Shown here in pieces: positions 1 through 64,000 of a DNA stretch of 64,000 nucleotides. Location of the stretch: positions 62,001 to 126,000 of the forward strand of contig QAYY01000015.1 of NCBI GenBank assembly GCA_003054665.1, in the 5' to 3' direction. The stretch comes from Opitutaceae bacterium EW11 (GTDB taxonomy: Bacteria > Verrucomicrobiota > Verrucomicrobiia > Opitutales > Opitutaceae). Both the position numbers and the translations under genes were made by a program. The notes beneath the pieces were generated by a model. It ran no database searches and was not told the DNA's origin. It saw only the letters and a program-made list of their open reading frames with translations. The first letter of the stretch is position 1, and each line of letters begins with the position of its first letter.

Positions 1-1094
1 CGGGCCGCGGCGATCTTGCCCTCTGTGCCGCGGTCGCCAAAGCCGCCGGGTACGAGGATGCCGTCGAGGTTCTTCAGCACCGCGAGGCCGTTCTTTTTCT
101 CCAAGTCCTCCGCATCGATGCGCACGATGTTGACCTTGCAGTTGTTCGCGATGCCCGCGTGGGTGACCGACTCGTAGACGGATTTGTAGGCGTCCTGGAG
201 CTCGATGTATTTGCCGACCACGCCGATCGTGACTTCGTGAGCCGGATTCTGGATACGGGTGACGATCTCTTCCCAGATATTCTTTTTCGGCAGCGGATTC
301 TGCAGGCCGAAAAGATCGATCACCAACTGGTCCATGCCCTCCTTCTGCAGGGCGACCGGCAATTCGTAGATCGACGACACGTCGCGACACTCGATGACGG
401 CCTTCACCGGCACGTTGCAGAACATCGAGAGCTTGTCGCGAAGGCCAGGATCGAGCGGATGGTCGCAGCGGCAAACGAGGATGTGCGGCTGGATTCCGAT
501 CTCGCGGAGCTTCGCGACCGACTGCTGCGTGGGCTTGGTCTTGAGCTCGCCGGCCGCCGCAAGGAACGGGACCAGCGTCACGTGGATGAAAATCACGTCC
601 TTCGGGCCGACTTCCAAAGCGAACTGGCGCATCGCCTCGAGGAACGGCAAGCCCTCGATGTCACCGGTCGTGCCGCCGATCTCGGTAATCAGGACATCGA
701 CGTCCTTCGCCGCCTGGTAAATGCGCTCCTTGATCTCGTTCGTGACGTGCGGAATCACCTGCACCGTCTTCCCGAGAAACGCGCCGCGGCGCTCTTTCTG
801 GATCACGCTCTCGTACACTTGACCGGAGGTCAGGTTGTTGAGCCGCGACAGCTTGCCGCTGGTAAACCGCTCATAGTGCCCCAGGTCCAGGTCGGTCTCG
901 GCGCCGTCCTCCAGCACGTACACTTCGCCATGCTGGAAAGGGCTCATCGTGCCCGGATCCACGTTCAGGTACGGGTCGAATTTCTGGATGCGCACGGTCA
1001 GTCCGCGCATCTCCAGCAGCGCACCGAGCGCTGCCGCCGTGAGGCCTTTCCCCAGCGAAGAAACAACTCCGCCTGTGACGAAAATGTACTTCAT
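1..1094 (-). CDS. pyrG: CTP synthase, 5' part (runs off the window)
   Basis: CTP synthase makes CTP from UTP, ATP and glutamine, the last step of de novo pyrimidine nucleotide synthesis, in the cytoplasm. About 364 of the usual ~540 residues are inside the window. The start [17 protein letters not shown] with its P-loop, the [13 protein letters not shown] segment and the [12 protein letters not shown] motif define the synthetase domain (about residues 1-266). The last visible residues, [10 protein letters not shown], are the start of the glutamine amidotransferase domain; its catalytic cysteine lies beyond the window edge. ATG at 1094 gives the canonical N-terminus. No clear Shine-Dalgarno site precedes it. 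Confidence 0.97.
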
Positions 1095-1251
1095 CGGAAT
1101 GGGATATGAAGCGCCCGGAAACCATACAAGAAAAAGGTAGGCTCCACCGCGCGGCATAAGCGGCGCACGCACGATTCGGTAGGCCTGCAGAACCCGGCGG
1201 AGTACGCTCGCGCATGCCGATTTCGTGCGGGGCACCGACGCACCGGCGCGT

Positions 1252-1446
1252 CTACCCGACCAGATAAACGATCACGCCCAGCACAAAGCAGATCGCCGCG
1301 CCGACCAGCAGCCATTTCACCACCCAGGCGAAAAAGCGAAGGAGGAGCCACAGCAGCACGCCGCCCGCGATGACGACGCAACTCAGGACCAGCCATTCGG
1401 GATAGGCGGCCCATTGAGATCTCCAAAACTGCAGGAGCGACTCCAT
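1252..1446 (-). CDS. small membrane protein, unknown function
   Basis: A 64-residue protein with an amphipathic N-terminus ([11 protein letters not shown]) and two hydrophobic segments, about residues 18-36 and 42-63. They are separated by a short FFAWVVKW stretch, so it is probably a two-helix inner membrane protein. It lies on the same strand as pyrG, 157 bp upstream of it, and could share its transcript. I do not recognise a family. The reading frame is the only one here whose translation looks like a membrane protein; size and composition are the only support. Confidence 0.55.
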
Positions 1447-1534
1447 CTGCGGCAGGACACGTTACTTTGGCTTTTGCGCCGCGCAATTGCCCTTGCCGAC
1501 GCGGCGCTCGGTTGCGCAGCATCCCGCCTTTCCC

Positions 1535-1918
1535 ATGCATTCCAAGCCCCAAGTCCTTGTCTGGATCACCTGCGACGGCGTTCACATCGATCCGGGCACT
1601 GGAAAACACACGATTCTCGGCGTCTTCTCGAATATCCGTGCGCGTCAGTTTCCAGTCGTGCACCCATTCATGATCTGGTTCCTGACGATCAGCGACGTTC
1701 CGGCGGGGCAGCACAAAATCAAGATTTCGATGGGCCCCGAGCCGACCAATCTCACCGCGCTGATCGACCGGACCTTCGAGTCGCAGAGTCCTCTGCAGCG
1801 GATCAACCTGATCAACGAAATCCGCAACCTCAGCTTCGCGCAGCCCGGCGACTATTCCATCGTGATTGATGTCGACGACGAGCCGCTGCTTGCGACCAGT
1901 CTCACGGTCTCGAACTGA
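1535..1918 (+). CDS. DUF6941 family protein
   Basis: A 127-residue soluble protein of the DUF6941 type. These proteins open with a short strand followed by a 'D-x-x-TGKHTILGVF' motif, seen here at residues 10-31 (CDGVHIDPGTGKHTILGVFS, with IDPGTGKH the key part). They end with a 'FAQPGDYSIVIDVDDE' beta hairpin. No biochemical role is established for the family. ATG at 1535 (MHSKPQVLVW) was chosen over an in-frame start 48 bases upstream because family members begin a few residues before this strand. The gene diverges from the small membrane protein at 1252-1446. Confidence 0.75.
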   Translation: MHSKPQVLVWITCDGVHIDPGTGKHTILGVFSNIRARQFPVVHPFMIWFLTISDVPAGQHKIKISMGPEPTNLTALIDRTFESQSPLQRINLINEIRNLSFAQPGDYSIVIDVDDEPLLATSLTVSN

Positions 1919-1939
1919 GTCGGCGCGAACGCGCCGGAG

Positions 1940-2110
1940 AAGCTGGAAATTAGAAGTTGGAAGTTGGGGACGGGCACTCTGTTGTTGAAAACCACTCGTT
2001 CGCTGTCGACGGGCCCGCGCGCCGGCGGCGAGCCCTTTGACGTCCCGTATGCCCGGAACGCCGCCCGTCGCTTCCTCTTCCCAACTTCGAAATCCTAACT
2101 TCCAACCTTT
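1940..2110. repeat. imperfect inverted repeat of GAAGTTGGG-type words
   Basis: The gap between the DUF6941 gene and the PfkB gene has two purine-rich/pyrimidine-rich arms. The left arm (1943-1969) contains TTAGAAGTTGGAAGTTGGGG. The right arm (2079-2107) carries the complementary words CCCAACTTC (2080-2088) and CTAACTTCCAACC. GAAGTTGGG at 1960-1968 is an exact 9-bp inverted match to 2080-2088. The rest of each arm is a loose reiteration of the same word, unlike the GC-rich surroundings. It may belong to a dispersed intergenic repeat family. Confidence 0.45.
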
Positions 2111-2132
2111 CCGCGGCGCAGCCGCGGCTCCC

Positions 2133-3068
2133 ATGCCCAACGCGTCTTATTCCCGCAGTGCCAAGCCTTGTCTCGTCGTCGGCTCCGTCGCCATCGATCG
2201 CGTCGCCACGCCTACCGCGCAGAGCGACAATATCCTGGGAGGGGCGGCCAGCTACGCGTCGATCGCGGCGAGTTATTTCGCGCCGACGCGGCTCGTGGGT
2301 GCCGTGGGCGGGGATTTCCCGAAGCCTTTCCTGACGCGTCTCAAGAAGCACGGGATCGACACGACCGGCCTGCAGGTCGAAAAGGACGGCAAGACGTTCT
2401 TCTGGTCGGGTCGCTACCACGAAAACTTCGCCGGCCGCGATACGCTCGAGATCCAGCTCAACGTCTTCGAGAAGTTCTCGCCCACGCTGCCGGAAGCGTA
2501 TCGTGAGACTCCCTACGTGATGCTCGGCGCCATCCAGCCGTCGCTCCAGCATCACGTCGTCGACCAGCTGAAGTCGAAGCAGGCGTTCATCCTCGCCGAC
2601 ACCTTCGACCTCTGGATCAAAACGACGCGCGAGGATTTCGACCGCCTTCTCCCCCGGGTCGACCTGCTGGTCATCAACGAGGACGAATCGAAGCTCCTCA
2701 CCGGCGAAACCAGCTTGATCGTCGCGGGGCACAAGCTCCGCAAAATGGGTCCGCGCATCGTCGTCCTGAAGAAGGGCGAGCACGGGTCGCTCCTTTTCCA
2801 CCCCGACGGCTTTTTCGCCATCCCGGCGTATCCGGTCACCAAGTTCATCGACCCGACGGGCGCGGGCGACAGCTACGCCGGCGCGCTCATCGGCTACCTG
2901 GCCTCGGTGAACCGCACCGATTTCGCGGCCCTGAAAAAGGCCGTCGCCTACGCTACGGCGGTCGCCAGCCTCACCGTCGAGAGCTTCAGCGTGAACCGCC
3001 TCTCCGCCGGAGGCCGCAAGACGATCGACGCCCGCTACAAGGAACTGGAGCGCATCACGCGCTTCTGA
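2133..3068 (+). CDS. PfkB family sugar/nucleoside kinase
   Basis: A 311-residue ribokinase-like kinase, which would phosphorylate a sugar or nucleoside with ATP. A glycine pair (GG, 36-37) marks the substrate lid and NEDE (182-185) is the usual mid-motif. The anion-hole/catalytic signature DPTGAGDSYAG lies at 240-250 with Asp246 as the predicted base. Substrate cannot be assigned from sequence. ATG at 2133 is preferred to a start 96 bases upstream because the upstream codons translate the intergenic repeat. It converges on the lipoprotein gene with only 72 bp between them. Confidence 0.9.
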   Translation: MPNASYSRSAKPCLVVGSVAIDRVATPTAQSDNILGGAASYASIAASYFAPTRLVGAVGGDFPKPFLTRLKKHGIDTTGLQVEKDGKTFFWSGRYHENFAGRDTLEIQLNVFEKFSPTLPEAYRETPYVMLGAIQPSLQHHVVDQLKSKQAFILADTFDLWIKTTREDFDRLLPRVDLLVINEDESKLLTGETSLIVAGHKLRKMGPRIVVLKKGEHGSLLFHPDGFFAIPAYPVTKFIDPTGAGDSYAGALIGYLASVNRTDFAALKKAVAYATAVASLTVESFSVNRLSAGGRKTIDARYKELERITRF

Positions 3069-3140
3069 GCGGCGTTCCCGCTTCGACAACGACTCGCTTC
3101 CACGGCCGTCGCCCGGTCGCCGGCTGCGGAGCGAACGGGG

Positions 3141-3656
3141 CTATTGGTGGAACGAGGTTCTCTCCGTCAGCAGGGTCTTGGCCTCGACCACGATGCCCTC
3201 GAACAACAGCACTTGGATCTCTTCGCTGATCACGTGCTGCTCCTGTCCATACACGGGCTGCTTCACCATGCGCGACACGCCCGTGAGCGGATCGGTGTAG
3301 GGAACCTCTTCGATCCGGGTGACAACCTGTTTGACGATCGAGCCGGCGGGCCGGTTGTAAGTCCAGATTTCCGCTTTTCCAGACGGAGCCTCCATGGGCT
3401 TCACGGACTCCGGTGCGCCGTTCTTTTCGCGGAGTTGCTCCGCGGTCATACCGCGACCGACCTGAAACTTTGAACGGGTGACGACCACGTCCCGCCCTGC
3501 GCCGAGGATCGAACCCGCAGGCGCTCCGGACGCGGCAGTCTGCGACTTCGTCGGAGCGGCTTTTGCCGGCGCCGTCGCCGGCGCGGAACCGGAGTCAGGG
3601 GTGGCACAACCGCTCATGCCTAGAATCAGTCCGGGGAGGAAAAAGAGGTAACGCAT
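3141..3656 (-). CDS. BamE/SmpA-like outer membrane lipoprotein
   Basis: A 171-residue exported lipoprotein. Residues 1-17 form a signal peptide ending in a lipobox-like MSGC, with Cys17 as the acylation site. An Ala/Pro/Lys/Thr-rich linker follows (about 18-50). The folded part holds 'GMTAEQLREKNGAPESV' followed by a strand 'AEIWTYNRPAG', the arrangement of the small BamE-like (SmpA/OmlA) domain. Family proteins help assemble or anchor outer membrane components; a specific role here is inference. ATG at 3656 is chosen because the upstream part of the open frame overlaps the divergent YgaP-like gene and carries no signal peptide. Confidence 0.7.
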   Translation of the reverse strand: MRYLFFLPGLILGMSGCATPDSGSAPATAPAKAAPTKSQTAASGAPAGSILGAGRDVVVTRSKFQVGRGMTAEQLREKNGAPESVKPMEAPSGKAEIWTYNRPAGSIVKQVVTRIEEVPYTDPLTGVSRMVKQPVYGQEQHVISEEIQVLLFEGIVVEAKTLLTERTSFHQ

Positions 3657-3828
3657 CACATGCCTCAACACCGGCAGCCTCCGCACCCCTTCAGTTTTTC
3701 CCACGTTGTCCAAACCCTGCGAACGACGCTCCACGCGGAGGTCGGCGCCCGCCCCCAGCCGGTATCTGGTCGGGGCACCGATGGCGCCGAACGCGGGCGG
3801 TGAGTACGGTGGCGCAACCGCATCGACC

Positions 3829-4110
3829 ATGAACGTCACCGACACACTCACCTCTCCAACGCTCCCTCATCACTTCTTCCCGGAAGCGCCAGCCCCCAGA
3901 CAGAAGCGCCTGCTACCCTGCAACGTCGGGGGAATTGATCGAGCGGCGCGCGCTGGAGTCGCTGCTTTGGCGCTCGGCGTGGCCTTGAGCTCCCCCCGCG
4001 GACGAATGCGAACCATCGCCTGGATCGTCGCCGCGTCCGCGACGTTTACCGCGCTGACTCGATACTGCCCGGCCAACCAACTGCTCCACATCAACACCTG
4101 CCGAGGCTGA
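3829..4110 (+). CDS. YgaP-like (DUF2892) small membrane protein
   Basis: A 93-residue protein with the DUF2892 pattern: NVGGIDRAARAGVAALALGV, two transmembrane helices (about 36-56 and 63-80), then a 'TRYCPANQLLHINTC' end. The same module is the membrane part of YgaP, where it is joined to a rhodanese domain; no rhodanese domain is present here. The terminal Cys-Pro and Cys residues are the family hallmark. Its function is not known. An N-terminal tail of about 28 residues rich in Pro and Thr is unusual, and a start nearer CNVGG cannot be excluded. It is divergent from the lipoprotein gene. Confidence 0.72.
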   Translation: MNVTDTLTSPTLPHHFFPEAPAPRQKRLLPCNVGGIDRAARAGVAALALGVALSSPRGRMRTIAWIVAASATFTALTRYCPANQLLHINTCRG

Positions 4111-4330
4111 CGATTTCACGCGGCGGAGGCCCGGCGCGTTCTGTCGAAACCTCGGCGCGGCCGATAGCCGGAGCCCGCACATGCTGTCGCCGATGGAACG
4201 CGCGCTCGTAAAAACACCGCAGCAGACGACGGAATAATCCCCGTTTGCGCTCCGCCTCGCATTTCTAACTTATTTCTACACAGAACCTATTGCGCCGCCG
4301 TCAAGATTCCCCCAGGAAGATGACACGCAT

Positions 4331-5374
4331 ATGACTAAAAAAGGCGTCTTTCTTGGTACCGACAGCGGAGCTACTACATCGAAAACGGGAGGTGTCTGGG
4401 CAGACGGCTCAATCATCTCGACGAAGCTCCGCCAGAGTTCGACCAACACGCAGCAGGGAACGGCGGCTGTGGTGAAAGGCTGGACCGAAGGCGTATTGGG
4501 GTTCCTGGCCGAAAACAGCCTTTCGTGGGAGCAAGTGCAGGGCGTCGGCCTCGCGATTCCGGGGCCTTACGAGCGCTACGGAGTGCTGGGCGTCGCGGCG
4601 AACCTGCCGAAGAGTTTTGCCGGTTGGGATTTTTATACCGAATACGCGAATGCGCTCGCGGCGGCCGCCGGTCGGCCGATCCCCCTCGTCGTCGGCAATG
4701 ACGGCAACTACGGCGGCGTCGGCGAAGCCCACCGCGTCCGCGGCGGCCAGAAAGCCTCCGTCCTGATGTTGGCTCCGGGCTCGGGGCTCGGCACCGCGTA
4801 CATCGACGCCAACGGCATGCCGCTCGACGGCGACACCCTCTCCGGCATGGAAGCCGGCCATATGCCCGCCCCGCTCCAGTTGCTCGGCGTGCGGCCGTAT
4901 CCATGCGGTTGTGGCCGCACCTGGGGCTGCGTCGAAGCGTACACCACGATTTCCGGCCTGCCTTATCTTCTCGAGGATATCCTCAAGAAGTACCCGGACC
5001 ACGAGTTGAACCACTCGACGCTGTCGTCGAAGGAGAAAGTCCTCTCGCTCCGAGGTCGCGCGCAGAAAGGCGATGCGCTCGCCATCGAGATCTTCGATTT
5101 CCAGGCAAAGGCGCTCGGTATCCACGCGGCGAATCTCGTCATGGCCCTCGACACGGAATTCGTCGTCATCGGCGGCGGGTTGATGGACCCGGAAGCCACC
5201 ACGCCCGAGTTCCGGGAGCGTTACCTGAGAATCCTGCGCGAATCGGCTCTGCCCTATCTCTGGCCGGTCCAGCGCGGTCGCGTCCGCTTCGTCCCCGCCA
5301 CGCTCGGCGACATGTCGCAGGCGATCGGCGCCGCGCTCGTGGCGCTCTACACCTCCAAGCTCAAGTCGAGCTGA
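4331..5374 (+). CDS. ROK family sugar kinase
   Basis: A 347-residue cytoplasmic kinase of the ROK (repressor-ORF-kinase) family, likely a glucokinase or related hexose kinase. The N-terminal phosphate loop is FLGTDSGATTSK (7-18), the catalytic Asp is in GND (122-124), and the zinc site is EAGH (174-177) plus C-G-C-G-x4-C (192-200). There is no N-terminal helix-turn-helix, so it is a kinase rather than a repressor. AGGAAG lies 11 bases before the ATG. The upstream gap (4111-4330) contains an AT-rich island at about 4258-4295 that is the likely promoter area, though I see no clear -35/-10 pair. Confidence 0.92.
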   Translation: MTKKGVFLGTDSGATTSKTGGVWADGSIISTKLRQSSTNTQQGTAAVVKGWTEGVLGFLAENSLSWEQVQGVGLAIPGPYERYGVLGVAANLPKSFAGWDFYTEYANALAAAAGRPIPLVVGNDGNYGGVGEAHRVRGGQKASVLMLAPGSGLGTAYIDANGMPLDGDTLSGMEAGHMPAPLQLLGVRPYPCGCGRTWGCVEAYTTISGLPYLLEDILKKYPDHELNHSTLSSKEKVLSLRGRAQKGDALAIEIFDFQAKALGIHAANLVMALDTEFVVIGGGLMDPEATTPEFRERYLRILRESALPYLWPVQRGRVRFVPATLGDMSQAIGAALVALYTSKLKSS

Positions 5375-5469
5375 AGCCGGGACCGCCCGCCGTCGCGAAA
5401 CTCGCGCCCGGCAGGTCCCCTCGACAAAAAGCGCCGGTCGGGCATCGCGCCGCCGGCGCATTTGCTGTA

Positions 5470-5488
5470 GCGGCTCCGTCGAAGCCGC
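5470..5488. repeat. small palindrome upstream of rhomboid gene
   Basis: GCGGCT (5470-5475) and AGCCGC (5483-5488) form a perfect 6-bp inverted repeat around a 7-base loop. It sits 20 bases before the rhomboid start codon, after the stop of the ROK gene. No T-run follows, so it is not a standard terminator. It could be a copy of a short dispersed palindrome or a translation-control hairpin. Confidence 0.35.
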
Positions 5489-5507
5489 GCATGATTGAGG
5501 CGGTAAC

Positions 5508-6341
5508 ATGCCCGAGCCCGCTTTCGCTCCCACTCCCGAACCGCCCCCGGAGGAGTTTGCCCTCGCGGGAGTGTATTCAAGCGAGCGTGACGGAGCGCTC
5601 CACGGTCTGGTCGTGCTGGCGATGGGACTTCCCTACTGGCTCGAGTTTTCCGAGTCCGGCTGGAAGCTGCTGGTCGAGGCGCGCTACGCGACTGCCGTCG
5701 GGCAGCAGCTCGCCCTCTTCGACCGCGAGAGCGTCGGGTGGCCGCCGCTTCCGCCGGCAGACTCCGAAGCAGTTGCACACCGGCCGGTGCTGGGACCGTT
5801 GCTTTGGTGTTTGTGCCTGATCGGGATCTACCAGCTCCAGCTTCGCTCCTCTGCGGCGATCGAATCGCTCGGCCTGCTCGACGCCCGGCGCGTTTTCGAA
5901 CACGGCGAAATCTGGCGGCCGTTCACCGCGCTTTTCCTGCACGCAGACATCGCCCATCTCACCGGCAATCTCGTCTGCGGGTTCTTCGTCCTCTCCTCCG
6001 TGCAGGCTGCGTTCGGACGGGCGCGAGGCTGGCTGTTCTTCTTCGCCGCGGCGACGGCCGGGAACTTCCTTGTGGCCGCCAGCTCGCTGTTTGCCTCGCA
6101 CCGATCCCTGGGAGCTTCCACGGCTGTTTTCGGAGGGCTCGGATTGCTGACGGGGCGGGCTGTCCGTTCAGCGCTCGGCTCAGTCGTCTCGGGACGCTGG
6201 CGGCCGGTGGCTCTTCCGCTCGGGGCCGGCGCAACGCTGCTCGGACTCTTCGGCGCCGGTGAACCGCAGACGGACGTTCTGGCCCACGCCGCCGGTTTCC
6301 TCTGCGGTGTGCTGCTCGGCCTCGCCGCCCGCAACCCTTAG
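5508..6341 (+). CDS. rhomboid family intramembrane serine protease
   Basis: A 277-residue polytopic protease expected to cleave transmembrane substrates inside the inner membrane. A soluble N-terminal region of about 95 residues precedes the membrane core. The core has the loop motif HADIAHLTGN (145-154), the serine nucleophile in GAST (202-205, Ser204) and the partner histidine in DVLAHAAGF (His260). Both catalytic residues are present, so an active enzyme is expected. The long acidic N-terminus resembles the cytosolic domain of other bacterial rhomboids; its role is unknown. Confidence 0.9.
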   Translation: MPEPAFAPTPEPPPEEFALAGVYSSERDGALHGLVVLAMGLPYWLEFSESGWKLLVEARYATAVGQQLALFDRESVGWPPLPPADSEAVAHRPVLGPLLWCLCLIGIYQLQLRSSAAIESLGLLDARRVFEHGEIWRPFTALFLHADIAHLTGNLVCGFFVLSSVQAAFGRARGWLFFFAAATAGNFLVAASSLFASHRSLGASTAVFGGLGLLTGRAVRSALGSVVSGRWRPVALPLGAGATLLGLFGAGEPQTDVLAHAAGFLCGVLLGLAARNP

Positions 6342-6443
6342 CGAGCGAAACGGTTAAGCTCACCGACGCGGCTCCCCTAATGGTTGCGCGCGTTTTCGTC
6401 GTGCGGCACCGGACGCGGGTGGCAAGATGGCCGGCTTTACACG

Positions 6444-7655
6444 ATGCACCGCCTCGTCGAGCGCTGCCGCCCTCTCTTCCAGAACCCGAGCTTTCGGGTG
6501 ATCTTCCTGCTGAACGTCCTTCTCGGGCTCGGCTACTCGTTCATCACGCCGTTCTTTTCGATGTTCGGCACCCTGGAGGTGAAGATGAACCCGATGCTGT
6601 TCGGGGTCTTCATGACGTCGCTCGCGATCGGCGGAGTGTTTTTCGGGACCGTCCTGGCGCACTACTCCGACCTCCGGTACAGCCGTCGGTCGATGCTGAT
6701 CCTGGGAAGCGTGGCCGGGGCGGCGGGATACGTGAGTTTCGCCTTCATCCGGGATTTCACGCCGTTGATTCTGATCGGCACGCTCGTCCTCGGCGTTTCG
6801 TCGATCACGTTCTCGCAGGTCTTCGCCCTGGCCCGGGAGTGGCTGGGGCGCTCCGGCATTCCGAAGACGGAAACGGCGTTCTACATGAACGCGTTTCGGA
6901 TGTTTTTCGCGCTCGCCTGGACCGTCGGGCCGGCGGTCGCGTCGTGGATCATGGTCGCGTATTCATACCGTGGACTCTTCTTCGGTGCGGCCACCTGCTT
7001 CTTGGCGCTGCTCGCCGTCGTCCTTCGCTTTGTGCCGGCAAACACCCCCGCCGGCGCAGGCTCCGCCACGTCGGTCAACTCGTCGCTCAGGAACGTGCTG
7101 CGCCGGTTCGACGTGCTCGCGCACTTCATCGGCTTCGTCCTCGTCTTCGCGTCGGGAACCATCGGCATGATGAACCTCCCGTTGATGGTGCTGAAAACGC
7201 TCGGGGGAACGGAGAGGCACGTTGGCGTCGTGTATTCGGTCGCGCCGGTCTTCGAACTGCCGTTCATGCTCTATTTCGGGATGCTGGCGACGAAGGTCGA
7301 CCCGGCTAAGATCATCCGGGTCGGGGTGCTCATCGCCATCGTCTACTACGCGCTCCTCACTCTCGTGCAGGCGCCTTGGCACGTGTATCCGCTGCAAATC
7401 CTGTCCGCCGCAACGGTCGCGGTCACGTCGGGCGTGGCGATCACCTATTTTCAGAACTACCTGCCGCACCACCCCGGCACTGCGACCAATCTGTACGCCA
7501 CGGCCCAGCGCATCGGCTCGACCGTCGGGTACCTGCTGTTCGGAACCCTCGACTGGCGCTTCGGCCATCGCGCCGTGTTCGTCGCTTGCGCGCTCTTCAC
7601 CACGATCAGTCTCGGTCTCGTTTTCGTGCCGTCGAAACCGGACACGGAGGGCTGA
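6444..7655 (+). CDS. MFS transporter, sugar-efflux (SET)-like
   Basis: A 403-residue major facilitator with about twelve hydrophobic segments. It begins with a helix containing FLLNVLLGLGYSFITPFFSMF and has the loop-2 segment LAHYSDLRYSRRS, as in SetA-like sugar efflux transporters. The last part (FQNYLPHHPGTATNLYATAQRIGS) matches the family pattern in which a conserved 'PG.A..LY' precedes helix 11. Substrate is inferred from family only. ATG at 6444 gives a start a few residues before the first helix. It converges on sigZ: the two stop codons are separated by one base. Confidence 0.85.
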   Translation: MHRLVERCRPLFQNPSFRVIFLLNVLLGLGYSFITPFFSMFGTLEVKMNPMLFGVFMTSLAIGGVFFGTVLAHYSDLRYSRRSMLILGSVAGAAGYVSFAFIRDFTPLILIGTLVLGVSSITFSQVFALAREWLGRSGIPKTETAFYMNAFRMFFALAWTVGPAVASWIMVAYSYRGLFFGAATCFLALLAVVLRFVPANTPAGAGSATSVNSSLRNVLRRFDVLAHFIGFVLVFASGTIGMMNLPLMVLKTLGGTERHVGVVYSVAPVFELPFMLYFGMLATKVDPAKIIRVGVLIAIVYYALLTLVQAPWHVYPLQILSAATVAVTSGVAITYFQNYLPHHPGTATNLYATAQRIGSTVGYLLFGTLDWRFGHRAVFVACALFTTISLGLVFVPSKPDTEG

Positions 7656-7656
7656 G

Positions 7657-8250
7657 TCAGTCGCAATCGCAGGCGCAGTCGGAAGCGTCCGGCTTGGCGG
7701 GCTCGGACCGGCGCGGAGTCATGTCGATCACCCGGCCGCGGCGATCGAGTTCGAACCGGCAGCAGGCATCCAGCTCCTGCCGGAGAAGCAAACGGGCCCG
7801 GCGCACCCGGCTCTTCGCGGCGGTGAGAGAAATATCCGCGGCGTCGGCGATCTCCTGAATCGGCTGCCCCTGAAACTCGTGGCGGATCAGCGCGTCGCGA
7901 TAAAGCGGCGGCAAGGCGTCGATAAAACGACGCAACGACGAGGTGAGGTCCACTTCGTCGCGGCCCAGCGGATCGGCGGCTTCGCTGTCCGGGTCCCATT
8001 CGAGCGGAAGCCGGCGCGTTCGGTAGTGGTCGATGACGGTGTTGCGAGCGATGCGGTACACCCAGCCCTGCAGCTTTGCGGGATCGCGCAACGTCGGCAG
8101 CTGGCGCTGCACCCGAAGGAAAACCTCCTGGAGCAGATCGTCCGCGTCGGACGGCGTGCGCGTCCGTTTCTGGAGAAAGCCCCGAAGCGGCTCGGAAAAC
8201 TCCCGCCAAAGCGCCTCCACGGCGTGGATCCTTTCCGTGTGGGAAACCAT
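7657..8250 (-). CDS. sigZ: SigZ-type ECF RNA polymerase sigma factor
   Basis: A 197-residue group 4 sigma factor. Region 2 contains 'SDADDLLQEVFLRV' and 'KLQGWVYRIARNTVIDHYR', the SigZ pattern. Region 4 contains 'LPPLYRDALIRHEFQGQPIQEIADAADISLTAAKSRVRRAR', a helix-turn-helix. The tail ends CACDCD, so it has a cysteine/aspartate-rich end that could bind a metal(loid). It is the last gene of an arsM-GNAT-sigZ operon, starting two bases after the GNAT stop codon. ATG at 8250 is the start that gives the normal sigma N-terminus (MVSHTERIHAVEALW). No anti-sigma gene is adjacent. Confidence 0.9.
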   Translation of the reverse strand: MVSHTERIHAVEALWREFSEPLRGFLQKRTRTPSDADDLLQEVFLRVQRQLPTLRDPAKLQGWVYRIARNTVIDHYRTRRLPLEWDPDSEAADPLGRDEVDLTSSLRRFIDALPPLYRDALIRHEFQGQPIQEIADAADISLTAAKSRVRRARLLLRQELDACCRFELDRRGRVIDMTPRRSEPAKPDASDCACDCD

Positions 8251-8252
8251 GG

Positions 8253-8732
8253 TCACCCGCTTTCGGATACGTTTCCCGCCGCCGGAAGATCGACGCCCAT
8301 GACGCCGGCGCTGAAACCCTCCCAGCCGACGCGCCTCCAGAACGCCGCGCCGCCGTCGTTGTCCGCGGCGACGAGGATGAGAGCGCGCTGGATGCCGTGG
8401 CGGCGGATCTCCGCGAGGCTCCGCTCCACCAGTTCGCGGCCGATCCCGGCCCCGCGCACCTCGGGTGAGACCGCGAGGTGGTAGAGGTATCCACGGCGGC
8501 CGTCGTGGCCGCCCAGCACGGCGCCCACGAGGCGTTCGCCGGAAAACGCCGCAAAGCTCATCGCGGGATTCCTTTCCAGGTAGGCGACGAGGTCGGATTC
8601 GCCGTCGCCCTCGCTGAGTTCGACCCCTTCGGCTTGGGACCAAAGCCGGCGGGCGGCCGGCAAATCGGCCGCGGCGAGAGCGCGGTAGTGGACTTTTACG
8701 GACACGGGACGAGACAGCGAGGAGGTCTTCAC
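8253..8732 (-). CDS. GNAT family N-acetyltransferase
   Basis: A 159-residue acetyltransferase of the GNAT fold, using acetyl-CoA. The pyrophosphate-binding segment is LAVSPEVRGAGIGRELVERSL (motif A, R/Q-x-x-G-x-G/A seen as RGAGIG). It is followed by 'ALILVAADNDGGAAFWRRVGWEG', the usual motif B. Substrate is unknown. It lies between arsM (21 bp upstream) and sigZ (2 bp downstream). The context hints at metalloid or xenobiotic resistance, but acetylation of a small molecule or of a protein cannot be told apart. Confidence 0.85.
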   Translation of the reverse strand: MKTSSLSRPVSVKVHYRALAAADLPAARRLWSQAEGVELSEGDGESDLVAYLERNPAMSFAAFSGERLVGAVLGGHDGRRGYLYHLAVSPEVRGAGIGRELVERSLAEIRRHGIQRALILVAADNDGGAAFWRRVGWEGFSAGVMGVDLPAAGNVSESG

Positions 8733-8753
8733 GGCGGAATGCTCGTAGGCGGT

Positions 8754-9590
8754 TCAGCCGCAGCAGCGGGTTTTGGCAGGCTTGGTGGCGAGCACCTCGG
8801 CCGCAAACACGTTCTGCTCGACCGACGGGCGCACGTCCCAGCTGCCGATCACCTCGGCGCTGTTCACCCGGGGACGGATGACGATCTCCGTGAAGCCCGC
8901 CTCCTCGAGAATCTTCTGCAGCTCCGTCACCACCGTCGCTCCGGAGAGACAGCCGCTGTGAAGCTCCAGGTTGGCTTTGATGTCGTCCGGCAACTCCGTC
9001 TTCGCGACGACGTCCGACACCGCAATCCGGCCGCCGGGTTTCAGCACGCGGAACGCTTCCCGATACACCGGCCGCTTGTCCGGACAGAGATTGATCACGC
9101 AGTTGGAGAGAATCACGTCGACCGTGTTGTCCGCGACGGGCAGCGCCTCGATCTCACCGAGGCGAAACTCGACTTGGGAGTACCCTCCCCGCTTGGCGTT
9201 GGCACGGGCTTTCGCGAGCATCTCCGCAGTCATGTCGACGCCGATCACGCGCCCCTCCGGACCGACGGCCCGGGCGGCGAGAAAGGCGTCGAAGCCCGCG
9301 CCGGAGCCGAGATCGAGCACGGTCTGACCTTTCTGCAGCGAGGCGATCGCGACGGGATTGCCGCAACCGAGTCCCAGATTTGCGCCGTCGGGGACGGCGG
9401 ATAGCTCTTGATCGGAATAACCGGCGGTGCGGGCCTGTGCGTCCGCCGTACTGCAGCCGCAGCGCGGCGCCTGGGGTTTCCCGCAGCAGCTGGAGGCCTT
9501 CGAGGCGTCATGCGCGGCGGCGATGGCCCCATAGTGCCGGCGCACGGTTTCTTTGATCGTTTCGGGATCGGGCAATGTGTTCGTGTTCAT
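8754..9590 (-). CDS. arsM: arsenite S-adenosylmethionine methyltransferase
   Basis: A 278-residue ArsM-type enzyme that methylates As(III) with S-adenosylmethionine in the cytoplasm, giving methylated and volatile arsenicals. The SAM motif is VLDLGSGAGFD (91-101). The family segment GANLGLGCGNP (69-79) and the conserved cysteines in NCVIN (Cys164) and SGCLSG (Cys214) are present. Extra cysteines lie near the N-terminus (35, 36, 44, 46) and at the end (CCG, 276-277). The start at 9590 follows a GGGGTG Shine-Dalgarno-like element. It heads the operon with the GNAT and sigZ genes. Confidence 0.93.
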   Translation of the reverse strand: MNTNTLPDPETIKETVRRHYGAIAAAHDASKASSCCGKPQAPRCGCSTADAQARTAGYSDQELSAVPDGANLGLGCGNPVAIASLQKGQTVLDLGSGAGFDAFLAARAVGPEGRVIGVDMTAEMLAKARANAKRGGYSQVEFRLGEIEALPVADNTVDVILSNCVINLCPDKRPVYREAFRVLKPGGRIAVSDVVAKTELPDDIKANLELHSGCLSGATVVTELQKILEEAGFTEIVIRPRVNSAEVIGSWDVRPSVEQNVFAAEVLATKPAKTRCCG

Positions 9591-9693
9591 CTTCACCCCT
9601 GCAGACGAAGCGAGGTGCGGAAGGACGCAGGAATTTTTCCGAGTCCGAAAACCAGGGCTGGCGGCGCCCGCCCTTCGCCTCTTCTCTGCCCCC

Positions 9694-10590
9694 ATGAAGC
9701 AGCCCGACATTCGCATCGGCACCCTGGCGGGACAGGGGCCCCGCACGGCCGAATACATCCGGGCCATCCTCGGCCACGGCTTCGAGAGCTTCCAGATCAA
9801 CTTCTGGCAGCACCTTCACGGCACCGATCTCGCCGCGCTGGCGCGGCAAACCGCAGACGTTCTCGGCGGCAGCCCTGCGGTGATTTCGTCGCTCGCCGTC
9901 TACGGAAACCCGCTCGGCACGTCGGAAGTCGACGCCGAGACGCGCCTCGCGTGGGAGTCGTGCATCGATCATGCGCGGGATTTCGGCTGCGATCTCGTCT
10001 GCGGCTTCACCGGCCGCGTCGCCGATCTCCCCATTCCCGAGAGCCTCCCACGGCTGAAGGAGATCTTCGGTCCGCTGGCAAAGCGAGCCGCAGACCGCGG
10101 CGTGCGCCTTGCGTTTGAAAACTGCCCGATGGGCGGTACCTGGCACACCGGGTCCTGGAACATCGCCCACAACCCGCCCGCGTGGGAACTGATCTTCGAC
10201 GCGCTTCCCGACAAAAACATCGGCCTCGAATGGGAGCCGTGCCACCAACTCTGCCAGCTCATCGAGCCGATTCCCCAGCTTCGCCGATGGGTGCCCCGAA
10301 TCTTCCACGTGCACGGCAAGGACGCCACGGTGCAGTGGGACGTCGTAAGGGCGCAGGGAATACACGGCCCGTCCTACTTCGCGTGGCATCGTACGCCGGG
10401 CTTCGGCGACACCAACTGGACGGAGGTGATCAGCGAACTCCGGCGACACGGGTACCGCGGCAGCATCGATATCGAGGGCTGGCACGACCCCGTCTACAAG
10501 GACGAGTTGGAGATGACCGGCCAGGTGCACGGCCTGAAATACCTGAAGGCCTGCCGCGCCGACTACGTGGAGAATCCCAAGGGGTTCTAG
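9694..10590 (+). CDS. sugar phosphate isomerase/epimerase (xylose isomerase-like TIM barrel)
   Basis: A 298-residue protein of the AP-endonuclease-2/xylose isomerase-like barrel family. It interconverts sugars or inositols through a divalent metal held by Glu/Asp/His at the barrel's C-terminal face. Metal-site candidates are FENCP (about 146-150), EWEPCH, HVHGKD and DIEGWHDP near the C-terminus. The 'H-x-H-GKD' loop is typical. Substrate cannot be named. ATG at 9694 (MKQPDIRIG) fits the first strand. It is divergent from arsM and convergent with the dehydrogenase. Confidence 0.88.
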   Translation: MKQPDIRIGTLAGQGPRTAEYIRAILGHGFESFQINFWQHLHGTDLAALARQTADVLGGSPAVISSLAVYGNPLGTSEVDAETRLAWESCIDHARDFGCDLVCGFTGRVADLPIPESLPRLKEIFGPLAKRAADRGVRLAFENCPMGGTWHTGSWNIAHNPPAWELIFDALPDKNIGLEWEPCHQLCQLIEPIPQLRRWVPRIFHVHGKDATVQWDVVRAQGIHGPSYFAWHRTPGFGDTNWTEVISELRRHGYRGSIDIEGWHDPVYKDELEMTGQVHGLKYLKACRADYVENPKGF

Positions 10591-10640
10591 GACCGGATCC
10601 CCGCGCCGGCTCGCTCAGGCCCGCCCGAGCCTTCGCCGGG

Positions 10641-11657
10641 CTACGCGGTCCAGTCGAAGACGACGCTCCGGAAATCATCCTTCTGGTTTTGCAGTCCGGC
10701 GTACATCTCCTGCGCCTTGTCCGGTGAGACTTTGTGCGTGTACAGCGGCGCGACCAAAAGGCGCCCGCCGACGAGGAGGTCCATCACGATGGCGGCGTTG
10801 CGCTCCACCGAGTGCTTCACGAACTCGTCCTGAAACGTCGGATACCTCCACTCGAGCGCGCCCTTGAGCGTCACCGACGGCGGCAGGTGGATCTTGCGAA
10901 AGACGTCCGTGACGTTGGCCGAATGCGGAGCCCGGGGGCTCCCGAGCAGGATCACCTCGCCGTTGAGAGCCACGGTGTCACTGGCGTCGACGATCGCGGA
11001 CGACAAGCCGGTGGCGTCGATCAACGTCGAGACCCCCACACCGCCGGTGATCTCGCGCACCCATTTCTTCCACTCGGGACGAGACGGGTCGACGGTGTAG
11101 GCCAGACCGCATGCCTGGGCCGCCTGGCGTCGCTTTTCGCTGATGTCGGCGCCAATCACGCGAGCGCCCTGGAGCCCGGCAAGCTGCCCGGCGAAATTGC
11201 CAACCTGTCCGAGCCCGGCCACCAGCACGACATCTCCGAGCTCGATCTCGGAGACGCGCACCGACGTCAGCGCGATGGTCGCCATCCGGGTGAACGTCGC
11301 CAGGTCCGGGGCGAGGCCGGTGGGGAGCTTGAGGCAAACCCCGCCCCAGCGGTTGCTCGTGTCGATTTTGAAAAACTGGGCGTGAGGGCCGTACGTGTAG
11401 ACGACGTCGCCGGGCCGGACTTTCGACACGGCGCTGCCGACCGCCAGAACCTCGCCGACCGCGATATAGCCGGGCGTGCCGGGAAGAGCGAACCAGGACT
11501 CGAGCCCCGCCAGGCAGGCCAGTTCCGTCCCGGCGCTGACGAGCGAGTAACGATTCCGAACCAGGACTTCGGTCGAGGCGGCGATCTCGAGCGGCGTATC
11601 CGCCGTTTGGATCTCAACCTGACCAACCCGCGTGAAGACGATCCGTTTCGTGACCAT
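10641..11657 (-). CDS. medium-chain (zinc-type) alcohol dehydrogenase family protein
   Basis: A 338-residue MDR oxidoreductase. The GroES-like domain starts with VRNRYSLVSAGTELACLAG and GTPGYIAVGEVLAVG. The nucleotide-binding domain has GLGQVGNFAGQLAG (GxGxxG) followed by 'ARVIGADISE', where the acidic residue favours NAD. The usual catalytic Cys-His-Asp zinc set is not obvious near SAGTELA, so this is the branch often called zinc-binding dehydrogenase without a proven metal site. The gene converges on the TIM-barrel isomerase 51 bp away. Joint action in sugar oxidation is possible but only inferred. Confidence 0.85.
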   Translation of the reverse strand: MVTKRIVFTRVGQVEIQTADTPLEIAASTEVLVRNRYSLVSAGTELACLAGLESWFALPGTPGYIAVGEVLAVGSAVSKVRPGDVVYTYGPHAQFFKIDTSNRWGGVCLKLPTGLAPDLATFTRMATIALTSVRVSEIELGDVVLVAGLGQVGNFAGQLAGLQGARVIGADISEKRRQAAQACGLAYTVDPSRPEWKKWVREITGGVGVSTLIDATGLSSAIVDASDTVALNGEVILLGSPRAPHSANVTDVFRKIHLPPSVTLKGALEWRYPTFQDEFVKHSVERNAAIVMDLLVGGRLLVAPLYTHKVSPDKAQEMYAGLQNQKDDFRSVVFDWTA

Positions 11658-11674
11658 GGGAGGAACCGCGATCT

Positions 11675-11700
11675 TTGCCCCTTCCGCCCGCGCGGGGCAA
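11675..11700. other. hairpin upstream of the dehydrogenase gene
   Basis: TTGCCCC (11675-11681) and GGGGCAA (11694-11700) form a perfect 7-bp inverted repeat with a 12-base loop. It lies 18 bases before the dehydrogenase start (11657) in a 173-bp gap. It lacks a T-run on the minus strand, so it is a weak terminator candidate for the upstream gene, or an operator or leader hairpin. Confidence 0.35.
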
Positions 11701-11830
11701 GCCGCCGTATCCATTTTTCGCATCGCCCGCGGAACCGGGATCACCCGCCGTTTTTCCCGGATGTGCAACCGACCGCGCCCGACCCCGGCATCCGCCCAGG
11801 GTCAGGAATACCGCGTGCAAGTTCAGGCGC

Positions 11831-12904
11831 TCATTTTGGGGCTTCGAAGTGGTAGGTGTACTCGCTGTCGACGTATTTCCCGTCCTGCACGGCCGGGACG
11901 AACATGGCCTTCTTCAGAGCGCCCGCGATGGGTGCAGACATCTTTTCCGGAAGGAGTTCGTCGGGCTGCATGGTCACCTCGGTGACCGAGCCATCTGCGG
12001 CCACTTTGATCGAGGCATTGAAACGAAACACTTTGCGCTGCACGAGACCGTCCGCGCGGAGTGGATTCCCGACCAAGACAGGTCCCGTGTAGCCCTGCGG
12101 GTGGGAAACCGCCTGCACCGCCTTGAGGTAATGCTGGCGGTCCTGCCACGTCTGGGGATTCTCCGGGCGGAGGGCGTCGAGGAAGCCGGCAAGACCCGCG
12201 AACATCTCCTTCACTTTGTTCGCGTCCGGCTGCGCCGCCGCAAGAAGTGGAACGCCAGTGCGCGTCACGATCACCATGCTGAAGCCCTCGTTCGGCACAA
12301 AACGGCTCAGAGAAGTGATGAGGTCCTCGTCCCGCAGATCGCAGACAAGCCACGGCACGTTCATGGTCTTGGCCATGTTGGTCTGCGCAATCACGTCGTG
12401 CCTGATCCCGAAGAAAACGGCTTCGAACTCCTCCGGAACAACGGACTTGAGCTTCTTGTACGGCTCTCCCGCATTGCCCAGCATGCCCCAAGAGTCGCCC
12501 GCGCCGGAACTCGCGTAAAAGACAACGTAGAACTCCGGCTCGCGGCCCTTCAGCTCCGCGGAGACGAGCTTGCCGTCCACAAGCCTCGAAACGCGGCCCT
12601 TCAATTCCGCGCTGACGGAACTCTTGGCCTGACTCCAGTCGTCGGCGCGCGCCGGCGCTTCCTTCGCGCGCTCATAGAATCGAACACAGTCCTCGGCGGA
12701 GAGGAAATGAAACGCGAGGTGGCGCCCGGTCGTCTGGCTGGTGCGGAATAGCGCGAGCGGCCCGAGCACTTCCGCAGGGTCGCCACGGAATTTTCCGCCT
12801 TGGGTATCGGTCCAGTCTTCGAGCTTGAGCGACGTCGCACTCAGTGAAGACGCCGCCAGCAAGAACAGAAGGGTTTTTGGGAGGGGTAATAGGCTTCGTT
12901 GCAT
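11831..12904 (-). CDS. secreted protein, TonB-C-like end, unknown function
   Basis: A 357-residue exported protein. Residues 1-23 form a signal peptide (LLFLLAASSLSA). The N-terminal part (LEDWTDTQGGKFRGDP) resembles the short SHD1/SH3-like domain frequent in planctomycete and verrucomicrobial exported proteins. The last ~90 residues (RFNASIKVAADGSVTEVTMQP to ALKKAMFVPAVQDGKYVDSEYTYHFEAPK) look like a TonB C-terminal or secretin-partner fold, with the 'A..KA.FVPA..DGK' pattern. The middle is not recognised. Expected location is periplasm or outer membrane. Confidence 0.6.
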   Translation of the reverse strand: MQRSLLPLPKTLLFLLAASSLSATSLKLEDWTDTQGGKFRGDPAEVLGPLALFRTSQTTGRHLAFHFLSAEDCVRFYERAKEAPARADDWSQAKSSVSAELKGRVSRLVDGKLVSAELKGREPEFYVVFYASSGAGDSWGMLGNAGEPYKKLKSVVPEEFEAVFFGIRHDVIAQTNMAKTMNVPWLVCDLRDEDLITSLSRFVPNEGFSMVIVTRTGVPLLAAAQPDANKVKEMFAGLAGFLDALRPENPQTWQDRQHYLKAVQAVSHPQGYTGPVLVGNPLRADGLVQRKVFRFNASIKVAADGSVTEVTMQPDELLPEKMSAPIAGALKKAMFVPAVQDGKYVDSEYTYHFEAPK

Positions 12905-13033
12905 GACAGGTAAGGTGCTCCTCTATTCTGCCCTGCCAACTTAGGCACACAAGTTTCAACTACCCCGAAGACAAACGGGCTTGGCTCGCCTCCGGCGCGT
13001 CGCCAGCCGCGGTGCGGAAACAACCGAACAACG

Positions 13034-13606
13034 TCAATCTCTCGGCGCCGTCTGGCGCGCTTCGAGTTCGCGCGAAACCGCGATGGCAAACGCCCTCAGT
13101 GGATCCTTCTCCGCCCGGTTCTGCTCCCGAAGCTTCAGCATCAGCTTCCGCTCTTTCTTCCAATCCGAGGGCTTGAAGACCCACTCGGCGAAAAACACCG
13201 GCCGTTCGCCCTCCTTCACCGTGATGGGATGAGGCAGGCCCGCGCGATCGGTGAAAAACGCCATCAGTCGCACCGCGTCGGAGTACCGCAGCGGATCGCC
13301 GTTCCGCGAAAGAGAGATGTAATACAGCGTCGCCTCCTGCGCCGGCACGCAGCCGAACTCGAGGTGAACGCCGGTCTTTGTATCCGCGGATCGAGGACCG
13401 GGCAGATGAGCGGGGGCGTCGGGCCGGTCGATCGCGTCGATCACCGCATCGGCGACGGACGCAAGCTCCCCGATGGACTCGCGGGTGAACAGGCGCGCCA
13501 GAAACTGCGCGTACGGATCCGGCGCCGGAGCGGCCGGTTGGGAGGACGGTTCCGCCGCCAGCATCGAGGCCGCGGCGAACACAAGGACGAGCGCGAGCGC
13601 TTTCAT
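13034..13606 (-). CDS. exported protein of unknown function
   Basis: A 190-residue protein with a clear signal peptide (KALALVLVFAAASMLAAEP, cleavage near residue 18). The mature part begins with a Ser/Pro/Ala linker, followed by a region with 'VHLEFGCVPAQEATLYYISLSRNG' and 'HPITVKEGERPVFFAEWVFKPSDWKKERKLM'. It ends in a charged helix. I recognise no family. ATG at 13606 is chosen because it directly precedes the signal peptide; the open frame continues 63 bases upstream without one. It follows the 13647-14324 gene on the same strand by 40 bp. Confidence 0.6.
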   Translation of the reverse strand: MKALALVLVFAAASMLAAEPSSQPAAPAPDPYAQFLARLFTRESIGELASVADAVIDAIDRPDAPAHLPGPRSADTKTGVHLEFGCVPAQEATLYYISLSRNGDPLRYSDAVRLMAFFTDRAGLPHPITVKEGERPVFFAEWVFKPSDWKKERKLMLKLREQNRAEKDPLRAFAIAVSRELEARQTAPRD

Positions 13607-13646
13607 CCGGCCGACGGTAGCGATCCCCACACGGGCGACAAGGCTC

Positions 13647-14324
13647 TCATCGGCCGCCCACCGGCACATAAAGCCCGCGGTTCACATGTGACTCCCAGAT
13701 CAAATCATCGGCTTCCGCCGCCCGGCGCCGAAACGCCTGCAGGTCGGCGGCCGCCCACGCCCGGTGCGGATTCCGCTCGAGGAACCGGACCATCGCCGCG
13801 TCGGCCGCAGCGATGTCCCGCGGCCTCACCCGAATCCGCTGCGCCACGTCGGGTGCGTCGAAATAGTTGTTGTGGCCGACAAACTCGAACAGCCGGAGCT
13901 CGGTGGAATCGAGGAGCGCGCCTGTGACCGAGACGACTTCCTTCTCGCCGCGGCGGCCCGTCGAACGCAGATAGGCGACCTGCATGCAGCGCTGGCGGTC
14001 GGCGTTGAGCGCCACGATCGCCGCCGCCTCGCGGAGCGAGGGATCGCAGTTCCTCACCTGGCGGATGCAGACGGATTCCGCGTAGCCGAGCCGAGGGAGA
14101 GCCTCGGCGAACCGTCGCAGCGCGGCGCGCGCCCGGTCCGAGTGCTCGGACACCGGGCACTCGGCCTCGCATTCATGGGCGGGCAGCCAGACCTTGGGAC
14201 CCATCACGCCCCGAAGCTTCAGCACCATCGCCATGGCGAAACGGGCCGGGTTGCCTCCAAAACGCCAAGCCTCCCGGAGGGTGAGACCTCGGAAGCTGAG
14301 CTGATACAGTCCAGGTGCGATCAT
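13647..14324 (-). CDS. conserved-looking protein of unknown function
   Basis: A 225-residue soluble-looking protein. An N-terminal hydrophobic patch (GNPARFAMAMVLKLRGVMGPKVW) precedes a cysteine pair (HECEAECPVSEHSDRA) and an Arg-rich helical C-terminus. No signal peptide and no recognised family. Codon use and length fit a real gene, and no competing frame translates sensibly. It is divergent from the ABC transporter gene pair and lies 40 bp upstream of the exported-protein gene at 13034-13606, so the two may be co-transcribed. Confidence 0.5.
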   Translation of the reverse strand: MIAPGLYQLSFRGLTLREAWRFGGNPARFAMAMVLKLRGVMGPKVWLPAHECEAECPVSEHSDRARAALRRFAEALPRLGYAESVCIRQVRNCDPSLREAAAIVALNADRQRCMQVAYLRSTGRRGEKEVVSVTGALLDSTELRLFEFVGHNNYFDAPDVAQRIRVRPRDIAAADAAMVRFLERNPHRAWAAADLQAFRRRAAEADDLIWESHVNRGLYVPVGGR

Positions 14325-14528
14325 GAGATTGTCTCCCGCCCCGGAGACGAACGTGCGCCCACCGCCAGCTCTCGGCAAGGGCAAATCCCGGTATCGGCGG
14401 CTTGAACACAAATGAGGCATCTTCCGTATCCAACCGAAGGATGCGGGCCCGCCCCCGTGGCTCAACGGAGCGAAACCGCGCCGCCTCCCGCATTGACGAG
14501 GCGCAGGCGGCGCGCTTTCGCTCGTGAC

Positions 14529-15464
14529 ATGCCTGCCCCCTCCCCGGCCCGCGTATCCGTTCGCGGCGCGATCAAGCGCTACGGCGCGGTCACCGCGCTC
14601 GCCGGAGTGGATCTGGACATCGACGAGGGCGGCATCTTCGGACTGCTCGGCCCGAACGGCGCCGGCAAGACCACGCTGCTCGAATGCATCCTCGGCCTCC
14701 GCCGGCCGGACAGCGGGTCCATCCGGATCGGGGAAATCGATGCCATCGAGCACCCGGAGCGGAGCAAGGAATACCTCGGCGCTCAGCTGCAGGACGCCGC
14801 TTTGCAGGACAAGGTGACACCGCGCCAAGCGCTGCGGCTCTTCGGTTCGTTCTACCCCGATCCCACACCGGCGCCGGAGCTCCTCCGGCGTTTCGGGCTG
14901 GAAGACAAGGCCGACACTGCGTTCGACAGCCTTTCCGGAGGCCAAAAGCAGCGGTTGTTCCTCGCGCTCGCGTTCGTCAACCGGCCGAGGCTCGTCGTCC
15001 TCGACGAACCGACGTCGGGCCTCGACCCACAATCCAGGCGTGATCTGCACCACGCCATCCGGGGCATGAGGGAGAGCGGCCGCACGGTGTTGTTGAGCAC
15101 GCACGACCTGGCGGAGGCCCAGCAGCTCTGCGACTGTATCGGCATTCTGGATCACGGGACGCTTGTCGCGCACGGAACTCCCGACGAACTGATCCGCTCC
15201 GCGAGATCCGCTCCCCGGCTCGCCTTCCGCGCCGCCGTGAGTCCGGTCGCGTCGGAACTCGCCGCTCTTTCCGACGTGATCCAGGTGGAGCAAGAAGGCC
15301 GGCGGTGGGTGCTCTCGACGCCGAATCCGAACCGCACGCTTTTCGCTCTCGTCGCCCACCTCGGAGATGCCCAGCTCCAGGAGCTCGAGATCCGGCATCC
15401 CACCCTGGAAGACGTGTTTTTCGAGCGCACCGGCCGCCCCTGGGAGAAGGAGGCGGTGAAATGA
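14529..15464 (+). CDS. ABC transporter ATP-binding protein (ABC-2 exporter type)
   Basis: A 311-residue ATPase that would energise the permease encoded next. Walker A is GPNGAGKTT (41-49), the signature is LSGGQKQR (135-142), Walker B is LVVLDEP (155-161) and the switch histidine is in STHD (His192). About 90 residues follow the ATPase core, ending 'HPTLEDVFFERTGRP', the typical tail of drug/polysaccharide ABC-2 exporters. The stop codon overlaps the permease start (ATGA), so the two are translationally coupled. Confidence 0.93.
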   Translation: MPAPSPARVSVRGAIKRYGAVTALAGVDLDIDEGGIFGLLGPNGAGKTTLLECILGLRRPDSGSIRIGEIDAIEHPERSKEYLGAQLQDAALQDKVTPRQALRLFGSFYPDPTPAPELLRRFGLEDKADTAFDSLSGGQKQRLFLALAFVNRPRLVVLDEPTSGLDPQSRRDLHHAIRGMRESGRTVLLSTHDLAEAQQLCDCIGILDHGTLVAHGTPDELIRSARSAPRLAFRAAVSPVASELAALSDVIQVEQEGRRWVLSTPNPNRTLFALVAHLGDAQLQELEIRHPTLEDVFFERTGRPWEKEAVK

Positions 15465-16798
15465 TCTCCCTGCGCGCCCTCCGGGCCCTTGGCGCCCATT
15501 GCCTCCTCACGCTGCGGCTGAACCTCCGCAGCAAGCAGGCCATGGTCTACGGCTACCTCGTGCCGGTGTTCTTCCTGGTCGCGTTCGGCAGTCTCTTCCG
15601 GGCGGATTCGCCCCTGCTTTTCTTCCGGATGGGACAACTGCTCACGATCACCATTCTCGGCGGAGCGTGCTTCGGCCTGCCCACCGCTCTCGTGGCCGAA
15701 CGGGAACGAGGCGTCTGGCGGCGCTACCGGCTCCTGCCCCAAGGCTTGGCGAGCCTTGTCGCCAGCACGCTGATCGCCCGTTTCCTGATCGTGGCTTCGG
15801 CGCTGGCGCTGCAGATCGGACTGGCGCGGCTCTTCTACGGGACGCCGTTACCCGAGCATCCGCTCTCGACGATCCTCGCGACGCTCGCCGTGACCGCTTC
15901 GTTCCTCGGCCTCGGTCTCCTGATCGCCGCGCTGGCGAACGACGTTCCGGCCGTACAGGCGCTGGGCCAATGCCTTTTCCTCCCCATGATCATGATCGGA
16001 GGCGTCGGCGTGCCTCTCGACGCGCTGCCCGTCTGGGCGCAACGTTTCGCCGGCTTCATGCCGGGACGCTACGCGGTCTCGGTCATTCAAAACGCGTACA
16101 GCGAACCGCAGGGCCTCGCGGGATCCGGTTTCAACATTCTCGCGCTGGCGGTCATCGGCGGCGCAGCCGGGCTGGTCGGCGCCAAACTTTTCCGGTGGGA
16201 AACGGGACGGCGCGTCACCCGAGGGGCTTTGGCCTGGGCGGTCGTGGCGCTCGCGGCCTGGGTTGCGGTTGGCGGCGCCGCGGCGGCCACCGGACGTCTG
16301 GAGCCGGCCCTTCCGCCGGGAGCGACGTATCGGGAGATCACCGACGCCGACATCACGGCGATCACGTACGATCAGCTGCCCGGAGACAACGAGCTCGTCA
16401 CCCGGCTTTCACCCCCGTTCGCCCAACCGCCCGCGCCGGGACGACTGGCCGATATCGCGGCGAAACTGCGGGACTGGCCGCCCGCCAAGGTCGACGACGA
16501 AGGTCAGGCCGTGCGCAATCTCCTCAGCGTGGCGGCGGTGGCCGACATCAACGCCGATCTGCTGGAAGCGCCCATCGCCCGCGCCGTGTTCGACGAGATT
16601 ACGCGCCGTTTTCCCCGCGAGGTGCAGCGGAAGGCGCTCGCCTGGGTGGTGCTGTACCCGGATTCCGGAGACGTCGTCGTCAAGCTTCCCGAGTTCGGGC
16701 AGAAGCGGGAGCCGCAGGAATTCGCCGTCCGCGAGCGCACCGCGATGTACGCCAAGAAGTTTCTCGGCCGGCTCGAGGGAGCCATCCAGGACCGGTAG
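15461..16798 (+). CDS. ABC-2 type transporter permease with C-terminal extension
   Basis: A 445-residue permease. Residues ~20-235 hold six hydrophobic segments of the ABC-2 permease family (the segment after GGVGVPLDALPVWAQRFAGFMP is the usual fifth-helix region). Ordinary members are ~250 residues long. Here a seventh transmembrane helix (about 250-272, ALAWAVVALAAWVAVGG) is followed by a ~165-residue soluble domain of unknown type that should face the periplasm. A strong AAGGAGG ribosome binding site lies before the ATG. Substrate unknown; drug, lipid or sodium export are all possible. Confidence 0.85.
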   Translation: MISLRALRALGAHCLLTLRLNLRSKQAMVYGYLVPVFFLVAFGSLFRADSPLLFFRMGQLLTITILGGACFGLPTALVAERERGVWRRYRLLPQGLASLVASTLIARFLIVASALALQIGLARLFYGTPLPEHPLSTILATLAVTASFLGLGLLIAALANDVPAVQALGQCLFLPMIMIGGVGVPLDALPVWAQRFAGFMPGRYAVSVIQNAYSEPQGLAGSGFNILALAVIGGAAGLVGAKLFRWETGRRVTRGALAWAVVALAAWVAVGGAAAATGRLEPALPPGATYREITDADITAITYDQLPGDNELVTRLSPPFAQPPAPGRLADIAAKLRDWPPAKVDDEGQAVRNLLSVAAVADINADLLEAPIARAVFDEITRRFPREVQRKALAWVVLYPDSGDVVVKLPEFGQKREPQEFAVRERTAMYAKKFLGRLEGAIQDR

Positions 16799-16808
16799 CC
16801 GGCGCTCG

Positions 16809-18650
16809 TTACGCGGCGTTGGCCTGCTTGTCCGCCTCGGCCGTCTTGGCCGCGGCCTTGGTTTTCGCCTGATGCCGCGCCTCGGTGAGCGCAACGAGCA
16901 GATCGTTCTTCGAGATGCTTCCCAACAGACGCCGCGACTCGGCGTCGCTCACAACGGGCAGGCGCTCGATCTCGTGTTTCGTGAATGCCGCGAGGGCCTC
17001 CGGCATCCCCGTATCGGGCGTGATGAACGGGAACTCCTCGCGCAGGATATCGGTCGCCAGCACGCCGGTCGCGATGTCGGGCTGGCCAAGGAAGGGCTTG
17101 ATGTCGTGGAGCGAGACGACGCCGATGAAACGGCGGTCGGGGCCGGTCACATAGAGGTTGTTGATTCGGCTGCTAATAAAAGCGTTGCAGACCTCCTGGA
17201 AGGTCGCCTCCGGCGCAACGGTGGGCGGATTCGGCCGGAGCAGCTGACCGAGCGAGATCGTCGGCATGCGCAGCTCCGGCTCGTGCTCGGCCTTGCGGCG
17301 CATGAACTCCGCGTAGAGCGATTCGCCCATCTGGCTGCGCCCCGCGAAATACGCGAAGGTGCTGGCGAGCATCAGCGGCAGGATGATGTCGTAGCTCAGC
17401 GTCATCTCGAACAGCAGGATGATCGCCATCACCGGCGCCTGGCTCGCGGCGGCCAGAAATGCGCCCATGCCCACGAGAGCGAACGCCTGCGGATCCGCGG
17501 CGCCCGTCGGCCAGACCTGATGCACGCCGAAGCCGAAGAGATAACCGACGCTCGCGCCCATGAAGAGCGTCGGCGTGAACACGCCGCCGGGCGCCCCGGA
17601 ACCGAAGCTCGCCGCGGTGGCGAAGGCCTTGCACGTCATCAGGAGCAGCAGGGTCTTCCACGCGACGTCGCCCTGAAGAATGGCGAGGGTCACGCTGTAT
17701 CCGTTTCCACATACTTCTGGGTACCAGATGGCCAGCGCTCCGACGATCAGGCCGCCCAGCACCAGTTGCAGCACGAGCGGAAGCCGCAGGCTGCGGAAAC
17801 CTTTCTCCGCCAGCCGGAGCGTGTGCATGAACAGCGGGGCCGCCGACCCGGCGATCAATCCGAGAAGAATGTACGGGCCGATCTCCCACACCGAGTTCAG
17901 CTCGAACGACGGCACGTGATAGAGCGTGGTCGCGTGATAAAGCACGCGGACCGTCAGCGTCGCGATGACGGCCGCGACGACCAACGGCCCGAGGCTCTCC
18001 ATCGCGATCGACCCGAGCACGATCTCGGCGACGAAAAACGCACCGCCGATCGGCGCGTTGTAAGCCGAGGCGATCCCCGCTGCGGCGCCGCAACCGACGA
18101 GCAGACGCAGGCTCGGCACCGGCAGGCGCCGCCAGCGCCCGGTGAGCGAGGCGAGGACGGACGACAGCTGCACCATCGGACCTTCACGGCCGATCGAACC
18201 GCCGCTGGCGATCGCACAGAGCGCCGCCGTGCTTTTCACGATGCTCGTGCGAAACGGCACGCGGCCGTCGCCCAGCGCAATCGCCTCCATGTAGTCGGTG
18301 GTGCTTCCGCCCTTGGTGATGCGCCGGCCGAGAAGCAGGACGACCCCGGCAAGCAGGCCGCCGGCGGCTGGAGTGACGAGCCGCCGCCAATTCGGCATGT
18401 GACCGAAGGACTCGACCATTCCGCCGGGCGAGCCTGTGAGCAGCCAGTGAAGGCCGTCGAGCCCCTCGCGAAACGCGATGGCGGAAAGGCCGCCGAGGAA
18501 CCCCACCAGGCCCGCCCAGAACAGGGTGATCTGCCACTCGCTGGGCGAGATGTGCTCGGCCAGCCAGACCCGTATTCGGAGCAGCCTTACAACACCCTTG
18601 GTCAGCGCGGCAACCGGAGGAGCGGAGTGGAGGCGGTCCAATCCGTTCAT
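16809..18650 (-). CDS. ClC family chloride channel/antiporter with CBS pair
   Basis: A 613-residue anion transporter of the inner membrane. The anion-binding motifs are GSIGREGP (151-158, gating glutamate Glu156) and GAPGGVFTP (352-360). The usual first motif GSGIP is replaced by KGGSTTD (113-119). In the segment NAPIGGAFFVAEI (198-210), the internal-gate proton glutamate of E. coli ClC (Glu203) aligns with Ile210, so H+ coupling may differ. Two CBS domains (about 462-522 and 530-592) form a cytosolic regulatory module. A Lys/Ala-rich tail ends the protein. Its ATG overlaps the stop of the EIIA gene upstream. Confidence 0.93.
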   Translation of the reverse strand: MNGLDRLHSAPPVAALTKGVVRLLRIRVWLAEHISPSEWQITLFWAGLVGFLGGLSAIAFREGLDGLHWLLTGSPGGMVESFGHMPNWRRLVTPAAGGLLAGVVLLLGRRITKGGSTTDYMEAIALGDGRVPFRTSIVKSTAALCAIASGGSIGREGPMVQLSSVLASLTGRWRRLPVPSLRLLVGCGAAAGIASAYNAPIGGAFFVAEIVLGSIAMESLGPLVVAAVIATLTVRVLYHATTLYHVPSFELNSVWEIGPYILLGLIAGSAAPLFMHTLRLAEKGFRSLRLPLVLQLVLGGLIVGALAIWYPEVCGNGYSVTLAILQGDVAWKTLLLLMTCKAFATAASFGSGAPGGVFTPTLFMGASVGYLFGFGVHQVWPTGAADPQAFALVGMGAFLAAASQAPVMAIILLFEMTLSYDIILPLMLASTFAYFAGRSQMGESLYAEFMRRKAEHEPELRMPTISLGQLLRPNPPTVAPEATFQEVCNAFISSRINNLYVTGPDRRFIGVVSLHDIKPFLGQPDIATGVLATDILREEFPFITPDTGMPEALAAFTKHEIERLPVVSDAESRRLLGSISKNDLLVALTEARHQAKTKAAAKTAEADKQANAA

Positions 18651-19099
18651 GCGGCCGCCCGATCCTCCAGCAGCCGGGCAAACTCATCGGAGGTGCCGGC
18701 GGTCAGCAGGCGGCTCCGGGTCGCCGGGTCGCGCAAGCGCGAGGCGAGCGCCGCAAGGACGCGCAGGTACTCGGCCGCCCTCTCCTTCGGCGTCAGGATC
18801 AGAAAAACCAGCCGCACCGATTGGTGCTTCTCGTCGAACGGGACGCCGTTCACATGCCGTCCGCCGGCGATCACCAGGCGTTTCACCGCGCCCGTCCGCG
18901 CGTGCGGGACCGCCACGGTTTCGTCGAGCGCGACGGATCCGGCCGCCTGCCGCGCCACTAGATCAACCCATGCCTGCTTCGAATCCAGCACCAGCGAGGA
19001 ATTCCTCAGCGGATCAAACAGCTCCCGCACAACGGCTTCCATCGTAGAACCGGTCAGGGAAACGGTGGTGAAATCGAGCGGCGGCAGCGTGAAGGCCAT
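18647..19099 (-). CDS. PTS EIIA (fructose/nitrogen type) protein
   Basis: A 150-residue EIIA domain of the mannitol/fructose/Ntr class. The phosphorylatable histidine is His66 in ETVAVPHAR, and the later 'LLVFLILTPK' strand with 'E-YLRVLAALASRLRD' fits the second half of the fold. No EIIB or EIIC is nearby, so a regulatory role is more likely than sugar uptake. Its stop overlaps the ClC start (ATGA), a strong sign that the two proteins work together. ATG at 19099 is chosen over an upstream start because the fold begins here. Confidence 0.85.
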   Translation of the reverse strand: MAFTLPPLDFTTVSLTGSTMEAVVRELFDPLRNSSLVLDSKQAWVDLVARQAAGSVALDETVAVPHARTGAVKRLVIAGGRHVNGVPFDEKHQSVRLVFLILTPKERAAEYLRVLAALASRLRDPATRSRLLTAGTSDEFARLLEDRAAA

Positions 19100-19271
19100 G
19101 GTTATAAAAGCATCGTCGCGAGGATTTGCCGGACAGCAACCGGCAAGCGGCGCTTTGTTGCAGTGCGCCACAGACCCTTCGGCCCGCCGGTGGTGCCGAA
19201 GGCCGCTGCGTCGGGCCGCGAACAGCCTCCGACCAGGAGGAGCGCGGGACGGACGCCCAGCAGGCGGAGCT

Positions 19272-22200
19272 TCAGGTGTCGAGCACCTGTCGAACGCGCT
19301 GGAGCAACGTCATCGGCGTAAACGGCTTGTCGAGCAGCGGGGCCCCGCTGAGGTCGCCACCGAGCCGGCCCAAGGCGTCGTCGGTATAGCCCGACATGAA
19401 AAGCACCTTGATCCGCGGATACGCCTCATGCACCCGCTGGGCCAGCTCGGGGCCGCTCCAGTCCGGCATCACGACGTCTGTCAGCAGGAGATCGATACGG
19501 CCTTCCCGTTCCTGGCAGAGCCGAAACGCGGCCTGCCCGTCGGTGGAGGCGATGACGTTAAAACCTTGCTGGAGCAGGATTCGCTCGGCCACGCGCAGGA
19601 CGAGTTCGTTGTCCTCCACCATGAGAATCGTCTCCTTGCCGCGGGGCAGTTCGAAGGGTGACGCGGAGGAGGACTTCACGTCGCTCGCCGCGCTGACGAT
19701 CGGCAGGAAGATTTCGAACGTCGTGCCCTGGTCGACTTTGCTCGCGCACGCGATGTGGCCGGCGCTCTGCTTGACGATGCCGTAGACCGTCGAAAGCCCG
19801 AGGCCGGTGCCCTTGCCCACGCCTTTGGTGGTGAAAAACGGTTCGAAGAGGTGCGACTGCACCTCCTCGCTCATGCCGATCCCTGTATCCGTGACGCGGA
19901 GACTGATGTAGGCGCCGGGGGAAAGCTCCACGGTCTCCCGCGCCTTGATTTCGTCGACCGTCACGCCGCGGGTCTCGATCAGGAGCCGGCCGCCGCGCGG
20001 CATCGCATCCCGGGCGTTGACCACGAGATTGAGCAGCACCTGCTCGAGCTGGCCCGGATCCGCCTTCACCCGGCCGAGGCGCGGAGTGAGCACCAAGCTC
20101 AGGTGGATGTTTTCGCCGATGAGGCGACGGAACATCTGCTCGAGGCCGCCGACGACTTGATTCACGTCCAGCTCCTTCGGCTGGATCATCTGCTTTCGGC
20201 TGAACGCGAGCAGTTGACGGGTCAAAGCCGCCGCCCGTCGGCCCGCCTCGCGAATCTCCCGCGCCGCCGCCTGGATGTCCGGCGTGGCCGCCGGATCCTC
20301 CAGAACCAGATCGCTGCATCCCACGATCGCGGTCAGCAGGTTGTTGAAATCGTGCGCGACGCCGCCGGCGAGCTGGCCGATGGCCTCCATCTTCTGCGAC
20401 TGCCGGAGCTGTTGCTCCAGGCGCATGCGCGCCTCTTCACCCGCCTTGCGCTCGGAGATTTCCTTTTCCAGCCGCGCGTTGGTCTCCGTCAGGGCCGCCG
20501 TGCGCTCGCCGACCAGTTGCTCGAGGTACTCTCGGTATTTCAGCAGTTCCTGCTCGGCCCGAGTACGTTCCTCGACTTCGCGCTGAAGGCGCTGCGTGCG
20601 CTCCGCCACGAGCCGCTCGAGTTCGTGCTCCCTCGCGCGCAGCCGACGCACCCGGAGGCGGTGCAGGCCGTACGCGGACGCGCCGAGCACCGTCGCGGCA
20701 GAAGCGTAGAACCACCACGTCTGGTAGAAATGCGGACGCAGGACGAAGGAGAAAGTCGCGCCGGTTTCGTTCCAAACCCCGTCGTTGTTGCAAGCGACGA
20801 CGTGGAAGCGGTATTCGCCCGGGCTAAGGCGCGTGTAATACGCCGTGCGGCGACTGCCGGCTTCGATCCAGTTCTTGTCGTAGCCTTCGAGCCGATACCG
20901 AAACCTGACGCGCTCGGGGATCAGGAGGCTGAGCGCGGTATAATGCAGCTCGAGGTTGCTCGTGCCCGCCGGCAACACCACCCGCGAGGACGCAGGCACC
21001 ACGCGATTGTTGGCCAGCACTTCCTCGACCACGACCTGCGGGGCGAGGCCGTTGCGCACGATCCTGTCCGGGTGGAGAATCACCAATCCCTTCACCGTGG
21101 TGAAAAGGAGCCGCCCGTCGGCGCAGCGGAAAGCCGCCGGCTGATGGGAGGTGCCGACGGACTCGTCGGCGCGCATTCCGTCCGCCGTGGTGAAGACGAC
21201 CGGATTCACCGTCGCCTGGCGCCCGTCCGCGACGCGATCGAGGTCGAGCCGGCCGACTCGCACGATGCCCTTACCCGTGCTCATCCAGAGATTGTTCCCC
21301 TTGTCCGTGACGATGCCGGCGACCGCCTGGACGTTCAGCCCCTGCGCCCGGTCGTATTTGACCACCTGGCCGTCTCTCATCCGGTATCTGAATACGCCGG
21401 TCGTGCGGGGGCTGGCCAGCCAGAGGTAACCGATGCCGTCGTCGTAGAGGACATGGATCTGTTCACGGAGGGGACAGGCCACCGCCTCCTCGGGCGGCTT
21501 GCCCTTCGGCACGCAGTACAGACCGGCGGACATCGCGAACCAGAGGTTTCCCTGCGCGTCGCGATGGATGGCGTAGACGTAGCGCACGTTCGAGCGCCCC
21601 GGTTCGTCGACGAGCTTCAGGTCGTAGGGCGAAATGGCGCCGTCGCGGAACCGGTGGATGTTGAGGTCGGACGTGGCGAAGATCAGGCCCTGGTCGTCCT
21701 CGCAGATCGCGGGAACGTGCAGATGCCACGGCGCATCGCGGCCGGTGTACGTGGTGAAGCGCCGGTCCTTGAACCGGCTCAGGCCCGCGCTCGTGCCGAA
21801 CCAGACGGAACCGTCGCTGCTCTCGAACGGCGCGCTCGCGGCGTTGCCGCCGAGGCCGTCGGCCATCGTGTAGCGCAGCACCGAATCGCCAAAGATCCGG
21901 GTCACGCCGTTCAACTCGCCCGTGGCAAAAATGCTGCCGTCGCGAGTCTCGATCGCGGCGAGCAAGGCATTCGTCGCCATGCCGTCGTAGGTCGTCATCG
22001 TGACCAGGGGCGTGTCGCGGAGACGATCGAGGCCGCTTCGGGTGCTGATCCAGAGGCTGCCTTCGCGGTCCTCGAAAAGAGCCTGGATGCTTAGGTCGCT
22101 CAGCCCCGTCGCCGTCGTCAGGTTGGACCACCGGCCGCCGGCGAGTCGGTACAATCCGGCGCCGTCCGTGCCCATCCAGAGATTGCCGTCGCGGTCCTGC

Positions 22201-23069
22201 AGAAGGGAGGTGATGGAGATGTCGCTGAAACGTTCGGTCTCGCTGTCGCGGACCAGACGCCCGCCGGTGAGCTTGTAGAGACGGTTGCGCGTCCCGACCC
22301 AAACCGTCCCGTTTCGGTCCTCGGCGACAGCGTTGATGGAATTCATCAGCAGGGCGTTGTCCGCCCCGTCGGGCATGACGATCTGGAGCGGCACCGTGGC
22401 GCGAATCGCGGGACCGTTGTATCCATTCGAATACAACAGAAACGAGCCGTTCGAATATCGATAGAGGCCGCTGCCCGTCGCGAACCAGATCTGCCCCTTG
22501 CTATCCTCCAGCGCCGAGGTGACCCAGCCGCAGCCGGTGACCATGTACTCCAGCTTGTCGCCGGCATACCGGAAAATGTGGTTGTCGGTCCCGATCCAGG
22601 TGGAGCCGTCGGAAGCCGCAAAGACCATGCGGTCGATTCCGTCCGGCACCTGGCCGCGTTTCGCCGCGTCGGTGAAGACTCCTTCGCTTCCGAGCAGGGT
22701 TCGCGTCGCCGTGCGGACGAGGAGCTTGCCGTCCTTGGTCATGCCCAGCGCGCGGATCGGCTCGGTCACCGTCTCTCCGCCGACTACCGGATCCACCCGC
22801 ATGAACCGCACGCCGTCGAAACGCACCAGGCCGTCGGCCGAACGCATCCAGATATAGCCGTCCGCCAGCTGATAGAGGCTGTAAATGGCACCGCTCGGAA
22901 GACCGTTCTGGTGATTCCAACGATCGTGCCCGTACTGGGTGATCAGCCGTCCCGAATCCAGCGCACAGAGGGGCTGTATCCATCCCGCCACACAAGCCAG
23001 CCAAACCAAGAATCCGAGCCGCGTCGGAGTCCGGTACAAATGCAGCCGGCTAGGGGTACCGGTGATCAT
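19272..23069 (-). CDS. hybrid histidine kinase/response regulator with propeller sensor
   Basis: A 1265-residue membrane sensor. A signal/anchor (17-35) is followed by a periplasmic two-component propeller of ~14 short repeats (about 45-700) and a Y_Y_Y domain (about 705-775, ending near 'FSFVLRPHFYQTWW'). A transmembrane helix (~780-800) and a coiled coil (LRAREHELERLVAERTQRL onwards) come next. The kinase has its H-box at HDFNN (His near 906), then the HATPase. A C-terminal receiver (about 1140-1262) has the phospho-acceptor Asp near 1198 in LLTDVVMP. There is no DNA-binding output domain. In Bacteroidetes-like systems such propellers sense glycan fragments; the ligand here is unknown. It is divergent from the sigma/FecR/receptor genes. 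Confidence 0.93.
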   Translation of the reverse strand: MITGTPSRLHLYRTPTRLGFLVWLACVAGWIQPLCALDSGRLITQYGHDRWNHQNGLPSGAIYSLYQLADGYIWMRSADGLVRFDGVRFMRVDPVVGGETVTEPIRALGMTKDGKLLVRTATRTLLGSEGVFTDAAKRGQVPDGIDRMVFAASDGSTWIGTDNHIFRYAGDKLEYMVTGCGWVTSALEDSKGQIWFATGSGLYRYSNGSFLLYSNGYNGPAIRATVPLQIVMPDGADNALLMNSINAVAEDRNGTVWVGTRNRLYKLTGGRLVRDSETERFSDISITSLLQDRDGNLWMGTDGAGLYRLAGGRWSNLTTATGLSDLSIQALFEDREGSLWISTRSGLDRLRDTPLVTMTTYDGMATNALLAAIETRDGSIFATGELNGVTRIFGDSVLRYTMADGLGGNAASAPFESSDGSVWFGTSAGLSRFKDRRFTTYTGRDAPWHLHVPAICEDDQGLIFATSDLNIHRFRDGAISPYDLKLVDEPGRSNVRYVYAIHRDAQGNLWFAMSAGLYCVPKGKPPEEAVACPLREQIHVLYDDGIGYLWLASPRTTGVFRYRMRDGQVVKYDRAQGLNVQAVAGIVTDKGNNLWMSTGKGIVRVGRLDLDRVADGRQATVNPVVFTTADGMRADESVGTSHQPAAFRCADGRLLFTTVKGLVILHPDRIVRNGLAPQVVVEEVLANNRVVPASSRVVLPAGTSNLELHYTALSLLIPERVRFRYRLEGYDKNWIEAGSRRTAYYTRLSPGEYRFHVVACNNDGVWNETGATFSFVLRPHFYQTWWFYASAATVLGASAYGLHRLRVRRLRAREHELERLVAERTQRLQREVEERTRAEQELLKYREYLEQLVGERTAALTETNARLEKEISERKAGEEARMRLEQQLRQSQKMEAIGQLAGGVAHDFNNLLTAIVGCSDLVLEDPAATPDIQAAAREIREAGRRAAALTRQLLAFSRKQMIQPKELDVNQVVGGLEQMFRRLIGENIHLSLVLTPRLGRVKADPGQLEQVLLNLVVNARDAMPRGGRLLIETRGVTVDEIKARETVELSPGAYISLRVTDTGIGMSEEVQSHLFEPFFTTKGVGKGTGLGLSTVYGIVKQSAGHIACASKVDQGTTFEIFLPIVSAASDVKSSSASPFELPRGKETILMVEDNELVLRVAERILLQQGFNVIASTDGQAAFRLCQEREGRIDLLLTDVVMPDWSGPELAQRVHEAYPRIKVLFMSGYTDDALGRLGGDLSGAPLLDKPFTPMTLLQRVRQVLDT

Positions 23070-23516
23070 GTCGTTTGTACTGTATCGGCCTATCCTTCGG
23101 TAAGTTAATTAGCAAGATTGGCGGCACACAGAAACTGACAGGCGGCCGGATTTTGCTGCGGGCCGCCATTCCGGGTGAGCGACTGCAATGAGCCGCGGCC
23201 CTCGGAGCTCAGCTCATGCGCAGGCCAACCGTGCGGTCCCGGAGGTGGTTCGCCGAAACCGACGACTCTCCTGCCGGATTTCGGCCGCCTGATTCGTCCG
23301 CCTCGAATCTGCAACTGCCTATCGTCAGCCTTGCAGGCAAAAGGATTGCCCGGTTGGGTCGAGCGGTGCGCAGAAGTCTTTTCACGCGGCGAGTAGCGGG
23401 TCACTTGGGGTGCGTTGTCATCCAGAAGTGGTGTGAAGCTCCTTTCGCCTACTGTTCCGTCCCACTTCGAAGCCCCGCCGGACGCCGGCTGGGCGTCGGC
23501 TGCACCGGCTGCAATC
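23070..23516. other. 447-bp divergent intergenic region
   Basis: This is the gap between the hybrid kinase and the ECF sigma gene. It holds a hairpin with arms GGCGGCC and GGCCGCC at about 23141-23166 and a short AT-rich patch (23090-23115) next to the kinase start that is the likely kinase promoter area. I see no reading frame here with a recognisable product and no clear sigma-70 or ECF promoter pair. Confidence 0.4.
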
Positions 23517-24083
23517 ATGTCTGAAGAGCCGCCGCAACCGAAAGATTTTACGAGCCTGTATCGGGCTACGCTGGCCCCGCTGCGTCGCTATTTGTCGCGC
23601 CTGCTGGGCAATTCGGCCGAGGCGCAGGACGTGGCCCACGACGCCTACATGCGCGTGTACCCGGCTCTGAACGAGAATCGCGCGGAGCGCCCCGAGGCGC
23701 TCCTCTACGTGACGGCTCGCCGGCTCGCGATCAATCGTTTGAAGCGCCGCACGATCGCTCCGATCTCGACCGATTCGGCCGACATCGAGGCCGCCGCCTC
23801 GTCCGCACCGACGGTTGAACAGCAGGTGATGGCCCGCCAGGAATTGGGGATGCTTGAAAAAGCGATCGCGGAGCTTCCGGAGGGATGCCGCACCGTTCTG
23901 CTCCTGCGGAAAATCGAACTTTTGTCCCACGCCGAAATCTCGGAACGACTCGGCATCGCCATCAGCACAGTGGAAAAACAGCACGCCCGGGCACTCCGGC
24001 TGCTCCGCGCAGCCCTGCCGCCCGAGAGCATCCGCCGACCTTTTTCCGGCGGCGACACGCCGGCAACGGAGGTGCAATCATGA
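23517..24083 (+). CDS. FecI-type ECF RNA polymerase sigma factor
   Basis: A 188-residue ECF sigma factor. Region 2 carries 'GNSAEAQDVAHDAYMRVYP' and 'ALLYVTARRLAINRLKRR'. Region 4 carries 'IAELPEGCRTVLLLRKIELLSHAEISERLGIAISTVEKQHARALRLLR', the FecI pattern. Its stop overlaps the FecR start (ATGA). With FecR and an STN-bearing receptor next to it, this is a cell-surface signalling set. The receptor senses a ligand outside, FecR transmits, and this factor transcribes target genes, probably the receptor itself. ATG at 23517 is preferred over a start 102 bases upstream. Confidence 0.9.
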   Translation: MSEEPPQPKDFTSLYRATLAPLRRYLSRLLGNSAEAQDVAHDAYMRVYPALNENRAERPEALLYVTARRLAINRLKRRTIAPISTDSADIEAAASSAPTVEQQVMARQELGMLEKAIAELPEGCRTVLLLRKIELLSHAEISERLGIAISTVEKQHARALRLLRAALPPESIRRPFSGGDTPATEVQS

Positions 24084-25069
24084 CCGCCTCTCGCAAACCT
24101 TTCAGCCCGGAAGCGGAAGACCAGGCGGCCCTCTGGGCGGCCCGGCTCGAAGGCGGACAACTCAGCGCCGACGACCGCAACGAACTCGACGCATGGCTCG
24201 CCAAGGATCCGGCGCATCGGGCCCTGCTTTCCGAATACTGCCAGTTCTCGGCCGATCTCGAGGAGCAGCTCCCGCAACTCGTAGCCGCCGGGCGGATGGC
24301 AATGCCCGCGGAAAATCCGAAGCCACGTCGCCGCGTCGCCTGGTGGGCGGCCTCCGCCGGCCTGGCTGCGGCAGCCGCCGTCGCGTTCGCGTTTTTTGTG
24401 GTTCAGCGCCCGCCGGCGGAGCAAAACGTCGCCACCGCCGTCGCCCAGCGCGAAGCCATGACGCTCGCCGACGGCAGCCAAATCGAGCTCAACGCCCGCA
24501 CCGCGCTCGTCGTGGAACAGAGCCGTTCGGAACGGCACGTGCGCCTCGTCGATGGAGAAGCCTTCTTTAAGGTGAGCAAGGACAAGTCGCGGCCCTTCAT
24601 TGTCGAAACGCCGACGGGCTCCGTCCGCGTGACGGGAACAAGCTTCAACGTCCGCGCCGAAAACGCGTCCGCACTCGAAGTGACCGTCGTCGAAGGTTCC
24701 GTGCAGGTGCGCCCCGCCGGCGCCGGTTCGCAACCCGTGCCGATCGGCCCCCGCGACCGGCTTGTCCTCGGCCCCAACGGCGTATCCGTGGTGTCCCTCT
24801 CCGCCGGCAGCCTGGAAGACACGCTGGCGTGGCGCCAGGGGCAGGTGGTCTTCGACGGCGTGCCGCTCGACGAAGCGCTCGCCAAGTTCGCCCGGTACCA
24901 CGGACGCACCATCACGGTGAGCAAAGGCGCAGCCAAGCTCCGCGTCGGAGGCCGCTTCAGTCTCGACGATTTGGAAGGGTTTTTCGCCGCCATCGAGGAA
25001 GCGTTGCACGTCCGGGTGATTCACGAAGCCAACGGCTCCATTCGAGTAACCCTGCCGACCGAAAGCTGA
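24080..25069 (+). CDS. FecR family anti-sigma/signal transducer
   Basis: A 329-residue inner membrane protein. The N-terminal cytoplasmic anti-sigma part contains 'AALWAARLEGGQLSADDRNELDAWLAKDPAHRALL' (DUF4880 type). One transmembrane helix lies at about 88-107, and the periplasmic FecR domain is at about 115-215 (ADGSQIELNART, VRLVDGEAFFKV, VTGTSFNVRA). The C-terminal part (about 265-329, FDGVPLDEALAKFARYHGRTI) is a DUF4974/STN-like domain. It should relay receptor status to the sigma factor. Start overlaps the sigma stop. Confidence 0.92.
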   Translation: MTASRKPFSPEAEDQAALWAARLEGGQLSADDRNELDAWLAKDPAHRALLSEYCQFSADLEEQLPQLVAAGRMAMPAENPKPRRRVAWWAASAGLAAAAAVAFAFFVVQRPPAEQNVATAVAQREAMTLADGSQIELNARTALVVEQSRSERHVRLVDGEAFFKVSKDKSRPFIVETPTGSVRVTGTSFNVRAENASALEVTVVEGSVQVRPAGAGSQPVPIGPRDRLVLGPNGVSVVSLSAGSLEDTLAWRQGQVVFDGVPLDEALAKFARYHGRTITVSKGAAKLRVGGRFSLDDLEGFFAAIEEALHVRVIHEANGSIRVTLPTES

Positions 25070-25113
25070 TTCACTTTCGGCGACGGCCATGAGAGGCTCG
25101 GCACCCCCCCGGC

Positions 25114-28100
25114 TTGTCTTGTTTCACCTTGAACTGCACCTCGCTTCCTCGCGTCCTGCCCTTCATCTCCTGGATCCGCTTGCCGGTTCTGCTCCTGGCC
25201 GCATCCGCCCTGGCGCTCGCCGAGCCAGTTGACTTCGACCTGCCGGCGCAGTCCGGCGACGCCGCCCTTCTGGCGTTCTCGAAGCAATCGCAGATCGAGG
25301 TTCTGTTCTCCTACGACGAACTGCGGAACGTCCGGTCGACGGAAGTCGTCGGCCGGCTGGAGCCGGATCAGGCCCTCGTCCACCTGCTCACCGGCACCGG
25401 CTTCACCGCCCGCCGCAGCTCCAACGGCAAGTTCGTTGTATCCAAACTTCAGCGCCGCTACGGCGCGGTGCGCGGACGCCTCCTCACGCCGGCCGGACGG
25501 CCCGCCGCCGGAGTGCGCGTTTTCATCCCCGAGCTCCGCAAGAGCACGCTCACCGACGAACACGGCGAGTTCGACCTCTCATCGCTCCGCCCCGGCAGAT
25601 ACCCGCTCGTCGCGACTGCCGACGGCTACGTGCCCCTCCTCCTCGGCAACATCCAAATCCAGCCCGAGGCGGTGGAGACGCTGCCCGCGCGCTCCCTCCA
25701 GGAGCCGGACCATCCGGCCAAGCTGGAAGCCGTCCTCGTGAAGGGCAAATCCGCGGACAAGTATCCGTTCGATCGCGACATGAAACTGCTCCCGATCCGC
25801 ACCGCGGTCGGGAATCTGGATCTCCGCCGCACCGAGGACGACGCCCTGCCCTACACCGTCTACGACCGATCCCAGCTCAATCGGAGCGGAGTGGTGAACC
25901 TCAACGAGTTTCTCCAGCGCGAGCTCCTCGATTCCGACGCCGCCACCCATCCTCCCGAGCAGAACGGCAGCGCCGACACGTTCATGTCGACCAGCGCCAA
26001 CCTGAGCCTGCGCGGATACGGCACGGAGGAAACGGTCGTGCTGATCAACGGACGCCGTCTGCCCGAGGTGCTGACCAGCGGCTCCAGCCCCCTGCTACCG
26101 GACGTCAATTTCATCCCCCTCAGCCTCGTGCAGCAGATCGAGGTGCTGCCGGTCTCCGCGTCGGCGCTCTACACCGGCAACGCCGTCGGCGGCGTGATCA
26201 ACATCGTGCTGCGGCCCGACGTCGACGCGGCAGCGACCGAGGTGACGGCCACGTACACGAATTCGCTCGCCGGTTTCGACGCGCCTCAGTCCGCCGTCTC
26301 GCTCCTCCACGCTCAATCGCTTCTCGGCGGCGCGCTGCGGCTGCGCTTCAACGCCAGCACGACCCGCTCGACTCCGGCCACCGAAGCCGAGCTGGGATTT
26401 CACCGGCAGATGAACGCGGTGAACGACACACCGGACCAGCCCCTCTACCGCGCCACGCCCAATGTCAGCAGCACGACGGGCAAACCGCTCTTTGGCGACG
26501 GCTCCCCCACCGTGACGTCGGTCGCCCCAGGGGCGGACGGTCTCGGCGGCATCGGCGCTTTCAGCGGCCGCGAAGGCGTCCGCAACACGTCGCTCTTTGC
26601 GACTGATGGCGCGCTCGCCGCGTCGATCGACAGCTTGGAGTACCCGTATGGACGGCGGCAGCGCCGCGACACGTTTTTCGGTTCCGCCGTCTACGATCTC
26701 TTTCCCTGGCTCGAGGTCGGGCTCGACGCGACAATCTCGCGCACGGTCGCCAACCGGGGATTCGACGTCATCCGCGGCGATCTGGTGCTCGGGCGCGACG
26801 CATCGATCAATCCGTTCGGGCAGGATGTGCTGATCACGTTGAACGAAACTGCCCCGTTGCTCGGAGAAAAATACAGCGAGGCGCGGCTCGAGTATTCCTC
26901 GCTCGTTTTCGGCGCGATGCTGAAGCTGCCCCAGGATTGGCGGGCGTCGGTGGACGTCCAATACGCCAACAACGTCACGAAATACCGCGGGCTCGGGGGC
27001 GCCGATCGCAAGCGCTGGCAGAGCCTGGTCGACCAGGGCCTCTACAATCCGCTTCGCGACACCCAGGTGTTCGCCCCGCCGTCCGCGTTCTATGACGAGG
27101 CCCTGATCTACCGCGGCGGAAGAGGCCAGTTTGTCACGCTCGGCGACTACACCACGGTGGACATCGCAGGCCGTCTGACGAACGAGTCGCTCGTGCTTCC
27201 GACCGGCGTCGGTGCAGTGAACGTAGGCGGCGATTATCGGCTCAATCACATGGCCAATTTCCGCGACGAGCGCCGCTTCAGCGACGGCACGCTGGCCACC
27301 GAACCGATCCGCTGGAGCGGTCGCACCCTCCAGCGCTACAGCGCCTTCGCAGAACTCCAGGCGCCCCTGCTTCCGCCCACCTGGCTGCCCCGGTGGATCC
27401 ACGGCGTGGAGACAGACCTCGCGGTGCGTTATGTCGGCGCGGATACGTCGCAGGAAACCAACATCGCCCCGACGTTCGGCTTGAAGATCGATTTCCCGGC
27501 CGGCTTTTCCTTCCGCGGCAGTGTCACCACCTCGAACCGGTTTCCCACGCCGTACATGAGCCATCGGGTTTTTTCGGCCGCCCCGACCGACACCGGCGTC
27601 GACTACATCCTGATCATCGACCCCCGGCGCGGCAACGAGCGGACCTATGTGCTCGCGAACGATCTGCCCAATCCCAATCTGAGGCCGGAAGCCGCGGTGA
27701 GCCAGACCGCCGGACTGCTCTATCAATCCGGACGAATCCATCGGTTTCGCGTCAGTCTGGACTTCATCGACACCCGCAAGACGAACGAACTGTTCCTGCT
27801 CACGCCTCAATCGGTGCTCGACCTGGAGAACCTCTGGCCCGAGCGCGTGAACCGGTTGTCGCCGTATCCCAACGATCGTTATCCCGTCGGCATCGTGCAA
27901 TCGGTCTACACCGGCATCACGAACCTCGCGTGGCGCCATTCGCAGAACTGGAATGCCGCCGTGAACTACGGGTGGACGAAGTGCTTTGGTGGAACGCTGG
28001 AGGCGTATGCCCGCGTCGTGTCGGTGGTGCGTTTCGACGTTCAGGGGCTGCCGACGTCGTCGGTGGTCGATGAACTCAACGATCCGGACGGCGCCGCGCC

Positions 28101-28455
28101 CAACCTGCTGAAATACCGTTCGAACTTCGGCGTCAGCTGGTCGAACCGCGCCTATGGCTTCGGCCTCGACGGCCACTATTTCCACTCGCGCACGATTCCA
28201 GAGAGCCAGTGGTCGGCGCAGGGCAGCAACCACATCGACCCGTTCTGGCAATTCGATGCCCACGTGCACGCCGACCTGAAGCGTTGGCTGCCCTGGAAGA
28301 GCAACCGCTACGGCCTGCGGGCCCAGCTCCGGGTGAACAATATTTTCGGCACGCAGTTTCCCCGCTACGTGGCGGACGATGCGAATTCGGGCGTCCAAGC
28401 CTACGGCGACTGGCGCGGCCCCGTGTATTCGCTCTCCCTTACAGCGACGTTCTAG
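25114..28455 (+). CDS. TonB-dependent receptor with STN signalling domain
   Basis: An outer membrane receptor of up to 1113 residues. After a signal peptide (to about residue 37) come an STN domain (about 40-95, FDLPAQSGDAALLAFSKQ), a carboxypeptidase-regulatory-like fold (about 115-195, VRGRLLTPAGRPAAGVRV), a plug (about 245-370, with 'LSLRGYGTEETVVLINGRRLP') and a 22-strand-type barrel ending in Phe (SLSLTATF). The start is uncertain. The first usable codon in frame is TTG at 25114; an ATG at 25089 is out of frame by one base across a run of seven C at 25104-25110. It is controlled by the adjacent sigma/FecR genes. The ligand is unknown. Confidence 0.9.
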   Translation: MSCFTLNCTSLPRVLPFISWIRLPVLLLAASALALAEPVDFDLPAQSGDAALLAFSKQSQIEVLFSYDELRNVRSTEVVGRLEPDQALVHLLTGTGFTARRSSNGKFVVSKLQRRYGAVRGRLLTPAGRPAAGVRVFIPELRKSTLTDEHGEFDLSSLRPGRYPLVATADGYVPLLLGNIQIQPEAVETLPARSLQEPDHPAKLEAVLVKGKSADKYPFDRDMKLLPIRTAVGNLDLRRTEDDALPYTVYDRSQLNRSGVVNLNEFLQRELLDSDAATHPPEQNGSADTFMSTSANLSLRGYGTEETVVLINGRRLPEVLTSGSSPLLPDVNFIPLSLVQQIEVLPVSASALYTGNAVGGVINIVLRPDVDAAATEVTATYTNSLAGFDAPQSAVSLLHAQSLLGGALRLRFNASTTRSTPATEAELGFHRQMNAVNDTPDQPLYRATPNVSSTTGKPLFGDGSPTVTSVAPGADGLGGIGAFSGREGVRNTSLFATDGALAASIDSLEYPYGRRQRRDTFFGSAVYDLFPWLEVGLDATISRTVANRGFDVIRGDLVLGRDASINPFGQDVLITLNETAPLLGEKYSEARLEYSSLVFGAMLKLPQDWRASVDVQYANNVTKYRGLGGADRKRWQSLVDQGLYNPLRDTQVFAPPSAFYDEALIYRGGRGQFVTLGDYTTVDIAGRLTNESLVLPTGVGAVNVGGDYRLNHMANFRDERRFSDGTLATEPIRWSGRTLQRYSAFAELQAPLLPPTWLPRWIHGVETDLAVRYVGADTSQETNIAPTFGLKIDFPAGFSFRGSVTTSNRFPTPYMSHRVFSAAPTDTGVDYILIIDPRRGNERTYVLANDLPNPNLRPEAAVSQTAGLLYQSGRIHRFRVSLDFIDTRKTNELFLLTPQSVLDLENLWPERVNRLSPYPNDRYPVGIVQSVYTGITNLAWRHSQNWNAAVNYGWTKCFGGTLEAYARVVSVVRFDVQGLPTSSVVDELNDPDGAAPNLLKYRSNFGVSWSNRAYGFGLDGHYFHSRTIPESQWSAQGSNHIDPFWQFDAHVHADLKRWLPWKSNRYGLRAQLRVNNIFGTQFPRYVADDANSGVQAYGDWRGPVYSLSLTATF

Positions 28456-28851
28456 CGCAAGGTCGCCGGGTTCCCGTTTTTCCGCGCGGGTTTGGAGCCG
28501 AAGATCTGCTGTTCCGCGGCATCCGATACGGAGCCGCACGCGCAGCCCGAGGGCTCTCCGTTTTGTGATTCGCCATGGGTCCGCGGAATTGCATCCGCTC
28601 GGGCGCATTCCGCTCGCCCTCGCTACCAAGCACAAGCGAGCGACAGAGCTTCGCCCTTGGCGACAGCCGTTCCGATGCAGCCGCCGCGCGACGTCGGCTA
28701 CAGAATTTCAGCATCGAGTAGCGGGTTCTCATGGACGCGTTGTCGTGGAGGGTGACGGCAGATACGCGCATCACAAAAAGGCGCGCTTCGGCCAGACCCC
28801 GCCAGGCGGCGAGGGGCAATTCACTCCCATCTGAATGCTTCGGTACTCCTG
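28456..28851. other. 396-bp intergenic region
   Basis: This is the gap between the receptor gene and the secreted propeller gene. I see no convincing reading frame, RNA gene or terminator hairpin with a T-run. It may hold the promoter of the downstream operon; the bases just before 28852 are slightly less GC-rich, but no -35/-10 pair stands out. Confidence 0.35.
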
Positions 28852-30696
28852 ATGAACGCGACACAATATCCCGGCGCACGACGCGTCGCCCATCTGATTT
28901 TCGCCATCTGTCTCGCGCTTGGCGCCGCGGTTGCGGCCCGGGCGGACATAAACTGGACGCTTCGCCACGACGGCACGGCCGGCACCTCTCTGCTCTGGGG
29001 AATCACCGAGGGCAACGCGGGCATCGTCGCCGTGGGCAACGACGGCACGATTCTCCACTCCCTCGACGGCCAAACGTGGACAGCCGAAAACTCTGGTACG
29101 CGGGTCTGGCTCGTCGCCGTGACGTACGGGAACGGCCGATACGTGGCGGTCGGCGACAACGGCACCATACTCACCTCCACCGATGCAATCACCTGGACCG
29201 CCGCAACCAAGACGGGCACGACGGCCCGCCTCAACAACGTGGTGTACGGACAAGGCAAATACGTGGCCGTGGGCGAAGCCGGAACGATCATCGTCTCGAC
29301 AGATGGCACGAGCTGGAGTCAGACCGAATCGGGCACGACCGCGTGGCTTCACGGATTGGCGTTCGCAAACGGCACTTGGGTCGCGACCGGGGAAAAAGGC
29401 ACAATTGTGGGCTCCGGCGACGGCATCAAATGGTTCAAGTGCTTGTATAACGTGACACAGGCAAACCTGGAGTCCGTCGTATTCTCTGAGACGTTTCCAG
29501 GAAACCCTCCGACCAACTGTTTCCTCGCGGTCGGGTCGGGCGGCGCAAGTTACGCAATCACCGTCAGCACGCCCGATGGAGGAGCGACGTACAGCCTCTT
29601 TGCCTACGACCCGTTCATGTTCAGCGGCACGGGAACCACTGTCCGGCTGAGCTGTATCGCCACCTATCATCAGCTCTATGTCATAACGGGAGACAACGGC
29701 ACGGTGCTTACCGGCCCCTCAAGGTTTGGTCCGTGGACGCCGTCAAAAATCGGCACAAACAAGCTACTCAACGCATCCGGCTTTGCCCAGGGCTCGCTGT
29801 TCCTCGTGGGAGAAGGCGGTGTGATCTACCAGTCCGACCCCGTTTTCGAGAGTCGCCTCGGCAACATCTCGACTCGCGGCGTGAGCAGCGGCGGCGACAA
29901 CGTACTGATCGCCGGAACGATCATCACCGGCACGAAAGCCAAGAAGCTCCTCATCCGCGGCGTCGGTCCCAAACTCACGAGCTATGGCGTAGGCGGCGTC
30001 CTCTCCGATCCCATCCTCAAAGTGTACGACGAGAAGCAGAAGTTGATCGCGGAAAACGCCGGCTGGGGAAAAAACCTGAGCCCCTCCTCCATCACCGACG
30101 CGATCAAAGCCGCAGGGACGTTCGATTTCGACTCTGGAAGCCACGACGCTGCCATGGTCGTGACCCTCAACCCCGGCGCCTACACTTTCGTCCTGGGGAG
30201 CGAGAGCAACGAACGCTCCGGCGTCGCGATGGTCGAGGCCTATGACCTCGATCCGGTCGACGCGGAGTCGTCCCGTCCGATCAACATCTCGAGCCGGGGT
30301 GTCGTCGGGGTCGACGAAAACATCCTGATCGCCGGCATCATCATCAAGGGTCCGTCCGCCCGCACGATCCTGATCCGCGGCATCGGCCCCACGCTCGACC
30401 AGTATCACGTCCCCGGTTACCTCGCCGATCCGGTGGTCACCGTCTTCCAGAACTCCACTCCGATCGCCACCAACGATGACTGGGGGACCAAAACGACGGT
30501 CTACGGTCGTGACGTCACGGCCGACGACATTCGCGCGGCAACTCGCGCCTCCGGCGCCTTCCCGCTCGCCGACGAGAGCAAGGATGCCGCCCTGCTCATG
30601 ACCCTCGTCCCCGGGGCGTACACCATCCAGGTGACGGGCAAAAACCGAACCACCGGTATCGCCTTGGTGGAAGCGTACGAGGTGCCCACGAACTGA
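28852..30696 (+). CDS. secreted repeat (propeller-like) protein with duplicated Opitutaceae C-terminal domain
   Basis: A 614-residue exported protein; signal peptide to about residue 31. Residues ~35-210 hold four ~42-residue repeats of the pattern 'W-T-x-GTT-x-L-x-V-YGNG-YVAVGD-NGTI-x-S-DG', a photosynthesis-stability-factor/BNR-like propeller. Further degenerate repeats run to ~330. Two tandem copies of a ~130-residue domain follow (about 338-470 and 478-612), each starting N-I-S-S/T-R-G-V and containing 'LIRGxGP' and 'LxPGAYT'. This domain is frequent at the C-termini of secreted Opitutaceae proteins. Its role (surface attachment or secretion) is not established. It is first in a probable three-gene operon. 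Confidence 0.75.
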   Translation: MNATQYPGARRVAHLIFAICLALGAAVAARADINWTLRHDGTAGTSLLWGITEGNAGIVAVGNDGTILHSLDGQTWTAENSGTRVWLVAVTYGNGRYVAVGDNGTILTSTDAITWTAATKTGTTARLNNVVYGQGKYVAVGEAGTIIVSTDGTSWSQTESGTTAWLHGLAFANGTWVATGEKGTIVGSGDGIKWFKCLYNVTQANLESVVFSETFPGNPPTNCFLAVGSGGASYAITVSTPDGGATYSLFAYDPFMFSGTGTTVRLSCIATYHQLYVITGDNGTVLTGPSRFGPWTPSKIGTNKLLNASGFAQGSLFLVGEGGVIYQSDPVFESRLGNISTRGVSSGGDNVLIAGTIITGTKAKKLLIRGVGPKLTSYGVGGVLSDPILKVYDEKQKLIAENAGWGKNLSPSSITDAIKAAGTFDFDSGSHDAAMVVTLNPGAYTFVLGSESNERSGVAMVEAYDLDPVDAESSRPINISSRGVVGVDENILIAGIIIKGPSARTILIRGIGPTLDQYHVPGYLADPVVTVFQNSTPIATNDDWGTKTTVYGRDVTADDIRAATRASGAFPLADESKDAALLMTLVPGAYTIQVTGKNRTTGIALVEAYEVPTN

Positions 30697-30726
30697 TCCG
30701 GCAGCATCCGCCACAAGGAGTGCGCC

Positions 30727-31503
30727 ATGTCCGATCCCAACTTCCTCAAGTCCTACCCCGAGCACGTCGCTCAGCTTCGGAAATCCATGCCGGAGTCGGT
30801 CGCGCTCGAGAAAGCGGTCGGCGGCGATTTCGCCACCGTCGGCAAGCTGGAGAAGTCTCTGCTTTTTTCCCTCGGGCTTCCGGCCGACGGCGTTCTCGTC
30901 GACGTCGGCTGCGGCAGCGGCCGGCTCGCAGTCCAGCTCAGGGATTTGTCCGGGCTGCACTACCTGGGCACCGACATCGTCCCGGAGTTGCTGCAGCAGG
31001 CGCGGAAACTCTGCCAGCGGCCCGATTGGCGGTTTGTGCTCACCAACGGCACCGAAATTCCCTGCGAGGCGGAGAGCGCGGACATGGTCTGCTTCTTCTC
31101 CGTCTTCACCCACCTTACCCACGAGGATACCTTCCGCTACCTTGCCAGCGCGAGTCGCGTACTCAAACCCGGGGGCAAGATCGTCTTCTCCTTTCTCGAA
31201 TTCCGGATCGATTCCCACTGGGAGGTATTCGACGGTTCGGTCCGCAACGGCAATCCCGGCGCCCATCTCGATCAGTTCATCGATCGCGACGGAATCGTAG
31301 CCTGGGCTCGCCATCTCGGGCTCGACATGGTTAGTTTCTTCGACGGCGACAAGCCGCACATCCCAATCGAAGGGGAAGTCGAGTGGGAGAACGGTCTCGT
31401 CATGCGCGGTGTCGGCAACCTCGGTCAGTCGGTTGCCGTGCTGTCCGTGCCCAACAAGTCCCGCCGAGAGGCGGGTCCCGTCGCCGCTGCTTTCTCCACG
31501 TAA
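30727..31503 (+). CDS. class I SAM-dependent methyltransferase
   Basis: A 258-residue enzyme. The SAM-binding motif I is VLVDVGCGSGRLAVQL (about 57-72), motif II is around 'YLGTDIVPELLQQAR', and 'EIPCEAESADMVCFFSVFTHL' and 'RVLKPGGKIVFSF' complete the fold. The substrate is unknown. AAGGAG stands seven bases before the ATG. It lies 30 bp after the secreted protein and 21 bp before the acyl carrier protein gene. The three likely form one transcript ending at the terminator at 32066-32098. Confidence 0.88.
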   Translation: MSDPNFLKSYPEHVAQLRKSMPESVALEKAVGGDFATVGKLEKSLLFSLGLPADGVLVDVGCGSGRLAVQLRDLSGLHYLGTDIVPELLQQARKLCQRPDWRFVLTNGTEIPCEAESADMVCFFSVFTHLTHEDTFRYLASASRVLKPGGKIVFSFLEFRIDSHWEVFDGSVRNGNPGAHLDQFIDRDGIVAWARHLGLDMVSFFDGDKPHIPIEGEVEWENGLVMRGVGNLGQSVAVLSVPNKSRREAGPVAAAFST

Positions 31504-31524
31504 TATTTTCAACCGATCTCCATC

Positions 31525-32022
31525 ATGGCCCCATTCTTCGTTTCGGACCCCTCCACCCTGCCGCCTCTCCCGGCGGAGGAAGAGGCCTCGCTGCGCGACG
31601 CGCTGAAGCGTTGCTCCGAGGAGACCTACACCGCCGCGCGCGTTTTCCGCGCCACCGGCGATCCGCGCCGCGTGCCCGTGATCGTCCAAGGCATCATCGA
31701 GCGGTTCGTCGAGGGTCCGCTCCGGCCCAAGCTCCTCTTCAATCCGAACGAGCTCAGGCTGTCCGAAGATCTCGGGCTCGATTCCCTCACCATGATGGAG
31801 CTGGTGATTCTCGTGGAGGACGTGCTCAAGATCTCGATACACAACGAGGAGCTGCGCGGCCTTCGCACGCTGGGGGACGTCCAGCGCTTCGTCGAAACGA
31901 AGCTGTCCTCCCTGCCGACCCCGGCCGAAGGCAAGGCCGGCGCCACCATGGCGGTGTGGCCCCAGGAGTCGGAGGAAAAGTGCGCATCCGCCGCAGCGCG
32001 GGCGCAGCTCACCGGATTTTAG
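31525..32022 (+). CDS. acyl carrier protein with N- and C-terminal extensions
   Basis: A 165-residue protein with an ACP core. 'LGLDSLTMMELVILVEDVLKISI' holds the phosphopantetheine serine in DSL (Ser near residue 89). About 55 residues precede the core (ALKRCSEETYTAARVFRATGDPRRVPVIV) and about 37 follow, so it is twice the size of a normal ACP (~80 residues). No condensing enzyme or phosphopantetheinyl transferase is in the window. It may carry an acyl group for modification of a lipid or secreted product together with the upstream methyltransferase; that is inference. Confidence 0.78.
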   Translation: MAPFFVSDPSTLPPLPAEEEASLRDALKRCSEETYTAARVFRATGDPRRVPVIVQGIIERFVEGPLRPKLLFNPNELRLSEDLGLDSLTMMELVILVEDVLKISIHNEELRGLRTLGDVQRFVETKLSSLPTPAEGKAGATMAVWPQESEEKCASAAARAQLTGF

Positions 32023-32065
32023 TCAGGAGCGGCAGCCCCAAACAGCTGCGGTTTTTGGCGGGATT

Positions 32066-32098
32066 GTGCGGCCACCGGAGACGGTGCGCCGCACTTTT
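32066..32098 (+). terminator. intrinsic terminator
   Basis: GTGCGG (32066-32071) pairs with CCGCAC (32089-32094), with an inner CACC/GGTG stem, and is followed directly by TTTT (32095-32098). It lies 44 bases after the acyl carrier protein stop. It should end the upstream operon before the bufferin genes. This is the clearest terminator in the window. Confidence 0.7.
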
Positions 32099-32111
32099 GC
32101 TTTCGGACAAA

Positions 32112-32146
32112 GCGCCGCGACGGCGCACTTTCCCGAAACGCGGGAA
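32112..32146. other. two tandem hairpins upstream of bufA2
   Basis: GCGCCG/CGGCGC (32112-32117 with 32121-32126, 3-base loop) and TTCCCG/CGGGAA (32130-32135 with 32141-32146, 5-base loop) are two perfect 6-bp palindromes separated by 3 bases. They sit 94 bases before the bufA2 start. Neither is followed by a T-run. They may be operators or a leader structure. No clear promoter pair is visible, although the GGGAAT at 32142-32147 could be an ECF -35 element. Confidence 0.4.
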
Positions 32147-32239
32147 TAAAGCAGGCGCTGCGTGCTCTGACTTCCGTCGACGTTGATTCGCATTCTTTCG
32201 GATGCGGCGTTCGACGAACTCCTCGAAGTCACCCACGCA

Positions 32240-32581
32240 ATGATCAAGTCCACCAAAACCCTCCTCGCCTGCGCAGCCCTGTCCGGCCTCTACGCCGGAG
32301 CGCTCTCCGCCCGGTCCTACGGCGCAACCCCGGTCGAGGCCGGTTCGAAACACACCGTGCAACTCGCCGACAAGGACAAGGCGTCCTGTTCGGGCAAAGA
32401 CGGCTGCAGCGCCAAAGACAAGGACAGCTGCAAGGGTCTGCACGACTGCAAAGGCAAAAACGCCTGCAAGGGCCAGGGCGGATGCAAATCCGGCGACAAC
32501 GGCTGCAGGGGAAAAAACTCGTGCAAGGGCCACGGCGGCTGCTCCACGGCGCAAAAGCCCGCCGATCACGGCAAGGCCTGA
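32240..32581 (+). CDS. bufA2: BufA2-type cysteine-rich bufferin precursor (RiPP metallophore)
   Basis: A 113-residue exported precursor. Residues 1-29 form a signal peptide (Lys-rich start, LLACAALSGLYAGAL). The mature part has nine cysteines (50, 56, 64, 70, 76, 82, 89, 95, 101), mostly six residues apart, inside the repeated pattern C-K-G-x-x-x-C. This matches bufferins of the BufA2 class. The MNIO partner is known in the family to convert cysteines into sulfur heterocycles that bind copper in the periplasm; metal specificity here is inferred. ATG at 32240 is chosen over a TTG at 32183 because the signal peptide starts here. The next gene is bufB. Confidence 0.85.
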   Translation: MIKSTKTLLACAALSGLYAGALSARSYGATPVEAGSKHTVQLADKDKASCSGKDGCSAKDKDSCKGLHDCKGKNACKGQGGCKSGDNGCRGKNSCKGHGGCSTAQKPADHGKA

Positions 32582-32629
32582 TTCCACCGGCGGCCGCCGT
32601 TCCGACGGCGGCTCTCTCATCCTACTGCC

Positions 32630-33487
32630 ATGCCTGCGAATCGCCACAACGGATACACCGACTACGGGATCGGACTGGGGCTACGGGTGCCGCACTACCG
32701 GCATATCCTCGCCGAGCGGCCCACCTGCGCCTGGTTCGAGATCATCTCCGAAAACTTCATGGTCGACGGAGGACGTCCGCTCGAAGTCCTCGACGCCATC
32801 CTCGAACAATATCAGGTCGTCCAGCACGGCGTTTCACTCTACCTCGGTTCGGCCGACAAGATTGACCGCGCGCACCTGCGCCGGCTGAAGACCCTGGTAA
32901 AGCGCACGAAAACGCCCTGGCTCTCCGATCACTTGTGCTGGGGCAGCGTCGACGGCACCTATACGCACGATCTCCTGCCCATGCCTTACACCCGCGAGGC
33001 GGCCATTCGCACGGCGGAGAAGATCCGGTCGGTGCGGGATTTCCTGGAGGTGCCGATCTGCGTCGAAAACGTCAGCTCCTACATGGAGTTTCACGCCTCG
33101 GAGATGACAGAGTGGGAATTCCTCACCGAGGTCGTCGAGCGCGCCGACTGCGGAATCCTTCTCGACGTAAACAACATCTACGTCTCCTCCCGCAATCACG
33201 GCTTCGACCCTCGCCGCTACATCGACTCCATTCCGCACCACCGGGTCGGCCAGATGCACATCGCCGGGCACACGAAGTTCGAGAAGTACATCGTGGATAC
33301 ACACGATCACCCCGTGCTGGATCCGGTGTGGGAACTCTACACGCGCGCCACCCGTCTCTGCGGTGTCACCGCCACGCTCCTCGAATGGGACGACAAGATT
33401 CCCTCGTTCGACGAAGTGCACGCAGAGGCACTCAAAGCCAACCGCTACATCGAGGCCGCCCGTGCCGCGCAAAAAGACTCCAATTGA
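32630..33487 (+). CDS. bufB: MNIO (DUF692) bufferin maturase
   Basis: A 285-residue multinuclear non-heme iron-dependent oxidase (DUF692), the enzyme class that modifies cysteines of RiPP precursors (MbnB, HvfB, BufB). The TIM-barrel iron ligands are visible: Glu41 (SENFM), His66 (QHGVSL), Asp100-His101 (SDHLCW), Glu146-Asn147 (VENVSS), Asp179-Asn181 (DVNN), His210 and His214 (HIAGH), Asp223-His225 (VDTHDHP) and Glu252. The gene follows bufA2 by 48 bp and overlaps bufC. It should act in the cytoplasm before export of the peptide. Confidence 0.93.
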   Translation: MPANRHNGYTDYGIGLGLRVPHYRHILAERPTCAWFEIISENFMVDGGRPLEVLDAILEQYQVVQHGVSLYLGSADKIDRAHLRRLKTLVKRTKTPWLSDHLCWGSVDGTYTHDLLPMPYTREAAIRTAEKIRSVRDFLEVPICVENVSSYMEFHASEMTEWEFLTEVVERADCGILLDVNNIYVSSRNHGFDPRRYIDSIPHHRVGQMHIAGHTKFEKYIVDTHDHPVLDPVWELYTRATRLCGVTATLLEWDDKIPSFDEVHAEALKANRYIEAARAAQKDSN

Positions 33488-34391
33488 GCGTCGCGCCCTA
33501 CCGAACCTCGCTCCCAATGATCTGGCGGGGTGGCAGCGCACGATGCACGCGGCGATCACCCGTCCGCTGGCGCGCGGCGACCGCGCGCAGCGTCGCTGGT
33601 TTGACGGCACGTCTTCCGACCGGGCCCTCGCGAGACTGGTCAAGCCGAGCCGCACGCTTCGCCCGGTGGAGCGGGTGGAAATCTACAATCGCATGTATTG
33701 GTTCCGGCTCCTCGACAGCCTCGCCCAGGATTTCCCCGCACTTCGGGCGCACTTGGGAGAGCAGCGGTTCTGGGACCTCGCCGAACGTTACCTCGCCGCA
33801 CATCCTTCCCGCTCCTTCACGCTGCGAAATCTCGGCCGGAGACTCCCTCGTTTTCTCCGAGCGCATCCGGAGCTGGTCCACCCGGATGGGCCAGCCGCCG
33901 TCGATCTGGCTCGTTTCGAGTGGGCACAGGTGGTCGCGTTCGACGGACTCGAGCGGCCTCCGCTCGAACCCACCGCGCTGGCTGCGGCGGATCCCGCCAC
34001 GGTTCGCATCGGTCTCCAACCGTACGTCACGCTGCTCGCGGTCCGGCATCCGGTCGACGACTTCGTGATCAGGCTGAAACAGGAAGAACGGCTCCGCTCC
34101 GCCGCCAGCAACGCGACACAGGAGACGCTGGAACCGCAGCGGAATCACGAGCCGCTTGCCCCCTGCCCCGTGCTCGACCTCGCCGTCCATCGAGTCGCGA
34201 ACCAACTCTACTACAAACGCCTCGCTCCGGAGGCCGCCCTATTGCTCCGCCGCCTGCGCGCCGGTCACAGCCTCGCCGACGCGTGCTCGGTCGCGTTTCG
34301 AGCGAGCCGCATCGATCCCGAACTCCAATCCCAGTTGGTCCGCGACTGGTTTTCCACCTGGACGCGCCTCGGCTGGCTCTGCGCGGCGTAA
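33462..34391 (+). CDS. bufC: DUF2063 / HvfC-BufC N-terminal domain protein
   Basis: A 309-residue DUF2063 protein, the partner that with the MNIO enzyme forms the maturation complex and presents the precursor. The N-terminal segment 'WQRTMHAAITRPLARGD' and 'RVEIYNRMYWFRLLDSLAQDFPALRAHLGEQRFWDLAERYLAAHPS' are family hallmarks. The start is GTG at 33462, overlapping bufB by 26 bases, with GAGG six bases upstream; no ATG lies in frame before the conserved region. The C-terminal half (from about residue 145) is the usual helical part. Confidence 0.9.
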   Translation: MPRKKTPIERRALPNLAPNDLAGWQRTMHAAITRPLARGDRAQRRWFDGTSSDRALARLVKPSRTLRPVERVEIYNRMYWFRLLDSLAQDFPALRAHLGEQRFWDLAERYLAAHPSRSFTLRNLGRRLPRFLRAHPELVHPDGPAAVDLARFEWAQVVAFDGLERPPLEPTALAAADPATVRIGLQPYVTLLAVRHPVDDFVIRLKQEERLRSAASNATQETLEPQRNHEPLAPCPVLDLAVHRVANQLYYKRLAPEAALLLRRLRAGHSLADACSVAFRASRIDPELQSQLVRDWFSTWTRLGWLCAA

Positions 34392-34491
34392 CCTCTCCGA
34401 AGAATGACTGGTCGCTTCGGCCCGAAGCCTTCCACCCGCTAGGTCCGACGCCGCTCCCGTCGCGTTCCCCTGCCTGACTCTCCGTTTTTCC

Positions 34492-34959
34492 ATGAACCTC
34501 TCCTCCGCGTATTCGCGTTTCCACTCCGTCTCCGAACGGCTCCGTTCTCCGCTACTGCTGATTATCCGAGTGTTCTGGGGAGCGCAGTTCATCCAGACCG
34601 GCTGGGGAAAACTCACGCACCTGGAACGCACCACGGAGTATTTTGCCAGCCTCGGAATACCGGCGGCCCATCTCAACGCCCTTGCGGCGGGAAGCACGGA
34701 ATGCCTCGGCGGGCTGCTCCTCCTTCTCGGGCTCGGCGCACGGTTGGCCAGCGTGCCGTTGCTCGCGACGATGGCGGTCGCTTACGCGACGGCGGAGCGC
34801 GACGCGTTCGGTGCGCTCTTCCGCGAGCCGGACAAGTTCACCTCCGCAGCGCCGTTCCTGTTTCTCCTCGCCAGCCTCATCGTCCTCGCCTTCGGGCCGG
34901 GTGCGTTCTCGCTCGACCGTTTGCTCCTTCACGAGAATTCGATACAAAGGAAGACCTGA
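34492..34959 (+). CDS. DoxX family membrane protein (bufferin operon)
   Basis: A 155-residue DoxX protein with four transmembrane helices: about 20-37, 65-85, 88-104 and 124-143. The pattern 'RVFWGAQFIQTGWGKLTHLERTTEYFASLGIP' is typical. DoxX genes commonly accompany DUF692-DUF2063 pairs; their role may be quinone- or sulfur-linked redox support in the membrane. It begins 100 bp after bufC and ends 10 bp before the sigma gene, so the set is likely one transcript. Confidence 0.9.
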   Translation: MNLSSAYSRFHSVSERLRSPLLLIIRVFWGAQFIQTGWGKLTHLERTTEYFASLGIPAAHLNALAAGSTECLGGLLLLLGLGARLASVPLLATMAVAYATAERDAFGALFREPDKFTSAAPFLFLLASLIVLAFGPGAFSLDRLLLHENSIQRKT

Positions 34960-34969
34960 CGCCGCCCCG

Positions 34970-35521
34970 ATGCCCGACGACGCCTTCAGTCAGCTGGTGG
35001 ATCAGTTCTACCCTTCGCTTTACCGCTTCGCCCTGAGCATGGCCCGAAGCGAGGCGGATGCCTGCGATCTCACCCAGCAGACTTTCTACATCTGGGCGCA
35101 GAAAGGCCACGCGCTGCGCGAAGCGGCCAAAGCCAAGTCCTGGCTCTTCACCACGCTCTATCGCGAGTTTCTCCGGAGCCGGCGCCGCGGCGAGCGTTTG
35201 ACCGCGCTCGAGTCCATTCCCGAAAGCCAGCTGGAAGACGTCGCCCTGGAGCCGGAGACCGTCGCCGCGCTGGACGGAAGCGCCGTGCTCGAGGCGCTTC
35301 AACGCGTGGACGAGCTCTTCCGCGCCCCTCTGACCTTGTTCTATCTGGAAATGCTCTCGTATCAGGAAATCGCGGACGCGCTCGATGTCCCCGTCGGCAC
35401 GGTGATGTCTCGCCTTTCGCGGGGCAAGGCGCAGCTGCGGGCCTGTCTTTCCTCGCGCACCGTCTCAACCACGGGCAAGGTCGTGTCCCTCCCGCTCAAC
35501 AAGAAAGCCTCCCATGGATAA
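34970..35521 (+). CDS. ECF RNA polymerase sigma factor (bufferin operon)
   Basis: A 183-residue ECF sigma factor. Region 2 (FALSMARSEADACDLTQQTFYIWAQKG and AKSWLFTTLYREFLRSRRRGE) and region 4 (RAPLTLFYLEMLSYQEIADALDVPVGTVMSRLSRGKAQLR) are complete. The start follows DoxX by ten bases and the end overlaps the next gene by eight bases. It is the natural candidate to switch on the bufferin operon under metal stress. ATG at 34970 (MPDDAFSQL) is chosen because it opens region 2. Confidence 0.9.
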   Translation: MPDDAFSQLVDQFYPSLYRFALSMARSEADACDLTQQTFYIWAQKGHALREAAKAKSWLFTTLYREFLRSRRRGERLTALESIPESQLEDVALEPETVAALDGSAVLEALQRVDELFRAPLTLFYLEMLSYQEIADALDVPVGTVMSRLSRGKAQLRACLSSRTVSTTGKVVSLPLNKKASHG

Positions 35522-36239
35522 CCAAGAGGCAAGATTCATCCTCAAGGCATACCGGTCCAATGGAGCCGATGCCGGCGACCCGGCGTTCCGCGAGGCTCTC
35601 GAACAGGCTCAGCGCGATCCTGCGCTGCGCGAATGGTTTTCTGAGCAACAGGCCCTGGACCAGGCCGTCGCCGGGAAATTGAAGTCGATCCCGGCTCCCG
35701 CTTCCCTTCGCGAGTCGATTCTCGCCGGAGCGCGGGCAGGCAGCGTGCGGCGGAGCTGGTGGCGAAGTCAGGCTTGGCTCGCAATCGCCGCGGGGTTGAT
35801 GGTGGCGATCGGATTGTCCTTCGCGTGGAGACAGGTCAAAGCCGGGCGCGCCCTGGACCGCCTTGCGGAGTTCGCCGCCTACGATCTGCTTCACGGGCAA
35901 CACGGAGGCCGGGGCGAAGAAGTCCATCGGCTGGTCGCCATGCTCGAGGATCGTTCCACCCATCTCGCCGCCGGTCTGAACATCGATCCTCAGAAGCTCG
36001 GAGCCACGGGCTGCCGGAGCCTGAGCTTCGCCGGGCACGAATTCATCGAAATCTGTTTTGCCCGAAACGGAGCCGAGTTTCACCTGTACCTCGCTCGCCG
36101 GGGCGACTTGGTCCCGGCAGGCAAGGGTCCACGCTTCGCGCAGGCAGGCAAAGCGTCGACCATGGTGTGGAGCGACGCCAACTTCGTTTACGTCGTCGCC
36201 GGCGACAGCGGAACGGATCGCCTGCGAGCGCTGCTCTAG
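35514..36239 (+). CDS. membrane anti-sigma-like protein (bufferin operon)
   Basis: A 241-residue protein with a cytoplasmic N-terminal half that includes 'ALEQAQRDPALREWFSEQQALDQAV' and a predicted single transmembrane helix at about 84-104 (WLAIAAGLMVAIGLSFAW). A periplasmic C-terminal part (about 105-241) carries two cysteines (Cys167 and Cys182, in GCRSLSF and EICFARN). The size, layout and 8-bp overlap with the sigma gene fit an anti-sigma factor. No zinc-binding HxxxCxxC motif is present. The cysteines could sense metal or redox state; that is inference. Confidence 0.72.
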   Translation: MDNQEARFILKAYRSNGADAGDPAFREALEQAQRDPALREWFSEQQALDQAVAGKLKSIPAPASLRESILAGARAGSVRRSWWRSQAWLAIAAGLMVAIGLSFAWRQVKAGRALDRLAEFAAYDLLHGQHGGRGEEVHRLVAMLEDRSTHLAAGLNIDPQKLGATGCRSLSFAGHEFIEICFARNGAEFHLYLARRGDLVPAGKGPRFAQAGKASTMVWSDANFVYVVAGDSGTDRLRALL

Positions 36240-36874
36240 GAGCGGCCCGGCACGCAGGCTCTCAGCGCACGCGCCGCGGCGGACGGGTCCGTCGCGTAGG
36301 AGATCGCGGATACGACGGCGACTCCCGCCGCTCCCGCCGCGAAGATCGCGGGAGCGCGCTCAAGACTGATTCCACCGATCGCAACCACGGGCAACGAGCT
36401 CCGCCGCACGATTCGCGCCAGCGCGTCGATTCCCATCGCCGGAGCCGCGTCGCTCTTCGAGCCGGTCGGATAAACCGGACCGACTCCGAGATAGTCGACT
36501 TCTTCCCGCGACACCGCCTCGAGCTGGCTCTCGTGCGTGATCGAAAGGCCGACGATCTTGCCGGGACCGAGCAGGCGGCGAACGACAGCAACCGGCAGGT
36601 CCCCTTGTCCGACATGCACCCCGTCGGCATCGACCGCGAGCGCGAGATCGACGCGGTCGTTGACGATGAGCGGCACCCCGAGAGGCCGAAGGAGCTTGCG
36701 GAGAGCCAGGGCAGTTTCGTGGAGCTCTCGTCCCGACGCGTGCGGCGCCCGGTACTGCACCATGGACACGCCGCCTTCGACAGCCGCCTTCACGTTCGCC
36801 AGGAGGGCTCCAGAATTCGAATACCGGTCTGCCTCGTCCGTGACGAGGTACACGGAATAATCGACCGTGCTCAT
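36236..36874 (-). CDS. thiE: thiamine phosphate synthase
   Basis: A 212-residue TIM-barrel enzyme that joins HMP-pyrophosphate and HET-phosphate to make thiamine monophosphate. Signatures are MVQYRAPHASGREL, LIVNDRVDLALAVDADGVHVGQGDLP, and 'VDYLGVGPVYPTGSKSDA'. Its start overlaps the thiM stop by four bases (ATGA), so the two are coupled. It converges on the anti-sigma gene with a 4-bp overlap of the stop codons. Confidence 0.95.
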   Translation of the reverse strand: MSTVDYSVYLVTDEADRYSNSGALLANVKAAVEGGVSMVQYRAPHASGRELHETALALRKLLRPLGVPLIVNDRVDLALAVDADGVHVGQGDLPVAVVRRLLGPGKIVGLSITHESQLEAVSREEVDYLGVGPVYPTGSKSDAAPAMGIDALARIVRRSSLPVVAIGGISLERAPAIFAAGAAGVAVVSAISYATDPSAAARALRACVPGRS

Positions 36875-37683
36875 TTCAGCCTCGTCTCACGGCGGAGCGC
36901 CTCCGCGTCGAGCTCATCCAGAGCATCGAGCAACGCGACCGCAAAGGAGCCCGGGCGCGGCGAGACTCTCGCCGCCAGGTCGCCGGCGACGCCGATGAAC
37001 ACCGCCGCGGAAACCGCGGCAAGCGCCCGGTCTTCGGTGACTGCAGCACAGGCCGCGACGACCGCACCCTGGGCGCAGCCGACACCGGTCACCCGGGTGA
37101 GGAGCGGGTGGCCGTTCGAACACGCGAACGTTCGCGCGCCGTCGACCGCGTAGTCCACCGGACCGGTCACCAGTACGGCGCCACCCGTCCGGACGGTAAG
37201 ATCTCGCGCCGCGGTCAGCGCCGCCTCCGAAGCATCGCCGCTGTCGACACCGCGCCCCTTTCCTGTCTGCCCGGCCAAGGCGATGATTTCCGACGCGTTT
37301 CCGCGGATCACAGCCGGGCGATGGACCAGGAGTTCTCGCGCGAAGCGGCTCCGGACCCCGAGCGGACCCACCGCAACAGGGTCGAGCACCCACGGTTTCT
37401 TGGCGGAGTTGGCCGAGGGAATGGCTCGTCTCATCGCCGCCATCTGCGGCTCGTCAAGTGTTCCAACGTTGACCAACAAACCGTCCGCCATCGCGGCAAA
37501 CTCCTCGGCCTCCTCCGCATGCTCCACCATCGCGGGGGCCGCACCGAGGGCGAGCAGCACATTGGCGGTGAAGTTCTTCACCACGCCATTCGTCAGGCAA
37601 TGAACCAACGGATGACGGGCACGCAGGCGATCGAGCACGCCGATCACGGCGTCGGCGGAAACGGAAGAGGCGGACGATTTCAT
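36871..37683 (-). CDS. thiM: hydroxyethylthiazole kinase
   Basis: A 270-residue ribokinase-like enzyme that phosphorylates 4-methyl-5-(2-hydroxyethyl)thiazole for thiamine salvage. Motifs include 'VHCLTNGVVKNFTANVLLALGAAPAMV', 'RGNASEIIALAG' and a C-terminal 'VTGVGCAQGAV' phosphate loop; the normal catalytic Cys is in GVGCAQG. ATG at 37683 follows a GGAGGG ribosome binding site held in a hairpin. Expression should fall when thiamine pyrophosphate is plentiful because of the upstream riboswitch. Confidence 0.95.
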   Translation of the reverse strand: MKSSASSVSADAVIGVLDRLRARHPLVHCLTNGVVKNFTANVLLALGAAPAMVEHAEEAEEFAAMADGLLVNVGTLDEPQMAAMRRAIPSANSAKKPWVLDPVAVGPLGVRSRFARELLVHRPAVIRGNASEIIALAGQTGKGRGVDSGDASEAALTAARDLTVRTGGAVLVTGPVDYAVDGARTFACSNGHPLLTRVTGVGCAQGAVVAACAAVTEDRALAAVSAAVFIGVAGDLAARVSPRPGSFAVALLDALDELDAEALRRETRLK

Positions 37684-37692
37684 GGGAGAGTT

Positions 37693-37709
37693 GCCCTCCA
37701 GCGGAGGGC
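37693..37709 (-). promoter_or_regulatory. hairpin enclosing the thiM ribosome binding site
   Basis: On the minus strand GCCCTCC (37709-37703) pairs with GGAGGGC (37699-37693) around a GCT loop. The 3' arm contains the thiM Shine-Dalgarno sequence GGAGG, 10 bases before the ATG at 37683. This is a plausible translational expression platform of the TPP riboswitch. Confidence 0.6.
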
Positions 37710-37742
37710 GCCGCCGCGAAGCCGGCGCGTATCGCGCCAGTC

Positions 37743-37822
37743 GTGACGATTCCTTCGCCGGTACGAGCCGGATCAGGTTCGACGGGTTTGTTCTCAGCTC
37801 CGTGAGGAGCACCCCGTGTCAC
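37743..37822 (-). promoter_or_regulatory. TPP riboswitch upstream of thiM-thiE
   Basis: On the minus strand the conserved blocks occur in order: ACGGGGTGC, then GCTGAGA, AACCCGTCGAACCTGATC, and the final GTACCGGCGAAGGAA. GTGAC (37822-37818) and GTCAC (37747-37743) close the P1 stem. These are the THI-element hallmarks. It lies 59 bases upstream of thiM, and ligand binding should reduce translation through the downstream hairpin. Confidence 0.92.
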
Positions 37823-37964
37823 AAGGCGGGCAGTGTCGTTCCGCGCGAGAGTCCGAGTCAACCGCGAAGCCTGCTCCCCACCCGGGTGATTTTGACGGGA
37901 TTCGGGCGGGCAGCGGTGTTATGCAGAGCCTGCGCCGGGCCGCGATGTCGGCGCACCTGCATCC

Positions 37965-38897
37965 ATGAACTACGATCTCACTCGTCGGGCATTTCTGCGC
38001 CGGTCCGCGTTCGCCGCCTCCCTGGCGATCGTCGGTCGAAGCCAGGCGCTGCGTTCCCTCTCCGCCGCCGAGCCGCCTTCGCTCGGCGACGTCGTTTCGG
38101 TGCAAGGCGCCGATCGGATAGCCGCCACGCGCAAGGGTCTCGAACTCGCCGGTTTCGCCTCCGTCGTCAAACAAGGGGCCAAGGTCGGTCTCCTGATCAA
38201 CGCGCCTCGCTGGTGGACAAAGCCCGGCTCGTACACCTCGCCGGAAATCGTGCTCGCCGTGCTCGATGCCTGCCTGGCGCAGGGCGCCAGCGAGATCACC
38301 ACCGTGATGAACCCCGCGGGAGACTACTTCGACCGCACTCGCCGCTCCGCCGATTTCAAAACGCAGATCCAAGCGGTTCGCCGCAACCGTGGAGATTGGA
38401 GGGAGGTGGAGATTCCGAAAGGCAAAGCGCTCAAGAACGCGCGGATGAACACCTCGTTCTTTGACTGCGACGTCCTGATCAATCTTCCGATCGCAAAACA
38501 CCACGCCGGCACGGGTTTCTCGGGCGCGCTCAAAAACGTGATGGGCGCCTGCCACAGTTCGACGAACCGGTTTTTCCACAACGGCTCGGGCGCCTCGAGC
38601 GACTACGACGACGTCGAGTTCCTCTCCCAATGCATCGCCGACGTGAACCTCGTGCGTAAGCCCGACCTGATCGTCTGCGACGCGACCGAGTTCCTGCTCA
38701 CCAACGGTCCCGCCGGCCCGGGCGAACTCGCCCATGCCAACAAGGTGCTTGTCGGCCGGAATCCGGTCGCCGTGGACGCTCACGGGTGCACGCTGGTCGG
38801 CAGAAAGCCCGAGGAAGTCGGGATGATCGTCAAAGCGGCGGCGCATGGGATCGGTCGGATGGAAGACGGCCTTCGCCCTCGGGAGGTCGTGCTGTGA
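37965..38897 (+). CDS. DUF362 domain protein with Tat signal
   Basis: A 310-residue exported protein. The Tat motif TRRAFLRRS (6-14) precedes a hydrophobic stretch and a cleavage site near 'SLSAAEP'. The DUF362 core contains 'VLINLPIAKHHAGTGFSGALKNVMGACH' and the aspartate-rich end 'VVGRNPVAVDAHGCTLVGRKPEEVGMI'. DUF362 proteins often carry iron-sulfur or other cofactors, but no CxxCxxC cluster is present here. Tat export suggests it folds with a cofactor before crossing. It overlaps the following DUF6599 gene by four bases (GTGA). Confidence 0.88.
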   Translation: MNYDLTRRAFLRRSAFAASLAIVGRSQALRSLSAAEPPSLGDVVSVQGADRIAATRKGLELAGFASVVKQGAKVGLLINAPRWWTKPGSYTSPEIVLAVLDACLAQGASEITTVMNPAGDYFDRTRRSADFKTQIQAVRRNRGDWREVEIPKGKALKNARMNTSFFDCDVLINLPIAKHHAGTGFSGALKNVMGACHSSTNRFFHNGSGASSDYDDVEFLSQCIADVNLVRKPDLIVCDATEFLLTNGPAGPGELAHANKVLVGRNPVAVDAHGCTLVGRKPEEVGMIVKAAAHGIGRMEDGLRPREVVL

Positions 38898-39754
38898 CGT
38901 TTGTCCGCACGATCCGGATACTCGTCCTGTCCCTGGCCGCGATTGGCTCGGTAGTGGGCGCCGATCTGAGGCTGGCCCTGCCTGGCTCCGGCACGCCCGC
39001 AGGTTGGCGACTCCGGGAAGCGGCCAGGGTTTTCGCCGCAGACGACGCCTTCGAGTTGGTCGACGGCGGCGCGGAGTTGTATCTCGAATACGGTTTGGAG
39101 CAGGTCGCCTCGGCGATCTACGCGGGCGCCGACTCGGAGACGGTGCAGCTCGATCTCTGGCAGATGCGGGACCCGGCGGCGGCTTGCGGCGTTTTTTCCG
39201 TCACGCGCGCGACCGAAGGCAAGCCGGCCGGCATTGGCCAGGAGGCCGTCGCGGCAAACTACTATCTCAGCTTCTGGTCCGGCCCGTTTTTCGTCACCGT
39301 GACCGGTTCGCGCGACACCGAGAGCATCCGCACCGCCGTACAAGCCATCGCGTTGGGCGTGGCCGCGAACCTCCCCGCTGTCGGGAAGCTCCCGGTCCTC
39401 TACGCTCAGCTGCCGCCCGGAGGGCTGAAGACCCGTCGCTTCGTCCGGGGCAACATCGCCCTGTCAAACGTCCCCGGCTTCGAAGCCGTGCAGGCGTTCA
39501 AGGTCCAGGAAGCGGCCCTCGGCGAGTATTCGAATACGCGTTACGCCGTCCTGATCTTCGAGTCGGCCGAGCGCGCCGCCGAAAGTTTTCGCTCGGGAGT
39601 GAAGAAACTCGGCCTCACTCCCGATACGGCCTCCGCTTCGGACGTCGAAAACGCCCGGGGCAAAACGCGGTCGGGTGCTCCGGTCGCCGTGCGCCGCGAC
39701 CGGGGCTTGATCTTTCTCCGGCAGGGCGAGCCGCTCGAGAGCGTCGCGCCGTAG
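38894..39754 (+). CDS. DUF6599 exported protein
   Basis: A 286-residue protein. The signal peptide covers residues 1-22 (IRILVLSLAAIGSVVGA). The domain begins 'ELVDGGAELYLEYGLEQV', then 'QLDLWQMRDPAAACGVFSVTR' and 'ANYYLSFWSGPFFVTVTGS', the DUF6599 pattern. Function is unknown. The start is GTG at 38894, overlapping the DUF362 stop, so the two are translated in concert and may act on the same cofactor or substrate. Confidence 0.8.
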   Translation: MTFVRTIRILVLSLAAIGSVVGADLRLALPGSGTPAGWRLREAARVFAADDAFELVDGGAELYLEYGLEQVASAIYAGADSETVQLDLWQMRDPAAACGVFSVTRATEGKPAGIGQEAVAANYYLSFWSGPFFVTVTGSRDTESIRTAVQAIALGVAANLPAVGKLPVLYAQLPPGGLKTRRFVRGNIALSNVPGFEAVQAFKVQEAALGEYSNTRYAVLIFESAERAAESFRSGVKKLGLTPDTASASDVENARGKTRSGAPVAVRRDRGLIFLRQGEPLESVAP

Positions 39755-39769
39755 AAGACGCGACCGGCG

Positions 39770-42700
39770 CTACTGCAGGTGCAGAAACACTCGGGGGCCC
39801 TTCCCTTCCTTCGGCACCGAGGTCTGCTCCTTGGCGAGGAAGAGCCGATCCGGCGCGATTTTTCCCGCGTCGACGAAGTGAGCCCGAATCCGCTGCGCCC
39901 TCGCCTGGGCCAGCGCGCGGAGGTCGTTCGCGTCCACCGTCACCGTTTCGGCGAGCCTCCCGACCATTTCTTCGAGCGGAAGACCGGCCGCGATCGCAGC
40001 CTCCACGGCCTTCGTATGGGCTGCAGCCAGCTGTTCGTTTTCCTTCTTCGCCGCGCGCCGCTCCCGTTGCTCGGCAAACGTGATCGCGCGAATCACCCGC
40101 GTGAAGAACCCGGAAGGCGGCGCCGGGGGTGAGACAATCGCCGGTGGCGGCGGAACCGGAGTGCCGAACTGCGTCCCCGGCGGGAATTTCGCATCGAATA
40201 GTTTCTTCACCATCGCGGCATTCTCCTCGGGAGTGATCGCGAGTTTTTCCGGCGGGGCGATGTTGGGGTCCTTGAGGCGTTTCTCTTCCCAGATCGCCCG
40301 GCTGATCTGCGCGGCGAGCTTGGTTCGACGGAGAGCGTAGGCATCCGCCGCCGCGTCGAAACCTCCTTCGATGTCGAGGCTGAGTCCCGGCCGATTCGTA
40401 AGCGCCTGCACCAGCGTATCCAATTTTTTCATCTCGGATGCCTGAATCTCCGTGGAGCCGGGCGCGAAATCCTGATAGCCCAATTCGTCGCCTCCGCCGC
40501 CAAAGGCCGCGCCCAAAAGCGAGAAGGGCGACACGGCCGCCTTTGTCAGCAGATTGACGATGACCCGCACGACGACGCGCCCGATCCTGAACTCAGGATC
40601 TCCCAGGCTGCCCTGCACGGGGACGTCGATCACGATCTTGCCGTCCATATCTTTCAGCAGCGCTACGCCCAGCCGGACCGGGAGTTTGGTCGCTTCCGTG
40701 CTCGCGACAGGTCCTCCAAACGTGAACTGGTTCAGCGTGATGACGTTCGCCGAGTCGATCTTCTCGCCGTCGAGGAGGAATTTCACGTCGAGCATCAGCT
40801 TGCCGCGCGCAAGTTCGTACCCGGCGAATTTGCCGCTGTAGGGGCTGAGCGGGACGAGATCGACGTTCTTGAAGTCGATCTTCAGATCCACCGCCTTTTT
40901 CACGCCCAACGGATCCAATTTCCCGGTGATTGAGACGGGCCCCGCGCCGTCGACCAACGCCCTGAGATCCACGTCCGCTTTGGCGAGATTGGTCGAGGAG
41001 AGCCCGGAGACCGTCCCGCCGAATTGTCCGATGGCCATGCTCACCGCCGGTTCGACGGAGCGATCGGTGAAACGAAAATCGCCGTCCGAGATGACCACAC
41101 GATCGATTGAGATCCTCGGCAACGAGGCCGCAGGCGCCGCCGAATTCTCCGCCTGATTTGTGGGAGCAGTGGAAGCGGGAGGCGGTGCGTTCTCCGCGGG
41201 CGTTGCCGGCTTCGCCGGCAACGCAGCGAGCAGGTTGATGGACTTGTCCGCGTTCACCAGCACACGGGCATACGGGCCGACGATGCTCACCTCGTTGAGC
41301 GACAAGCTGAGTTCCGGCGATGTACTCGCTCGGAGACCGCGCAACGCCAGCGAACTCAGACCGGCGAGATCCTCGTTTGCGACGCCGTCGACGAGGCCGA
41401 ACTTCTCCAGCGCCATGTCGCCGGACACCGTGGCGATCAGCGGCTTGTCCGCTGGCAGCTCCGCCTGAAGCGTCAGCGCGGCGTCGGCCCGGCCTTGCGT
41501 GATGCGCACGTTGGCGAATTGCTCGAGGTAGGGACTGAGCGAGAGGATCTCGGCTCCCTTCACCTCGAGCTTCAGGTCCGCAAAAACGGGCGCGATCCCC
41601 ACATCGCCGACGAGCGCGATCTCGCCCGACGGAGTGAGTGTAAACGATACGGCGAGCGGCATGCGCGCGCCCTGCGCCAGCGAAACCTTCTTCAGCGAGA
41701 CTTGCAGTGCGCTCACACCAAGTTGCGCAGGCCGCGGCGCGGCCTCGTCGAGCACCTCGATCCTGAAGTCCTTCAGTGCCACCTCTCCCACCGTCAGGTC
41801 GGGTAACTTTGCCGCTGCGGATGCCTTCGCCGCGCCCGCTGATTGGGCGCCGCTCGGATTCGCCGAGACAGCGGCGCCCGCAGACTGCGGGGCGGAGATG
41901 GTCGGATTGACAACTGCGAGGGGCGCACGTGCCGGCGCCGGCGCCTGCGCCAACTTGAGCAGGTTGATCGAGCCGTCCTTCTCCCGCCGGGCCCGCACCT
42001 GCCCTCCGGTCAACACGATCGAACCGATCGTCCCCTTCTGCAGCAGCGCGTCGGCATCCACTCCCGCGACATCGAGCGCCGGGAGTTCGAAGACGGCATT
42101 CTGTGTCCCCCGCTCCAGCAGTTTGATGCTTCGGAGCTGGAGCGCACCGTCCTTCAACCGCATCACCCGCTGTTTTTCGTCCAGGCTGAGTTCGTAGTGC
42201 CCCCGCACTGACAGGGTGCCCGAAACAAGATCGGCCTGAACCTTCTGGGCGTAATAGGGAGAATATTTCGGCAGCACGATGTTCTCCACGTGCAATTCGC
42301 CCACCGAGCGGAATGGCTCGGCCTGGAGTGTGCCGGACCACGCCAGTTTCTCACCGAGCTCCGTCACCGCTTCGAATCGGTAGGGCGCGCCCCGCTGGCT
42401 GACCGTGCGGAATCCCGTCACGGTAAAGGTGAGCGGGCCGAGAACGGTCGCGAAGGGCGTCGCCTGGGAAAGATCGGAGATCGAGATTCGCGCCTGCGAG
42501 ACATCGAGCCTTCCGATGCGGATCGGCCGGCCGGGTTTTCCCGGCGGCTCGCCCGCTTTCGGAGCGAACTTCTTCAGCAGATCGGAAAAGTTGAACGATT
42601 GGTCGGCATTGAGCTGACCGTGCGCCTCGAAGCCCTCGAGTTCGATGTCGCTCAGGACCCACTCGCCCCAAATCGAGGCCAGCGCCCCGAAGTTCACGTA

Positions 42701-42955
42701 GAGGCGTCGCCAGCCGACGAATACCGACTTCCCGTCGCGCTCCCGGATGGCGAAATCCTCGAGCGTGAGGGAGAGCGCGTACGGGTTCACGCGCACCTTC
42801 TCCACGGTGACTTTCCGATCGAGTTCGGCGGAGAGGCGTTTCTCCAGTTGGGATTTCACGATCGGCGGCAGGACGAAAAATCCGACCACCGTGAATGCTG
42901 CCAGCAACGCAACGACAACGGCCAGACGCCGTCGCGTGACGAATCGGGGCTTCAT
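39770..42955 (-). CDS. DUF748 / AsmA-like envelope protein
   Basis: A 1061-residue inner membrane protein with an N-terminal anchor (about residues 8-28) and a long periplasmic domain. The first ~200 residues show 'VKSQLEKRLSAELDRKVTVEKVRVNPYALSLTLEDFAIRERDGKSV', the AsmA-like bridge-lipid-transport start. The DUF748 region follows (about 560-830, 'DGDFRFTDRSVEPAVSMAIGQFGGTV' and 'LSPYSGKFAGYELARGKLMLDVKFLLDGEKI'). Low-complexity Pro/Ala linkers are present. It probably helps move lipids between inner and outer membranes. ATG at 42955 directly precedes the anchor. Confidence 0.85.
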   Translation of the reverse strand: MKPRFVTRRRLAVVVALLAAFTVVGFFVLPPIVKSQLEKRLSAELDRKVTVEKVRVNPYALSLTLEDFAIRERDGKSVFVGWRRLYVNFGALASIWGEWVLSDIELEGFEAHGQLNADQSFNFSDLLKKFAPKAGEPPGKPGRPIRIGRLDVSQARISISDLSQATPFATVLGPLTFTVTGFRTVSQRGAPYRFEAVTELGEKLAWSGTLQAEPFRSVGELHVENIVLPKYSPYYAQKVQADLVSGTLSVRGHYELSLDEKQRVMRLKDGALQLRSIKLLERGTQNAVFELPALDVAGVDADALLQKGTIGSIVLTGGQVRARREKDGSINLLKLAQAPAPARAPLAVVNPTISAPQSAGAAVSANPSGAQSAGAAKASAAAKLPDLTVGEVALKDFRIEVLDEAAPRPAQLGVSALQVSLKKVSLAQGARMPLAVSFTLTPSGEIALVGDVGIAPVFADLKLEVKGAEILSLSPYLEQFANVRITQGRADAALTLQAELPADKPLIATVSGDMALEKFGLVDGVANEDLAGLSSLALRGLRASTSPELSLSLNEVSIVGPYARVLVNADKSINLLAALPAKPATPAENAPPPASTAPTNQAENSAAPAASLPRISIDRVVISDGDFRFTDRSVEPAVSMAIGQFGGTVSGLSSTNLAKADVDLRALVDGAGPVSITGKLDPLGVKKAVDLKIDFKNVDLVPLSPYSGKFAGYELARGKLMLDVKFLLDGEKIDSANVITLNQFTFGGPVASTEATKLPVRLGVALLKDMDGKIVIDVPVQGSLGDPEFRIGRVVVRVIVNLLTKAAVSPFSLLGAAFGGGGDELGYQDFAPGSTEIQASEMKKLDTLVQALTNRPGLSLDIEGGFDAAADAYALRRTKLAAQISRAIWEEKRLKDPNIAPPEKLAITPEENAAMVKKLFDAKFPPGTQFGTPVPPPPAIVSPPAPPSGFFTRVIRAITFAEQRERRAAKKENEQLAAAHTKAVEAAIAAGLPLEEMVGRLAETVTVDANDLRALAQARAQRIRAHFVDAGKIAPDRLFLAKEQTSVPKEGKGPRVFLHLQ

Positions 42956-43078
42956 GGCGACGAGCACTTTGCCATCGAGTGCGGGCGGCCGCAACCTCGC
43001 CCGCCACGTTGCCCGCGCCGCAATCGCCGGCAATCCCTGCCCGCTCGCGCCCGGCGCAGATGGAGTCGGGGTTCCCCG

Positions 43079-44116
43079 CTACTCGGGCTCCACCGACGAA
43101 ACCTCCGGGATCGGGAGCGACTGCGTTACAGGCGGTTCAAGTTCGCCGAGCGGCGCGGAGAGCGCGACGCCCACGCGCCGGGCGGCGAACACGGAGATCT
43201 GCCAGAGATATCCGCAGGCCCGCGAAGCCCGAACGAACGCGGGACACGCGCTTCCAGGCTGAAGAAGCAGCGTGCACAACGCGCCATGCAGGCCGCACGC
43301 GATCGCCTTGGCCAGATTGGCCAGAAACCGCGTCACCAGAAACGCGAGGCACGAACGCCGCGCCGCGCGTTGTTCCGCCACGCGGCAGAGCACGCGGCTC
43401 CTCGCCGAATCGAAACCATGGCGAAGCGCATGCGCCAGAGTCGTGCGACAGCGCGGAAGCTGGTGAAACACGCGCGCCTCGGGCACGAACCAGACCTCGG
43501 CGCTGCGCTGGCGCAGCCGCTTTACCGGGCGGTTTTCGTCTCCGGCAAACAGCATCTGGCCAATTCGTCCGACCTCGGTGTCGAAAAGCCCGACCTCCAG
43601 AAGCGCGGTGCGACGAAAAGCCATGTTGGCGCCCATCGGCATCTGGTCGATGGGCCCGGCGTCGGGGCGGAATCTCAGCGGCTGGTACAGGAGAATGGAC
43701 CAAGGCGGGAAGCCTTCCGAAAAGACCGGGATCACCTCGCCCGCAACGACGGCTATCCTGAGATCTCTATCCGCGGCGAACGGCGCGACGAGGCTGGCCA
43801 GCCAATGCGGCTCCACGATCACGTCGTCATCGGCAAACACGATCACGTCGCCCCGGCTCCTCATCACCGCGCGGTTCCGGGCATGGCTCAGACCCTGGCG
43901 CGGTTCGCGCACGTACTGCGGCGCCACCTGCGCGCCGGCGAACGACTCCACCACCGTCCGCGTCGAGTCGTCCGGCGAATTGTTGTCGACGACGATAATC
44001 TCGTACCAGCTGGACGGATACTCCTGGCGGACCAGTCCGCGCAGCGTCTGCTCCAGCAGGCGCGGCCGGCCGTAGGTGCAGACCGCCACCGTGACGTTGA
44101 TCGCGGGGTCAGACAT
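43079..44116 (-). CDS. family 2 glycosyltransferase
   Basis: A 345-residue GT2 enzyme. The nucleotide-sugar fold starts 'VTVAVCTYGRPRLLEQTLRGL' and 'YEIIVVDNNSPDDSTRTV', and the metal-binding DxD-like acid is in 'VIVFADDDVIVEPHWL'. A conserved 'GDEN-R' position later holds the base (AGDENRPVKRLRQ). The C-terminal ~90 residues are hydrophobic (about 265-290). It is the last gene of the four-gene surface-glycan operon; its start overlaps the upstream gene's end by eight bases. Confidence 0.88.
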   Translation of the reverse strand: MSDPAINVTVAVCTYGRPRLLEQTLRGLVRQEYPSSWYEIIVVDNNSPDDSTRTVVESFAGAQVAPQYVREPRQGLSHARNRAVMRSRGDVIVFADDDVIVEPHWLASLVAPFAADRDLRIAVVAGEVIPVFSEGFPPWSILLYQPLRFRPDAGPIDQMPMGANMAFRRTALLEVGLFDTEVGRIGQMLFAGDENRPVKRLRQRSAEVWFVPEARVFHQLPRCRTTLAHALRHGFDSARSRVLCRVAEQRAARRSCLAFLVTRFLANLAKAIACGLHGALCTLLLQPGSACPAFVRASRACGYLWQISVFAARRVGVALSAPLGELEPPVTQSLPIPEVSSVEPE

Positions 44117-45110
44117 GACTGCAGGTCGCGGAGGTTTCCCGAGCGGGCGGGACGGCCGGGCTCGGCCGAAGCGGATGTCCCTGTCCTCCCGCGGCGCCTG
44201 GCGCAAGCAGGCGGAGCCCCGCCCACACCCACCCGCTCGGAAGCCCACGGAGCGGCATCCGGTCAAAACGCGCGACGTGTTCCAGGATCGGCGCGGTCGG
44301 CCCAAATCGGCTGGCGTACTCCCGCGCGTTCCGTCGAGTGAAAAAGCGCGCCATCCATCGGGCGAACCGGGCGTTTTCCGGAAACTGCTCCCGAGCGATT
44401 CGCAGCCGGAGCAGGTGCGCGCGCCGGAGCATTTCCGGCCACGCGCGATTGGTCCATTGCGAGTCGCTGACCCGGTAAAACGCGCCGATTTCCTGCAGCA
44501 CCTCCACCTTCCCCTGCTGCGAGAGCCGGTACCAGAACTCAAAATCCGCCAGCGAGCCCCAGCGCTCGTCAAACCCGCCGAGCCGATGGAGAAGCGCCCG
44601 CGGAAAAACCACCCCGGGGAAAGGCGTCATCGCGCCCTTCAGGAACAGCGGGGATGGATAGGACCTCGCGCGCGGCGAGCCTTCCGGCCTCGGCACCGCG
44701 GCCGGCGTTCCTCCGCGGGAGCAGCGCACGGCCACGGCCGCCACCCCCGCCCCCAACCGTTGGGCGACCCGGTCAACAAACCATGGATACAGAGCGTCGT
44801 CCTCGTGCAGCACCGAAACCCATTCGCCGCGGGCCAAGGCAAGGCCTCGGTTCCAGTTGCCCACTCCGCCCAGGCGCATCGGATTGCGCACGTAACGCAC
44901 GCCGTCGATGCCGCAGGTGTCCACGACCTGTCGCGTTTCGGCCAAACCCAGGTCGTCCGTGACCACCACCTCGAACGGCCGTGTCGTTTCCTGTTTCGCC
45001 AGACTGCCGAGCGCGGTCCGGAGCAGCCAGGGTCGATCGTAAGCCGGTACGACAAACGAAAGTAGAGGGCCCGGTTGGCCAAAAGTGTCAGTGTCCGTGG
45101 GCGCGATCAT
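44109..45110 (-). CDS. family 2 glycosyltransferase
   Basis: A 333-residue GT2 enzyme. The N-terminal fold is 'PLLSFVVPAYDRPWLLRTALGSLAKQ' and 'FEVVVTDDLGLAETRQVVD', and the acid motif is in 'WVSVLHEDDALYPWFVD'. The later region 'LGGFDERWGSLADFEFWYRLSQQGKV' matches the 'D-F-E-F-W-R' acceptor-side pattern. ATG at 45110 is used; an in-frame ATG at 45143 would extend the overlap with the upstream gene to 56 bases. It sits between two other glycosyltransferases in one operon. Confidence 0.86.
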   Translation of the reverse strand: MIAPTDTDTFGQPGPLLSFVVPAYDRPWLLRTALGSLAKQETTRPFEVVVTDDLGLAETRQVVDTCGIDGVRYVRNPMRLGGVGNWNRGLALARGEWVSVLHEDDALYPWFVDRVAQRLGAGVAAVAVRCSRGGTPAAVPRPEGSPRARSYPSPLFLKGAMTPFPGVVFPRALLHRLGGFDERWGSLADFEFWYRLSQQGKVEVLQEIGAFYRVSDSQWTNRAWPEMLRRAHLLRLRIAREQFPENARFARWMARFFTRRNAREYASRFGPTAPILEHVARFDRMPLRGLPSGWVWAGLRLLAPGAAGGQGHPLRPSPAVPPARETSATCSHV

Positions 45111-46131
45111 AGACAAAGGGCGCGGCACTCGAGAAACGCGCATGGCGCGGCGGACACCACTCGACGGAAGGCGTGGCCAGCGCAGGCGAAAAGGTGCGCA
45201 CGCCCCATCGGGCGAGGTTCTGGAACGGCCGGCTGATCCGGTGCAGGGCCCAGCACGCGGCGCGGGCAGGACGGCTGAGCTGCGACGCGATGCGGGCCTC
45301 GGCCGCCAGAATCTCCGGCGTGCGCGGGCTCCGTTTCCGGGAGTAGTGCAACGTGCGAAAGAGAATCCGTTTCCTGCGTCCCCAACCGAGTCTCGATTCA
45401 GACAGCCGCGGCAGATGCCGGGCGGTGAGTCTCAGGCTCTCGGCGGCCCCGATGGCCGTGGCGCGGTTGAGAGCCGTCTGCTGGCCGACATGGACGCGGA
45501 AGGCGCAGAGAGGCGTGCGGTCGTACACCATCGTCCCGTGGTGCAGAAGGTGAAACCACATCTCGAGGTCCACGATCTGCCGGAGGTTCTCGTCGAAGCC
45601 CCGCGCCGCCTGTATCCGGCGGAACATCACCGCCGTAGGTTCGCCGATCAGGTTTTTGTCCAGTGAAAGGCAGCGGGCAATCACGTCGTGACCGGCAAAC
45701 TCACCCGGTTTTCTCCATTCGTCCCAGACTTCCCTGAGCTCCGAACGGCCGTTGATGACGTAGCGCGCCGACGCCGCCAGCGAAGCTTCCGGATGTTCGT
45801 CGAGCATTTCGCACCAACGCGCCAGGGCGTCGGGCGTGGCGAGACAGTCGTCGCCGAATACGAACTTGATGTACTCGCCTCTCGCCTCGGAGAGGCACGC
45901 GTTCCAGTTCGCGACCATTCCCAGGTTCCGCGTGCGCTGGAGATTGCGGATCCGTTTGTCCTCCGAAGCATAACGACGGATGAGCCGGTCGGAGCCGTCA
46001 GTCGATGCATCGTCGCTGATCAAAATCTCAAACTCCACGCCGCGCTGCACGAGCACAGACTCGATCGCCTCGGGCAGAAATCGCGCGTAGTTGTACGTGG
46101 GAATGAGGACGCTGACTTTCGGCTCAGGCAT
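45088..46131 (-). CDS. family 2 glycosyltransferase
   Basis: A 347-residue GT2 enzyme. 'KVSVLIPTYNYARFLPEAIESVLVQRGVEFEILISDDASTDGSD' opens the fold, 'EYIKFVFGDDCLATPDALARW' holds the acid motif, and 'GFDENLRQIVDLEMWFHLLHHGTMVY' the acceptor-side motif. It starts three bases after the sulfotransferase-like gene. The product of this cluster is probably a sulfated cell-surface or exopolysaccharide, inferred from gene content only. Confidence 0.9.
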   Translation of the reverse strand: MPEPKVSVLIPTYNYARFLPEAIESVLVQRGVEFEILISDDASTDGSDRLIRRYASEDKRIRNLQRTRNLGMVANWNACLSEARGEYIKFVFGDDCLATPDALARWCEMLDEHPEASLAASARYVINGRSELREVWDEWRKPGEFAGHDVIARCLSLDKNLIGEPTAVMFRRIQAARGFDENLRQIVDLEMWFHLLHHGTMVYDRTPLCAFRVHVGQQTALNRATAIGAAESLRLTARHLPRLSESRLGWGRRKRILFRTLHYSRKRSPRTPEILAAEARIASQLSRPARAACWALHRISRPFQNLARWGVRTFSPALATPSVEWCPPRHARFSSAAPFVYDRAHGH

Positions 46132-46134
46132 TCG

Positions 46135-46890
46135 TCATCGTCCCCCGAACATGAGAAAGCCCCCGAAGCCGACCGTCGCGAGCAGACCGGCGGCGATCCC
46201 AAATCTGCGGCGAAGCTCGCGACGACGTTCGGCTTTCCGCAACGCTTCAGCCTGACGTGCGCGATACGCCTGGGCGACAGATCGATCCAGCGAATCGTCC
46301 GCCGCATATACGTGAATCAGTCCCGGCTCGGACACCCGGGCGAACGCGGTTTTGAACTCGGTGAGAGTGATCGGGCCGAGCAGGAATTTCAGTTTCGAAT
46401 ACGTGAACTCGGCATCCATTACGAACCGCGGAAAAGGGAGAAGCGTGTGAGGCACATCGTGGACCACCAGCGCATGCAAGAGTTCAAAAAACACCACGGC
46501 CAACGCCGCGGCCTGACGCTCCGGATCGGAGGTGAGCCAGAGGCCACCGGGAATCTCCCCATCCGCGCCTCCGATGCGGATCCTACTCCGCGCCGCGGCC
46601 TGCAGATCTCGAACAGGAATAAGCACGTGATCGATCGCGGGCGCCTCTCCGGCGGCGAGAAGCACGGGGAGCGTGCGGCAGAATTCGGGGTTCTTCACGA
46701 TATACGGACTCCCCGCGGCATCGACGGCATGCTCCAGCCCCGCGTGGCAATGCTCGTCGTAGCTTGCGCGCCAGTTCTTGCGATCGAAGCCCGTGTCGAG
46801 ACCCAACTCCGTGAGAAGGCGCACCAGGAACGTCGTGCCGGCTCGACCGGTGCCCGTGATGACGACTTTGCGTTCTTTGGCTGGATGCAT
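46135..46890 (-). CDS. sulfotransferase-like protein with C-terminal membrane helix
   Basis: A 251-residue protein. GTGRAGTTF (13-21) is the P-loop-like 5'-phosphosulfate loop of sulfotransferases. 'HVLIPVRDLQAAARSRIRIGG' resembles the 3'-phosphate region (V-R-D-L...A-x-S). A basic helix (RKAERRRELRRRFG) leads into a transmembrane helix at the very end (AAGLLATVGFGGFLMF), so it would be tail-anchored. It could also be a kinase-like P-loop protein. It heads the four-gene operon. Confidence 0.7.
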   Translation of the reverse strand: MHPAKERKVVITGTGRAGTTFLVRLLTELGLDTGFDRKNWRASYDEHCHAGLEHAVDAAGSPYIVKNPEFCRTLPVLLAAGEAPAIDHVLIPVRDLQAAARSRIRIGGADGEIPGGLWLTSDPERQAAALAVVFFELLHALVVHDVPHTLLPFPRFVMDAEFTYSKLKFLLGPITLTEFKTAFARVSEPGLIHVYAADDSLDRSVAQAYRARQAEALRKAERRRELRRRFGIAAGLLATVGFGGFLMFGGR

Positions 46891-46943
46891 GGTAAGCGTT
46901 TTGAGAACCGGATCGTGTGACGTAGGCGCCCAGCAGATGTTGC

Positions 46944-46988
46944 CTCCCGTGAGATGGGAGCCCGCAAAAACGGGACGAACTCGTCCCG
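46944..46988. other. two small hairpins in the gap upstream of the glycan operon
   Basis: CTCCC/GGGAG (46944-46948 with 46956-46960) and CGGGACG/CGTCCCG (46971-46977 with 46982-46988, 4-base loop) are adjacent inverted repeats. They lie in the divergent 274-bp gap between the sulfotransferase-like gene and the SPFH gene. A further GGGACGACTC follows. They may be operators; no T-run makes them terminators. Confidence 0.4.
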
Positions 46989-47115
46989 AGGCGGGACGAC
47001 TCTTCGGGGTCGTGCGGAAGGTTGCCCTGTTTTTTCGCTCTCCGCTCAGCGGACGGGAATATCGCGGACAGCGAAAGCGCGACGCTTCGTCGGCCCATCG
47101 TCCGGCCGAAAGCGA

Positions 47116-47149
47116 TTGACAGATATCCTTGTGATATCACTCTGCTATC
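47116..47149 (+). promoter_or_regulatory. phased GNTATC repeat array with TTGACA, upstream of SPFH gene
   Basis: TTGACA (47116-47121) is followed at once by GATATC (47122), GATATC (47133) and GCTATC (47144). The three hexamers are spaced exactly 11 bases apart, about one helical turn. The middle copy sits in a perfect palindrome GTGATATCAC (47131-47140). This looks like an operator for the Arc-type protein at 48137-48328. A -10 hexamer at a normal distance from TTGACA is not obvious. Confidence 0.6.
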
Positions 47150-47164
47150 CAACTTCCCTTCCCC

Positions 47165-48070
47165 ATGAGCACTTCCTCCGCTGGTCAACCCACGCACACT
47201 CCGAGTCGCGAAATCACCCGCGACGCGACGAGTGGATGGTTCGCTCTGTTCCTCAACATCCTCCTGTTCCTCGGGGCCATCGCGTCCGTTTGGACGGCCA
47301 TCCGCGGGGGCGGCCCCTGGCTGCTCGTTCCCGCGATGCTGCTCCTGATCGCCGCAATCCTCGTGGCGGCGGGCTTCTTCGCGCTGCAGCCGAACGAATC
47401 GGCCGTGCTCGTGCTCTTCGGCGCATACAAGGGCACGGTCCGAACGTCCGGTTTCTATTTCACCAATCCCTTCTACCGGAAGATCCGCGTGTCTCTCCGC
47501 GCCCACAACCTCAACGGCGAGAAACTCAAGGTGAACGACAAGCGGGGCAATCCGATCGAGATCGCCGCCGTAGTGGTGTGGCGGGTACGCGACACGGCGC
47601 AAGCGTGCTTCGACGTGGAGAGCTACGTCGACTATGTCCGTATCCAGAGCGAGTCGGCGGTGCGGCACATCGCCAGCTCTTACGTCTACGACGACCCCGA
47701 CCACGGCGAGATCACGCTCCGTGGCGGCGGCGACGAAGTCAGCGCCGCGCTCGCGCGAGAGCTCCAGGACCGGCTCTCGAAGACCGGTGTCGAGGTCGAG
47801 GACGCCCGGCTCACTCACCTCGCGTACGCTCCCGAAATCGCGCAGGCGATGCTCCGGCGGCAGCAGGCCGAAGCCGTCATCGCCGCGCGTCAGAAGATCG
47901 TTCTCGGCGCGGTGAGCATGGTTGAAACCGCACTTCGCGAGCTGTCGGAAAAAGGCGTCGTGAATCTCGACGAAGAGCGCAAGGCCTCGATGGTATCCAA
48001 CCTTCTGGTCGTGCTCTGCGGCGAATCCGAGGTCCATCCGGTCGTGAACACCGGGACGCTTTACTCCTAG
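47165..48070 (+). CDS. SPFH domain (stomatin/prohibitin-like) membrane protein
   Basis: A 301-residue protein with two N-terminal transmembrane helices (about 25-45 and 50-70) and an SPFH domain (about 72-235) with '[26 protein letters not shown]' and '[28 protein letters not shown]'. A coiled coil around '[24 protein letters not shown]' follows. It probably forms oligomeric membrane platforms. The gene is paired with an Arc-type regulator downstream (66 bp), a known conserved gene pair, and is preceded by the phased repeat array. Confidence 0.9.
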
Positions 48071-48136
48071 GCCGTCCTCGCACACCTATGTCGCACCGCT
48101 CGGAGCTCTCGCCGGCATCCGAGCTTTCTTGTTTCC

Positions 48137-48328
48137 ATGGCCGCTGACGAACGAAAGTCCTTTCTCCTCCGCATCGACGCCAAGTTGTGGCGCGAGTTGG
48201 AAGCCTGGGCCGCGGACGAACTCCGCAGCGTCAACGGTCAGGTCGAGTTTCTGCTCCGTCAGGCGGTGGCGAAGCGGAAGAAGAACGAAGGCACAGGAGA
48301 ACTCGAAAAGCGCCGTTCGAACGACTGA
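48137..48328 (+). CDS. Arc-type ribbon-helix-helix DNA-binding protein
   Basis: A 63-residue protein with the Arc/MetJ-like fold: strand '[21 protein letters not shown]', helix, then '[21 protein letters not shown]'. The N-V-N-G-Q-V-E turn is the typical helix-helix connection of the family. It ends in a charged tail. Dimers bind repeated operators, and the phased GNTATC array before the SPFH gene is a good candidate. It lies 66 bp after the SPFH gene. Confidence 0.85.
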
Positions 48329-48405
48329 AACCCCGGCCCGACAGCGTCCCAAACCGGCAAGGGGGTCTTTCCAAATGCGGGCTTAGGCGTATTCTGGCGT
48401 TCGCC

Positions 48406-49329
48406 ATGCGACGTCACCGTTTTGGGAAGACTGGTCTCTCCGTCACCGAACTCGGATTTGGAGGCGCACCGATCGGCACCCTGCAGACCGCCGAGCAGGA
48501 CGTCGGCGCTGTCGTGAACGCCCTTCTCGACGCGGGCGTTGACGTGATCGACACTGCGGCAATCTACGGAGGATCCGAGGAGGCGATTGGAAGAACCGTC
48601 GCGCACCGGCGGTCCGAATTCGTTCTCATCAGCAAGTGCGGCCAGGCTTTTCCTGACCTTCCGGGCGAAGCCTGGTCGGCGCAGCTGATCTCTGCGACGA
48701 TCGACCGCGCGCTCAAGCGGCTGCGAACCGACTATCTCGACGTGATGCTTCTGCATTCCTGCGACCTGGATGTGCTTCGCCGCGGCGACGCACTCGGCGC
48801 CGTCGCCAAAGCGCGCCAATCCGGGAAAGTGCGATTCGTCGGCTACTCCGGCGACAACGAGGCCGCTGCCTACGCCGTGACGCTACCCGAAGTCGCCGTC
48901 CTCGAAACGTCCGTGAACCTCTGCGACCAGGCAAACATCGATCGGGTGCTTCCGCTGGCGCGCGAACACGATGTCGGCGTGATCGCCAAGCGCCCCCTCG
49001 CCAACACGGCTTGGCGAAACCCGCAGGAGCTCTTCGGCTTCTACCAGGAGTACGCGCGGCCGTACCACGAACGCTTTCTCGCGATGCAGCTGACCGCCGA
49101 GTCGCTTGGGTTCACCGACGCCGACTGGCCGGAGATCGCATTGCGGTTCACGCTATCGCAGCCTGACGTTTCGACCGCGATCATCGGGACGACCAAGCGG
49201 GCCAACGCGGGGCGCAATCTCGAACTCGTCAGGAAGGGTCCTCTCGCGCCAGCCGTCGTGAAACAAATCCGCGAGGCGTTTGCCGCCGCGGAAAAGCGGA
49301 GCGGTCGGAGTTGGCCCGGGCTGACCTGA
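48406..49329 (+). CDS. aldo/keto reductase
   Basis: A 307-residue NADPH-dependent oxidoreductase. The catalytic tetrad is visible: Asp and Tyr in DTAAIYGGSEE, Lys in VLISKCGQ, and His in MLLHSC. The C-terminal cofactor region 'TAIIGTTKRANAGRNLELV' is typical. Substrate unknown. ATG at 48406 (MRRHRFGKTGLSV) gives the canonical start; upstream codons overlap the Arc gene. It is 77 bp after the Arc gene and may be transcribed with it or independently. Confidence 0.92.
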   Translation: MRRHRFGKTGLSVTELGFGGAPIGTLQTAEQDVGAVVNALLDAGVDVIDTAAIYGGSEEAIGRTVAHRRSEFVLISKCGQAFPDLPGEAWSAQLISATIDRALKRLRTDYLDVMLLHSCDLDVLRRGDALGAVAKARQSGKVRFVGYSGDNEAAAYAVTLPEVAVLETSVNLCDQANIDRVLPLAREHDVGVIAKRPLANTAWRNPQELFGFYQEYARPYHERFLAMQLTAESLGFTDADWPEIALRFTLSQPDVSTAIIGTTKRANAGRNLELVRKGPLAPAVVKQIREAFAAAEKRSGRSWPGLT

Positions 49330-49418
49330 GAACTTCGCCCACCCCAGCGCGGGGATTCCTCTGAATCTGGCCAAGCCTGGGAGAAAAACGAGAAAGAGCT
49401 GGGCGTTTTGTTCGGTGC

Positions 49419-49640
49419 TTAGCGAGGCAGCTGCGTTTCAGTCCCCTCGGTGACTTCGTGAGCAGCGACGTCGATCACGTCGCCATCCGGCGCGGGTTTT
49501 CTGCCCGCCGGACGCGGCACGCGCGTGCGAACAATCTTCGTGCGGCGGCCAAAAACGCCCGAGATCAACAGCACGAGCCCAACAACGGCCGCCGCGAGCG
49601 CGGCGAACAGGGCGATGATGGCCAGCCTCAAGATGCGCAT
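49419..49640 (-). CDS. small membrane protein, unknown function
   Basis: A 73-residue protein with one N-terminal transmembrane helix (about 4-26, ILRLAIIALFAALAAAVVGLVLLI), then a basic stretch (RRTKIVRTRVPRPAGRKP) and an acidic tail. The topology suggests an inner membrane anchor with a cytosolic basic segment. No family is recognised. ATG at 49640 follows a G-rich TTGGGGGT element; a GTG at 49655 is also possible. It is convergent with the aldo/keto reductase and divergent from the MFS gene. Confidence 0.5.
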   Translation of the reverse strand: MRILRLAIIALFAALAAAVVGLVLLISGVFGRRTKIVRTRVPRPAGRKPAPDGDVIDVAAHEVTEGTETQLPR

Positions 49641-49765
49641 ACCCCCAAGACTCACGGAAAACGCGAAAGTTGCACGCCCGATCCGTCCCCTCTCCCGATC
49701 CCGTGCAGCACCGAAACGGGATTGCGGTTGGCGGCCCGCGCGAGGAGCGGCACCGTGGCGGGTTC

Positions 49766-51091
49766 ATGAAAGCGCCAGACCAGCTCCCGAAGCACGGAGA
49801 AGGTGAGATACTGCCGCCCGCCGCCGCGCTGGTCGCGGCGGAAAGCGGAGGCGGAACGCCGTGCCCCGAAATCGAGGCGCCGTTCATCGAAAAGGATTCT
49901 CCCGTCTTTCGCCGCACTGTGGCTGCGCTGTTCGCCGCCGGCTTCGCGACCTTTGCCCTGCTGTATTGCGTGCAGCCGCTCATGCCGGTTTTGGCAAAGG
50001 ACTTCGGCCTCAACGCCGCCGGGAGCAGCCTCGTCCTCTCCGTCTCCACCGCGATGCTTGCCATCGGCCTTCTGTTCACGGGACCGATTTCCGACGCCGT
50101 GGGCCGCAAGCCCGTGATGGTCTCCGCACTCGTGAGCGCCTCAATCCTCACTCTGGCCAGCGCTGCAATGCCTTCGTGGCACGGCGTACTGGTTCTTCGA
50201 GCCCTGATCGGCCTGTCGCTCAGCGGACTCGTCGCCGTCGCGATGACCTACTTGAGCGAGGAGATTCACCCCAAGGTGCTCGGTTTCGCGATGGGGCTCT
50301 ACATCGGAGGCAATGCGATCGGCGGCATGGCGGGACGGCTCATCGTCGGCGTGATCGTCGACTTCGTTTCCTGGCGTGTCGCGGTGGGCGCGATGGGAGG
50401 ACTCGCGCTGGCAGCCGCTATCGTCTTCTGGAGAATCGTCCCGCCCTCGCGGCACTTTCGGCCCACGCCGCTGCGGGTGCGCACGCTGATCGAGGGATTC
50501 CGGCTGCACCTGACCGACGCGGCCCTTCCCTGGCTTTTCCTCGAAGGTCTCCTCCTGATGGGCGGCTTCGTGACCCTCTTCAACTACATCACGTACCGGC
50601 TCCTCGCCGCGCCATACCACCTCAGCCAGGCGATCGTCGGTTCGATCTCCGCCGTGTATTTGACCGGCATCTACAGTTCGGCACGCGTCGGAGCGCTGGC
50701 GGACAAACTCGGCCGCCGCCGAGTTCTCTGGGCCGTGATCGCCGTCATGCTCCTCGGGGTTTTGATCACCCTCGCCCATCCGCTCTGGGCCGTCCTGGCG
50801 GGCATGCTCGTTTTCACCTTCGGCTTTTTCGGCGCCCACTCGGTCGCCAGCAGCTGGGTCGGCCGGCGCGCACTCCGCGCCCGCGGCCAGGCCTCGTCTT
50901 TGTACCTGCTTTTCTACTACGTGGGTTCGAGTCTCGCCGGCACCGCCGGCGGCGTCTTCTGGCACGGCTGGGGCTGGACCGGCGTCGCGCTCTTCATCGC
51001 CTCGCTGCTGACCGCCGCCGTGCTGGTCGCGCTCTGGCTCTTCCGCGTCCCGCCCCTCCCCGCCGCTCTCGCCGCCGCAAAGAGTCGGTAA
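49766..51091 (+). CDS. MFS transporter (YnfM-like, drug-H+ antiporter type)
   Basis: A 441-residue permease with twelve helices in the membrane. Motif A is GPISDAVGRKPVMV, and 'FATFALLYCVQPLMPVLAKDFGL' and 'GLYIGGNAIGGMAGRLIVGVI' follow the YnfM/AraJ-like subfamily pattern. A ~50-residue polar N-terminal tail precedes helix 1. ATG at 49766 is preferred because upstream in-frame codons begin with a TTG and translate low-complexity sequence. Substrate unknown. It converges on the DUF1080 gene. Confidence 0.9.
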   Translation: MKAPDQLPKHGEGEILPPAAALVAAESGGGTPCPEIEAPFIEKDSPVFRRTVAALFAAGFATFALLYCVQPLMPVLAKDFGLNAAGSSLVLSVSTAMLAIGLLFTGPISDAVGRKPVMVSALVSASILTLASAAMPSWHGVLVLRALIGLSLSGLVAVAMTYLSEEIHPKVLGFAMGLYIGGNAIGGMAGRLIVGVIVDFVSWRVAVGAMGGLALAAAIVFWRIVPPSRHFRPTPLRVRTLIEGFRLHLTDAALPWLFLEGLLLMGGFVTLFNYITYRLLAAPYHLSQAIVGSISAVYLTGIYSSARVGALADKLGRRRVLWAVIAVMLLGVLITLAHPLWAVLAGMLVFTFGFFGAHSVASSWVGRRALRARGQASSLYLLFYYVGSSLAGTAGGVFWHGWGWTGVALFIASLLTAAVLVALWLFRVPPLPAALAAAKSR

Positions 51092-51114
51092 GGCCCGCGC
51101 GCTCGCCCTGCCGC

Positions 51115-51972
51115 TCAGCGGTACTCGGCCGGGAGTTCTTCGAGGGGGAGGACTTCGACGTTGCGGTAGAAAACTTCGGCGCCTTCGGACTGGAGGGCGA
51201 TCGCGCCGGAGGTGAGCGCCGCCTTGCCGTCAAAATCCCGGGCCTGTTTCACCCGAAGCACCACATGGCCGTTGACCACGTGGATCGACTCTTCGCCCAC
51301 GCAGAGGAGTTCGACCGTGTTCCACTCACCCCGGGGTTTCTCGTAATCGGCCATCTTCACGCAGCGGCTGCTGTTCGGACCTTCCCACTTCCAGAGTTCG
51401 ATCAGCGGTTTCGTGGGATCGTAAACGGCGAACTTGTCCCCGACTTTGGGAGTAGCGGTGACATAAGCGCGCGAATCGACGGTCCAGAGATCGCCCACGT
51501 CGTGCTCCTGAATCTGCAGTTCGATGCACGGCGGCCACACGCCTCCACTCACGCCGGACGGCCCGTGAATGCGATAGAGCAGACCGCTGTCGCGCACGAC
51601 ATCGGCTCGGGGAGCCCAGCGCCGCTCACCCCACTTGAACTGCAAACGGACGTGGCAGTTCGCGAAGGTCTCTTTGCTCGTGAGCGTACCGAAGATTTGG
51701 CCGGAAATGTGAATGACGGGAGCACCGTCGAGCGTCTCGACGCGAAACACGCCGAGCGGATCGCGGTTGGGGCCAATCGGCTCCGAATACTTGCCATCCG
51801 CTCCGCGAACGAGACCCGGGACTTCGATCGAGGCCTCCGGCTTCGCGAGCCAGGTATCCCAACCCGTCAAATCTTTTTCATTGAAGAGCGGCTTCCAGGA
51901 AGACGCGGCACAGAAGGCAGACGACGCACAGGCAAGGAGAAGCGGGGCGAGCAGTCGTGGGGTGAGGCGCAT
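51115..51972 (-). CDS. exported DUF1080 (3-keto-disaccharide hydrolase domain) protein
   Basis: A 285-residue exported protein. Signal peptide to about residue 24 (LLAPLLLACASSAFC). The DUF1080 jelly-roll includes 'WKPLFNEKDLTGWDTW', 'ANCHVRLQFKWGERRW', 'DSGLLYRIHG' and 'PPCIELQIQEHDVGDLW', ending 'GAIALQSEGAEVFYRNVEVLPL'. DUF1080 proteins hydrolyse 3-keto-glycosides or bind glycans and are expanded in Verrucomicrobia and Planctomycetes. It follows the methyltransferase gene on the same strand by 158 bp. Confidence 0.92.
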   Translation of the reverse strand: MRLTPRLLAPLLLACASSAFCAASSWKPLFNEKDLTGWDTWLAKPEASIEVPGLVRGADGKYSEPIGPNRDPLGVFRVETLDGAPVIHISGQIFGTLTSKETFANCHVRLQFKWGERRWAPRADVVRDSGLLYRIHGPSGVSGGVWPPCIELQIQEHDVGDLWTVDSRAYVTATPKVGDKFAVYDPTKPLIELWKWEGPNSSRCVKMADYEKPRGEWNTVELLCVGEESIHVVNGHVVLRVKQARDFDGKAALTSGAIALQSEGAEVFYRNVEVLPLEELPAEYR

Positions 51973-52130
51973 GCCGAGATCACGCCTCAACCTCCGTTGG
52001 GCCGCAACTGACAAGTTCCTAAGGGCGCCTCCTTCTCGATTTGCCCTCGGGAAATCTGGAGCAACGCAGTGTCCTGACGCACGGACATTCGCGTAACCGC
52101 GCCGGACCATTCCTGCCGTTCCGCAGAGAA

Positions 52131-52895
52131 TCACAGGCTGCCCACGTAGACGCGGGTATCGTAGTCGAAATTCACCCGGCCATGCTCCGCGGTCGCATCG
52201 AAAAGCTCGCGCAGACCCGCGATCATCGCCTCGTAGTTCGGGTGCCCCGGCTGCGGCGCGTATGAGGACGAGAGCAGGCGGCCTCGCAGGGCGGGAAAAT
52301 CGAGCACCTGCCGATGCTCGAAACTCGTCGTTCCTCGGAAACCGCCGCCGTACCAGGCGCGCATCGCGGACTCGCCGGCATAGCGCTCGGCGACGCTCGT
52401 GTAGTCCGTGCCGAATCGCTTCAGCAACGCCTCATAACCCTTGAGGAACGGGGTTGTCGTCAGCCGCCGGGAGTTCCAGTAGACTGCCGCTAGCCCTCCC
52501 GGCCGGAGGATGCGCCGCCATTCACGCCGCGCGGCGTCCTGGTCGAACCAGTGAAACGCCTGGGCAACCGAAACGAGATCCACACTGGCGTCGGGGAGCG
52601 AGGTCGCCTCCGCTGTGCCCGCAACCGCGCGGAAGCCGGGATTCGCGCCGAGCCAGGCGGTCGCCGCAGTCCGCATCGGCTCGTTGGGCTCGATCGCCGC
52701 AACCTCGTGCCCGGCCTCGAGGAATAGTTTCGACGAAATACCCGTCCCGGCTCCGATGTCCGCCACTCTCCATCCGGGTGTGACGCCATATTCCGAATAC
52801 AGCCATTCTCGCAGGGCGGTCGGATAGTCGGGGCGATAACGGACGTAGTCGTCCACGCGGTCGGAAAAGCGTGTCTTCGGATCGGGAGTGCTCAT
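52131..52895 (-). CDS. class I SAM-dependent methyltransferase
   Basis: A 254-residue enzyme. The N-terminal 'RFSDRVDDYVRYRPDYP' is the common start of this family. SAM motif I is VADIGAGTGISSKLF, motif II ends in 'VAAIEPNEPMR', and 'AQAFHWFDQDAARREWRRILRPGGLAAVYWN' completes the fold. The substrate is unknown. It starts 45 bp after the carboxylesterase gene on the same strand. Confidence 0.9.
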   Translation of the reverse strand: MSTPDPKTRFSDRVDDYVRYRPDYPTALREWLYSEYGVTPGWRVADIGAGTGISSKLFLEAGHEVAAIEPNEPMRTAATAWLGANPGFRAVAGTAEATSLPDASVDLVSVAQAFHWFDQDAARREWRRILRPGGLAAVYWNSRRLTTTPFLKGYEALLKRFGTDYTSVAERYAGESAMRAWYGGGFRGTTSFEHRQVLDFPALRGRLLSSSYAPQPGHPNYEAMIAGLRELFDATAEHGRVNFDYDTRVYVGSL

Positions 52896-52940
52896 GGGTG
52901 TCAGGCTTGGGACGGTCGGTAAACTGAAGCGCGGCGTTTT

Positions 52941-54524
52941 TCAGGTTCCCGGTTGGACGTAGACGACCGGCGCGAAAAGTTTCCTTTCGTTTCCGCGCGG
53001 ATCGTTTTCCACGCGGGGTGGGAGACCGAAGATCATCGTGGGGCGCTTCTGAAGTTCGAAGCGCGGCCAGACCGGCCCTTTCGGCGTGGAAGGATTCCCG
53101 GTTCGAGCGAACGCGATCAACGCATCGGCCATGGAGTCGGCCAGGGTCTGCGCGTGCGGTCCGGTGCCGGTCTGTTTCGCGCCGTACACCACGTTGTCGA
53201 ACACCAATGGGATATCGAGGGTGTGCGACGCCTTCCATTTTCCGCCGTCCACCGGCGACGGCCAGACGAGGTTGTAGACGAAAGTGGGAGCGCCGCCTTG
53301 CCCGGCTCGTCGTTCCGATTCGAGCACCATGCCTTTCCACGAACGCGCGGCGGTCGTGGCGGCGAAAAACACGTCGCTCGGCGAGTAGTCGGGATACCAA
53401 GCGCGATAGTCGGCGACGATTTTTGCCGGAGGCAACGAGCCGATGAACGAGCGCACGTGCTGTTCGAGTTTCGCCGGGAGATTGTCCCAGGTGAGCGCAA
53501 AGGTGGACGGATCGCCCGCCCCGATCAGGCCGCGCGTTTCGTCGTGGGTGTTGCCGAGGACCATCGGAATGTCGGCCGATAGCGGAGAGGCATCGGGTGA
53601 AAAGGGATCCCGCGGAAGCGTCGTGCCATCGACCACCGGAGTCCACGTGCCGCCGCGCATCGCGACGGTCAATCGGTCCGTCGGAATCGTCTCGATCTCC
53701 GCGATCCGCGCCGGAGTGAGTCCGAGCGTCTGGAGGACTTTGCGCGCGGTCTCATTGGCGTGCTCGCGGGTCCGACCCGTGAGTTGTTGACCGCTCATGG
53801 TCCATACCCGGTGAAACATTCCGCGTGCGGCCGGCATTGCCATCAGCGTCGCGCATTTCGCTCCCCCGCCCGATTGGCCGAAAACCGTCACGCACCCCGG
53901 GTCTCCTCCGAATTCGGCGATGTTGTTGTGCACCCACTGCAGCGCGAGCACCAGATCCAGCATCCCCGCGTTGCCGGATTCGGCGAACTCGGCGCCGCCC
54001 AGTTCGGCGAGATAAAGAAAACCGAAACCGTTGAGCCGGTGATTGACCGTCACGACAACCACGTCGCCTCGCAGACAAAGTCGCACGCCGTCGTAGAGAT
54101 CTGAGTTGACCGAGCCGCCGTTGTACGCGCCTCCATGAAAATAGACGAGCACCGGCCGCTTCCGTCCGTCGCGCAGTCCCGGCGTCCACACATTCAGGTG
54201 CAGGCAATCTTCGCTCTCAGGCGCACGCGCGGTGGAGTCGCCCTTGCCGTGTCCGACTGGCTGCGGCGCGGCCGGAGCGAATGTCAGGCAATCGCGGATA
54301 CCGGCCCACGGTTCAGGCGGCAGAGGTTTCCGGAAGCGGTGTCTCGCGGTGTCGGCTCCATAGGGAACGCCCTTGAACGAATTGATCCCGTGATCGACGT
54401 AACCCCGCACGAGGCCGGCCCGGGTGCTCGCGACGGGCCCTTCGGAGTCGGCGCGGGACGAAAAACAGACGACCACGGAGCACAATATTCCGAGTGCAGG
54501 GGCGAGCAGTCGACGCAGGCGCAT
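52941..54524 (-). CDS. exported type-B carboxylesterase
   Basis: A 527-residue exported esterase. Signal peptide ends near residue 25 (VVVCFSSRA). The oxyanion-hole motif is HGGAY (130-134) and the nucleophile elbow is GQSGG with Ser218. The acid is probably in 'NTHDETRGLIG' and the histidine in 'SHTLDIPLVFDNV'. The usual elbow GESAGG is replaced by GQSGGG, seen in some bacterial members. Type-B esterases cleave carboxylic esters; the natural substrate is unknown. Confidence 0.92.
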   Translation of the reverse strand: MRLRRLLAPALGILCSVVVCFSSRADSEGPVASTRAGLVRGYVDHGINSFKGVPYGADTARHRFRKPLPPEPWAGIRDCLTFAPAAPQPVGHGKGDSTARAPESEDCLHLNVWTPGLRDGRKRPVLVYFHGGAYNGGSVNSDLYDGVRLCLRGDVVVVTVNHRLNGFGFLYLAELGGAEFAESGNAGMLDLVLALQWVHNNIAEFGGDPGCVTVFGQSGGGAKCATLMAMPAARGMFHRVWTMSGQQLTGRTREHANETARKVLQTLGLTPARIAEIETIPTDRLTVAMRGGTWTPVVDGTTLPRDPFSPDASPLSADIPMVLGNTHDETRGLIGAGDPSTFALTWDNLPAKLEQHVRSFIGSLPPAKIVADYRAWYPDYSPSDVFFAATTAARSWKGMVLESERRAGQGGAPTFVYNLVWPSPVDGGKWKASHTLDIPLVFDNVVYGAKQTGTGPHAQTLADSMADALIAFARTGNPSTPKGPVWPRFELQKRPTMIFGLPPRVENDPRGNERKLFAPVVYVQPGT

Positions 54525-54690
54525 GCCTTCACCATCGCCAGGTCAGGACTCGATTCAAGGGCACAGCCCCACACCCGCGTCAGAAAGCGAGTCCGACGAC
54601 CACGGATCGAATGCCCGTGCGCGCCGCACGGACACCAAACCCGTTTTTCAGGGTTTCAGAAACGGCCCGCGTCGGTTAGCGTATTCAGCC

Positions 54691-55425
54691 ATGCCGCACC
54701 GCAGTCTATCGCTCGAGGAAGCCGCCCGCTATCTCCACCTGGCGCGGCAAGACGTGGAGCGGCTCGTCCGCGAAACCGATATTCCGCACGACGTGCTTGG
54801 AGGCCGAATCCAGTTTCAACGCGGCGCGCTCGATGCCTGGGCTTCGCAGAGGATCCTCGGGATGCCGGGAAAACGTCTCGACGTCTACCACGAGCAATCC
54901 ATGCGAGGCACCCGCGACGCCCTGCCTGGCGCCGCGCTCATTCCGGAGTTGCTCCGTGCAGAGTACATCGATCTGGGGCTGCCCTCGAAAACTCGCTCCT
55001 CGGTGATGCGGGAAATGGTCGGTCTCGCGGAAAAGACGGGCCGCGTGCTCGATGCGCGCGAGTTGCTCAAGAGCGTCGAGGAACGCGAAGCCATGTGCCC
55101 CACCGCACTGCCCGGCGGGCTCGCGCTGCTCCACGCCCGCAATCACGCTGAATACCGGTTCGAGGGTTCGTTCATTGTCCTGGGACGGACGATACAGCCC
55201 ATCCCGTTCAGCGCTCCGGACGGGCGCTCGACCCGCATCTTTTTCCTCGTCTGCTGCGAAGACGACCGGCTGCACCTACACACGCTGGCGCGCCTTTGCA
55301 TGATCGCGCTGAAGAGCGATGCGATTTCGCAGCTTTTTGCCGCTGAGAACCGCGATGCCGCATACGCCGCTCTCGTCGAGGGAGAAAACGCGGTGCTCCC
55401 CCAACCGGCGGAAGAACCGGAGTAG
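54691..55425 (+). CDS. HTH (excisionase-like) - PTS EIIA fusion protein
   Basis: A 244-residue fusion. Residues ~5-55 (LSLEEAARYLHLARQDVERLVRETDI, then VLGGRIQFQRGALDAW) form an excisionase/MerR-type helix-turn-helix. Residues ~80-235 are an EIIA of the fructose/Ntr class with the phosphorylatable His148 (GGLALLHAR) and a second conserved His195 (DDRLHLHTLARL). No EIIB/EIIC is near. It is likely a PTS-phosphorylation-dependent regulator. It is divergent from the carboxylesterase gene. Confidence 0.85.
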   Translation: MPHRSLSLEEAARYLHLARQDVERLVRETDIPHDVLGGRIQFQRGALDAWASQRILGMPGKRLDVYHEQSMRGTRDALPGAALIPELLRAEYIDLGLPSKTRSSVMREMVGLAEKTGRVLDARELLKSVEEREAMCPTALPGGLALLHARNHAEYRFEGSFIVLGRTIQPIPFSAPDGRSTRIFFLVCCEDDRLHLHTLARLCMIALKSDAISQLFAAENRDAAYAALVEGENAVLPQPAEEPE

Positions 55426-55651
55426 CACGACTCGGCGGCTGGCCTCGGACCAGACGGGGGCAACTGCGGCCTCTGCTCGACGGAGTTGACTGGCGGCGCT
55501 TCGAAGCGGCTCGCTTGCGGAAACGACGTTTTCTCGTCTGGTACGGCACACTTGGGCAGTGACGTGAAAAAAACGATTTCCGATGTCCGGAGCGCGGGGC
55601 GTCAGTCGTCGACCTAGTGAACGAGAGCCAACCGCAATCAACGCCACCGCT

Positions 55652-56062
55652 ATGGATACACCCCTCAAACCCTATCTTCTGCTTTTCCGCGACGCGGGAG
55701 CCGAACAGTACAAGAGCCTCAGCCTCGACCAACGCCAGGCGCTCCTCGCCGAATGGAACGCTTGGTACGACCGGCTGGCGACTGCCGGCTTGCTCAACCA
55801 CGGGCATCCGCTCGAACCGGAGGGCAGGATCGTGACCGCTCGGGGCGAGCGGGACATCGACGGTCCCTTCGCCGAGACCAAGGAGGCGGTGGGCGGCTAT
55901 TTTTATCTCACCGTCGCGAGCCTCGACGAAGCCACCGCGATCGCCCGCCAATGCCCCGGACTGCGCTTCGGCATCACTGTCGAGGTTCGCCCGGTCGCTG
56001 AGGTCTGCCCGGTTTTGAGGTCCTCTCCGGAAGCCCGCTTGGACGCGCTTTCACGCAACTAA
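55652..56062 (+). CDS. YCII-related (DGPF-motif) protein
   Basis: A 136-residue ferredoxin-fold-like protein. It has 'KPYLLLFRDAGAEQYKSLSLDQRQALLAEWNAWYDRL' and the DGPFAETKEAVGGYFYL motif that defines the family. These proteins are usually co-transcribed with an ECF sigma factor of the ECF42 type, as here (seven bases to the next gene's ATG). The biochemical role is unknown. ATG at 55652 fits the first strand. Confidence 0.88.
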   Translation: MDTPLKPYLLLFRDAGAEQYKSLSLDQRQALLAEWNAWYDRLATAGLLNHGHPLEPEGRIVTARGERDIDGPFAETKEAVGGYFYLTVASLDEATAIARQCPGLRFGITVEVRPVAEVCPVLRSSPEARLDALSRN

Positions 56063-56068
56063 ACGACC

Positions 56069-57415
56069 ATGCCCTACCCCACCCAGGAAAACTCTCTCCG
56101 ACCCCAGGCGGGTGCGGAATCGGGCGACCAAACGTCGCAGGTGGTCGAACACTTCTTCCGCCACGAAGCGGGACGCCTGCACGGCGCCCTTCTGCGCATG
56201 CTCGGGCCGCAGAATCTCACGCTGGCCGAAGATGTCGCCCAGGAGGCGCTCCTTCGGGCGATGCGCACCTGGTCCATCGGAGGTTTCCCTGCGAATCCGT
56301 CCGCCTGGATCACGCGGGTCGCGATGAACCTCGCAAAAGACGCACTGCGTCATCGCAAGATGGCTTTCGCGAAGGAAGCCGACGTCATCACCCACTTCGA
56401 ACAGATCATGCCGGCGCCGCTGTCACCCAGCGCCGACGAGGGCAACGAACAGATCCGCGACGACAGCCTCCGGCTGATGTTCGTCTGCTGCCATCCCTTG
56501 ATCGCCCCCGACGCGCAGGTGATGCTCGCCTTGAAGATGCTGTGCGGATTCAGCACCGCCGAGATCGCCCGCGCCTTCATGAGCAACGAGGCCGGGATCG
56601 AGAAGCTTCTCACCCGGACAAAACAGCGTATCCGCAACGCGAATATCGGCTTCGTGATTCCCGAGCCCCACGAACTCGCGGAACGCCTCGACGGAGTCCT
56701 CGCCGCCCTCTACCTGCTTTTTAACGAAGGCTACAAAGCCTCCGGCGGCGAGCGGCTCCTCCGGGAGGAGCTTTCGCAGGAGGCAATCCGCCTCACCACG
56801 ATTCTCGTCGAACACCCGGCCGGCGACACGCCCCGCAGCCACGCGCTGCTCGCCTTCATGCTGCTCACGGCGGCGCGTTTCCCGTCGCGTCTCGACGAGC
56901 AGGGCGAACTCCTTCGTCTCGACGACCAGGACCGGTCGAAGTGGGACGCGAAACTCATTTCGCAGGGATTGCTGCATCTCGCCGCGTCGGCCAACGGCTC
57001 GGAACTGAGCGAGTACCATCTTCAGGCCGGAATTGCGGCCTGCCATTGCACCGCTCTCGATTTCGCGTCCACCGATTGGGGACGGATTCTTCGTCACTAC
57101 GACGAGCTTCTTCGCCTGAAATCCTCGCCGATGGTCGCCCTCAATCGGGCCGTCGCCGTCGCCCACCTGCACGGAGCCCAGGCGGCGCTCGACGCGATCG
57201 CCGCCATTCCGGAGCGCAGCCGCCTCGAGTCGCACTACCTTCTCCACGCCGTCAAAGGAGAACTCCACTGGCGGCTCGGGCAGCACCGCGCCGCGGCGGA
57301 CTGTTTTCGCCGCGCGCTCCAGCTGGCGCACGTCGGGCCGGAGCAGGTTTATCTCTCGCGCATGGTCGAACGTTGCGCGGACGCGGGACCGGAGCAGCGA
57401 TCCCGCTCGGCCTAG
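56069..57415 (+). CDS. ECF42-type RNA polymerase sigma factor with TPR-like C-terminus
   Basis: A 448-residue sigma factor, much longer than ordinary ECF factors. N-terminal sigma regions 2 and 4 (LAEDVAQEALLRAMRTW, SAWITRVAMNLAKDALR, MLCGFSTAEIARAFMSNEAGIEKLLTRTKQRIR) are followed by the DUF6596 region and a C-terminal TPR-like part (about 290-440). It lacks a separate anti-sigma gene; ECF42 factors are thought to be controlled by their C-terminal extension and a YCII partner. Operon with the YCII gene. Confidence 0.92.
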   Translation: MPYPTQENSLRPQAGAESGDQTSQVVEHFFRHEAGRLHGALLRMLGPQNLTLAEDVAQEALLRAMRTWSIGGFPANPSAWITRVAMNLAKDALRHRKMAFAKEADVITHFEQIMPAPLSPSADEGNEQIRDDSLRLMFVCCHPLIAPDAQVMLALKMLCGFSTAEIARAFMSNEAGIEKLLTRTKQRIRNANIGFVIPEPHELAERLDGVLAALYLLFNEGYKASGGERLLREELSQEAIRLTTILVEHPAGDTPRSHALLAFMLLTAARFPSRLDEQGELLRLDDQDRSKWDAKLISQGLLHLAASANGSELSEYHLQAGIAACHCTALDFASTDWGRILRHYDELLRLKSSPMVALNRAVAVAHLHGAQAALDAIAAIPERSRLESHYLLHAVKGELHWRLGQHRAAADCFRRALQLAHVGPEQVYLSRMVERCADAGPEQRSRSA

Positions 57416-57502
57416 CGCGCCGGCGTCCATCGACCCAGGCGCCTCCCGCACGCAGGTTCCGCCGCGCGCGGCGAGCGTTCCGGCGTCTTGGCCGATCTCC
57501 GT

Positions 57503-58636
57503 TCAATCCACAGCTTGGGCGGCTCCCTCAGCCCGACCGCGGTTCAGGATTTCGAAAACCAACAGGCATTCGAGGCCGAACGGCAGGTACCCGGTGTAGC
57601 CCAGTGCTGGCATTTCGAATACGTGCCAGCGATCCACTCCTGGCACGGTGTAGATCCATTTTGCGAGGCTGCGAGCGTTCCAGAGCTCCCAGAAGAACCC
57701 ACAGATCAGTCCCGCAGCCGCCCAACTCAGAGGGCGCGCCCAGTCTCCCCGGGCCGCGTCCGAGACCCAGCCTGAGGTACGGCGGAGGATCGAATAGCCG
57801 ATACCGAGAGCCAGGGGCGCGCTCCACAGCGCCGGGTAGAATCCACGAGGGAACGCTCCCGTGCAGACCAACGCGACCGCGCCGGCTGCGGCAAAACTGA
57901 CACCCGCAGCGGGGCGATCCAGCCACGTCCACGCCGGCCCCCTGCTTGCGAAGGCCATCCACCGCGAGGAAGACTGCAGCCCTTCCGCCACCGCAGCCAC
58001 CGCAGGCAACACCGTCGAAAAGCACAACGTGGCGTGGGCGGCGTAGGCCAGAGGACCAAAATCCTGGACGGCAAGGTAGTGCCAATTGCGGACAAACCGG
58101 TTCAACCACTCGAACCCCCACCAGAAAATCGCGCTCGTTCCGAACAGGCTGAGCCAGAGCCTCGGTGATCGGCGCATCAGACAGGAAGCCGTTCGACGGT
58201 GCGAGACGCCGTTCACGAAGACGACAAATCCGAGCCAGAGGGGGAAAAACGTGTAGCGCTGGACGCCGGCAAACCAGCCGAAGCGATTCCAGGCCAAGAC
58301 CCACCAAGCCGCAATCCACGCCAGCGCCACCCAGCCCCATGCCGGAAAGCGGCCTTTCGGCGACGCTGCCGGCGGAGGAGTTCGCGTAGTGCCTTCTTCC
58401 CTACGCGGTTTGCGGCCGGCGCACCAGGCGCGCGCCAGGAACGCCAAAGCACCGACGACGGCTCCGGCCGCCGTCCAGGAGAAGCGAAGGTAAGCCGTGG
58501 GGATCTCCAGCGGTGGCGGAAACCGAAAGAGGCCGGACAGTTCGCGGCCCGCCCACGCGGCGCCGAGGAGGGGCAGCCCCAGCACAGCCATCCCGAGCGT
58601 TGCAACGACAGGGAGCGAATGGCGGCGGCGATCCAC
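57503..58636 (-). CDS. polytopic membrane protein of unknown function
   Basis: A 377-residue protein with roughly ten hydrophobic segments and a conserved-looking end, 'GFFWELWNARSLAKWIYTVPGVDRWHVFEMPALGYTGYLPFGLECL'. Similar C-termini occur in uncharacterised membrane proteins of several phyla. There is no signal for a transporter family. It is convergent with the ECF42 sigma gene, 87 bp away. I cannot name a function. Confidence 0.7.
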   Translation of the reverse strand: MDRRRHSLPVVATLGMAVLGLPLLGAAWAGRELSGLFRFPPPLEIPTAYLRFSWTAAGAVVGALAFLARAWCAGRKPRREEGTTRTPPPAASPKGRFPAWGWVALAWIAAWWVLAWNRFGWFAGVQRYTFFPLWLGFVVFVNGVSHRRTASCLMRRSPRLWLSLFGTSAIFWWGFEWLNRFVRNWHYLAVQDFGPLAYAAHATLCFSTVLPAVAAVAEGLQSSSRWMAFASRGPAWTWLDRPAAGVSFAAAGAVALVCTGAFPRGFYPALWSAPLALGIGYSILRRTSGWVSDAARGDWARPLSWAAAGLICGFFWELWNARSLAKWIYTVPGVDRWHVFEMPALGYTGYLPFGLECLLVFEILNRGRAEGAAQAVD

Positions 58637-59027
58637 AGTGCAAGAACTCTAGAGGCTGCCGCTTCGCAAGCCGAGCTGCGACTAGACGCCGTCCAGAGAG
58701 TCGAGCGGGCCGCGCAAAACCTGAAGCCGTGCAATGAGCCTGTACGTTTCGTGCCAAGCGGCGGATCGAGTCTTCCGCCCCAGGCAGAGCGCAGGATGGA
58801 CCTCCTCTCCATGCAGCGGGTTTGTGCCGAGCCCCCAAAACCCCGCTGCGGACTCCTCACGGGATTGGTTGGGCTCAACCACCACGCGACGGCAGTCGGC
58901 TCTTCGAAAGCCGGTTCAAACGCGGGCCACGGCTCGCGCCGCATCCGGAACCGGCGATTTCCGACCGGGATCAGTTTACCGCGAGCGGCGGACCTTTATC
59001 TACGGCCGAGCCCTGGCAGCGGCAGGT
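58637..59027. other. 391-bp intergenic region
   Basis: Gap between the membrane protein gene and the acyltransferase gene. Open frames run through it on both strands, but none gives a recognisable or well-composed protein. Apart from a short GCTTTCGAAGAGC-like hairpin near 58895-58910, I see no RNA gene or repeat. Confidence 0.35.
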
Positions 59028-60230
59028 CTACTCGGATCGAGCCGCGACGCCCCCCGCCGATTGCCCCAGCACCGGGATCGGTGCCTTGCGCTTCGCTGAC
59101 GCCGGGGGCGGCAAAAATGGTTTCTCGAAGAGGAGGTAGAAAAGCCAGCTCGCCACCACGATGAGCGGCAAACCGAGCACCAGCGACACGCCAAACGCCG
59201 CCGGATAGCTGAGCGAGGTCGTGCGGTTCAAAACGAGCCAGACAATCTGAAGCAGGGCCGCGTGAATCAGGTAGAGGCTGAACGAAAACGCTCCGATCCA
59301 GCGCAACGGAGCAAGCTCCACGCCGCCGCGCAGCAGCCCGGACTTCGCGCGACCGAGTCCGGCCAGCAGGGCTGCGGACGCCAGGCCCCAGAACGGATCC
59401 AGGTAGATCCAGAACTTCGATACAACCGTCCAGGGCCCGCGGAACGCGACGACGAGCGGAGGGATCGCCGCCACCGCGGCGATCAGGAACCACCGGCGAG
59501 GGGCCAGGCTGGAGAACGCATTGCGACCATACGCGGCTTCGGCGGCCGCCACCCCCAAGCCGAAGAGAAAGAGGTACTGCGGATTGACGCCCTCGAGGGC
59601 CGTTCCATGCGCCCACCAGCCTAAGCCCAGCCCGATCACGCCCGTGGCGAGGAGCACTGCGTTGATGCCTCGGCGAGCCCAGAGCCAGACGATCCCCGGG
59701 AACAGGAGGTAGATGTGCGACTCGACCGCGATCGACCAGAAGACGTGGTTAATCTGACCGCCGACCTTGGCATAAAACACATCCTGCAGCAGGAGCAGAT
59801 GCGCGAGCAGCCCGCCTCCGGTGACCTGCGTGCTGACATCCCAGTGCGTGCCGGTCTTCTCCCCGATCACCGTCGCGATGAGCAGCAGACAGAGGAGCAG
59901 CGACGCATAATAGGTGGGAACGATTCTCCGGACGCGGCGCTTGAAAAACGTTGCTGCTCCTCCGGTGAGGAGTCCCTGGGCCTTGATCACCGGCAGTGCC
60001 AGGCAGAAGCCCGAAATCACGATGAACGTGTCCACCGCGAAGCGCCCGTAATTGAAGAACCCGATCGCCCCCTTCACGACGGCGCTGTTCGGCAGCACGC
60101 CCCACGGCTGGTAATACTGGAGGATCGCGTGGTGGACCAAGACATAGAGCGCCGCCAACGCCCGCAGGCCGTCGACGTAGTTCACGCGGCCCGCCCCGGC
60201 CGCTCCAGCAGTTGCACCGGCTGTGCGCAC
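59028..60230 (-). CDS. acyltransferase family 3 membrane protein
   Basis: A 400-residue polytopic acyltransferase (OafA/NodX type) that would O-acetylate a surface glycan. Family motifs are 'NYVDGLRALAALYVLVHHAILQYY' (catalytic His in VHHA), 'FFNYGRFAVDTFIVISGFCLALP' and 'FFKRRVRRIVPTYYASLLL'. About ten transmembrane helices follow. The start is GTG at 60230, four bases after the upstream glycosyltransferase-like gene; they are one operon. A Pro/Ala-rich C-terminal tail is present. Confidence 0.9.
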   Translation of the reverse strand: MRTAGATAGAAGAGRVNYVDGLRALAALYVLVHHAILQYYQPWGVLPNSAVVKGAIGFFNYGRFAVDTFIVISGFCLALPVIKAQGLLTGGAATFFKRRVRRIVPTYYASLLLCLLLIATVIGEKTGTHWDVSTQVTGGGLLAHLLLLQDVFYAKVGGQINHVFWSIAVESHIYLLFPGIVWLWARRGINAVLLATGVIGLGLGWWAHGTALEGVNPQYLFLFGLGVAAAEAAYGRNAFSSLAPRRWFLIAAVAAIPPLVVAFRGPWTVVSKFWIYLDPFWGLASAALLAGLGRAKSGLLRGGVELAPLRWIGAFSFSLYLIHAALLQIVWLVLNRTTSLSYPAAFGVSLVLGLPLIVVASWLFYLLFEKPFLPPPASAKRKAPIPVLGQSAGGVAARSE

Positions 60231-60234
60231 GAGG

Positions 60235-61257
60235 TTACGACCTCTTTTCCGCCCAACGCGGCTTGCTGAAATCCAGCCCGATCAGCCGCTGGACCACACG
60301 CTTCGTTTTCTGCGCGCACCATCCGAAACAGCGCCGGATCGGCGCCGTTCGCCAACGCCACTGGTCGGAGAACCGGTATTTGAACGACTCGGTCCCGCCG
60401 GCGTTCATCAGTCGGAAGCGATAGAACAACTCGCGGTTGGGAAACCGATCGTACTGCTGGTGCCCGGACCAGTGAATGAACGGCATGAGCTTTCCGAAAT
60501 CCCGATGTCCGCGCACTCCGAGGCGAAAAGCTCCGTCGAACTCCGCGATCGGGTCCTGATCGCCCCACTGCTTGTCCGCGTAGGCCGAATCCACGTCTGG
60601 AAGGCGTTTCTGCTTCACGCGCGAAACGTCAATCACGTAGTTCCAGAACGACTGATCGATCCTGTCCTCGAAGCCGTCGCGAACCGCCTTCCCTGTCGCG
60701 ACAAACTCCGCGATCTGTTCGAAGGTGAACAATCCCCGGCGCGACATGAAATGCCCGGCGTTGAAACCGGGAGAGCCGAACTCGCGCACCATTTTCTCCC
60801 GGAAAGCCCCTGGGTTGTAGACGCGGTTCATGTCGTTGTCGAACGACAGAAAATCGCACTCGGCCCGATCGAAGACGTCGAAAAGCGACGCGAGGTCGGA
60901 GAGCGCCGCGATGTCGACGTCGAAGTACAGGAACGTCTCCAACGGTCCCCAGAACGCGACGAACTTCCGAAACATGCGGTTGGCGTACGCCGTGTTGTCC
61001 CAAAGGGCGTCCCCCAGCTTTTCCAGCTTCGGCAACGACGGATCCTGCACGATCTTCGCGCCAAACCGGCTCGCCAGCTGCTGCGTGCGTTCGAGGCGAT
61101 CGTCGAACGGGATGATCCAAATCGGAATCTCCCGGTTATAGTGCCGAATGCTCTGCAACGAGCAGTGCAGGAATTCGCCGACACGGTCGTTCGCCAGGAC
61201 GTACACGCCCGCACGACCCTCTTTCACCTGCTGGGCAGAAGACTCGGAGGACAGCAT
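60235..61257 (-). CDS. Npun_R2821-like / GT8-like glycosyltransferase
   Basis: A 340-residue protein of the Npun_R2821/Npun_R2823 group, related to GT8 nucleotide-sugar transferases. The DxD motif is in 'ETFLYFDVDIAALSD', followed by 'GFNAGHFMSRRGLFTFEQIAEF' and a late 'FIHWSGHQQY' histidine motif. Sugar donor and acceptor are unknown. It probably makes a surface saccharide that the downstream acyltransferase modifies. ATG at 61257. Confidence 0.85.
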   Translation of the reverse strand: MLSSESSAQQVKEGRAGVYVLANDRVGEFLHCSLQSIRHYNREIPIWIIPFDDRLERTQQLASRFGAKIVQDPSLPKLEKLGDALWDNTAYANRMFRKFVAFWGPLETFLYFDVDIAALSDLASLFDVFDRAECDFLSFDNDMNRVYNPGAFREKMVREFGSPGFNAGHFMSRRGLFTFEQIAEFVATGKAVRDGFEDRIDQSFWNYVIDVSRVKQKRLPDVDSAYADKQWGDQDPIAEFDGAFRLGVRGHRDFGKLMPFIHWSGHQQYDRFPNRELFYRFRLMNAGGTESFKYRFSDQWRWRTAPIRRCFGWCAQKTKRVVQRLIGLDFSKPRWAEKRS

Positions 61258-61349
61258 GAAGATGGACGCAGCGAGGAAAGCCGGCCCCTCACTCCCCCAG
61301 CAAGCGTATTATTCCAGCTTCGGTGGACCAGACCGGCCCCCCGAATGCG

Positions 61350-62912
61350 TCACTGCGGAAACCGGCGCATCAGCGCGAGCAGCACGCCGTTGGTCCAGCC
61401 AAAGCCGTCCTGGCCGGGATATTCGCCGCCGCCCGCCTCCAGCGAGGCGTTTTCGACGTTGTACTTTTCCATCAGCTTGCCCGTGCGGTTGTAGACGGAA
61501 ACGTTGAGATCGATCCAACGCCGCGCGATCAGCGAGGCCGTCTGGCGGTGCCCGTAACGCTCCAGGCCGACGACCGTGATCCACTCGAGCGGAGCCCAGC
61601 CGTTCGGGCCGTCCCACTGCTGGCCGCTGTGAACGAGCGACGTCACAACGCCGCCCGGTTTCAGAAACCGTTTCTCGATCTGCTCGCGGACGGCGCTCGC
61701 CTGATCCGGCGTCGCGAGGCCGAAGAAGAGCGGGTACAGGCCCGCCAGCGTGAGAACGCCGGTCGTGCGCCCGGACGAGATTCGGTAGTCGCAGAAAAAG
61801 CGTTCGTCCGCCGACCAGCAGTGACTCAGGACCGCATCTTTGCGGCGCCGGGCGGCGGCTTCGAACGGCTTGGCGTCGTCCCCGTGCCCCGCGGCGCGAC
61901 AAGCCCGGGCCAGGGTGGACTCGAGGTGGAAAAGGAGGCAGTTCAGATCGACCGGCACCACATCGAGCACGTCGATCGAAGTCAGGTTCTGCCCGTCGGA
62001 GAACCACCGCGTGCTGAAGTCCCAACCGCTCTCACAGGCAGAACGGATCGCACGGTAAACCTCCGCCGGATCGCGGCCCGAACGCTTGGCAACGTCTTCG
62101 TCGAGGGCAAACGCCTCGGCGCGCGGCGTTGCACCTTGGTCGTAGTAGCGGGAAAGCACGGCGCCGTCGGCAAGCGCGACGCGGTGTTTCGTCGGCGCGG
62201 TCTCGTCGGACCAATACGCATACTCCGCCCGCAGTTCCGGCAGGTACTTCGCGTAGACGGACTCGCCGCCTTTCTCCGCCAGCAGGTCGAGCATGAGCGA
62301 AAAAAACGGCGGCTGAGACCGGCTCAGGTAGTACGTCCGGTTGCCGTTGGGGATGTGCCCGTAGTTACGGATGAGATACGCGAAGTTGTCCATCATCGCC
62401 TGGATCGCGGCCTCCTCTCCGCTCTCCCGCAGTCCGAGCATGGTGAAATAGGAGTCCCAATAGTAGATCTCGCGAAACCGGCCCCCGGGCACGATGTAGG
62501 GGTGCGGCAGCGGGAGGAGCGACGAGCCGGACACCGGGCGGTCCGGCGCGCGTTCGAGGAGCCGCCAGAGTTCGTTGACGTGCTCCACGACGCCCCGCGC
62601 CTTCGGCACGGCCAGGCTGCGGGTTTCGGGAACGAGGAAATTCGTCCCGACAAACGCCGCCAAATCCACAGGCTGCCCAGACCGCTTGGCCGCCGCGTAC
62701 GAGGCGACAATCTCGTCCACGGGGCGCTTGGGAACCGCATCCGGGAACGTCTTTTGGTCGGGGAACACCCTGGCGCGCTGAACGTCGGCGAAAAGCCGGC
62801 CGTAGAGTTCCTCCGGCGCTTTCGGCAAGGCCGATGCCGAGGCGACCACGGCCGTCGCGACCAGCGCGGCGGTCAGCGCGGGAGCGGCGGGTCGGAGTTT
62901 CCGGGATTTCAC
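61350..62912 (-). CDS. treA: periplasmic trehalase
   Basis: A 520-residue GH37 alpha,alpha-trehalase that splits trehalose to two glucose molecules outside the cytoplasm. Signal peptide to about residue 29 (ALTAALVATAVVASASA). Signature 1 is PGGRFREIYYWDSY (142-155), signature 2 is QWDGPNGWAP (432-441). The catalytic acid is predicted at Asp298 (ESGWDFS) and the base at Glu497 (GGGEYPGQDGFG), matching the E. coli pair. It follows the esterase gene by 10 bp, so both form an operon. Confidence 0.95.
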   Translation of the reverse strand: MKSRKLRPAAPALTAALVATAVVASASALPKAPEELYGRLFADVQRARVFPDQKTFPDAVPKRPVDEIVASYAAAKRSGQPVDLAAFVGTNFLVPETRSLAVPKARGVVEHVNELWRLLERAPDRPVSGSSLLPLPHPYIVPGGRFREIYYWDSYFTMLGLRESGEEAAIQAMMDNFAYLIRNYGHIPNGNRTYYLSRSQPPFFSLMLDLLAEKGGESVYAKYLPELRAEYAYWSDETAPTKHRVALADGAVLSRYYDQGATPRAEAFALDEDVAKRSGRDPAEVYRAIRSACESGWDFSTRWFSDGQNLTSIDVLDVVPVDLNCLLFHLESTLARACRAAGHGDDAKPFEAAARRRKDAVLSHCWSADERFFCDYRISSGRTTGVLTLAGLYPLFFGLATPDQASAVREQIEKRFLKPGGVVTSLVHSGQQWDGPNGWAPLEWITVVGLERYGHRQTASLIARRWIDLNVSVYNRTGKLMEKYNVENASLEAGGGEYPGQDGFGWTNGVLLALMRRFPQ

Positions 62913-62922
62913 CGCGGCCTCC

Positions 62923-63828
62923 TCATCTCGAGGGTTTCAGCCAGCCCGAAGCGCGCATCCAGTCCGCCGCGCGATCCGGCCAGGTCGTCACCTCGTCGGC
63001 CGTCCGACGAAGCCCGTATCCGTGCCCTCCCTTTGGATACACGTGCAGCTCTGCCGGCACTTTGGCCCGGCAGAGCACGCCGTAGAAGAGCAAGGCGTTC
63101 TCCACGTGCACGGGATCGTCCTGCGTCTGCACGAGGAACATCGGAGGCGCGTCGTTCGGCTGAACCTCCGGCGGCGTGGCGAAGCCTTTTTCGGAGAGCG
63201 CGAGATAGCCCGGGTAGATCAGGAGCGCGAAGTCGGGCCGGCAGCTCGCCTGGTCCGCCGCATCGATTTCGGGATAGATCCGCTTCTGGTGCTGATTGCT
63301 CAGCACCGCCGCCAGGTGAGCGCCGGCGGAGAAGCCGAGCACACCGATCCGGTGCGGGTCGATCCCCAGTTGTCCAGCGCGGGAGCGGAGAACGCCCAGC
63401 GCGCGTTGCGCATCCTGGAGCGGCGGAACGTGCTGCGCGAGTCCGGCCCTGCGGGGTACCCGATACTTCACCAGCACGCCCGTGACACCGATGGAGTTGA
63501 GCCATTCGCAGACTTCCGTGCCCTCGAGATCGAGCGCCAGAATGCTGTAGCCGCCGCCGGGGAAAACGAGCACCGCGGTGCCGGTGTTTTTTGCCGGCTC
63601 CGGAGAGTAGATCGTGAGCGTCGGCATAGAAACGTTGCCGAGCCGGGTCACGTGCCGGCCCGCCACGAGGCGGTCCGACGGCGTCGTCATGTCGGCTTCG
63701 GGAGGGAGCGGAGCCGTTTCTCCAGGCGCCTTGCCGGGCCAGAGCGCCTCGGCCTTCGGTTCGGCAGCGAGCGCGATCGCGCTCGCGGACATCCACGCAC
63801 ACGTGAGCAAGCACAGCAGGGGTTTCAT
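62923..63828 (-). CDS. exported alpha/beta-hydrolase (acetyl esterase type)
   Basis: A 301-residue exported hydrolase. Signal peptide to about residue 22 (LLCLLTCAWMSASAIALA). The oxyanion region is VFPGGGYSIL, the nucleophile elbow is GFSAGAH, the acid is in 'QTQDDPVHVEN' and the histidine in 'PKGGHGYGL'. This is the BD-FAE/xylan acetyl esterase-like group. It may deacetylate plant polysaccharides, consistent with a saccharolytic lifestyle. ATG at 63828 directly precedes the signal peptide. Confidence 0.9.
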   Translation of the reverse strand: MKPLLCLLTCAWMSASAIALAAEPKAEALWPGKAPGETAPLPPEADMTTPSDRLVAGRHVTRLGNVSMPTLTIYSPEPAKNTGTAVLVFPGGGYSILALDLEGTEVCEWLNSIGVTGVLVKYRVPRRAGLAQHVPPLQDAQRALGVLRSRAGQLGIDPHRIGVLGFSAGAHLAAVLSNQHQKRIYPEIDAADQASCRPDFALLIYPGYLALSEKGFATPPEVQPNDAPPMFLVQTQDDPVHVENALLFYGVLCRAKVPAELHVYPKGGHGYGLRRTADEVTTWPDRAADWMRASGWLKPSR

Positions 63829-63879
63829 GCTCGAAGAGTTTCGCCAATGTTGGCCCGAACCAGGCCGACGCAAGCGGCA

Positions 63880-64000
63880 TTACTTGGCCGCCCGCCTGGA
63901 CGGTCTGTTCCCCTTCTCCGCATCCGGAGCCGGATCCGATCCGCTCTTCCGCGCACCGCAGCTCCCGGCTTCCCGCCACCAGACCGGCCGACTGCGCCAT
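63880..64000 (-). CDS. possible 3' end of an upstream gene (window edge)
   Basis: An open minus-strand frame of 39 codons enters from the right edge and stops with TAA at 63882-63880. It encodes a basic, lysine-ended tail (…PSRRAAK). It lies 51 bases before the esterase start. Basic tails with a TAA end are common in transporter or enzyme C-termini. It is too short to identify and could be noncoding. Confidence 0.3.
   Translation of the reverse strand, partial: WRSRPVWWREAGSCGARKSGSDPAPDAEKGNRPSRRAAK

Follow-up and report, generated by a model that had tools for sequence, protein, structure and literature searches.

A Buf2-like bufferin operon in Opitutaceae probably under the control of its own ECF sigma factor

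Introduction

The Caulobacter SigF regulon is described as comprising two Buf1 operons together with MsrPQ and as copper-induced, and a sigF mutant is reported to be copper-sensitive (PMC3511200, PMC8224329); the promoter given for SigF is GTAACC-N16-CGAA (PMC3511200). For one anti-sigma factor of the NrsF type, a periplasmic cysteine has been proposed as the signal sensor (PMC8315932). In a survey of bufferin clusters, sigma and NrsF genes were detected in Buf1 clusters and not in Buf2 clusters (PMC12452194).

Here we analyze an operon lying in a 64-kb stretch of DNA (hereafter the window, i.e., the whole stretch that was analyzed). As far as the published descriptions of Caulobacter SigF/NrsF go, the window has in common with that system an ECF sigma factor with a membrane anti-sigma factor and a bufferin operon with MNIO, DUF2063, and DoxX, and relatives of the window share with it a periplasmic methionine-sulfoxide reductase in the regulon and a sigma-type promoter that also precedes the sigma gene. 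The parts themselves differ: the precursor is Buf1 (DUF2282) in Caulobacter and Buf2-like here, the anti-sigma factor is NrsF there and a single-pass non-NrsF protein here, the SigF promoter is replaced by GGAATA-N16/17-CTC (the motif of the sigma genes and of bufA2), and MsrPQ contrasts with MsrA and MsrB in the relatives. Overall, control follows the SigF/NrsF scheme, but the anti-sigma factor, the promoter, and the precursor family are different ones, and the likeness is perhaps convergent. With Buf2 clusters, the window shares DoxX and the core order of precursor, MNIO, and DUF2063, whereas its Buf2-like cluster includes a sigma gene, a kind of gene that the survey did not find in Buf2 clusters (PMC12452194), and its precursor falls below the NCBIfam cut-off for BufA2. 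Among open PubMed Central papers, we found none that combined bufferin, MNIO, or a regulon with Verrucomicrobia or Opitutaceae.

Results and discussion

A six-gene operon with a Buf2-like precursor

Six genes, all on the forward strand, span positions 32240–36239 and are preceded by a predicted promoter:

32143..32171, + strand: predicted ECF promoter GGAATA-N16-CTCTGA with CTCTGA at 32165–32170, 97 nt 5′ of the bufA2 ATG, the top-scoring matrix site of the window
32240..32581, + strand: bufA2-like precursor, 113 aa (BufA2 34.8 bits, cut-off 60)
32630..33487, + strand: bufB, MNIO maturase (NF050167 353.3 bits, cut-off 310; PF05114 above cut-off)
33483..34391 (start uncertain), + strand: bufC, DUF2063 partner protein (PF09836 63.5 bits, cut-off 27.2)
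34492..34959, + strand: doxX (PF07681 74.8 bits, cut-off 23.6)
34970..35521, + strand: ECF sigma factor (Sigma70_r2 39.6 bits and r4_2 48.5 bits, both above cut-off; family and tree)
35514..36239, + strand: candidate anti-sigma factor with a single membrane pass and C167, C181, and H190 on its periplasmic side (DUF3379 and anti-sigma matches below cut-off; conservation; model)

Gaps of 48, 100, and 10 nt separate the precursor from bufB, bufC from doxX, and doxX from the sigma gene, respectively; bufB and bufC abut or overlap, and the sigma and anti-sigma genes overlap by 8 nt. No in-frame ATG, GTG, or TTG lies between the end of bufB and the DUF2063 domain of bufC, whose candidate starts are ATT 33483, CTG 33522, and ATG 33543. 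The bufB product is an MNIO of the BufB type and matches 3bww at 1.4e-49, and with bufC the gene order bufABC is present. Coordinates and profile scores thus bear out the original prediction of a six-gene series on one strand with overlaps or short gaps at most junctions. Of its gene labels, those for bufB, DUF2063, DoxX, and the ECF sigma factor are backed by scores above curated cut-offs, whereas the bufA2 label is not.

After its signal-peptide-like N terminus, the precursor has nine cysteines on visual counting, of which six lie in a CKGKNACKGQGGC-type core. BufA2 (NF050166) is its only NCBIfam match, and across ten precursors from the phylum, including that of the window, this profile matched nine, with none reaching 60 bits (best 50.6). 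Filing the precursor as BufA2 was therefore rejected, and because it lies under the curated cut-off we call it Buf2-like. The peptide encoded by the operon probably belongs with the copper-binding bufferins. A metal other than copper, i.e., gold, silver, mercury, or zinc, seems improbable: bufferin operons have also been recorded as gold-induced, and fusions of bufferins to MerC exist, but the Caulobacter bufferin that was tested chelates copper, as reported in the survey (PMC12452194).

We searched for similar loci in a sample of 387 genomes of the phylum Verrucomicrobiota. MNIO matches were found in 34 genomes (above cut-off in 32), and a relative of the anti-sigma factor (E 0.001 or better) in 69. 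The genome that contains the window (6.4 Mb, 45 contigs) has a single MNIO match; of the 34 matches, 30 outside this genome were retrieved, and 19 of these 30 loci carry a window-type precursor, recognized by motif or similarity. The sigma family of the window lies inside the cluster in five of the 19: L002, L003, L005, and L013 keep the gene order of the window, and in L006 the sigma gene, the anti-sigma gene, and doxX come first. A different ECF sigma gene adjoins doxX in L004 and L008. Among 68 named anti-sigma loci, four more (L161, L175, L208, and L214) carry the sigma/anti-sigma pair within a buf cluster; in L224, such a cluster lies on the opposite strand at a distance of about 2 kb. 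Since the pair recurs in related clusters, i.e., in five of 19 other loci plus these four, the predicted operon is more than a chance arrangement.

A promoter motif learned from sigma genes points to the precursor

ECF sigma factors often transcribe their own gene, and we therefore searched the upstream regions of sigma genes from other genomes for a shared motif. GGAATA-N15-17-CTC was found within 150 nt upstream of 69 of 95 distinct sigma genes from relatives, 34–44 nt before the sigma start in 65 of these 69; 100 dinucleotide shuffles gave it in 0.1 on average, with a maximum of 1. In the same 150-nt search the motif was missing upstream of 26 of the 95 genes, six of which (L002, L003, L005, L013, L161, and L175) lie in a buf operon after doxX, and in-operon sigma genes in this position need no promoter of their own.

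A matrix built from the 69 sites, all of them sigma-gene promoters and none from the genome of the window, was applied to both strands of the 64-kb window. The best site was at 32143, before bufA2, with 24.7 bits, and the next scored 8.1. With a 66-site matrix, which leaves out L006, L208, and L214 and thus holds no site from this genome or from any buf cluster, 32143 again ranked first (25.0 bits; next, 8.5). The claim that the sigma factor switches on its own operon is supported by this comparison, in that a promoter matrix trained elsewhere picks the bufA2 site first. The genome encodes one close sigma factor, the next best being 30% identical.

The same wiring seems to be retained in other genomes. 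With the 66-site matrix, a site of at least 13.9 bits precedes the precursor gene in 16 of the 19 other loci, sigma-linked or not, at a distance of 270 nt in L022. None reached this score before the precursor in L004, L008, or L016, the last of which has a site before doxX (19.7 bits). Sites before the precursor also occur in L161 (27.2 bits), L175 (23.6), and L214 (16.9), and L019, L025, and L026 have sites of at least 13.9 bits at places other than the starts of buf, doxX, or sigma genes. From these 16 loci it follows that genomes with the sigma factor encoded elsewhere keep a predicted sigma-type promoter before the precursor. This bears on whether the sigma/anti-sigma pair just happens to sit beside the bufferin operon and controls something else, as the separation of the pair from the buf genes in many relatives might suggest. 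We give this reading very little credence, both because unlinked genomes retain the sigma-type promoter before bufA2 and because the top site of the whole window stands there. In one genome, G357, motif sites were present, yet neither a sigma factor (E 1e-12) nor an anti-sigma factor was found, perhaps owing to an assembly gap.

The predicted regulon includes methionine sulfoxide reductases in relatives

Across 22 genomes, the strict pattern GGAATAN{15,17}CTCYNAY gave 122 matches versus 11 for the reversed control. Genes found repeatedly after these sites encode the precursor, the sigma factor, MsrB, MsrA, and DoxX, with TlpA-like, DsbD-like, DUF1223-like, and spondin-like genes (named by eye) found more rarely. 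In a survey of 19 Opitutaceae genomes, picked for having the anti-sigma factor or an MNIO, the motif preceded the MsrB gene in 16 (G060 among them), the exceptions being G152, without an MsrB match, and G018 and G289, without a site; it preceded the MsrA gene in 14. A simple hydrophobicity rule assigns a signal-like N terminus to nearly all Msr proteins with the motif. The sigma family thus seems to run MsrA, MsrB, and doxX as well in relatives, so that the inducing stress probably extends beyond metal chelation. Taken generally, the original picture of a metal-chelating system is too narrow, as the Msr genes share the motif in relatives.

The genome of the window presents a narrower set, with seven strict-pattern matches versus one for the reversed control. 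Besides the bufA2 site, the 69-site matrix gave L066 24.4 bits and L062 11.6 bits, and L063, L064, L067, and L068 were seen as reading frames only. The msrA and msrB genes of this genome were considered as regulon members and rejected, neither having a site by pattern or by matrix. On these predictions, the sigma regulon of this genome looks nearly operon-only. Separately, L066 precedes a protein with sub-threshold matches to PEP-CTERM (18.1 bits, threshold 20.7) and Spondin_N (12.7 bits, threshold 24).

The Msr sites raise the alternative of a response directed mainly at oxidants (HOCl or others that attack thiols and methionine), similar to that of SigF/NrsF-type systems to hypochlorite, with the bufferin auxiliary and copper incidental. 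Its appeal lies in the motif before both MsrA and MsrB genes in most of the 19 relatives and in a published Brucella precedent, an NrsF-type pair that is described as HOCl-induced and as controlling an MsrQP-like system along with a Met-rich peptide (PMC8315932). However, in the genome of the window it is bufA2 that retains the motif and not msrA or msrB, and the comparable Caulobacter regulon is reported to be required for copper tolerance; we consider this alternative rather unlikely, if worth keeping in view.

A candidate anti-sigma factor with conserved periplasmic cysteines

The last gene of the operon encodes a protein that scores 29.3 bits against DUF3379 (PF11859), below the gathering cut-off of 33.2, and two of four of its relatives match the same family at 31.0 and 27.9 bits. 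Both cysteines following the membrane segment are kept in 36 of 36 proteins, the window's included, and in a second set of 45 proteins partly overlapping the 36, C167 is present in 45, C181 in 43, and H190 in 43. The periplasmic cysteines anticipated for the anti-sigma factor are thus confirmed as nearly invariant across relatives. An NrsF identity was rejected, the protein being without a match to NrsF (PF06532). NrsF is absent from the genome of the window and was found in six of the 387 phylum genomes, none of them Opitutaceae. Two sigma factors of the phylum that lie beside NrsF are 23% and 27% identical to that of the window by local BLASTP (the corresponding tree being long-branched and the poor L282 row left out).

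An AlphaFold2 model of the anti-sigma factor (mean pLDDT 90.0, pTM 0.61) has a helical N-terminal part, with the cytoplasmic portion at about residues 1–85, a long helix at 86–127 that includes the membrane segment, and a beta-rich outer domain with strands at 168–172, 175–184, and 187–195. Read off this predicted secondary structure, C181 would face H190 and lie near C167. RseB and MucB are the periplasmic sensors of RseA/MucA systems, and they made up eight of the nine best Foldseek matches of the outer domain, although the best of these was weak (E 6.7e-3); superposition on the C-terminal domain of RseB/MucB gave a middling Z of 6.1 (rmsd 3.5 over 80 residues). Profile searches found no solved relative of the anti-sigma factor and no RseB sequence match. 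If the modeled likeness holds, the system would differ from RseB/MucB and RseA/MucA, which are separate parts, in having both in one protein.

A proposed self-amplifying switch

Comparison across genomes supports the operon, its promoter wiring, the regulon, and the conserved cysteines and histidine. Counting against the reading given here are the 26 sigma genes that lack the motif, the three loci with no site before the precursor, G357, the site-free msrA and msrB of this genome, and the precursor score below the BufA2 cut-off. We think it likely that the ECF sigma factor directly controls the Buf2-like bufferin operon in which its gene lies, in the following way. In the unstressed cell, the anti-sigma factor would keep the sigma factor at the membrane. 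Copper or oxidative stress in the periplasm would change the outer domain of the anti-sigma factor, the likely trigger being metallation or oxidation of the C167/C181/H190 site, and the sigma factor would be freed to guide RNA polymerase to GGAATA-N16/17-CTC promoters. Transcription from the bufA2 promoter would also yield more sigma and anti-sigma factor, i.e., a positive loop that carries its own brake; MsrA, MsrB, and doxX would have promoters of their own in most of the Opitutaceae relatives that were examined. The exported cysteine peptide, presumably modified by the MNIO, would bind metal, and the Msr enzymes would meanwhile repair oxidized methionines. A thiooxazole modification would lower the peptide mass by about 4 Da for each cysteine concerned. 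Absorbance near 305 nm is ascribed to thiooxazole (PMC12452194, PMC13097082).

On this evidence, Buf2-type clusters, recorded without sigma genes in the survey, gain a defined candidate regulator and promoter, and the promoter motif predicts regulons across Opitutaceae.

Origin of the switch

A broader proposition, on which we are evenly divided, is that Verrucomicrobiota independently evolved a class of switch, with a Cys-Cys-His sensor site and a built-in periplasmic domain resembling RseB, that couples bufferin to methionine-sulfoxide repair, is convergent with SigF/NrsF, and was captured into the bufferin operon in some lineages as a self-amplifying switch. If the sigma/anti-sigma pair is indeed unrelated to SigF/NrsF, two phyla would independently have placed copper-buffering peptides and the repair of periplasmic methionines under a single switch, and such independent coupling, if true, would mean that both defences answer one physiological problem. 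Within the phylum, the buf-linked sigma copies require three state changes on the sigma tree; since its well-supported branches force only one, these copies may have a single origin with losses.

Predicted promoter sites beyond the bufferin operon

Besides the site of bufA2, a single high-scoring promoter site of the GGAATA-N15-17-CTC type was seen in the Opitutaceae bacterium EW11 genome, at position 1501 of locus L066 (G000:C11:54934), with 24.4 bits under the matrix built from sigma-gene promoters of other genomes. The protein encoded downstream matched PEP-CTERM and Spondin_N, both below threshold, and a similar protein in genome G099 likewise lies downstream of a promoter site.

A matrix trained on 66 sigma-gene sites outside buf clusters placed sites of this type 0.5–0.75 kb upstream of bufB in three MNIO clusters of family f10, L028 (19.0 bits), L030 (16.3 bits) and L031 (21.2 bits). 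Upstream of bufB, these clusters encode unusual precursors, in which a signal-like start is combined with several repeats around DKDKDDCPGKDKEKKE, each carrying one Cys.

Divergent precursors and sigma factors

At locus L010, a possible precursor of 237 residues upstream of bufB has seven Cys and an N terminus with RR; the scan with the 66-site matrix found no GGAATA-N15-17-CTC-type site there. The precursors of L014, L020, L021 and L027 consist of many CKGKDG-like hexapeptides in place of the GGC-containing six-Cys core.

In three bufferin-type clusters, a distant ECF sigma factor of another type adjoins doxX:

L004, 8817–9497, other-type ECF sigma factor adjoining doxX
L008, 4940–5563, other-type ECF sigma factor adjoining doxX
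L026, 9099–9695, other-type ECF sigma factor adjoining doxX

A sigma/anti-sigma pair of the family studied here, with its promoter motif, was also present in a record titled as a Klebsiella pneumoniae MAG (L221), which is probably a mislabelled bin.
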